Origin: a virus
Length of the DNA: 29,739 nucleotides
Strand: one strand, 5' to 3'
IMG/VR virus record: IMGVR_UViG_3300045999_012339
Span: 1 to 29,739 of that record
The notes under the pieces were generated by a model. That model had not been told where the DNA came from. It ran no database searches and was given only the letters and a program-made list of their open reading frames with translations. Positions 1 to 29,739 of the stretch are shown here, piece after piece. Position 1 is the stretch's first letter, and every line of letters begins with the position of its first letter. The translations under genes and the position numbers were made by a program.

Positions 1-2
1 AC

Positions 3-68
3 GAAGAAGAAAACGAAATCATCTTAGAATGGGATGATGATGAATGGTATCCTCATGATGCCCTATAA
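3..68 (+). CDS. C-terminal end of an upstream gene (5' truncated)
   Basis: An open frame enters from the left edge and ends at a TAA at 66-68. The visible 21 residues are strongly acidic (EEENEI near the start, EWDDDEWYP near the end). The other two + frames reach stops within about 40 bases. The next gene starts only 12 bases after this stop. Too little is visible to name a family; an acidic tail on a phage protein is all that can be said. Confidence 0.5.
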   Translation, partial: EEENEIILEWDDDEWYPHDAL

Positions 69-75
69 TATTTAT
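68..75 (+). promoter_or_regulatory. ATATTTAT motif, putative late promoter
   Basis: Octamer ATATTTAT ending 5 bases before the GTG start at 81. It overlaps the stop codon of the preceding gene by one base. It is one of nine copies placed directly upstream of start codons in this window; the role as a late -10 box is inferred. Confidence 0.5.
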
Positions 76-80
76 TAACT

Positions 81-878
81 GTGAAATTAGTTAATATCCT
101 CAGAGAACTAGAGTACGGTAAAAAACTATTTGCCGACCCATATTCACCCGCTATAAAAACTAACAATTCAAAAAGAGCCAAATTTGCTTATTTAATTGGG
201 GATGAACATGAACCCAATACAGAAGATGAAGATGAATTCTTATCGGGATTAAGGTCTTTTACAAAAGCAACAATAGGACAAGGGGTAGATATTCCTTCTA
301 TTTTAGTTAGTAACGCCCCAAAGCTCCTATCCTTAAAGTCCAAATTTCCCAGAATCTTAGACCCCTTAGCTTCTGACTCAAAAGATTGGATTGCTACCCC
401 TCGTGGCAAACAACTAATTCTCAGGGGAGCAACTATCCCCCTCTCTACATTTGAAAAACTCGATTGGGATGATTATATTGACCTATCAAAATATGAATTT
501 ATAGCAGTCCCCAATCCCGGGTTGGAAGTAGCTCCTCGTAGTCAAAGGGGCATTCATTCATTCACTACAGACCCGAGAATCGCTTATAATTTCATTTCAA
601 GACAATATCTAGATACCTCTGATCGAGTCCCTATTATTATTGGGATTTCCTCGGATAATCCAAATTTTATATTTAATCCTGAGTTTATGAACACTATATC
701 TTCCTTCACTGAAGATGAAGTTTTATATGTAGGGAACGCTTTTAAGCCTGATTATTTCATATTGCCTGATGATATGGCTTATTTTTATAAAATTGGGCCT
801 TATAAGGGAGGAAAAGGGGAAGGCAAGTATGATAGTGATTATGAATTTCCTACCGAAGATCCATTAGACTTTATGTAA
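81..878 (+). CDS. Probable ADP-ribosyltransferase (R-S-E type), late
   Basis: The 265-residue protein carries the three landmarks of arginine-type mono-ADP-ribosyltransferases in the right order. These are an Arg after a beta strand (LILRG, R115), an STS-like segment (HSFTTDPRIAYNF, S160) and an ExE motif (FTEDEVLYVG, E211/E213). T4 phages carry related enzymes (Alt, ModA, ModB) that modify host RNA polymerase and translation proteins; Alt is packaged and injected. Here the N-terminus (MKLVNILRELEYGKK) is a short amphipathic helix containing L-R-E, resembling a capsid-targeting peptide, although P1' is Leu, which is not typical for gp21. The start is GTG, 5 bases after an ATATTTAT motif, suggesting late expression. 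The target protein cannot be told from sequence. The tail is acidic and Gly/Lys-rich. The family call is a motif-level judgement. Confidence 0.6.
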   Translation: MKLVNILRELEYGKKLFADPYSPAIKTNNSKRAKFAYLIGDEHEPNTEDEDEFLSGLRSFTKATIGQGVDIPSILVSNAPKLLSLKSKFPRILDPLASDSKDWIATPRGKQLILRGATIPLSTFEKLDWDDYIDLSKYEFIAVPNPGLEVAPRSQRGIHSFTTDPRIAYNFISRQYLDTSDRVPIIIGISSDNPNFIFNPEFMNTISSFTEDEVLYVGNAFKPDYFILPDDMAYFYKIGPYKGGKGEGKYDSDYEFPTEDPLDFM

Positions 879-934
879 GGTTTGTATATACGGATATTTT
901 GAGGTGGAGTATGGGCAAGTTGGCTTAATCTTGG

Positions 935-942
935 ATATTTAT
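935..942 (+). promoter_or_regulatory. ATATTTAT motif, putative late promoter
   Basis: Octamer ATATTTAT ending 4 bases before the ATG at 947. It lies in a 68-base intergenic gap with no Shine-Dalgarno sequence at the proper distance. Confidence 0.5.
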
Positions 943-946
943 TAAT

Positions 947-1372
947 ATGGCTATATATTCAAGGCAACAATTGAGAGATGGAATAACAGGTTCTGTTAGT
1001 ATTAGTGATACAACTGTTAGAAAAGTAACCCTAATAAATAACTTAACAACCACAGCTTATTTTGTTATTGAAGGGAATCAATATTCTGATCCTAGCTTAC
1101 CATATGGTGGTATAGGTTATAGACAAATTTTTAATTCTGCTTCTTTAAGAAATTTAGTAAGCTGTTCTATAGTAACAGAGTCTATGCATGCTGCTTTTAT
1201 TGTAAATCCTATGTCCTCTGCTTCTTTTGAGTTTGTAAAAAATGCTACACCTGCAACTATACCTAATTCCCATCTTGTTTTTTCAGCCCCAAACTCTTTA
1301 AATTTTAGCGTTACTAATAATATAGTAACCGCTTCTTTATTTGGAATAGAAGCCTCAGGTTCTAATATTTAA
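947..1372 (+). CDS. Small beta-rich late protein, probably virion-associated
   Basis: A 141-residue protein of unknown family. It is rich in Ser, Thr, Asn and small hydrophobics, with alternating beta-strand-like segments (VTLINNLTTTAYFVIEG, then LVFSAPNSLNFSVTNN). There is no signal peptide, membrane segment or catalytic motif. The composition matches the Ser/Gly/Thr-rich tail proteins at 11456-22019. The ATATTTAT motif 4 bases upstream of the ATG places it with the late genes. A minor virion or fibre-associated protein is the most likely role, but this is inference from composition and context only. It is followed by a Bacteroidota-like promoter, so it ends its transcription unit or is read through. 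Confidence 0.55.
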   Translation: MAIYSRQQLRDGITGSVSISDTTVRKVTLINNLTTTAYFVIEGNQYSDPSLPYGGIGYRQIFNSASLRNLVSCSIVTESMHAAFIVNPMSSASFEFVKNATPATIPNSHLVFSAPNSLNFSVTNNIVTASLFGIEASGSNI

Positions 1373-1388
1373 AAAATTTTATTAAAAG

Positions 1389-1420
1389 TTTGGCTTGACA
1401 GGCTAAGTTTGTTATCTTTA
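1389..1420 (+). promoter_or_regulatory. Bacteroidota-like promoter with phage-specific core
   Basis: TTTGGC at 1389-1394, then 20 bases from the end of TTTG to TATCTTTA at 1413-1420, matching the TTTG / TAnnTTTG spacing of Bacteroidota housekeeping promoters. It aligns without gaps over 32 bases to 1705-1736 and 4444-4475, which also share AAGTT in the spacer. The expected start would leave a leader of roughly 25 bases before the ATG at 1452. Confidence 0.65.
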
Positions 1421-1451
1421 GAGTGTAAAATAAGAAATAAAATTTAACAAT

Positions 1452-1703
1452 ATGACTATTTCAGCTTTGCCCGAATTGACAAATGAGTTTGCTTCAAAAC
1501 TTATTGAGAATGAATGTTCATTTGATGAGCTTATCATCACAGCCATTATGATTAAAAAATACCTTAATGCCACTGAAGGGGATCATGTAATGGCTGCTTT
1601 TGATGATGAGCATGCTCTTTACTTGATTGTTGATCAATACGGAATTGGTAATTACGAGGAAGCTGAAAAAGATTTGCTTGAATTTCAAGCTCTCTTTAAT
1701 TAA
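1452..1703 (+). CDS. Small acidic protein, unknown, early-type
   Basis: An 83-residue acidic, mostly helical protein with no family I recognise. The C-terminal part (YEEAEKDLLEFQALFN) looks like an amphipathic helix. It has no cysteines in a metal-binding arrangement and no transmembrane segment. It has its own Bacteroidota-like promoter upstream and another immediately downstream (starting two bases after its stop), so it is a single-gene or leaky unit. Such short acidic proteins behind host-type promoters are typical of early phage genes that bind host proteins, but no target can be inferred. The leader is A-rich with no Shine-Dalgarno motif. Confidence 0.6.
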   Translation: MTISALPELTNEFASKLIENECSFDELIITAIMIKKYLNATEGDHVMAAFDDEHALYLIVDQYGIGNYEEAEKDLLEFQALFN

Positions 1704-1704
1704 G

Positions 1705-1736
1705 TTTGGCTCCACACTCTAAGTTAGTTATATTTA
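1705..1736 (+). promoter_or_regulatory. Bacteroidota-like promoter with phage-specific core
   Basis: TTTGGC at 1705-1710 and TATATTTA at 1729-1736, with the same 20-base spacing as the copy at 1389. The spacer shares CTAAGTT. The downstream leader is A-rich and reaches the ATG at 1761. Confidence 0.65.
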
Positions 1737-1760
1737 AATAAAAAAGAAAAAATAAAAGTT

Positions 1761-2555
1761 ATGGAATTTTTAACAAAAGAACAAGTTAAAGCAGCAGCTC
1801 CATCTGTTTTTACCTCAGCTAAGATGACTTCAACTTCTGAGAAGTATGTTCACATCCCAACTGACCGTATTATTGAAGATATGGAAAAAATGGGATGGGG
1901 TGTTAGTAAAGCTGTTGAAGTTAGAGCCCGCCGTAATAAGGGATACCAAAAACATATGTTGGTTTTCCGTAACCCAGATGTTGTAATTCAGGGTAATGAT
2001 AATGACACTGTTTATCCTCAAATTTTAGTTACTAACTCTCATGATGGGAAAAATAGCTTCCAATTCACAGCTGGGTTGTTTAGATTGGTTTGTTCTAATG
2101 GATTGGTAATTGCAACTGAACAGTTTGCTGATAAGAAAATCCGCCATATGGGTTATTCGTTTGAAGAAGTTCAAGCCATTGTCTCTGAGTTGGTTGATCA
2201 ACTTCCAGTTACTGTTGAGGTTATGAATAAGTTTAAGAACACAGTTTTGTCTCAAGAACAAAAAGTAGAATTTGCTAAAAAAGCTATTGAAACTCGATTT
2301 GATAAAGTTAACGAAAACCAAGATATTATTAAAGATTATGGCCTCAATATTGAAGAAATTCTCAAACCCACTCGCAAGGAAGATGAGGGGAATGATTTGT
2401 GGAATGTATTTAATGTTCTCCAAGAGAAAGTAATTGATGGAGATTTTGAATATATTAGTGGAGTTAAGTTGCGTAAAGCTCGTCGGATTAAAAATTTCAA
2501 ACAAGATTTGAAAATTAATCAAGAATTATATGAAATCGCTTCTCAATTCATTTGA
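1761..2555 (+). CDS. DUF932 family phage/plasmid protein
   Basis: This 264-residue protein fits the DUF932 (phage/plasmid-like, TIGR03299-type) family. The core signature is visible at about residues 92-118: a strand with TNSHDGKNSFQF, followed by GLFRLVCSNGLVI. The N-terminal part has a strand-rich segment with basic residues (VEVRARRNKGYQKH), and the C-terminal third is helical and charged. The family is widespread on phages and plasmids; its biochemical role is not established. The gene is expressed from its own Bacteroidota-like promoter and is followed by a strong hairpin, so it looks like a one-gene early unit. It uses CGN arginine codons more often than the structural genes of this window, which use almost only AGA. 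Confidence 0.8.
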   Translation: MEFLTKEQVKAAAPSVFTSAKMTSTSEKYVHIPTDRIIEDMEKMGWGVSKAVEVRARRNKGYQKHMLVFRNPDVVIQGNDNDTVYPQILVTNSHDGKNSFQFTAGLFRLVCSNGLVIATEQFADKKIRHMGYSFEEVQAIVSELVDQLPVTVEVMNKFKNTVLSQEQKVEFAKKAIETRFDKVNENQDIIKDYGLNIEEILKPTRKEDEGNDLWNVFNVLQEKVIDGDFEYISGVKLRKARRIKNFKQDLKINQELYEIASQFI

Positions 2556-2583
2556 GATCAAAATAAATGCCATGTTGTTAAAA

Positions 2584-2605
2584 GGGGGAACAATAGGGTT
2601 CCCCC
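2584..2605 (+). terminator. GC-rich hairpin, possible terminator or mRNA end
   Basis: GGGGGAAC (2584-2591) pairs perfectly with GTTCCCCC (2598-2605) around a 6-base loop. This is an 8-bp, mostly GC stem in an otherwise AT-rich region, 28 bases after the DUF932 stop. It is followed by an A-rich rather than T-rich run, so it may be a weak terminator, a processing or stability element, or a device shielding the next start at 2624. Confidence 0.5.
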
Positions 2606-2623
2606 ACTAACAAAAAAGAAAAA

Positions 2624-2788
2624 ATGAGACCAGATTACAAAGATGTTGTTGATTCAGTTTTAAAAGAAGCCGCCAAATATGGGCTTGTAACTGAAGTTAG
2701 ATCTACAGCTATAGCTTTTATGATGGAAGATCCAACTCTAGATTCAGGTTCAGCTTATTTAATGGCTGCTAATGAATGGGATATTTAA
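2624..2788 (+). CDS. Small unknown protein, 54 residues
   Basis: An open frame of 54 residues (begins MRPDYKDVVDSVLKEAAK, ends AANEWDI), mostly helical and slightly acidic. It starts 18 bases after the GC hairpin, behind an A-rich leader (AAAAAAGAAAAA) like the leaders of neighbouring genes, which supports translation. Codon use matches the phage. No family is recognised. It ends 26 bases before the lipoprotein start, consistent with a small operon. Early accessory function is a guess. Confidence 0.5.
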   Translation: MRPDYKDVVDSVLKEAAKYGLVTEVRSTAIAFMMEDPTLDSGSAYLMAANEWDI

Positions 2789-2814
2789 TTAAAAATTTAA
2801 TACTTATAATAGAT

Positions 2815-3003
2815 ATGAAAAACTTGTTTATTGTTTTAGCCGTTGTTGGTTTCATGGGATGTGGAACCCAAGGCGATTGTGAGAACTGTGAGAATGTTGC
2901 AACTCAAGATTCTACAGTTCATGTAGCTCCTGTTGATTCTGTTGGTGAGTTACTTGACTCTCTCGAGACACTCCCATCAGCTACTCCAGAAACAGCCCAA
3001 TAA
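2815..3003 (+). CDS. Small phage-encoded lipoprotein
   Basis: The 62-residue product begins with a short lipoprotein signal peptide: MKNLF, a hydrophobic core (IVLAVVGF) and then a Cys at residue 16 (GFMGC). Downstream come several acidic residues and two further cysteines (GDCENCE), then a low-complexity Val/Ser/Asp/Pro tail (DSVGELLDSLETLPS). I chose ATG 2815 over an in-frame start 39 bases upstream, because the shorter form puts the signal peptide at the N-terminus and avoids overlap with the preceding gene. The mature protein would be anchored in an inner or outer membrane. Acidic residues after the lipid-modified Cys recall Bacteroidota surface-export signals. Superinfection exclusion or a lysis role (Rz1-like) are possible, neither shown. 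Confidence 0.6.
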   Translation: MKNLFIVLAVVGFMGCGTQGDCENCENVATQDSTVHVAPVDSVGELLDSLETLPSATPETAQ

Positions 3004-3012
3004 TGGGCTTTA

Positions 3013-3097
3013 GGAAGATTGCCAGAGTGGTTAATGGAGCGGTTTGCTAAACCGTCATCATGAAAGTGATGCGTTGGTTCGAATCCAACATCTTCCA
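3013..3097 (+). tRNA. tRNA-Ser (GCU)
   Basis: Complete class II cloverleaf. The acceptor GGAAGAT pairs with ATCTTCC, the anticodon loop TTGCTAA gives anticodon GCU (reads AGC/AGU), and the T arm is GTTGG-TTCGAAT-CCAAC. The long variable arm (CATCA/TGATG stem) is as expected for serine. The discriminator base is A rather than the usual G of serine tRNAs. CCA is not encoded (CCC follows). Confidence 0.92.
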
Positions 3098-3120
3098 CCC
3101 GAACGAAGCAAATACGGATT

Positions 3121-3194
3121 GCCGGTATGGCGGAATTGGCATACGCGCTTGACTTAGGATCAAGTTCTTGGGGGTTCGAGTCCCTCTACCGGTA
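3121..3194 (+). tRNA. tRNA-Leu (UAG) lacking a long variable arm
   Basis: Cloverleaf with acceptor GCCGGTA/TACCGGT (first pair G-U), a Leu-like D arm (GGCGGAATTGGCATACGCGC), anticodon stem CTTGA/TCAAG with loop CTTAGGA giving anticodon UAG, and T arm GGGGG-TTCGAGT-CCCTC. Only about 5 bases (TTCTT) separate the anticodon and T stems. Bacterial leucine tRNAs normally have a long variable arm, so this 74-base molecule is unusual. The discriminator is A, as expected for leucine; CCA is not encoded (CA follows). Confidence 0.85.
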
Positions 3195-3208
3195 CAAATT
3201 TTTAAATA

Positions 3209-3550
3209 ATGATTTTCCACGAGTCAAAAAGATTCACCGAAGAAGGCAAACAGAAAGTAGCATTAGTAGATATTGATGAAACTATCTGCTTCTACCCAGA
3301 ACAAAGAAGGTATGATTTATCAGTGCCTAATAATGAAAATATAGCTAAAATAAATAAACTTTATGATGAAGGTTGGAAAATAGTCTATTGGACAGCTAGA
3401 GGTTCAATCTCAGGTAAAGATTATAGGGAACATACTTTATCTCAACTTAAGAATTGGGGGTGTAAATACCATGAACTTAAATGTGGAGATGAAAAACCCC
3501 ATTTTGATTTAGTAATAGATGATAAAGCTAAAAGAATAGAAGAGTTGTGA
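3209..3550 (+). CDS. HAD-superfamily phosphatase
   Basis: A 113-residue minimal HAD-fold hydrolase. Motif I is VDIDET (D21 nucleophile, D23 acid/base), motif II is the Thr in YWTARG (T62), a Lys lies before motif IV (EKPHFD), and motif IV is LVIDDKA (D104/D105). There is no large cap domain, like the compact HAD proteins found in phages and in capsule or sugar-phosphate loci. The substrate (a nucleotide, sugar phosphate or polynucleotide 3'-phosphate) cannot be assigned. It sits right behind the tRNAs, and its stop overlaps the GTG of the next gene, so the two are translationally coupled. Confidence 0.8.
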   Translation: MIFHESKRFTEEGKQKVALVDIDETICFYPEQRRYDLSVPNNENIAKINKLYDEGWKIVYWTARGSISGKDYREHTLSQLKNWGCKYHELKCGDEKPHFDLVIDDKAKRIEEL

Positions 3551-3996
3551 AATTTAAAACAGTTGATGGAAAACCCGTAAATCCCATCATTTATACCGCT
3601 AAAATGATAGGTAGTGACCCATTTATAGAAGTGCATATAGGAACGGATTCTCAACGTTATGGGCAAGAAATTATATATGTTACAGCTATAGCTTATAGAT
3701 ATCCTAATAATGGTGTTCATTACATTTACCAAAAAAATTCTATTTTCCCAACTAAAGATAACTGGACTCGGTTGTGGAAGGAAACTGAACTATCTTTAGA
3801 GATAGCTAGCCTGATTTCGGAAAATATGCCAAGTATAAAGGTAGAGATAGACTTAGATTATAATGATGATGAATTTTATTTTAGTAATAAATTAGTCTCA
3901 GCTGCTAAGGGATGGGTTACATCTTTAGGTTATAAAGCTAATATTAAACCAAATAAACAAATAGCTACTAGAGCAGCTGATTATCATTGTAAGTAA
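3547..3996 (+). CDS. YkuK/DUF458-like RNase H-fold protein
   Basis: The 149-residue protein has the hallmark EVHIGTDSQ (Asp at residue 34) of the YkuK (DUF458) family, a predicted RNase H-like fold. A second acidic strand, VEIDLDYN, and a C-terminal acidic motif, ATRAADY, complete a plausible metal-binding set. YkuK proteins have no settled function; nuclease activity on RNA or RNA/DNA hybrids is predicted from the fold. The start is GTG overlapping the stop of the HAD gene (GTGA). The C-terminus is close to the last catalytic residue, so it is a minimal version. It is followed by an ATATTTAT motif that starts a new late unit. Confidence 0.7.
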   Translation: MKFKTVDGKPVNPIIYTAKMIGSDPFIEVHIGTDSQRYGQEIIYVTAIAYRYPNNGVHYIYQKNSIFPTKDNWTRLWKETELSLEIASLISENMPSIKVEIDLDYNDDEFYFSNKLVSAAKGWVTSLGYKANIKPNKQIATRAADYHCK

Positions 3997-4003
3997 TATT
4001 TAT
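3996..4003 (+). promoter_or_regulatory. ATATTTAT motif, putative late promoter
   Basis: Octamer overlapping the TAA stop of the preceding gene and ending 5 bases before the ATG at 4009. Confidence 0.5.
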
Positions 4004-4008
4004 TACAG

Positions 4009-4443
4009 ATGGCTATTGACCCTAATAAAATATTCGGTCTATTTGGGGGGAAGGAAGAGTTAAATTCTAAAGAACCTATTAATCAAGCTAATCCTCTAGC
4101 TATAGATTTTAATGATCCTTTTGTTAAATTAAAAATGTTCAAAAAACTTATTATGAATTATACTTTTTATAATAAGAGTTTAATTGAAATGTTTAAAAAA
4201 GCTGATCCTAAATTAGACATTAAGGAATTAGAAAGGGCTGGGGAGGCTATGTTATATGAAAGAGCTTATAGTTATATAGAAGATTTAAATCTAAAGAATA
4301 GAAAGGTTAAGAAAATTATAACCTCGAATGTGGATGAAGAATTAGAAGTTGCCTTTAAATTATCCTTAAAATATTTTGAAGAAATAGAGGAGTATGAAAA
4401 ATGTGCTTTTTTAAAAAATATTCTTGACCTTTTCTCAAAATAA
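4009..4443 (+). CDS. Unknown helical late protein
   Basis: 144 residues, mostly charged alpha helix, no family recognised. The C-terminal helix (LKYFEEIEEYEKCAFLKN) has the spacing of a UvrB/UvrC-type helical hairpin. The extreme C-terminus, ILDLFSK, resembles hydrophobic-acidic sliding-clamp-binding tails. In T4 the late co-activator gp33 and sigma gp55 both end in clamp-binding tails, and a gp55-like gene lies 1.8 kb downstream, so a gp33-like role is a possibility. The length is close to T4 gp33 (about 112 residues), but I see no sequence signature that proves it. It is preceded by an ATATTTAT motif and followed directly by a Bacteroidota-like promoter. Confidence 0.5.
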   Translation: MAIDPNKIFGLFGGKEELNSKEPINQANPLAIDFNDPFVKLKMFKKLIMNYTFYNKSLIEMFKKADPKLDIKELERAGEAMLYERAYSYIEDLNLKNRKVKKIITSNVDEELEVAFKLSLKYFEEIEEYEKCAFLKNILDLFSK

Positions 4444-4475
4444 ATTGGCCTTCCCTAAAAAGTTTTATAACTTCA
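4444..4475 (+). promoter_or_regulatory. Bacteroidota-like promoter, third copy
   Basis: ATTGGC at 4444-4449 and TAACTTCA at 4468-4475 align without gaps to the copies at 1389 and 1705. The shared spacer core is AAGTTT. It starts immediately after the stop of the preceding gene and leads to an A-rich leader before the ATG at 4512. It is weaker than the other two: the -33 T run is shorter and the -7 has TTC. Confidence 0.5.
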
Positions 4476-4511
4476 ATCCCAAATATAAAAAAAATAAAAA
4501 GTTAGTAAAAA

Positions 4512-4706
4512 ATGAAACAGAGAGAGTATATAAATAATCAGATAGATAGGTTAGAAGCTAAAATGAAGCATATAGATTTTTATGCCTCTAGAGGAGACCT
4601 AGATAATGTTAGAGTTGCTTTAACAGAGTGTTTAGAGCAATTGGGTGATATTAGATCTTCTATTGAAAGAGAATCAATTGAAGGAAGAGAATTAAATAAA
4701 ATTTAA
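4512..4706 (+). CDS. Small coiled-coil protein, unknown
   Basis: 64 residues, almost entirely helical, with heptad-like hydrophobics (INNQIDRLEAKMKHI, then LTECLEQLGDIRSSI). This looks like a short helical hairpin. It has no catalytic or metal-binding motif and no signal peptide. It is the first gene behind the promoter at 4444 and is followed after 13 bases by the HD hydrolase gene, so the two probably share a transcript. The function is unknown; it could be an adaptor or antitoxin-like partner, which is only a guess. Confidence 0.55.
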   Translation: MKQREYINNQIDRLEAKMKHIDFYASRGDLDNVRVALTECLEQLGDIRSSIERESIEGRELNKI

Positions 4707-4719
4707 AAAAATAAAGGTT

Positions 4720-5496
4720 ATGGAGTTAACAGCAGAGCAAATCCAACAGAATTGGTCTTCCTTAGAAGAAGTTATTAAAACTCATATCAAAGAACCTCGC
4801 TGTACTGAATTGCTTAATTTTTATTCTAAATACTCAGAGCGTATAGCTATGATGCCTGCTGCTCATAAAAAAGAATACCATAATGCTTTCCCAGGAGGGT
4901 ATGTAGATCATGTCCTCAGAGTAGTAGAGTGTGCTCTTAAATTAAATGATGTCTGGGTTGAAATGGGAGTAGATACTTCTACTTATACTAAAGAAGAATT
5001 AGTTTTTTCTGCCTTAAATCATGACTTAGGTAAAATAGGAGATGAAGAACATGAAGCTTATATCCCTCAGACTGATCAATGGAGAAAAGAAAAATTAGGT
5101 GAAATTTATCAACATAGTGAAAAATTAGCCTTTGCCTCTATTCCTGATCGTGGCCTATATCTCCTCCAGGCCCATGGTGTTAAATACACCTTTAATGAAA
5201 TGATAGCCATTCAGACTCATGATGGATTATATGATGAAGCTAATAAAAAATATCTAATTAACTTCTCTCCAGCTACTAAACCCAGAACTGCCCTTCCTTA
5301 TATTGTCCATCAAGCTGATTTAATGGCAGCTCGTATTGAGTTTGAAAAAGAATGGCTCCCATCTTTTAAAGGAACTAAAGCTGAAGCTAAAAAGGAAAAT
5401 TTTACCTTAACTAAGGAGAAAAAGACCCCAGTTAAGCAAAAAGCTTTAAGCAGTATACAAAGTGTTAACTTAAAAAATATGTTAGATAATCTATGA
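4720..5496 (+). CDS. HD-domain metal-dependent phosphohydrolase
   Basis: 258 residues with a clear HD domain. The first His is in GGYVDHVLRV (H64), the HD pair is in LNHDLGKIGD (H101-D102), a third His is in IAIQTHDGLYD, and the final Asp is in VHQADLMAARIEFE. Enzymes of this superfamily hydrolyse nucleotides or cyclic nucleotides. In a phage a role in nucleotide-pool control or in removing host alarm nucleotides is plausible, but the substrate is not visible. The last ~45 residues are Lys-rich and probably disordered (KKENFTLTKEKKTPVKQK). The A-rich leader lacks a Shine-Dalgarno motif. Its stop overlaps the start of the following membrane protein gene (ATGA), indicating coupling. Confidence 0.8.
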   Translation: MELTAEQIQQNWSSLEEVIKTHIKEPRCTELLNFYSKYSERIAMMPAAHKKEYHNAFPGGYVDHVLRVVECALKLNDVWVEMGVDTSTYTKEELVFSALNHDLGKIGDEEHEAYIPQTDQWRKEKLGEIYQHSEKLAFASIPDRGLYLLQAHGVKYTFNEMIAIQTHDGLYDEANKKYLINFSPATKPRTALPYIVHQADLMAARIEFEKEWLPSFKGTKAEAKKENFTLTKEKKTPVKQKALSSIQSVNLKNMLDNL

Positions 5497-5771
5497 CAAC
5501 AATTATAATTAGTATATTAGGTTGTTTGGTCGTGATCTTAGGATTCACGACCTTTAACCTTTTAAGAAAAAACGAAAAACAAGAAGATATCTTATTAGGA
5601 TATCAAACATATCTAGATCAAATTTCTAAAGCTATTGAGTTTGCTGATGAAAAAGTTAAGAATATAGATAGTAGAGGTATTTTTAAAAATGATGATGATG
5701 TAAGTTTTATATATGAGGAAATAAAAAATTTACAACACCTCTTATCAAATTTTAAAATAGATAAATTATGA
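5493..5771 (+). CDS. Single-pass membrane protein next to gp55
   Basis: 92 residues. An N-terminal hydrophobic helix (IIISILGCLVVILGFTTF, residues 4-21) is followed by positive residues (LLRKNEK), giving a signal-anchor with the C-terminus probably in the cytoplasm. The soluble part is helical, ending with an acidic motif (SRGIFKNDDDVSFIYEEI) that recalls small conserved proteins of marine T4-like phages. The gene overlaps both neighbours by 4 bases, between the HD hydrolase and the sigma factor, so all three are coupled. The function is unknown. Confidence 0.65.
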   Translation: MTTIIISILGCLVVILGFTTFNLLRKNEKQEDILLGYQTYLDQISKAIEFADEKVKNIDSRGIFKNDDDVSFIYEEIKNLQHLLSNFKIDKL

Positions 5772-6484
5772 TAGAAGGAGTTGTAAAGAAAAAAAAACCA
5801 TCATCAAATAATTATTTTACTCAAGAAACTGAGGATGCTATAGTGGCCTATAATAAGGCCACTTCCACTGATGAAAAGGCAAAAATTTATCATAGACATA
5901 TCCACTACGCCTTTTTTAAATTAACAGAAAATATTATTCATACTTTTAAATTCTATTATACTGAAGTAGATAATATTGAAGATCTTCAACATGAGATTAT
6001 AACTTTCCTCCTCCAAAAAATTCATCTTTTTGATCCTAGTAAAGGAGCTAAAGCCTATTCATATTTTGGAACCATAGTTAAGAGATACCTAATAATCCAG
6101 AACACTAAAAACTATAAAAAAAGAGTAGACAAAGCCCCAGTTGAAGAATTATATAAGGACCTTAACCACTCTTATGAATTAGACACACCTCTTAACCAAA
6201 CTGATGCTATATCTGATTTTATAGATCAATATGTAGAATATTGCTCTGAAAATATTTATGAACTTTTTCCCAAAGATAAAGATGCCCAAGTAGCTGATGC
6301 TATATTAGAAGTATTTAGGAAAAGAGAAAATATAGATATTTTTAATAAAAAAGCTCTCTACATCTATATTAGGGAAATGATAGATGTTAAAACCCCACAT
6401 ATAACACGTGTAGCTGATCGTTTAGGTGAGATATATAAAGAACAATATCTTTTTTATTTAGATAACGGATATACCAATTTTTAA
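5768..6484 (+). CDS. 55: gp55-like late sigma factor
   Basis: 238 residues. Residues 71-109 form a sigma-70 region 2-like segment (EDLQHEIITFLLQKI, then FDPSKGAKAYSYFGTIVKRY), the part that binds the RNA polymerase clamp helices and melts the -10 element. The N-terminal FTQETEDAIVAYNK segment also recalls T4-like gp55. T4 gp55 is about 185 residues; this one has an extra C-terminal portion (about 160-238) with a helix-turn-helix-like stretch (IREMIDVKTPHITRVADRL) and a hydrophobic-acidic end (YLFYLDNGYTNF) that could serve as clamp-binding tail. In T4, gp55 directs transcription from a bare -10 box with gp33 and the gp45 clamp. The candidate box in this phage is ATATTTAT. It is the last gene of the coupled HD hydrolase/membrane protein/gp55 cluster and directly precedes the late baseplate operon. 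Confidence 0.8.
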   Translation: MIEGVVKKKKPSSNNYFTQETEDAIVAYNKATSTDEKAKIYHRHIHYAFFKLTENIIHTFKFYYTEVDNIEDLQHEIITFLLQKIHLFDPSKGAKAYSYFGTIVKRYLIIQNTKNYKKRVDKAPVEELYKDLNHSYELDTPLNQTDAISDFIDQYVEYCSENIYELFPKDKDAQVADAILEVFRKRENIDIFNKKALYIYIREMIDVKTPHITRVADRLGEIYKEQYLFYLDNGYTNF

Positions 6485-6491
6485 CCAAGAT

Positions 6492-6499
6492 ATATTTAT
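6492..6499 (+). promoter_or_regulatory. ATATTTAT motif, putative late promoter of the baseplate operon
   Basis: Octamer inside the 19-base gap after gp55, ending 4 bases before the ATG at 6504. It heads the tightly packed baseplate gene cluster. Confidence 0.55.
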
Positions 6500-6503
6500 A
6501 ATC

Positions 6504-6848
6504 ATGGGTAAGTTTGATAAAAAAATATTTGGAAAGGTAACTTTCTCTAATCTTTTAGAAGAAATTTATAACAACCAGAAAAAAAAAGAAGAACAAATTT
6601 CTATTTTAATCCATGAGCTTAAACCTATGGTTCAAGAGATTGGGGATGCTACTCTTATAGTTCCTTTAATAAAGGAATATCTTGAAATAGGAGTTAAAAA
6701 TGATGAAGCCTTAATTAAAATGGCTACAATTGTTCAACGAGCTATGCAAGCTGAAGAAGGAGGAGAGGTATTTGGAATGACTGAAGCTGAAAAACAACAG
6801 TTGTTAGATGAAGTAAAAAAATATAACGAAGATAAAGGTAAAAAATAA
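6504..6848 (+). CDS. Unknown helical protein heading the baseplate operon
   Basis: 114 residues, charged and helical (NLLEEIYNNQKKKEEQISI, then VPLIKEYLEIGVKNDEALIK), with no signature I can assign. It has neither membrane segment nor cysteine cluster. It is the first gene of the late operon and its stop overlaps the start of the spike gene by one base (TAATG). A baseplate assembly chaperone or small hub component would fit the position, as T4 encodes such small proteins (gp26, gp51), but there is no sequence evidence for homology. Confidence 0.55.
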   Translation: MGKFDKKIFGKVTFSNLLEEIYNNQKKKEEQISILIHELKPMVQEIGDATLIVPLIKEYLEIGVKNDEALIKMATIVQRAMQAEEGGEVFGMTEAEKQQLLDEVKKYNEDKGKK

Positions 6849-8038
6849 TGCCTAAAAATCTTTATGGTGTATCTGGATTATCTAGAGGGGTTTTAAGTCC
6901 TTATAGCAATCCTGTTTCTTTTTCTAAAGAAATCTTATCTATAAAAAGAGTTATAGATATTATTTTAGACCAAAATCACCCTAAATTTAAAGAATATGGT
7001 GAGTGGGCTTCTATAGGATTAGTTTTAGCTGAAGAGATAACCAGCCCAACCAATAATAAAAGTAATGCTGTAATACCTATTTACCCCTTATTCCCTAATA
7101 TAAAACAATATCCATTAATAAATGAGTTAATAATTACTTTAGTTTTACCCTCAACTGAATTAGAAACTAACTTAACCTCAACCCGCCAATACTATTTCCC
7201 TCCCCTTAATGTTTGGGGTAGTCAACATCATAATGCTATACCAGGAGTGTCTAATCCTCCTCCATCACAGCGAAAAGATTACCAACAAACTGAAGCAGGA
7301 AGTGTTAGAAAAGTTACTGATGGGGGAACTGAAATTAAATTAGGTGATACTTTTGTAGAACAACTAAACATAAATCCTCTTCAACCTTTTGAGGGTGACC
7401 ATATATTGGAAGGTAGATTTGGAAATTCCTTAAGGTTCGGTAGTAGTAAGGGGAAAGATCCTATAACAAAAATTAGAAATGGACAGGGCCCTCAAACTAA
7501 TGAAGGGTGGGTTAATATAGAAGAAAATATTCAAGAAGATAAAGCTTCTATTTATTTAACCTCAACTCAACAAATTCCCCTTCAACCTAACACTTTTAAT
7601 TATAATTCATACTCCACTTCTCCTGAGTCTGTCAACCAATACTCCAAGCCTCAAATCTTACTCAACTCAGGCAGAATTGTGTTAAACGCTAACCAAAACC
7701 ATATTTTATTAAGTGCCGCCAAGTCTATCAATTTAAATTCCCAAGATTCAGTTAACATAGATAGTAAAAATAAAGTAGTTATAAATTCCCCTCAGATTTA
7801 TTTAGGAAGTAAAGATGCCACTGAACCTATATTATTAGGGAATAAAACTATTGATTTATTAAGAGATGTTTTAATAGCTTTCCAATCCACTTTAAATCAA
7901 CTTCAAGTTCTAACAAGTTTACCTCCTGGAGCCCCATTTGCTCCTCTTAATATCCAATCAGCTGTATCTAATCAAACTATTAGTAAAGCTTTAGCCTCTT
8001 TAGAAACTTTAAAATCACCTAATAACAGAACCATATAA
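6848..8038 (+). CDS. 5: gp5-like baseplate hub/spike protein without lysozyme
   Basis: 396 residues. The N-terminal and middle part contains an OB-fold-like strand pattern, with the phage hub signature ILEGRFGNSLRFGS at residues 186-199. The C-terminal part (about 265-332) consists of short valine/isoleucine/asparagine-rich repeats (ILLSAAKSINLNS, VNIDSKNKVVINSPQIYLG) typical of the triple-stranded beta-helix of the T4 gp5 needle. T4 gp5 (575 residues) carries a lysozyme domain between these parts; none is seen here, so peptidoglycan cleavage must come from elsewhere. The protein would trimerise at the centre of the baseplate and puncture the outer membrane. One-base stop/start overlaps join it to the genes before and after. 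Confidence 0.78.
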   Translation: MPKNLYGVSGLSRGVLSPYSNPVSFSKEILSIKRVIDIILDQNHPKFKEYGEWASIGLVLAEEITSPTNNKSNAVIPIYPLFPNIKQYPLINELIITLVLPSTELETNLTSTRQYYFPPLNVWGSQHHNAIPGVSNPPPSQRKDYQQTEAGSVRKVTDGGTEIKLGDTFVEQLNINPLQPFEGDHILEGRFGNSLRFGSSKGKDPITKIRNGQGPQTNEGWVNIEENIQEDKASIYLTSTQQIPLQPNTFNYNSYSTSPESVNQYSKPQILLNSGRIVLNANQNHILLSAAKSINLNSQDSVNIDSKNKVVINSPQIYLGSKDATEPILLGNKTIDLLRDVLIAFQSTLNQLQVLTSLPPGAPFAPLNIQSAVSNQTISKALASLETLKSPNNRTI

Positions 8039-8778
8039 TGCCTTCCTCAGGTCTTTTACAAAGTTTAGCTAAAAATGTAGCAGGTATACAAGAACGTTTG
8101 TTAACTCAAGTTAATAAATTGAAAAGTAAATTCCCTAAAGACACCTGCCCAACTAAAGAACAGTTATTATTAATTATAGAAAAAAGAAATGCATTAGCTA
8201 GTGGAATTAATCAATTACAAAACCAAATTAAAACCCTAGACAGAACTGGTAACCTCATAAACAAAACAACTTCCCCCATACCCCCAGCTCTTTCTATATT
8301 AAAACTTATTCCCCTTCCTACTTCCCTCCCTGGAGTAACAGCTGGAAATATAGTAACACTATCTGATATATTTAATACTTTAAAAGAAACCTTAGCTAGA
8401 TTTAAATCCATAGCTGGAGGATTTGATTTCTTAGAAAATTTCGCTAATTCAATTTTAAATAGAGTTAATGATGAATTAAAAAAATTAGATGTTTTAATTG
8501 AAAAATGCGCTAAGGAATTAGGTATTGAATATGAAATAATTAATGATGAATTAAATAAAAGTATAACTGAGGAAGGATTTGGAACTTATAAAGGATTTAC
8601 ATTTGAAATAAAATATGACAATTTAAATCAAACTTCTTATCCAAAAAGATTCGCTCAAGCTTTAGACAAAAAGAAAATAGTGAGATTGAAAAGTGAATCT
8701 TCCTTTGCCTCTGACCCTAATGTTTTAATAGAAGAACTAAAATTCATAATTGACACTCAAAATTTAAAAGGTGATTAA
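8038..8778 (+). CDS. Baseplate/tail protein, unknown family
   Basis: 246 residues. The N-terminal half is helical (EQLLLIIEKRNALASGINQL), followed by a proline-rich hydrophobic linker (SPIPPALSILKLIPLPTSLP). A second helical block comes next, and the C-terminal part has beta strands (YKGFTFEIKYDNLNQTSYPK). It directly follows the spike gene with a one-base overlap and ends this sub-operon, so it is probably a hub or spike-associated structural component. No enzyme motif is visible. It may fill the place of T4 gp27 or gp29-type hub proteins, but sequence similarity is not evident by eye. Confidence 0.55.
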   Translation: MPSSGLLQSLAKNVAGIQERLLTQVNKLKSKFPKDTCPTKEQLLLIIEKRNALASGINQLQNQIKTLDRTGNLINKTTSPIPPALSILKLIPLPTSLPGVTAGNIVTLSDIFNTLKETLARFKSIAGGFDFLENFANSILNRVNDELKKLDVLIEKCAKELGIEYEIINDELNKSITEEGFGTYKGFTFEIKYDNLNQTSYPKRFAQALDKKKIVRLKSESSFASDPNVLIEELKFIIDTQNLKGD

Positions 8779-8782
8779 CATA

Positions 8783-8790
8783 ATATTTAT
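8783..8790 (+). promoter_or_regulatory. ATATTTAT motif, putative late promoter
   Basis: Octamer ending 5 bases before the ATG at 8796, in a 17-base gap inside the baseplate cluster. Confidence 0.5.
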
Positions 8791-8795
8791 AAACA

Positions 8796-9122
8796 ATGAA
8801 GACTAATACTTTCAAATCTATAATTAAAGAAGCTGTTAGAGAAGTTATTAGAGAAGAATTAAGAGAAATTTTATTAGAAGCTGTTAAAGCCCCAAAACAG
8901 GTAGTTTCTGAATATGTTCCTCCTCCTCAATCCCACTCTTCTACTCCTTCTTTAACTATGGAACAAAAAAGAGAACAATATAGAAATATTTTAGGTGAAA
9001 CTGCTACTGCTTTTACAACTCAAAATGTAGCCGAGTTTAACCCTAGAGGAGTTATGCCTGGATCTGATCTACCAACTGGTGAATTGAGTATAAACCAAAT
9101 AATGAATTTAATGAGTAAATAA
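8796..9122 (+). CDS. Small late protein with capsid-targeting-like N-terminus
   Basis: 108 residues. The first 28 form a highly charged amphipathic helix (FKSIIKEAVREVIREELREI) that ends in ILLE followed by AVKAPK. The kinase at 24201 carries the nearly identical ILLEAVTSPK at its N-terminus. L-x-E followed by Ala is the T4 prohead-protease (gp21) cleavage pattern, so this could be an internal head protein despite its place among baseplate genes. The rest is a Pro/Ser-rich linker (YVPPPQSHSSTPS) and a short helical tail ending INQIMNLMSK. Alternatively it is a baseplate component whose helix mediates trimerisation. It has its own ATATTTAT motif, and its stop overlaps the gp25 start by one base. 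Confidence 0.55.
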   Translation: MKTNTFKSIIKEAVREVIREELREILLEAVKAPKQVVSEYVPPPQSHSSTPSLTMEQKREQYRNILGETATAFTTQNVAEFNPRGVMPGSDLPTGELSINQIMNLMSK

Positions 9123-9547
9123 TGGCTATTAGAATAGGAAACCTTCCTGCTATTGACCAACAACCCGCTATTGGGGTAGGAATTGGCATTCCTTTTGTTT
9201 CTATAGCTATATCAGGGTCTGATTCATTATTTAGAATAAATTATACAACAGCTGAACAGCTAAAATCAAATATGATTAATTATTTTCTTTATAGTAGAGG
9301 AGAAAGACCTTTGAATCCAAATTTTGGAAGTAGGATAAATGAATTTCTTTTTGAGCAAGACTATCCTAACTCTAATGAAATATTAAAAAAATATATTGAA
9401 GACGAGATCAAACTCCTCTTCCCAGCTGTTAGATTAAAAGAAGTTAAAGTTTTATCAAACTCTGAATATCATATTTTAACTGTTCAAATATTTTATTCTG
9501 TTTTTACAAGTTTAAATGAATTTATAGAATTAAATATACCTTTATAA
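9122..9547 (+). CDS. 25: Baseplate wedge protein gp25
   Basis: 141 residues (T4 gp25 is 132). The diagnostic gp25/GPW motif is clear: YFLYSRGERPLNPNFGSRI at about residues 54-72, then the helical segment FLFEQDYPNSNEILKKYIED and C-terminal strands ending in LNEFIELNIPL. gp25 is a conserved wedge component of contractile injection systems; it sits at the inner baseplate and its sheath-like part nucleates sheath polymerisation. It is joined by one-base TAATG overlaps to the genes before and after, and gp6 follows directly, the order seen across T4-like phages. Confidence 0.92.
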   Translation: MAIRIGNLPAIDQQPAIGVGIGIPFVSIAISGSDSLFRINYTTAEQLKSNMINYFLYSRGERPLNPNFGSRINEFLFEQDYPNSNEILKKYIEDEIKLLFPAVRLKEVKVLSNSEYHILTVQIFYSVFTSLNEFIELNIPL

Positions 9548-11445
9548 TGCCATATGATTTAATAAATAGTAATAACGGAGTTAATAGAGATATTAAGTAT
9601 ATTAATAGAGATTTTTCTGAATTAAGGACTAATCTTATTGATTTCGCTAAAATCTATTTCCCTAATACTGTAACTGACTTCAGCCCTGCCTCTCCAAGTA
9701 CTATGTTTATAGAGATGGCCGCTTATGTTGGTGATGTTATGGCCTTTTATACTGATAACCAGATTCAAGAAAACTTTACTCAATATGCTAGACAATTAAA
9801 CAACCTATATGATTTAGCATATATGATGGGTTATAAACCTAAAGTTACAGGAGTTTCAACTGTAGATTTAGAAGTTTTCCAAACTGTACCTTCTATATAT
9901 AATTCTGAATTAGATCAAAATGTCCCTGATTTTAGGTACGCTTTAATTATCCCTCAAAACACATCAGTTAATAACACTATATTTTCTGGTATTTCCTTCC
10001 TTACCCAAGATGTTGTTGACTTCAGTCAGTCTAGTTCTTTAGACCCAACAACAGTGTCTGTTTATGAAATAGAAGGTGAACAACCAAAAACCTTTCTTCT
10101 TAAAAAAACAGTCAAAGCAATATCAGCCCAAATTGCTAGTACAACAGTATCTTTTACAGATCCTGTTAAGTTTGAAACTATTGAACTAACAAATAATAAT
10201 ATAATTGGTGTTCTAGATATCACTGATAGTAATGGTAATGAGTGGTATGAGGTAGATTACTTAGCTCAAGAGACAATATTTGAATCAGTTAAAAATACTA
10301 ACCCTTTTTCTGATCCAAATGCCCAATCTGATGCTTCCCAAGTACCTTATATTTTACAACTAAAAAAAGTACCAAGAAGATTTGTTTCAAGATTTATAAG
10401 TCCCACCACCTTACAATTACAATTTGGAGCTGGAACAACTAATGATGTTGATGAAGTTATTATACCTAATCCTGATAATGTTGGTTTAGGATTACCTTCA
10501 ACCCAAAATAAACTTACAACAGCATTTTCTCCTTCTAACTTCTTATTCACTAAAACTTATGGAATAGCTCCTTCTAACACTACTTTAACAATAAGATACT
10601 TAACTGGAGGGGGATTAGGTTCTAACGTCCCTGCAAATTCTATAACCAGGTTATCAAACACATCAGGTGTTAAATTTAGTGTTAGTAACCTAGATTCTGC
10701 TTTTGCTCAATCTTCTTTTAATTCATTAGCCATTACTAACCCTGATGCTTCTTCAGGAGGAAATAATGGAGATTCAGCTATTGATTTGAGATATAATTCT
10801 TTAGCTAATTATGCAGCTCAATTAAGAACTGTGACTCAAGAAGATTATTTAGTTAGGACTTTAAGTATGCCTTCTTTATATGGTTCTATAGCTAAAGCCT
10901 ATATAGAACCTACTAAACTTGAAAATCTTTTACCTGGAGAAGTTCCAACTAGTTTAGATTTATATGTTTTAGCTTTTGATCAAAATAAAAATTTAACTTT
11001 AGCAACTCAAACTTTAAAACAAAATTTAGCTACTTATCTTTCTCAATATAGAATTATAAACGATTCTATCAAAATTAGAGATGCCTTTATAATTAATATA
11101 GGTGTTGATTTTGAAATCTTAGTTTTACCTAATTTTAATAGTAATGAAGTATTAACCCAATGTATAAATGAGTTAATAACTTATTTTAATGTTAATAACT
11201 CTCAAATTAATCAAGTTATATTTTTAAATGAACTATATTCCCTTTTAAATGGAGTTAAAGGAGTCCAAAATGTAAAAAACATTTCTATTATTAATAAAGT
11301 AGGTGAAAGTTTAGGTTATTCTAAATATGCTTATGATATTAAAGGAGCTACAAGTAATAATGTAGTTTATCCTTCTCAAGATCCTTCAATTTTTGAAGTT
11401 AAATTCCCTAATTCTGATATAAAAGGTAGAGTAGTATCAATCTAA
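9547..11445 (+). CDS. 6: Baseplate wedge protein gp6 (baseplate J family)
   Basis: 632 residues, close to T4 gp6 (660). The N-terminal region has the family signature: RDFSELRTNLIDFAKIYFPN (residues 21-40), then DFSPASPSTMFIEMAAYVGD and FYTDNQIQENFTQYARQLNN, ending MMGYKPK at about 93-99. The middle part is beta-rich and the C-terminal third carries the baseplate-J-type helices and strands (SLPSLY-like segment, LNELYSLLNGVKGVQNV). gp6 forms the dimeric inner ring of the wedges and moves when the baseplate switches to the star form. It overlaps the gp25 stop by one base, supporting coupled expression. Confidence 0.92.
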   Translation: MPYDLINSNNGVNRDIKYINRDFSELRTNLIDFAKIYFPNTVTDFSPASPSTMFIEMAAYVGDVMAFYTDNQIQENFTQYARQLNNLYDLAYMMGYKPKVTGVSTVDLEVFQTVPSIYNSELDQNVPDFRYALIIPQNTSVNNTIFSGISFLTQDVVDFSQSSSLDPTTVSVYEIEGEQPKTFLLKKTVKAISAQIASTTVSFTDPVKFETIELTNNNIIGVLDITDSNGNEWYEVDYLAQETIFESVKNTNPFSDPNAQSDASQVPYILQLKKVPRRFVSRFISPTTLQLQFGAGTTNDVDEVIIPNPDNVGLGLPSTQNKLTTAFSPSNFLFTKTYGIAPSNTTLTIRYLTGGGLGSNVPANSITRLSNTSGVKFSVSNLDSAFAQSSFNSLAITNPDASSGGNNGDSAIDLRYNSLANYAAQLRTVTQEDYLVRTLSMPSLYGSIAKAYIEPTKLENLLPGEVPTSLDLYVLAFDQNKNLTLATQTLKQNLATYLSQYRIINDSIKIRDAFIINIGVDFEILVLPNFNSNEVLTQCINELITYFNVNNSQINQVIFLNELYSLLNGVKGVQNVKNISIINKVGESLGYSKYAYDIKGATSNNVVYPSQDPSIFEVKFPNSDIKGRVVSI

Positions 11446-11455
11446 TTTAATTAAA

Positions 11456-12586
11456 ATGGCGATATATAAAATTTTTCCTGAAAAAGATGCCACTATATAT
11501 TCTGGGTATCCCTTAATGAATACTGGATTAGATGAGATATTAGAAGTTTCTACTTTTTATAATACAAATAACCCTGAAGTTAGTAGATATCTTCTTAAAT
11601 TTTCTCAAGATGAGATAAATGATTTACTTGATAATAAAATAGGTACCTCTTCTTACCAAATTAATTTAAGAAATTTTATAGCTGATATAACAGGACTAAA
11701 CTCAGATACTACACTTGAAATATACCCTATATCTGGGTCTTGGGTTATGGGCACTGGTAGATACTCTAATTCTCCCCAAGTAACAAATGGGGTATCTTGG
11801 AAATATCAATCTCTATCAGGATCAGGAGAATGGCCTACTACTTTTACAGCTTATGTAACTGCTTCTTATCCTTCAACTAATCCTGGGGGAGGAACTTGGT
11901 ATACTGGTTCCTCTTTAGATTTAATTATAACAGCTTCACAAACTTTAAATTACTCTAGTGATAAAGATATAAACACTGATGTTACTAATATAGTTAAAAA
12001 TTGGTATAGTTCTTCTAAAAGCTTAGGAGGATTTAACAATGATGGTTTTATTATTAAACAATCTAACTCAAGTGAGTTTGTAGCTGACCAAAATTATGTC
12101 ACTACTATTAAGTATTTTTCTATAGATACACATACTATATATCCACCATGTCTTGAATTTAGATGGAGAGACTATTCATTTGACACGGGATCTTCCACTA
12201 ATACAATTATTAGTTCTTCTAGACTAGTAGCTACTTTAGGACATAATGGGGGGTATTATAGATTAGGTGGTGTTGAGAAAATTAGAATAAATAGCAGACC
12301 TCAATATCCTCAAAAAACATTTCAAACAGCTTCCGCTTATACTATAAATTATTATTTACCTACATCTTCTTACTACGCTATAAAAGATTTAGATACTAAT
12401 GAGTTTGTTATAGATTTTGATACAAACTACACTCAAATAAGTGCTGATAATGAAAGTAGTTACTTCACTTTATACATGAGTGGATTAGAACCCGAAAGAT
12501 ACTACCAGGTTTTAATTAAAACTATAATAGGGAATGAGACCTTAATACTTGATGATAATTACTATTTCAAAGTAATAAACGGATGA
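11456..12586 (+). CDS. DNRLRE-like domain tail/baseplate protein
   Basis: 376 residues. The N-terminus (IFPEKDATIYSGYPLMNTGL) and the later segment NTDVTNIVKNWYSSS (about residues 171-185) followed by NNDGFIIKQSN match the pattern of DNRLRE-type beta-sandwich domains, which are adhesion or stalk modules in surface proteins. The protein is rich in Ser, Thr, Tyr and Gly, with aromatic beta strands, and has no enzymatic motif. It follows gp6 after 10 bases, where T4 carries gp7 and gp8, so it probably decorates or completes the baseplate or connects to fibres. Its stop overlaps the start of the next gene by 4 bases. Confidence 0.6.
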   Translation: MAIYKIFPEKDATIYSGYPLMNTGLDEILEVSTFYNTNNPEVSRYLLKFSQDEINDLLDNKIGTSSYQINLRNFIADITGLNSDTTLEIYPISGSWVMGTGRYSNSPQVTNGVSWKYQSLSGSGEWPTTFTAYVTASYPSTNPGGGTWYTGSSLDLIITASQTLNYSSDKDINTDVTNIVKNWYSSSKSLGGFNNDGFIIKQSNSSEFVADQNYVTTIKYFSIDTHTIYPPCLEFRWRDYSFDTGSSTNTIISSSRLVATLGHNGGYYRLGGVEKIRINSRPQYPQKTFQTASAYTINYYLPTSSYYAIKDLDTNEFVIDFDTNYTQISADNESSYFTLYMSGLEPERYYQVLIKTIIGNETLILDDNYYFKVING

Positions 12587-12936
12587 TAGACTCAGGAAGT
12601 AAAGTAGATTTAACAAAAAAACTCTACGATAAAAAAGCTTATCTAAATGTAATTGACACTCAATTCAATGAGTTATCACAACCTACTCCCCCTGCTGAAC
12701 CTGAAGTTAGTATAGATGAGTTTTTTCAACTATATAATGATTTGTTTTATGATATACCTAAATTTGGAGAAACCAATTCACATGAATATCTTATAAAACA
12801 AAGCTCAGATTATGTAGGCTCCGCTATACTAACTGATGATATTCAAGCCTTACTTGATGAAATTACATCTTTAAGAGAAGAAAATTTGGAACTTCAAAGA
12901 AACATTATAGATTTAACAACTAATACTAATTCTTGA
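12583..12936 (+). CDS. Small acidic coiled-coil baseplate-region protein
   Basis: 117 residues, acidic. The N-terminal part has a Pro-rich segment (LSQPTPPAEPEVSIDEFF) and the C-terminus ends in a heptad-patterned coiled coil (IQALLDEITSLREENLELQR, about residues 86-105). The overlap with the upstream gene (ATGA) and the tight junction with the giant tail gene downstream indicate one translational unit. A short connector or assembly protein for the baseplate is likely, from position only. Confidence 0.55.
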   Translation: MIDSGSKVDLTKKLYDKKAYLNVIDTQFNELSQPTPPAEPEVSIDEFFQLYNDLFYDIPKFGETNSHEYLIKQSSDYVGSAILTDDIQALLDEITSLREENLELQRNIIDLTTNTNS

Positions 12937-12938
12937 TT

Positions 12939-15900
12939 ATGGTTAATATAATACCCTTATCATACACCCCTGACTCTGTACATCAAGAATATTTTTCTAG
13001 TCAAGAAGTTTTAATACCTTCTATATTATCTTCTTCTCTTTTTAACCCTGAGACTGATTATATTCTAGCTTCATTAGAAACCCCAACAGGAATTCTTCTT
13101 GATTCAACTAGAAATACCCGTTTTTCTATCAGGAATGTACCCAACACTACTACTCAGAAATCTACTCCTGAAGTTATAGTATTCCCCCTAGAGGATTTAA
13201 CTAATTTTGGGTATAGTGAGGGTAATTATAATATATTTTATAATTTTTATAAAGTAGCTTTAGAATCTGATATACATTCTTTTTTTATTAAAGATATTTC
13301 CCCTAGTAGAACTGAAATTAGATTATCTGTTAATAGTTTAGAAGATGCTAATATAGAACTATTATTTAATGAGTTTAAATCTTTATTAGATGAAAATAAT
13401 TATTTTAAAGATTTTTATCTAAATGTAGATGATTACTATTATATAGCGGTTAATACTCAACTTGATAATTCATCTTCACCTTACACTATTTTATTTAAAC
13501 TTTATCAACCTCTTCCATCTGAAGTTGAATTAAATGATCAAGTTCAAATTGTATTTGAAGCCGCTGAGACTTACGGATTTAATATTGACATCCCTATCAC
13601 ACCAATAACATTTGATGAAGATGTAGAATATATAAAAGGTCCAAATTTTAATTTAGGTTTAAATGATCAAGTTAATAATTCAACTTATGAACAAGACTAT
13701 AGTTCATTAACAACTTCCCAATTAACCTCTTCATATAATCAATTACAGAACATTTTAAACCAAAAAGGAGTAACTATAGATACTGATTATACTGATTACT
13801 CTAATTTTGTTTACTTCAGCTCAGCTCAACAAAGGTTATTAAATTTTGTTCATAAAGTAAGCCTAATTGAAGATTATAATAACGATATAGCTTACAGAAG
13901 AACTATCACCGGTTCTACTTCTTCCTCTATAGCTGTAACAACAAATATACAAAATCTTCAAAATCAAATTACTGATTTAATAAAGAATTTTGATGGATAT
14001 GAAAATTATCTTTATTATACTTCTGGGGCCTATGCTTATCCTAAATCAAATTCTAAAGCCCCTTATATACTTCAATCAACAGGAAGTAATGAAGTTATAA
14101 CCTGGTTAGGTAGTTCTAATGAAGGATCAAATGTATATGGTGGAGCATTACTTACCGCTTCATTATATGATAAGCAAAATCAAAATTATTTATATAATAC
14201 TGTACCCAAATATTTAAGAGAAGATCCAATCAATGCTGGATATGAACTCTTCATAAGTATGATTGGTCAACATTTTGATAACCTTTACGTCTATATAAAT
14301 GCTATAACTGATAGATATGATGCCGATAATAGAGTAAACCATGGTATTCCTAAAGAATTAGTAGCCGATGCCCTCAGATCTATGGGTGTTAAATTATATC
14401 AAAATAATTTCTCATCAGATGATCTATACGCTGCCTTTTTAGGTATAAATGGTTCTGGAAGTTTTCTTCCACCAACTGGTTCTGAAGTGATAACTAATTA
14501 TGTTACCGCTTCAAATGAACCCATTCCTTTAAATAATCTAAATTTAGAGACCTATAAACGTTTATATCATAATTTACCTTATTTACTTAAGAAAAAAGGC
14601 ACAGTTGAAGGTTTAAGAGCTTTAATCAGTATATTTGGTATCCCTGATACTATCCTCAGAATATCTGAATTTGGAGGTAAAGATAAAGATAATACAAATG
14701 ATTGGGATTACTTCCAAAATAAATTTAATTATGCTTTATTTGTTAGTGGGGGATCATATATTAATTCATTTGGATCTCCTATATATAATGGTATACTTTC
14801 AATTTTAAATGTTAATAGTTTATGGAACTCCCCCACAAATCGACCTCAAACTATAACTTTCAGGTTTAAACCTTTTAACATTTTACCTACTTCAAGTGAG
14901 TATTCTATATTAGCTAATCTAAACTTAGATATTTCTTCCCCTATAAATCAAGGATTTCTAACCCTTTCCTATACAGGCTCAGGCTTAACTAGCGGCTCCT
15001 ACTCAGGCTCAATTCCTTCTTCTTCCAATCAATATGCTACCCTAACTTATTGGGAATCAGGTTCAACCTTAGGTACTAGTTCAATTTTAAGTGTTAATGC
15101 TCCTTTTTATGATGGTAATTGGTGGTCTGTTAGTATATCAACTGGGAGTATCTCTACATTAAGAGTAGCTAATAAAATATATAACGGAAACAACGGTTTT
15201 AAGATAGGCTACACCTCTTCAGCTACAGGTTTTATATCAGCCTCATGGTCTGAATCTCTAGCTTTAGCCATCCCCGCTTTTAATAGTTGTTCCTTAGGGA
15301 ATAATTTATATAAAAGTTTTATAGGATCTTATCAAGAATTAAGATATTATAATATAGGATTAGGAGAAAATGAATTTTATGATTATGTGATGAATCCTTA
15401 TTCCATCGAAGGATCTAATTATTCATCATCAGCTGATAGTCTAATTTTTAGAGCCCCTTTAGGATCAGATTTAATAACTACAACTGGATCTAGAACCTCA
15501 ATCCACCCTAAAGTAACAGGTTCATATACTACTAATTCTTTTAGTAGTGATAGTAATTATACTATATATAACTCTAGCTCAAAATTAAGTTTTATCCCTA
15601 ATACTGAATTTATCTATTATGACCAACCTGCTGTTGGTATTCGTAATAGAGTTTCCCAAAAAATAAGGATTGAAGACACTATTCTTCCTTCTGGTAATAC
15701 CTTATCTCCTTATAGAAGCACCCAACAAAGATATCCTCAAAGTGAAAGTTACACTCGAGATGTAAATTATGTTGAAGTAGCTTTTTCACCTCAAAATGAA
15801 ATTAATGATGATATTAATTCATCAATGGGGTATTTTAATATAGGAGAATATATTGGAGACCCACGTCAAGTATCTAAATCTACATACTCTTACCCTGACT

Positions 15901-17081
15901 TAGATAAATTACGTGATTCTTATTTTGACAAATATTATAAGAATTATAATTGGAATGATTATATAAGACTTATCAAATATTTTGATAATTCTTTATTTAA
16001 AATGATCAAAGACTTCACCCCAGCTAGAAGTGGTTTAGCAACAGGTGTAGTTATAAAACAACATTTACTTGAAAGAAATAGACAAAGACCAGCTCAAGTT
16101 GAAATTTCCCAACATTATTATAGTGGATCTATCTATTCACAACAAATGTGGGATCCTATAACTAGTGGTACTTATATCTCTAATTCAAGAATAAGTAAAA
16201 TAAACGGGGGTGCTGGTGGAGTATTAAATGACTACAGTGATCTTCCCCTTCCCCCTAGTTCTCTCTCAGGATCTAGATCAATATTAGGTTCTATTCCAAC
16301 ATCATTTACTAACCTTTTCTCAGGATCTAATTATCTTACTTCAGACGGAATTTTTTATACAGATCCTTCTCAAGGAACCATTTCTTTACATTCTGGGATA
16401 GTATCTAAATATAACCCTCCCTTAACATTTGGTCATGAAATTTCAATAGGGGGTGCTAATTATCTTCTATCAGCCTCATTATCTTCCTCTTTAAGAGGAG
16501 AAATTGAAAATTTAAATGTAACCACACTCAGTTCAAATAATAATTATATATTTAAATTTTCTACAGTTTTTCCATTAGAAAATGAAGTTTTTGAAGTCTT
16601 AACTAAGATAGACGGAGGGAATATTTTATATACTTCTTTATATTGTTTATCTTCTTATAACCCTTCATCCTCTGTAGATATTTTCCCGAATATTACTAAT
16701 GTATTTAGTTACCCATATATCACTCCTAAACCTTCTAACCCTTTAGAAAATTATCAAATTTGGGATGAGACTATCCTTACCCCCTCAGGTAGTACAATAT
16801 TAACTCATAAAACTGAAGACGAATTTTATAATGGAGAGTTAAAAGGTACAGAAATTAAAGCTACTAATGGGGAATTAAATGATTGGAATAGTTCAAAATA
16901 TCCTTCAACATTTGAGATTAACTACACAACTTATTTATACAACTCAACTATTAGTTCTCTTGACTTATTTAACAACATAAATACTTCACCAAACGCGGGT
17001 GAAATATATTTATGGTATGATACAGGTAGTATAACCAACCCTGGGATTGGCATGCCCCCCATAGGCTTTACCCCAGGATAA
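12939..17081 (+). CDS. Giant tail/baseplate protein: Tail_P2_I-like region plus LamG-like module
   Basis: 1380 residues from ATG 12939. I prefer this start to the TTG two codons upstream because it is a normal ATG directly after the previous stop. Residues about 420-570 resemble phage tail protein I/wedge proteins: TVPKYLREDPINAGYELF, then helices and LPYLLKKKGTVEGLRALISI-FGIPDT. Residues about 600-810 form a Ser/Gly-rich beta region with concanavalin/LamG-like strands (ITFRFKPFNI, YDGNWWSVSISTGS, SFIGSYQELRYYNIGLGENE), likely a glycan-binding module. The C-terminal third is also beta-rich, with a helical stretch (DKYYKNYNWNDYIRLIKYFD). By place it replaces T4 gp7 (1032 residues), the large outer wedge protein. 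Attachment to a surface polysaccharide is inferred from the beta modules. Confidence 0.65.
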   Translation: MVNIIPLSYTPDSVHQEYFSSQEVLIPSILSSSLFNPETDYILASLETPTGILLDSTRNTRFSIRNVPNTTTQKSTPEVIVFPLEDLTNFGYSEGNYNIFYNFYKVALESDIHSFFIKDISPSRTEIRLSVNSLEDANIELLFNEFKSLLDENNYFKDFYLNVDDYYYIAVNTQLDNSSSPYTILFKLYQPLPSEVELNDQVQIVFEAAETYGFNIDIPITPITFDEDVEYIKGPNFNLGLNDQVNNSTYEQDYSSLTTSQLTSSYNQLQNILNQKGVTIDTDYTDYSNFVYFSSAQQRLLNFVHKVSLIEDYNNDIAYRRTITGSTSSSIAVTTNIQNLQNQITDLIKNFDGYENYLYYTSGAYAYPKSNSKAPYILQSTGSNEVITWLGSSNEGSNVYGGALLTASLYDKQNQNYLYNTVPKYLREDPINAGYELFISMIGQHFDNLYVYINAITDRYDADNRVNHGIPKELVADALRSMGVKLYQNNFSSDDLYAAFLGINGSGSFLPPTGSEVITNYVTASNEPIPLNNLNLETYKRLYHNLPYLLKKKGTVEGLRALISIFGIPDTILRISEFGGKDKDNTNDWDYFQNKFNYALFVSGGSYINSFGSPIYNGILSILNVNSLWNSPTNRPQTITFRFKPFNILPTSSEYSILANLNLDISSPINQGFLTLSYTGSGLTSGSYSGSIPSSSNQYATLTYWESGSTLGTSSILSVNAPFYDGNWWSVSISTGSISTLRVANKIYNGNNGFKIGYTSSATGFISASWSESLALAIPAFNSCSLGNNLYKSFIGSYQELRYYNIGLGENEFYDYVMNPYSIEGSNYSSSADSLIFRAPLGSDLITTTGSRTSIHPKVTGSYTTNSFSSDSNYTIYNSSSKLSFIPNTEFIYYDQPAVGIRNRVSQKIRIEDTILPSGNTLSPYRSTQQRYPQSESYTRDVNYVEVAFSPQNEINDDINSSMGYFNIGEYIGDPRQVSKSTYSYPDLDKLRDSYFDKYYKNYNWNDYIRLIKYFDNSLFKMIKDFTPARSGLATGVVIKQHLLERNRQRPAQVEISQHYYSGSIYSQQMWDPITSGTYISNSRISKINGGAGGVLNDYSDLPLPPSSLSGSRSILGSIPTSFTNLFSGSNYLTSDGIFYTDPSQGTISLHSGIVSKYNPPLTFGHEISIGGANYLLSASLSSSLRGEIENLNVTTLSSNNNYIFKFSTVFPLENEVFEVLTKIDGGNILYTSLYCLSSYNPSSSVDIFPNITNVFSYPYITPKPSNPLENYQIWDETILTPSGSTILTHKTEDEFYNGELKGTEIKATNGELNDWNSSKYPSTFEINYTTYLYNSTISSLDLFNNINTSPNAGEIYLWYDTGSITNPGIGMPPIGFTPG

Positions 17082-17091
17082 TAATATAAAA

Positions 17092-18048
17092 ATGGCTGAA
17101 ATAACCAGTGGAGTAAAATATTTAAAAATTAGTAATTTAGATGCTAATGGGGGAGACTGTAGTCCTAAAATCTTAAATGCTGATAGCATTAGGATTAACT
17201 ACCCAGATATTGGTCCTGTTCAATATAATATATTAACTATTCAACAACAATCTGATTATTTTTTATTAGGAATTATTCCCCAACCTATTACTTCATCTTT
17301 AAATAATATCAGAGATTTTAAAGCTAATTTAGCTACAAGTCTTGTGAGTGTAACCTTAAACCAAAATCAAGGAATAGCTTGGAGTGGTAGTAGTTATGAT
17401 TTTAATGTTGCTAGCGGAAATGGTGGAGGTTATTATAATACTACAACTGATATTTATACATTAAATCTCCCTAATATCCCTACCCATATCACATCTAGTG
17501 TAACAGTCACATCAGTCTCAGGTACCCCTTTATATCTCTCAGTATTAATTCCTACTTCAAGTATAATAGCCTTTGGAGAAAATCCTTTATCAGCCCCCGG
17601 GGTTCAAGTTCTAAACCAAATTTCTATCACAGGAGATGGAACTTTTACAATATCTAGTTCACTTAATAATAAACTTGAAGGAGAATACTACTTTGGTGGA
17701 TATTTATTTAGTGGAACCTCAATAACAATAATAGCTGCTTCTGAAGTTATATCCCAAACTATTCCTTCTTCTTCTATTTTCTCTCCTCTTATTAATATAT
17801 CACCTGATCTTACTAATTTTTACTCATCAGATGATAACGCTGTTATTAATAACGCTGTCACTTCTCAATATTCAACTATATACCAAGATATAGATTACTC
17901 AACTGGCTTAGTTCCAACCAATTTTGAGTTATTAATTAGTGGAAATGCTGATTATGCCCCTATACAAGATTCAAATTACACAGCTACAGGCTGGTCTAAT
18001 AGTAGATATAAAGGAACTAAAATATGGTCAACAGATTTTAATATATAA
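17092..18048 (+). CDS. Tail structural protein, Ser/Gly/Thr-rich
   Basis: 318 residues, beta-rich, no enzyme motif. The N-terminus (KYLKISNLDANGGDCSPKIL) looks like a capsid/tail docking segment. The C-terminal portion (IYQDIDYSTGLVPTNFELLI, then DSNYTATGWSNSRYKGTK) has the look of a conserved attachment motif in tail proteins of related marine phages. It sits in a row of similar genes (17092-22019) separated by 3-34 bases, all probably baseplate-peripheral or fibre proteins. ATATTTAT also occurs twice inside this gene, without a start codon close behind, and is taken as chance. Confidence 0.55.
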   Translation: MAEITSGVKYLKISNLDANGGDCSPKILNADSIRINYPDIGPVQYNILTIQQQSDYFLLGIIPQPITSSLNNIRDFKANLATSLVSVTLNQNQGIAWSGSSYDFNVASGNGGGYYNTTTDIYTLNLPNIPTHITSSVTVTSVSGTPLYLSVLIPTSSIIAFGENPLSAPGVQVLNQISITGDGTFTISSSLNNKLEGEYYFGGYLFSGTSITIIAASEVISQTIPSSSIFSPLINISPDLTNFYSSDDNAVINNAVTSQYSTIYQDIDYSTGLVPTNFELLISGNADYAPIQDSNYTATGWSNSRYKGTKIWSTDFNI

Positions 18049-18054
18049 ATAATA

Positions 18055-19449
18055 ATGGGATTAACACCAGAAACAGATTACTTATTAAAAGAACTAGGTA
18101 GTAACCTTAGTGGAGTTTTAGGAGGGCTTCCTGTAGCTGAACAAAACCAAGATTATTTCTTAGTTTTTAAAGGTGTTGGAGGAACAGGACCTGAAATTAT
18201 AGATAATACAGCTTATTTTGTACAATATATTGTTGATTCTAATGGGAATGTTAGTAAACCTTCTAAAGACTCAATACCTCGACTTAACCTACTTCAAAAC
18301 TTCCCCCAAGGTAAGCCCGTAACAGTTAGAATAGACAACGCTTCAGGAATTAATACACAATTAGATGGTGATCATATAGTAACTGGATTGGGGACTCAAC
18401 AACCTATTCTATATACTCAATATGGGATTCCTTCTTCAAGTTATACTCAATCTATTTCTTTTATAACCCCGGGAGGAGCTCCTGCTGGTTCTACAGTGTC
18501 TGTGAGTGATATATTAGGTACAATGATTAAAAATTCATTTGCTTTTAGTAATTCAAGTGCTACTACTATAGCAAGTTATGATTCAACCCCATTAACTCCT
18601 TTAGAAGGAGCCAACTTTACTTCAGGCTCAGGACGTTATAATATCACAGCTTCAAATGTTGAAAATTTGAATTCTATTACTTTTAGAATATCTTATGGTA
18701 TCACAGGTAATACCTCAGGTAAAAGCAATGTGCAAGTTAGGTTAATGGGAGAACCCTCTACCTTAATATATAACGATGCCTTTTCAGCTTATGCTAATGC
18801 TGGTATAATTAGATCTTTTACCACCACAGTACCTTATGAGACATTTTCTAATCATGGTTATTTCTTCATTCAAGCTTTAACCACCCTCCCAATAACTTTT
18901 GGTTATTTAAATTTTGAGATAATAAATACCAGCCCCAACCCCCCAGCCAGAACTCAAACCCGTTTTTGGTCTACTGGAAGCCATACAGATGTGACTTGGT
19001 TAACAGCCTCAGCTTACCTTTCTCTTAATTATGGAAACATCCAACAAACATCAAACTTCCCAGGTACTGGAGGATCTTTTGGATTATCCCCTATAAAAAA
19101 CTTATTTATTCCACAACCCGGGGACAGAATTAGGTTTGAATATGATCCTAGTAAAGATTATACTATATATGAAGTTATATCTCCTGATATTGATAGTGAG
19201 GGACGTTTAAAAATTAAACTTAATACTGTAGTACCTTCTAATACTACAATAGATAATTTTATTTTACATAGAGTTGATAACACAAGTATAAAATATATTA
19301 TATTAAATGTAGCTAAGGATTCTATCATAGATAATCCTGAAAACCCTTTCACAGGTATAATATTACCAAAATATCCTTCTGAAAAACTTCAAAGAAATTT
19401 AGAAAATATCTTGTCTAAATTAAAGCAAGATGGTATAATAGAAAATTAA
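18055..19449 (+). CDS. Tail structural protein, unknown
   Basis: 464 residues. It begins with a helix (MGLTPETDYLLKELGSNLSG), continues with beta-rich Ser/Thr/Gly sequence (DNTAYFVQYIVDSNGNVSKP, LDGDHIVTGLGTQQPILYTQ) and closes with a helix (SEKLQRNLENILSKLKQDG). The middle has a strand pattern like a jelly-roll (FRISYGITGNTSGKSNVQVR). No adhesin or enzyme family is recognised. It is 6 bases from its upstream neighbour and is the last gene before the ATATTTAT motif at 19458, so it ends the long transcript that begins in the baseplate cluster or is read through. It is a likely baseplate/fibre component. Confidence 0.55.
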   Translation: MGLTPETDYLLKELGSNLSGVLGGLPVAEQNQDYFLVFKGVGGTGPEIIDNTAYFVQYIVDSNGNVSKPSKDSIPRLNLLQNFPQGKPVTVRIDNASGINTQLDGDHIVTGLGTQQPILYTQYGIPSSSYTQSISFITPGGAPAGSTVSVSDILGTMIKNSFAFSNSSATTIASYDSTPLTPLEGANFTSGSGRYNITASNVENLNSITFRISYGITGNTSGKSNVQVRLMGEPSTLIYNDAFSAYANAGIIRSFTTTVPYETFSNHGYFFIQALTTLPITFGYLNFEIINTSPNPPARTQTRFWSTGSHTDVTWLTASAYLSLNYGNIQQTSNFPGTGGSFGLSPIKNLFIPQPGDRIRFEYDPSKDYTIYEVISPDIDSEGRLKIKLNTVVPSNTTIDNFILHRVDNTSIKYIILNVAKDSIIDNPENPFTGIILPKYPSEKLQRNLENILSKLKQDGIIEN

Positions 19450-19457
19450 AATTTAAT

Positions 19458-19465
19458 ATATTTAT
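19458..19465 (+). promoter_or_regulatory. ATATTTAT motif, putative late promoter (17 bases from start)
   Basis: Octamer in the 33-base gap before the ATG at 19483. The spacing to the start is 17 bases, longer than the usual 4-5, so this mRNA would have a short A-rich leader. Confidence 0.45.
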
Positions 19466-19482
19466 CATATATAATAAAAATA

Positions 19483-20139
19483 ATGGGATACTTAAATAAT
19501 TCTGTCGTAACAGTAGATGCTATCTTAACAAATAAAGGTAGAGAATTATTAGCTAGAGGTGATGGTTCTTTCAAAATCACACAATTTGCTCTTTCTGATG
19601 ACGAAATTGATTATACACTATATAACCCAACCCACCCTTCAGGAAGCGCTTATTATGGTCAAGCTATTGAAAACATGCCTTTATTAGAAGCTTTTCCTGA
19701 AACTACTCAAAATTTAAGATATAAATTAGTAACCTTACCTAGAGGAACAGCTAAAATGCCTGTACTTGATATTGGTTATGCTTCTATAACCTTAAAACAG
19801 GGTGCTTCTTTAGCCATAACACCTCAAACACTTAATTATTTAGGTGCTAACCAAGTTTATGAAGCTAGTGGATACACAGCCACTATAGCTGATGTTAGAG
19901 TATTAAACACATTTAATGGTGTTGGTATTCAAACTTCTGAAGCTACTGCTTTAAATCAAACTCAAACTTTAGGTACTAATGTATCTAAAACAGTTGTTGG
20001 AACTACAATTAATCTAACAGCTACAACTGTAAATACATTATTTGGTTCAAATACCCAATTATATACAACATTGCAAATTGTTGGTAGAGATAGTGGAGCT
20101 AGAGTAACAATTCCTGTGACAATTACCAAAACAGCTTAA
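19483..20139 (+). CDS. Tail structural protein with its own late promoter
   Basis: 218 residues. A strongly patterned N-terminal region (MGYLNNSVVTVDAILTNKGR, ELLARGDGSFKITQFALSDD) is followed by Thr/Asn-rich beta sequence (TVVGTTINLTATTVNTLFG) and ends in VTIPVTITKTA. The region ILTNKGRELLARGDGSFKIT looks conserved in tail loci of related T4-like phages, judging from memory; I cannot name a family. The gene opens a unit of three tail genes and has its own ATATTTAT motif, which suggests a higher copy number than its neighbours. No catalytic residues are evident. Confidence 0.6.
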   Translation: MGYLNNSVVTVDAILTNKGRELLARGDGSFKITQFALSDDEIDYTLYNPTHPSGSAYYGQAIENMPLLEAFPETTQNLRYKLVTLPRGTAKMPVLDIGYASITLKQGASLAITPQTLNYLGANQVYEASGYTATIADVRVLNTFNGVGIQTSEATALNQTQTLGTNVSKTVVGTTINLTATTVNTLFGSNTQLYTTLQIVGRDSGARVTIPVTITKTA

Positions 20140-20147
20140 TATAAAAT

Positions 20148-21164
20148 ATGTCATTTAAAAGATTAGACCCCGAGGATTTTTTAATCAGTGCTGACTCAGT
20201 GACAGCTGGAGCTTGGACTGGTAACACACCTACTTTAACTCAATTTTTTACCTCATCAGTCCAAGTAGCAGGAACCAGTGGTAATTATTATATAAATGTT
20301 TATCAAACAGGTTCTACTCTAGATGAAGCTGAAGTCCAATTTAATATATCTTTTGGTAATATTGATGGTTTAGGTTCCATCCTATACGATGCTGGAATTT
20401 CAGGTAAATCTCCATCTTCAACTATTTTTGGCCAATTCCAAAATATAGTTTTAGGAGACGAAAATAGTAGCTTTACATTTGGGACAACAACCCCAGCTAC
20501 TCAAAGTTTTTACGCTATAACAGTAAACCGAGCTAGATACAAAGGAAACATCCTCCCAGGCACTTTAGAACTTAGATTAACCTCAGCTAGCAGTACTCGT
20601 GTCCTAACAGATAATAGTAATGATACTACTGTTGTATCATTTAATGAAGCTGGTAGGGTTTACCAAATAGTTAGTGGTACAAACGGAAATGCCTTTTCAG
20701 GTACAGGATACACTGCTAATTCAGGTTCATATGGTTTATTCTTACCAGATATTGGAACTATTTTATTGAATGCTTCAGCTTTAGATTCACCATTTATTAG
20801 TGGTGGTATAGGACTAAACACAAACTATACTTCAAACACATCAGCCAATAACCCTGGTAAACTTTATACATCTTTAGTTGGAGGAGCTAATTTTAAACTA
20901 AATAGCCAAGAAAATGTAACCTCAGACTATATCTTTATAAGAGCTAGAAATTCTGAATTTAACTATTCTGAAAATCCATCATTTATATCAGGATCTACAG
21001 GTGAAGTACTTTATGATGATTTCATAAATGCTCCTCAAACATTTATAACAACTGTAGGTTTATATAATGATGCTAATGAATTATTAGCTGTAGCTAAATT
21101 AAGTAAACCACTTAAGAAAGATTTTACTAAAGAAGCTCTTATTAGAGTTAAATTAGACTTCTAA
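20148..21164 (+). CDS. Tail structural protein with shared C-terminal module (copy A)
   Basis: 338 residues, beta-rich, Ser/Thr/Gly/Asn-rich. The N-terminal segment (KRLDPEDFLISADSVTAGAW) may be an attachment region. The C-terminal segment (FITTVGLYNDANELLAVAKL, about residues 297-316) is shared with the neighbouring protein at 21168, at the same place near the end. This suggests a common docking or trimerisation module on two different bodies. It has no enzyme motif. It is separated from the previous gene by 8 bases and from the next by 3, with no Shine-Dalgarno sequence. Confidence 0.6.
   Translation: MSFKRLDPEDFLISADSVTAGAWTGNTPTLTQFFTSSVQVAGTSGNYYINVYQTGSTLDEAEVQFNISFGNIDGLGSILYDAGISGKSPSSTIFGQFQNIVLGDENSSFTFGTTTPATQSFYAITVNRARYKGNILPGTLELRLTSASSTRVLTDNSNDTTVVSFNEAGRVYQIVSGTNGNAFSGTGYTANSGSYGLFLPDIGTILLNASALDSPFISGGIGLNTNYTSNTSANNPGKLYTSLVGGANFKLNSQENVTSDYIFIRARNSEFNYSENPSFISGSTGEVLYDDFINAPQTFITTVGLYNDANELLAVAKLSKPLKKDFTKEALIRVKLDF
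21078..21101 (+). repeat. 24-base direct repeat, copy 1
   Basis: Identical 24-base segment coding ELLAVAKL in the C-terminal module of the gene at 20148. The second copy is at 21933-21956 in the next gene. Confidence 0.8.
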
Positions 21165-21167
21165 TGG

Positions 21168-22019
21168 ATGAGTTACTTAAAAACCCTCACCAGTAATGAT
21201 GTAATTGTAACTCCGTTTACAGTTAACAAAACCTTTTCAGGTACAGAATATTATTCTTATTTTACCGGGTCAAATACTTCCTATCCTATAGCAGGAGGAA
21301 GTGAGGGTACAGCTAGTGCTGAGTTAGTATTTAACTCAATAAAACAACTCTACTATAGTAACTATATATCAGGTAGTGATGGATTAATCTCTAATGCTGC
21401 TACTGCCTCTTTTAATACAGATGGTACTGTAGTGGGTCCTGCTTATAGCACTAATTATATAAACTCATTACCCAATACAACAGGATCTCTAAGATACTTT
21501 ACCCCCTCAGGTAATATTGGTGTAGTTTCTATTCCTTCAAAATATTATGGAAATCATATCCAACCTAACTCTCTTAGAGTAACTATATCAGCCAGTGCTA
21601 TACCATCAGGCTCTTATTATGATGATGGAGAAGGTAACTTAATTTCTTCTTCATATTTTGGAGGAAATATTATCTATCAAGATGGTATTTTAATTTTTAC
21701 AGGAACAGGAAGTGGGGTAGGAACAACATTTTCAGCTACTAATATTGAATTTCAATCTTCAATAACATTATATGAGACTCAGTATAAATGTACTATTAGA
21801 GCTAATGAATATAATGGTTCATTAAACCCATCATTACTAAAAAGCGGTTCAATTGATACTTATAAAGATTTTGTAACAGGATCTGATTTTTCACCTTATG
21901 TAACTACTATAGGTTTATACAATGAAAATCAAGAATTATTAGCTGTAGCTAAATTAGCCCAACCCCTCCCCACCTCCCAAACAACAGACACAACAATTTT
22001 AATAAATATAGATAGATGA
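21168..22019 (+). CDS. Tail structural protein with shared C-terminal module (copy B)
   Basis: 283 residues, beta-rich, Tyr/Ser/Gly-rich (SGTEYYSYFTGSNTSYP, SGSYYDDGEGNLISSSYFG). The C-terminal part, YVTTIGLYNENQELLAVAKL, matches the preceding protein and ends differently after that. The first portion is unrelated to copy A, so the pair shares a tail-proximal module with divergent bodies. I chose ATG 21168 (MSYLKT); an ATG at 21164 overlapping the previous stop is in another frame. The TGA stop overlaps the ATG of the GIY-YIG-like gene (ATGA), so structural and nuclease genes are translationally coupled here. Confidence 0.6.
   Translation: MSYLKTLTSNDVIVTPFTVNKTFSGTEYYSYFTGSNTSYPIAGGSEGTASAELVFNSIKQLYYSNYISGSDGLISNAATASFNTDGTVVGPAYSTNYINSLPNTTGSLRYFTPSGNIGVVSIPSKYYGNHIQPNSLRVTISASAIPSGSYYDDGEGNLISSSYFGGNIIYQDGILIFTGTGSGVGTTFSATNIEFQSSITLYETQYKCTIRANEYNGSLNPSLLKSGSIDTYKDFVTGSDFSPYVTTIGLYNENQELLAVAKLAQPLPTSQTTDTTILINIDR
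21933..21956 (+). repeat. 24-base direct repeat, copy 2
   Basis: Second identical copy of the segment at 21078-21101, in the same reading frame. The flanking DNA also codes similar residues (GLYN, then QELLAVAKL). Confidence 0.8.
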
Positions 22020-22468
22020 ATTGGTTATATTATGAAGACGAGATTACAAACATATCACAATTTCCTGAAAGTACTTATGGATTCATCTATAAAGTAACTC
22101 ATTCTACCACAGGAAGGGTATATATTGGTAAAAAGGTACTTTACCATAATCAAAAGAAAAAGCTAACTAAAGCTGAATTAGAATTATCCACAGGTAGAGG
22201 TAGAAAATCTTTATATAAGATAGTTCAAAAAGAAAGTGATTGGAAATCATATTATGGTTCTCAAAAAGAAATCAAAGAATTAATTACTCAAGGTAAAAAA
22301 GACGAATTTAAACGTGAGATTATTCAATTTGTAAACAATAAGAAACTTTTAACTTATTTTGAGACAAAATGGTTATTCACATTTGGAGTATTAGAACACC
22401 CAGATTTATATTTTAATGATAATATTCTAGGTAAGTTTTACAGAAAAGATTTTGATACTCAAGAATAG
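22016..22468 (+). CDS. GIY-YIG-like nuclease
   Basis: 150 residues. GFIYKVTHSTTGRVYIGKK (residues 22-40) is a GIY-YIG motif with the first Gly-Phe-Ile-Tyr and the second Tyr-Ile-Gly. The segment SDWKSYYGSQKEIKELI is often found after it in phage members. A Glu in YFETKWLF (E116) and Asn residues in LYFNDNILGKFYR are candidates for the catalytic Glu and supporting Asn. Such enzymes are homing endonucleases or DNA repair/recombination nucleases; a compact stand-alone member in a conserved operon next to the primase suggests a resident role in DNA metabolism. The start overlaps the stop of the last tail gene. Confidence 0.7.
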   Translation: MNWLYYEDEITNISQFPESTYGFIYKVTHSTTGRVYIGKKVLYHNQKKKLTKAELELSTGRGRKSLYKIVQKESDWKSYYGSQKEIKELITQGKKDEFKREIIQFVNNKKLLTYFETKWLFTFGVLEHPDLYFNDNILGKFYRKDFDTQE

Positions 22469-22488
22469 TTTTATACCTTTATACTTTG

Positions 22489-23415
22489 ATGATAAATCAC
22501 ATCCTAGTAACGCTAGTTGATTCTGTCTTAGGGCAAGGTAAAAAAACATCAAATGGTAACTATGCTTACCATTGTCCTTTTTGCCACCATCATAAACCTA
22601 AACTTGAAATAAATTTTACAGAAAATAAACAAGGACATAATCCTTGGCATTGTTGGGTTTGTAATACTAGAGGAAAAACTATAGTAGGATTATTTAAAAA
22701 GACTGAAGCATCTCCTGAAAAAATAGCTGAAGCTAAATCTTATGTTAAAAGTGGGTATGAGGTAGAAGAAACTGTTGTTAAAAACACTCTAAAACTACCT
22801 GAAGAATTTACCCCCCTATACCCAATACCTTCTGGTATTTCAGCTAAACATGCTTTATTTTACCTAAAGAAAAGAAATATAACAACTGAAGATATTATAA
22901 AATATAATATTGGATATTGCGAGTTTGGAGAATATGCTAATATGATTGTTATTCCTTCCTACAACGCTAATGGTGAACTTAATTTTTTTGTAGGTAGGAG
23001 TTTTGAAAAGGAATCTTTTAGAAAATATAAAAATCCATCTGTATCAAAAGACATTATACCTTTTGAACTTTTTATAAATTGGGAATCACCTATAGTGTTA
23101 TGTGAAGGTCCTTTTGATGCTATGGCTATTAAACGAAATGCTATTCCATTATTAGGAAAACATATTCAAAACAATTTAATGAAAAAAATTGTCACTTCTA
23201 AAGTAGAACAAATTTATATAGCTTTAGATAAAGATGCTCAAAAAGACGCTTTAGATTTTTGTGAAGTGTTTATGAATGAAGGTAAAGAAGTACATTTGAT
23301 TGATATGGAAGACAAAGACCCATCAGAGATGGGATTTAAATCTTTTTTAAATTTACTTCACAAATCAACCCCTCTAACCCTATCAGGGTTATTAAGTAGA
23401 AAATTAATGATATGA
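22489..23415 (+). CDS. 61: DNA primase, T4 gp61-like
   Basis: 308 residues from ATG 22489, chosen over the TTG one codon upstream. The N-terminus holds a zinc-binding motif (C29-P-F-C32, then WHC55WVC58). The C-terminal part is a TOPRIM fold: IVLCEGPFDAMAI provides the catalytic Glu (E206), and IALDKDAQKD supplies the DxD pair (D248, D250). This is the zinc finger-TOPRIM architecture of phage and bacterial primases. The protein synthesises RNA primers with the replicative helicase (gp41), which is not in the window. It overlaps the next nuclease gene by 4 bases. The primase gene is placed behind tail genes rather than with replication genes. Confidence 0.88.
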   Translation: MINHILVTLVDSVLGQGKKTSNGNYAYHCPFCHHHKPKLEINFTENKQGHNPWHCWVCNTRGKTIVGLFKKTEASPEKIAEAKSYVKSGYEVEETVVKNTLKLPEEFTPLYPIPSGISAKHALFYLKKRNITTEDIIKYNIGYCEFGEYANMIVIPSYNANGELNFFVGRSFEKESFRKYKNPSVSKDIIPFELFINWESPIVLCEGPFDAMAIKRNAIPLLGKHIQNNLMKKIVTSKVEQIYIALDKDAQKDALDFCEVFMNEGKEVHLIDMEDKDPSEMGFKSFLNLLHKSTPLTLSGLLSRKLMI

Positions 23416-24179
23416 GTAAAATAAAAAACTCTTATGGTCGGATATTAGAAATATCTGATGACCATAAGCAAATAACACTCCCAGACTCCAGGTATTATAG
23501 ACGCAATGGGGAATATTATCCATCTATAACTTATGTTTTAAGTTATTATCCTAAAGGAAAATATTTTGAAGATTGGCTTAAACAAGTTGGTTTTGCCGCT
23601 GACCATATAGTTAAAAGAGCAAGTGAAGAAGGAACTCAAGTTCATGGAATGATTGAAGATTATCTTAATGGTAAAGAACTTAGTTTTTTAGACGATTTTG
23701 ACAATCCTCAATATAATCCTGATGTTTGGCAGATGTTTATGAAGTTTGTAGATTGGTGGGAAACATATAATCCAACTTTAATTGAACCTGAAGTTCATTT
23801 ATTTTCTGACAAATATAAAGTAGCTGGTACTTGTGATTTGGTTTGTGAAATAGATGGAGAATTATGGATTATAGACTTTAAAACCTCAAATCACCTCCAA
23901 ACTACTTATGATCTTCAAACAGCTATTTATGCTCAATGTTTTGAAGAATGCTTTGGTAAAAAAGTAGACCGTACAGGCATATTATGGTTAAAATCTTCTA
24001 AGAGAGGACCAGCCAAAGGTAAGATTCAAGGTAAAGGGTGGGAAGTATACGAATCTTCTCGTTCAAGGGAAGAAAATTTAAGTATTTTTCAAACTGTTAA
24101 ACGTTTATTTGACTTAGAAAATCCAAACCCAACCCCAATATTCACAGGGTTTAGAACTAAAGCTAAACGGGATTTGTAA
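23412..24179 (+). CDS. PD-(D/E)XK nuclease, RecB/Cas4-like
   Basis: 255 residues. The RecB-type nuclease motifs are in order: a His in GTQVHGMIEDYLNG (H78), an acidic EPE (E125), D142 in VAGTCDLVCE, the DxK core WIIDFKTS (D155, K157) and the QTAIYAQCF motif (Q169, Y173). The enzyme is expected to act as a metal-dependent exonuclease or flap nuclease on DNA ends, in recombination or host DNA breakdown. No Cas4-type iron-sulfur cysteines are obvious, and there is no helicase domain. It overlaps the primase stop by 4 bases and is the last gene of that coupled unit; the following gene has a separate late motif. Confidence 0.82.
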   Translation: MSKIKNSYGRILEISDDHKQITLPDSRYYRRNGEYYPSITYVLSYYPKGKYFEDWLKQVGFAADHIVKRASEEGTQVHGMIEDYLNGKELSFLDDFDNPQYNPDVWQMFMKFVDWWETYNPTLIEPEVHLFSDKYKVAGTCDLVCEIDGELWIIDFKTSNHLQTTYDLQTAIYAQCFEECFGKKVDRTGILWLKSSKRGPAKGKIQGKGWEVYESSRSREENLSIFQTVKRLFDLENPNPTPIFTGFRTKAKRDL

Positions 24180-24186
24180 TATTTAT
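24179..24186 (+). promoter_or_regulatory. ATATTTAT motif, putative late promoter (14 bases from start)
   Basis: Octamer overlapping the stop of the nuclease gene, 14 bases before the ATG at 24201. It heads the unit with the kinase and the 1065-residue multi-enzyme protein. Confidence 0.45.
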
Positions 24187-24200
24187 CACAAATACTTGCT

Positions 24201-24962
24201 ATGAGGCTATTGTCTATTCTTTTAGAGGCTGTAACCAGTCCTAAAGCTATATTCTTGACTGGTCCTTCTGGAGCTGGTAAGACAACTTTACTTAAGCAGT
24301 TAAATCTTCAAGGATTTGAAACTATAAACGTTGATGATACTTATGAAGCCCTACTCAAAGCCTCAGGATTTGGAACAGATTTTAAAAAGTTTACTCCTGA
24401 TCAAATAGCACAAGCAGGTAAATTTATGAGTCAAGCCCGAACAGCTACCAAAGAAAAAGAAGCAGAAGTTATATCTAATGCTAAAAATATAATCATAGAC
24501 TCCCCAGGAGCTGCTTCTGGACCTTTATTAAAGAAAAAACAAGAACTTGAAGATTTAGGTTATGATACTTTTATGTTTATGGTTATTGTTCCTGTAATGA
24601 CTTCCTTAGATAGAAATTCTAAACGTGATAGGTCTTTACCTCCAAGTGCTGTTATAAAAAATTGGGAGGGAGTATTTAAAAATATACCTATTTATAAATC
24701 TGAATTTGGTCCAAATATGACTATTATTAATAATAGCCCTGAAGGAGAAAATTTTGAATTTGATCCTAATGAATACATAAAAAGATACATTGAAGGTGAA
24801 GATAAAGTAGTAGGTAAACCTAAAACTCCTGAGGAGATAGCTAAAAAAAAGAAAGATATGGATGAACTATTTAAAAATATCCAACAATTATTAAGTCAAA
24901 AAATTAAATTTGACCCCTTTCCCTCAGCTAAATCTAAATTAAATAAATTTTTAACTCAGTGA
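24201..24962 (+). CDS. P-loop kinase with capsid-targeting-like leader
   Basis: 253 residues. A 9-residue hydrophobic leader (MRLLSILLE) is followed by AVTSPK and then the P-loop domain: FLTGPSGAGKTTLLKQL (Walker A at 21-29), a strand with INVDD, and a Walker B-like IIIDSPGA. The segment RNSKRDRSLPPSAVIKNWEG gives a basic lid. The pattern is that of small AAA_33/zeta-toxin-type ATP kinases acting on a nucleotide or metabolite; the substrate is unknown. ILLE followed by Ala matches the gp21 prohead-protease pattern and nearly repeats the N-terminus of the 8796 protein, so the mature kinase may be a packaged, injected enzyme. The C-terminus is a charged helix. The stop overlaps the GTG of the next gene. 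Confidence 0.65.
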   Translation: MRLLSILLEAVTSPKAIFLTGPSGAGKTTLLKQLNLQGFETINVDDTYEALLKASGFGTDFKKFTPDQIAQAGKFMSQARTATKEKEAEVISNAKNIIIDSPGAASGPLLKKKQELEDLGYDTFMFMVIVPVMTSLDRNSKRDRSLPPSAVIKNWEGVFKNIPIYKSEFGPNMTIINNSPEGENFEFDPNEYIKRYIEGEDKVVGKPKTPEEIAKKKKDMDELFKNIQQLLSQKIKFDPFPSAKSKLNKFLTQ

Positions 24963-27900
24963 ATAGATTAGTTCAAGAATTAATTAGACCTTTTTTAAAT
25001 GAGGTTGATTCAAAATATGATGTTGTAATTTATGGAGGTGGATTTAAACCACCTACAAAGGGACACCTTAAAACAGCCTTAAGAGCATATCAAATACCAT
25101 CTAATGAACATCAAATTGTAATTGGAGCTGGAGTTAGAGACAACATAACATCAGAAGCCTCATTAAAAATTTGGCAATTATATCAAAATAAAGAAGGTTT
25201 ACCCCAAGATATTAAAATATTTCAAGCTCCTTCTCCTGTAAAATATGCTTTAGATTTAGCTAAAGAAAATCCTGATTTAAAAATTGCTTTTATAGCTGGT
25301 ATTAGAGACAATGATGATTTAGACAGTGCTGAAAAATTAAAAAAATCATTCGCCCCTTTAGGAATCCAGGTAGAAATAATTCAAGACGACTCAGCTGAAG
25401 TTAGTGGAACTAAAGTTAGAAGAGCTTTTTTACGTAAGGATAAAGATACTTTTTTATCTCTTATGCCTAAAAATTCTGGGGAAGAAGTTTGGAACATTTT
25501 AACTCGTTCTCTTATTCCTGAAATTCAAGAAGCTCAATCTAAAATGGGGTATAGAGCTGGTTTATTTAACCCATCACAACCTGCTGAACGTCTAAAAGAT
25601 AAAGGCATTGGTATTGTAAAATCTAAAGTTGGTCTTTTAGGTACTGGATATTATTTTATGGGTAGTTTAGAGGATGTTAAAAGACTACAGGACCAATTAG
25701 GATATGATACTATATCACAAATAGATCTATCTAAATATGATTTATTTAGACCGGATGATCCCACAGGATTTTACGAGAATATAAAAGCCACAACAGCATA
25801 TTTACATGGACTTAAACCTGAAGATCTACAGGATTCTGACGTGAAAAACAATATTGATGACGCGGTTGATGGGTTTTCAAGCTATTTAAACTTAAATAAA
25901 AAAGAAACATATAATATATTTAAAGATTATCTAAAAGATGTTTTTAAAAGAAATGATGGTGATTTATTAACAAATCGTTTGTTAAAAAATTATGATGGTA
26001 TTGATTTAACAGGTACTGAATATGATGATTTTGGGGCTGGTTCTTTAATCTTTAATGGAAAATTAAAAGATGGAACCCATTCAGAGTTAGAACCAATTGA
26101 AGAAAAAATTTATTTTAAACCTGAGCCTAATATAGGTTTAGATGATGTTGAATTTTTAGACCAATTTGCTGATTCTAAATTAGCCCCCTTAGATATAGAC
26201 CTATCAGGACAACACTTTATTGATAGGCTAAACGACCCTAGAAACAACCCAGAGATTGAAGTTGAAGAATTAGAAGATTTTTTTGATAAATTAGGTGATA
26301 AAAAAGATCAATTTATTGATTTGTTAAATAGCGATGGTGAAATTGTAGCTCAAGATAGACAAACTAACATTAATATTCCATTTATTAAAAAAACAAAGAA
26401 TAAAGCTGCGGCTAAAACTATAATGCGTAAAAGCATTTTTAAAACTTTAAATCCTGTCCTTTCTCTTCAAGAAGGTAGATATGATGCTGAAGTAACTACT
26501 CAATCTCGCTACATAGTTAACCAACTTAAAAATAATTTTGGGGTTAAATATGAAGAAGAAACTGGAGGTAATGTAGGAAATATTGAATATGATTTAACAT
26601 TTAAATTTAGACCTTCTAAAAAATTAGGTATTATTCCTTTTATAGTTGATGGAGAAGCTGACTATAACGCAGCTGAAATAAAAATCCAATACAATCCAGA
26701 ATCCTTTCCAAAAGAATATAATAACTTAATAGCTGAATTAAAAGAAACATTAAGACATGAGTTAGAACATATATCTCAATTTAATTTTGAAAAAGGAGTT
26801 GAAATAAAATATCAAGATGGAATGCCCTTAGCTCAATATTTAGTTCTTGACGCTGAAGTACCTGCGTTTGTTCAAGGTTTATATAAAAGAGCTAAAACTA
26901 AAAAAATACCTTTACAAGCAGCTATTGATGAATTTTTTGATGAGAGAAGTAATGAATTAACAGGCGAAGAAGAAGCCAGTGTTAGAAAAGTATGGGACAG
27001 ATGGATTCGTTTAAATTTACCCCAAATTAAATTAAATGAAGGTGTTAAAGACTTACGCCCTAGAATTGAAGCCATTATAAAAAAACACAACATCTCAGCT
27101 AAAGAATTAAAAGCTCAATTAAAAAAGGGTACAAAAGTAGAAAAAGAACATACTTCAAATCCAACAGTAGCTATGAAAATAGCGTTAGATCATCTTGAAG
27201 AAAATCCTAATTACTATGATGTTTTAGCTAAAGTAGGTTTAGAAGAAGAAGAGGGTAAAGCCGCTCCTTATGGATCAGGATATAAACCACTTGAAGAAGA
27301 ATTAAAACCCCTTATTTTAGACTTTACATCTTTTTTAGTTACTAATGGCATGAAACTTCATCCATTCCCTAAAATTGAATTCATTAGTAATGATGAAGAA
27401 AATGCTAAAGACCCCTTAGGCAAAACCGCTTACTACAACCCAGAAACAAAGTGTATAACTCTATATACCCTTAACAGACATCCTAAAGATATTTTAAGAA
27501 GTTATTCTCATGAGTTAGTCCACCATATGCAAAATATTGAAGATAGGCTTAAACCTATGACTACTGCTAATGTTTATGAGGATGAAGAGTTAGCTAATAT
27601 AGAAAAAGAAGCCCATGAATTAGGTAGTATGAACTTAAGAAAGTGGGAAGATTCAAAAAAAACTAACTTAAAAGAAGAAACAACTCCTGAATATAAGATT
27701 TACTCTGATATGGATGGAGTTATAACTGATTTTGATACTCAATTTAAAAAAATAGCAGGAATGCTTCCTGAAGAGTATGAAACTAAAAATGGAAAAGAGG
27801 CTTTTTGGGATTTAATAGGTAGCAAAGGAGTAGGATTTTGGGTTGGAATGCCTTGGATGCTTGATGGGGATGAATATTGGAGTTATATAGAAAAATATAG

Positions 27901-28156
27901 CCCTACAATCCTATCAGCTCCTTCCCGAGATGAATCTTCAAGACTAGGAAAAAGATTATGGATTAAAAAATACCTTCCCGGCACTAAACTTATCCTATCC
28001 CCAGCTAAACTTAAACAAAAGTACGCGGCTCCTAATCATATTTTAATAGATGATAAACCTTCTAATATAGAAGAATGGAGAAGTCAAGGTGGAATTGGTA
28101 TATTACATACATCTGCTGCTGATACAATTAGTCAACTTAAAGAATTAGGTTTATGA
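24959..28156 (+). CDS. Multi-enzyme protein, probable prohead-processed polyprotein
   Basis: 1065 residues, GTG start overlapping the previous stop. Domains in order: leader helix (1-15, ending FLNE); nucleotidyltransferase (about 20-185) with GGGFKPPTKGH (HxGH-like) and VSGTKVRR; a region (192-400) with GLLGTGYYFMGSLEDVKRL recalling ART/PARP folds; a phage domain with HFIDRLNDPRNN, INIPF and KTIMRKSIFKT (about 419-497); a zinc peptidase-like domain with RHELEHISQ (599-607) and a Glu in LDAEVPAF; a DUF5661-like segment (GTKVEKEHTSNPTVAMKIAL) followed by a second HExxH, SHELVHHMQ (850-858); and a C-terminal HAD nucleotidase (YSDMDGVITDFD; LIDDKPSN). Gp21-like sites fall between blocks: IQE191-A, LQE505-G, LNE694-G and LKE906-E. 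Substrates are unknown; processing and injection are inferred. Confidence 0.75.
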   Translation: MNRLVQELIRPFLNEVDSKYDVVIYGGGFKPPTKGHLKTALRAYQIPSNEHQIVIGAGVRDNITSEASLKIWQLYQNKEGLPQDIKIFQAPSPVKYALDLAKENPDLKIAFIAGIRDNDDLDSAEKLKKSFAPLGIQVEIIQDDSAEVSGTKVRRAFLRKDKDTFLSLMPKNSGEEVWNILTRSLIPEIQEAQSKMGYRAGLFNPSQPAERLKDKGIGIVKSKVGLLGTGYYFMGSLEDVKRLQDQLGYDTISQIDLSKYDLFRPDDPTGFYENIKATTAYLHGLKPEDLQDSDVKNNIDDAVDGFSSYLNLNKKETYNIFKDYLKDVFKRNDGDLLTNRLLKNYDGIDLTGTEYDDFGAGSLIFNGKLKDGTHSELEPIEEKIYFKPEPNIGLDDVEFLDQFADSKLAPLDIDLSGQHFIDRLNDPRNNPEIEVEELEDFFDKLGDKKDQFIDLLNSDGEIVAQDRQTNINIPFIKKTKNKAAAKTIMRKSIFKTLNPVLSLQEGRYDAEVTTQSRYIVNQLKNNFGVKYEEETGGNVGNIEYDLTFKFRPSKKLGIIPFIVDGEADYNAAEIKIQYNPESFPKEYNNLIAELKETLRHELEHISQFNFEKGVEIKYQDGMPLAQYLVLDAEVPAFVQGLYKRAKTKKIPLQAAIDEFFDERSNELTGEEEASVRKVWDRWIRLNLPQIKLNEGVKDLRPRIEAIIKKHNISAKELKAQLKKGTKVEKEHTSNPTVAMKIALDHLEENPNYYDVLAKVGLEEEEGKAAPYGSGYKPLEEELKPLILDFTSFLVTNGMKLHPFPKIEFISNDEENAKDPLGKTAYYNPETKCITLYTLNRHPKDILRSYSHELVHHMQNIEDRLKPMTTANVYEDEELANIEKEAHELGSMNLRKWEDSKKTNLKEETTPEYKIYSDMDGVITDFDTQFKKIAGMLPEEYETKNGKEAFWDLIGSKGVGFWVGMPWMLDGDEYWSYIEKYSPTILSAPSRDESSRLGKRLWIKKYLPGTKLILSPAKLKQKYAAPNHILIDDKPSNIEEWRSQGGIGILHTSAADTISQLKELGL

Positions 28157-28731
28157 AAAAAGATAATGTTTTAAAAAAAGAATTTCAAAGAAAAGATGTT
28201 GAACGTCTTCGTAATCTTGTAAAAGGTAAACATGGAGATAAAACCACATTAGGAATAGGTTACACTAAAAAACAAGAACATTACCATGAAGGAGATGTTT
28301 GGGAAGAAGATGGAAGAACATGGACTATTAAAAACGGTCTTAAACAAAATGTGACTAAATTAGATTCTTTTAAACAAATGGCTAATTTGCCTTTGTTTTG
28401 TCCTTCTTGTAATAAGTTAATGAAAAAACACCTTGATAAGAAAGTATATCCCGCTTATCAAAAATGTTTTGACTGTGTAGTAGATTTTGAAGCTGAATTA
28501 CAACGTCAAGGTAAATTAGAAGAATATCACAATAATCTCCATAACCAAAATATAGACAAAACTATAAAAGAATATAAAGCTTTTATGGAAGATCAATTGA
28601 ATAATGTTTCAAACCAAGGGTTTGTAACTGAAGCAGGTGATGTAGAAAAATGGGTTGGTGGTAATAACAAAGAAGAATTATTAAAAAATCTTCAAGAAGG
28701 TTTAGATTTTTTGGAAGGTTTGAAGAAATAG
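28153..28731 (+). CDS. Zinc-ribbon phage protein
   Basis: 192 residues. The centre has a four-cysteine zinc ribbon (C83-P-S-C86 and C105-F-D-C108). Before it lies a beta segment (HYHEGDVWEEDGRTWTIKNG) and after it a helical, charged part. The N-terminus (LKKEFQRKDVERLRNLVKG) is basic and may bind nucleic acid. The overall pattern looks like a conserved hypothetical of T4-like phages, and the zinc ribbon suggests DNA or RNA binding; no catalytic motif is seen. It overlaps the stop of the polyprotein gene by 4 bases (ATGA), so it belongs to the same coupled unit. Unlike its neighbours it has no L-x-E leader. Confidence 0.65.
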   Translation: MKKDNVLKKEFQRKDVERLRNLVKGKHGDKTTLGIGYTKKQEHYHEGDVWEEDGRTWTIKNGLKQNVTKLDSFKQMANLPLFCPSCNKLMKKHLDKKVYPAYQKCFDCVVDFEAELQRQGKLEEYHNNLHNQNIDKTIKEYKAFMEDQLNNVSNQGFVTEAGDVEKWVGGNNKEELLKNLQEGLDFLEGLKK

Positions 28732-28739
28732 ATATTTAT
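28732..28739 (+). promoter_or_regulatory. ATATTTAT motif, putative late promoter
   Basis: Octamer directly after the TAG stop at 28729-28731, ending 4 bases before the ATG at 28744. Confidence 0.5.
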
Positions 28740-28743
28740 CATC

Positions 28744-29130
28744 ATGGCGAGACGTAGTTTACGAGAAGTAATCAAATCTATTTTGGAGGAAAAAACCAAA
28801 CGTGATAGATGTCTCCGTATCGCTGACCGTAAATTTGACAAACCTTCAGCCTACAAATCAGGAGCAGTAGTTAGATGTCGTCAAGGTAAAATTTGGAAAG
28901 GTATCAATGAAGACGAATCATTACATAAATGGTTTAAGCGCCAAGGCCCATCAGGTAAAGAAGGTGGGTGGGTTGATTGTAATACCTGTCGTAAGGTAGA
29001 TGGTAAAACTAAATGTAAATCTTGCGGTAGAAAAGAAGGTGAAAAACGCTCTAAATATCCCTCATGTCGCCCTACTCCCGCTAAATGTAAAAAACCAGGT
29101 AAAGGTAAAACTTGGGGTAAAACAAAATAA
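28744..29130 (+). CDS. Cys-rich basic two-domain protein (DUF5872-like)
   Basis: 128 residues, strongly basic. The leader helix MARRSLREVIKSILEE contains I-L-E. Domain 1 (about 20-53) has DRCLRIADRKFDKPSAYKSG and VVRCRQGKIWKG, a pattern seen in several phage proteins. Domain 2 (57-128) has LHKWFKRQ, then GWVDCNTC, CKSCGRKEGEKRSKYPSC and RPTPAKCKKPGKGKTWGKTK, matching the DUF5872 family, with Cys pairs that can bind zinc. The two are joined by GINE-DESL, another I-x-E. The function of DUF5872 is unknown. Arginine codons are mostly CGT rather than the AGA of the tail genes, a sign of different origin or of high expression. The ATATTTAT motif 4 bases upstream marks it as late. Confidence 0.65.
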   Translation: MARRSLREVIKSILEEKTKRDRCLRIADRKFDKPSAYKSGAVVRCRQGKIWKGINEDESLHKWFKRQGPSGKEGGWVDCNTCRKVDGKTKCKSCGRKEGEKRSKYPSCRPTPAKCKKPGKGKTWGKTK

Positions 29131-29141
29131 AAAAATAAACT

Positions 29142-29507
29142 ATGGAAAATTGTAGTAAGCTTATATCTTATCTCTTACATTCAAAAAATCAAACCCACAT
29201 ATTTCATCTACAAACAACCTCCTATGCTGAACATATGGCTTTAGGAACTTTTTATGATGAAGTTACAGATTTGATAGATGGTTTAGTTGAATCCTACCAA
29301 GGTAAATATGGTATAATCAGAGGCTATTCAGCTTTTGGTTATAATGATTATACAGATAAAAATCAAACTATAACTTACTTAGATGGGATCTGTAAAACTA
29401 TTGAAACCTTAAGAGTAAACATGCCTGATTCATATCTTCAAAACCAGGTTGACACAATAATTGAACTAATTCAATCAACTTTATATAAATTAAAAAATTT
29501 AAACTAA
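29142..29507 (+). CDS. DUF5856-like helical protein
   Basis: 121 residues, all-helical. The segment HIFHLQTTSYAEHMALGTFY followed by DEVTDLIDGLVESYQGKYG (about residues 19-57) matches the DUF5856 pattern, with His, Glu and Asp spaced as in ferritin-like or Dps-like four-helix proteins. A metal-binding or DNA-protecting role is possible, but the family is uncharacterised. It follows the Cys-rich protein after 11 bases with an A-rich leader (AAAAAATAAACT), probably on the same transcript. Confidence 0.7.
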   Translation: MENCSKLISYLLHSKNQTHIFHLQTTSYAEHMALGTFYDEVTDLIDGLVESYQGKYGIIRGYSAFGYNDYTDKNQTITYLDGICKTIETLRVNMPDSYLQNQVDTIIELIQSTLYKLKNLN

Positions 29508-29514
29508 TATTTAT
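29507..29514 (+). promoter_or_regulatory. ATATTTAT motif, putative late promoter
   Basis: Octamer overlapping the TAA stop of the preceding gene and ending 4 bases before the ATG at 29519. Confidence 0.5.
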
Positions 29515-29518
29515 AGTC

Positions 29519-29692
29519 ATGAATACCCAAGAAATCTTTGAACAAATTGATTATCTTTACGAGTCCTTCAAATTAGAACATGCGGGTAACTCCAAGGCAG
29601 CCCACGGTAGAGCTAGAAAAGCACTAGGTGAGATTAAAAAGCTTGTTACAGAGTATAGAAAAGCCTCTATAACAGAAGATAAAACAAAATAA
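29519..29692 (+). CDS. Histone H1-like (Hc1-type) protein
   Basis: 57 residues. It begins with a helix (MNTQEIFEQIDYLYESFKLE), followed by the signature HAGNSKAAHGRARKALGEIK and KLVTEYRKAS, the pattern of short Hc1/H1-like histone proteins found in Bacteroidota and Chlamydiae. In the cellular family a similar helical hairpin with KAAGTRARKxLxEIK binds DNA. It is short, Lys/Arg-rich and ends in EDKTK without the long basic tail. The ATATTTAT motif 4 bases upstream suggests late expression, so it may help package or condense phage DNA in the head, or be carried in with it. A host-nucleoid role is the alternative. It is followed after 2 bases by another gene. Confidence 0.72.
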   Translation: MNTQEIFEQIDYLYESFKLEHAGNSKAAHGRARKALGEIKKLVTEYRKASITEDKTK

Positions 29693-29694
29693 CA

Positions 29695-29739
29695 ATGAAA
29701 AAATCCGAAGCTAAAAAACTTCTCAAAAAAGAAATCCTC
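29695..29739 (+). CDS. Start of a further gene (3' truncated)
   Basis: ATG two bases after the histone-like gene stop, open to the window edge. The 15 visible residues (MKKSEAKKLLKKEIL) form a very basic amphipathic helix similar in style to the leader helices at 8796 and 28744. No family can be assigned from this fragment. Confidence 0.45.
   Translation, partial: MKKSEAKKLLKKEIL

Follow-up and report, generated by a model that had tools for sequence, protein, structure and literature searches.

Three 32-base elements recur on one strand of a 29,739-base IMG/VR viral fragment (the window), and they raise the question of which polymerase would read them and whether bases in their spacers mark a phage activator site. 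They had been aligned without gaps in an initial annotation, which took them for Bacteroidota-type promoters carrying an additional conserved core, and the sequences are found there as described, with TTGGC, AAGTT and TAnnTT(T/C)A in register. Judged from sequence, they are probably promoters for early transcription in a T4-like myovirus that infects Flavobacteriia, in a phage-specific variant read by the host sigma-A RNA polymerase. As the window is a fragment, a search of its relatives took the place of a motif search of the complete genome.

Three repeated elements and the genes they precede

The + strand of the window holds three copies of TTGGC-N18-TAnnTT[TC]A and the - strand none, with no fourth copy within the 29,739 bases; 200 dinucleotide shuffles, both strands counted, give a chance mean of 0.115 (maximum 2). 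If AAGTT is also required in register, the count is three versus none over all shuffles, an optimistic figure because the pattern was chosen post hoc. Promoters 1, 2 and 3 lie 31, 24 and 36 nt, respectively, from the ATG of the ORFs at 1452, 1761 and 4512, whose starts are mechanical calls. Promoters 1 and 2, with 26 of 32 bases in common, are nearly duplicates, and promoter 3, which begins with ATTGG instead of TTTGG and whose box has AA and TTCA, is more divergent and the weakest match among the three. All three have the -33 TTG at N20 from the -7 box, as in Bacteroidota sigma-A promoters, but their boxes end in TTTA, TTTA and TTCA rather than as TAnnTTTG; given this final A and the lack of enrichment of the A-form in hosts (see below), they constitute a variant of the Bacteroidota sigma-A type and not a plain member. 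The elements themselves are very probably promoters. An E. coli-type promoter in site 1 (TTGACA-N18-TAGAGT) was discarded as a chance occurrence, the total from a generic scan being that of the shuffles (29 found, 25 expected).

Features of the window discussed in the text
Feature	Position	Strand	Description
Promoter 1	1389..1420	+	TTTGGCTTGACAGGCTAAGTTTGTTATCTTTA; TTG 1390-1392 (-33), 20-nt spacer, -7 box TATCTTTA 1413-1420
ORF of 83 aa	1452..1703	+	No family match; first gene downstream of promoter 1
Promoter 2	1705..1736	+	TTTGGCTCCACACTCTAAGTTAGTTATATTTA; TTG 1706-1708, 20-nt spacer, -7 box TATATTTA 1729-1736
DUF932 protein gene	1761..2555	+	Pfam PF06067, E 4e-33; 43% identity to immuto DUF932 protein
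Promoter 3	4444..4475	+	ATTGGCCTTCCCTAAAAAGTTTTATAACTTCA; TTG 4445-4447, 20-nt spacer, -7 box TAACTTCA 4468-4475
ORF of 64 aa	4512..4706	+	No family match; first gene downstream of promoter 3
Metal-dependent phosphohydrolase-like gene	4720-5496		Next after ORF 4512..4706
Weakly sigma-like protein	5768..6484	+	PHROG 234 late sigma factor, E 9e-4; Sigma70_r2, E 2e-4, below cut-off
TATTTAT motif	69-75, 936-942, 3997-4003, 6493-6499, 8784-8790, 19459-19465, 24180-24186, 28733-28739, 29509-29515		Mostly 4-8 nt before start codon

The best isolated relatives of the tail and DUF932 genes of the window are in Flavobacterium phage vB_FspM_immuto (Immutovirus; hereafter immuto), whose host is Flavobacterium sp. 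LMO8, which lends support to the earlier proposal that the elements point to the host group, here Flavobacteriia. Window and immuto have the gene order DUF932, phosphohydrolase (77159-77896 in immuto) and sigma-like protein (46% identity to immuto gp118) in common, and an identical promoter class. They differ in that immuto has about 30 additional small genes, with promoters, between DUF932 and the phosphohydrolase, and CTA or CCT after TTG instead of the GGC of the window.

Two further features of the window may be mentioned. Genes for tRNA-Ser(GCT) and tRNA-Leu(TAG) lie at 3013-3195, between the promoter-2 and promoter-3 transcription units, and a 37-base stretch of the tRNA-Leu gave no exact match among 85,000 bacterial and archaeal genomes. 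A single 1065-aa ORF at 24959-28156 appears to be a fusion of a nucleotidyltransferase-like N-terminus (VIYGGGFKPPTKGHL), DUF5661 and a C-terminal HAD-like nucleotidase; its immuto counterpart is annotated as two genes, NadR-like and 5'-nucleotidase (107-110 kb).

Conservation at orthologous sites and promoter arrays in relatives

Relatives of the DUF932 protein are encoded on 32 viral contigs. Between close relatives most of the spacer has diverged at the three sites, but TTG, the -7 box and the exact distance between them are retained. TTGGC and TATMTTTA are kept at the site orthologous to promoter 1 in 10 relatives. Promoter 2 has its equivalent before the DUF932 gene in relatives with 55-98% amino acid identity, reading TTGG(C/T)-N18-TATMTT with a quite different spacer at ~55-64% identity, and the equivalent in immuto is at 63128. 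AAGTT, which had been proposed as an activator box, is replaced in orthologues by AAATT, AAGAT or AAAGT at site 1, by AAGCT or AAATT at site 2, and by AGATT, AGGTT or TTCCT at site 3, and is in the aligned position in none of 34 immuto promoters; orthologous sites and arrays hence rule it out as a conserved core. The other proposed addition, GGC, fared better, in that orthologues of the three window sites retain it, as does the DUF932 promoter in more distant relatives. Nevertheless, TTGGC is a minority variant in the wider promoter class (22 of 205), and because the bases after TTG vary in the arrays (CTA, CCT, GTT, TTC, ACC, GCT), GGC is no requirement even if locally conserved.

In contigs L021-L027 (also L013-L020), roughly 15-40 bases ahead of the DUF932 promoter, a direct repeat GTCATATTAAAGTCATA is found just before TTTGGC. 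This repeat of a more distant clade is absent from the window and is a candidate operator or activator site.

The initial annotation had also predicted further copies beyond the window, and this was borne out by strand-biased arrays of 12-35 copies before small genes in relatives. In the complete genome of immuto, TTG-N20-TAT[AC]TTTA occurs 33 times on the + strand and once on the - strand (mean 1.3 in shuffles), most copies clustering at 60.9-76.2 kb ahead of small genes that include DUF932. G004, a close relative, has 19 TTG-N19/20-TATMTTTA elements, all on one strand (0.2-0.3 per form in shuffles), mostly at 1.2-10.5 kb, before small genes and left of the region that matches the left end of the window; another relative, G002, has 13 versus 0 on the opposite strand. 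Repetition, strand bias and position before small genes are what a phage early promoter array would present, although some of the copies in a phage stem from duplication and their counts are not independent. No such array was seen in Flavobacterium phages 11b, FCL-2 and 6H. Since G004 continues leftward with most of its elements there, and given the immuto cluster, the window promoters are likely the tail end of an array with one promoter before nearly every small, probably early gene. In immuto, G004, L197 and related contigs, the leaders 0-20 nt past the -7 box are repeated in each phage (GGTATCAATAATTA in immuto, GGTTATAAGATTTA in G004), which suggests that arrays may grow by duplication or that the 5' UTR may have a conserved function.

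The early promoters of T4, many host-sigma promoters with a consensus richer than that of the host, may be compared with this class. The likeness would lie in many copies on one strand before small early genes, with host elements kept and extra bases conserved; the sigma factor and consensus are different, and here a base conserved in the host is replaced.

The last base of the -7 box in phages and hosts

The -7 box of Flavobacterium ends in G (TAnnTTTG), with several sub-types in F. psychrophilum (PMC9723704). In the upstream regions of F. resistens (1.2 Mb), TAnnTTTG occurs 274 times in sense versus 133 in antisense orientation, compared to 269 versus 249 for TAnnTTTA; whole-genome counts of TTG-TAnnTTTG gave only a weak signal until restricted to upstream regions. 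Before Flavobacterium genes, TTG-N19/20-TAnnTTTG was found 37 times at the two spacings, versus ~4 times at each other spacing. Across 61 genomes of the genus Flavobacterium, a set that leaves out LMO8, the host strain of immuto itself, the G-form TTTG-N19/20-TATMTTTG is enriched (1573 versus 548 for a reversed-pattern control) and the A-form is not (1048 versus 1094). Flavobacterium rRNA promoters, with TTG-N19/20-TAnnTTTGCACCCG before 16S rRNA, were rejected as a model for the A-form, as their boxes end in TTTGCACCCG. The rRNA promoters also carry CACCCG after the box, which the phage class lacks.

Against the 33 A-form copies at N20 on its + strand, immuto has 0 host-form (TTTG) promoters at N20 and 1 at N19. 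With the last base left unconstrained, immuto has 29 boxes with a TTG at N20 and a downstream start codon, every one of them ending in A; in this set, G also precedes TTG, an A-rich stretch lies upstream, and TTC occupies -4 to -2 of the box (97% C at -2). When viral contigs were scanned for TTG-N16-TTCNTATATTTAGGTAT, at least 120 matches were obtained, and in ~1 Mb of contigs among the matches listed, each selected for holding one A-form site, A is the last base in 198 of 198 other TTG-N20-TAT[AC]TTTN sites that precede a start codon, with about 5 sites at each spacing other than N20. Viral contigs selected for a G-form site carry both forms (27 A, 30 G), and hence viruses use the G-form too and the strict A is a property of this group. 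On sequence grounds, then, the real peculiarity of these promoters is the A-ending -7 box and not an extra core. The proposed match to Bacteroidota promoters therefore stands for the -33/-7 layout and spacing, but not for the final base, A instead of the host's G. Altogether, the phage class shares with primary sigma-A promoters of Bacteroidota (TTG at -33, TAnnTTTG at -7) both elements, the 19-20 nt distance and the short leader, and differs from them in the final A and, for the immuto type, in a spacer of exactly 20 and the TTC preceding the box.

At 18607-37015, immuto (L258, NC_055915) encodes DpdA, QueC, QueD, QueE, QueF and FolE, and because of these genes its DNA probably holds 7-deazaguanine. 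QueC is also present in the relative G007 and was not found in the close relatives of the window, which are fragmentary contigs. A link between 7-deazaguanine and the avoided G of the -7 box is possible.

We found no published description of such phage promoters in the open-access literature, and little has been described of the transcription programmes of phages that infect Flavobacteriia, a group abundant in aquatic systems. The rule TTG-N20-TATMTTTA, often followed by GGTAT, finds arrays of early genes on viral contigs and gives a hint of the host group, and the strict swap of A for G raises the questions of what role the last base has in the unusual Bacteroidota -7 box and why this phage group rejects the G of its host.

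Reading of the promoters and a second motif

In the explanation that we favour, the -33 TTG and the TAnnTT(T/C)A box at -7, set 20 (or 19) nt apart, would be bound by the host's RNA polymerase carrying sigma-A, its primary sigma factor, and transcription would begin a few bases past the box, 20-35 nt upstream of the start codon. The class would be a phage variant of the host promoter with A in place of G as the last base of the box, and the final A, together with the TTC directly before the box and the A-rich upstream stretch of the isolated relative, would tune promoter strength or provide escape from host control. Reading by sigma-A is proposed on two grounds: the host elements are both present at the distance seen in the host, and immuto is almost devoid of TTTG promoters, so that the A-form must be read if host polymerase starts early transcription. 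We infer promoter activity in vivo, early timing and reading by unmodified host sigma-A, and, from position and gene type, early action without a phage factor; since host genomes show no enrichment of the A-form, efficient reading by host sigma-A alone is not certain.

It is unlikely that these promoters are simply of the host sigma-A type with nothing specific to phages, GGC, AAGTT and the final A falling within normal variation. Layout and spacing are those of the host, whose -7 box itself has sub-types in F. psychrophilum, and TTTGGC-N17-GTATCTTTG is overwhelmingly from Bacteroidota (66 of 80 among the matches listed, by title); the A/G counts in the 61 genomes, in F. resistens and in immuto nevertheless argue against it. 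Less probable still are middle-type promoters, at which a phage activator would act on the GGC/AAGTT spacer like MotA of T4. Here too repeated phage promoters share bases outside the host consensus, GGC and AAGTT are in register in all three window copies, and GGC is kept in orthologues. However, the spacer core is lost at orthologous sites, TTGGC is infrequent in the wider class, and the analogy fails on anatomy: T4 MotA promoters lack a -35 element, whereas the -33 TTG is present and strict here, both host elements being intact at a fixed distance with none replaced. Profiles for MotA and AsiA (Pfam PF09114, PF09010) gave no match, which carries no weight as they gave none in control genomes either.

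It is rather doubtful that the A-form is read or favoured by a host polymerase that the phage has altered, or by an injected factor, such that one base separates phage and host promoters. The A/G contrast is all-or-none throughout a phage group, and the 7-deazaguanine modification genes of immuto could mean altered G contacts on its DNA; on the other hand, no factor was identified, the G of TTG is retained, and A-form and G-form coexist in other viral contigs. Equally doubtful is the final A as a phage identity mark, by which a phage factor or modified phage DNA would shift host polymerase to TAnnTTTA over TAnnTTTG; if true, a single base would divide phage from host transcription and aid host shut-off. 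We consider it quite improbable that the phage sigma-like protein (gp55-like gene at 5768), and not host sigma-A, reads the promoters. The A-form deviates from the host consensus and a weak sigma-region-2 match is encoded nearby, but TTG is strictly kept, while T4 gp55-type sigmas, which read late promoters that lack a -35 element, need none (PMC2988020), and an early class would first need a host-readable promoter. A better fit for that protein is a second motif, TATTTAT, which lacks a -33 element and precedes structural genes.

TATTTAT, usually as ATATTTAT(A/T)A, lies 4-21 nt upstream of eight ATG starts in the window, compared to one to four for permuted heptamers, and as ATATTTAT it has a strong strand bias in the window (13 to 1). 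In immuto it precedes 31 ATG starts, 30 of them on one strand, including those of the gp20, tail sheath, tail tube and tape measure genes. By analogy, it resembles the T4 late promoter in role, preceding late genes in a class without a -33 element, and the sigma-like protein is a candidate reader of this late-promoter-like motif and not of promoters 1-3. The usual distance of 4-5 nt from TATTTAT to ATG in the window would give nearly leaderless late transcripts.
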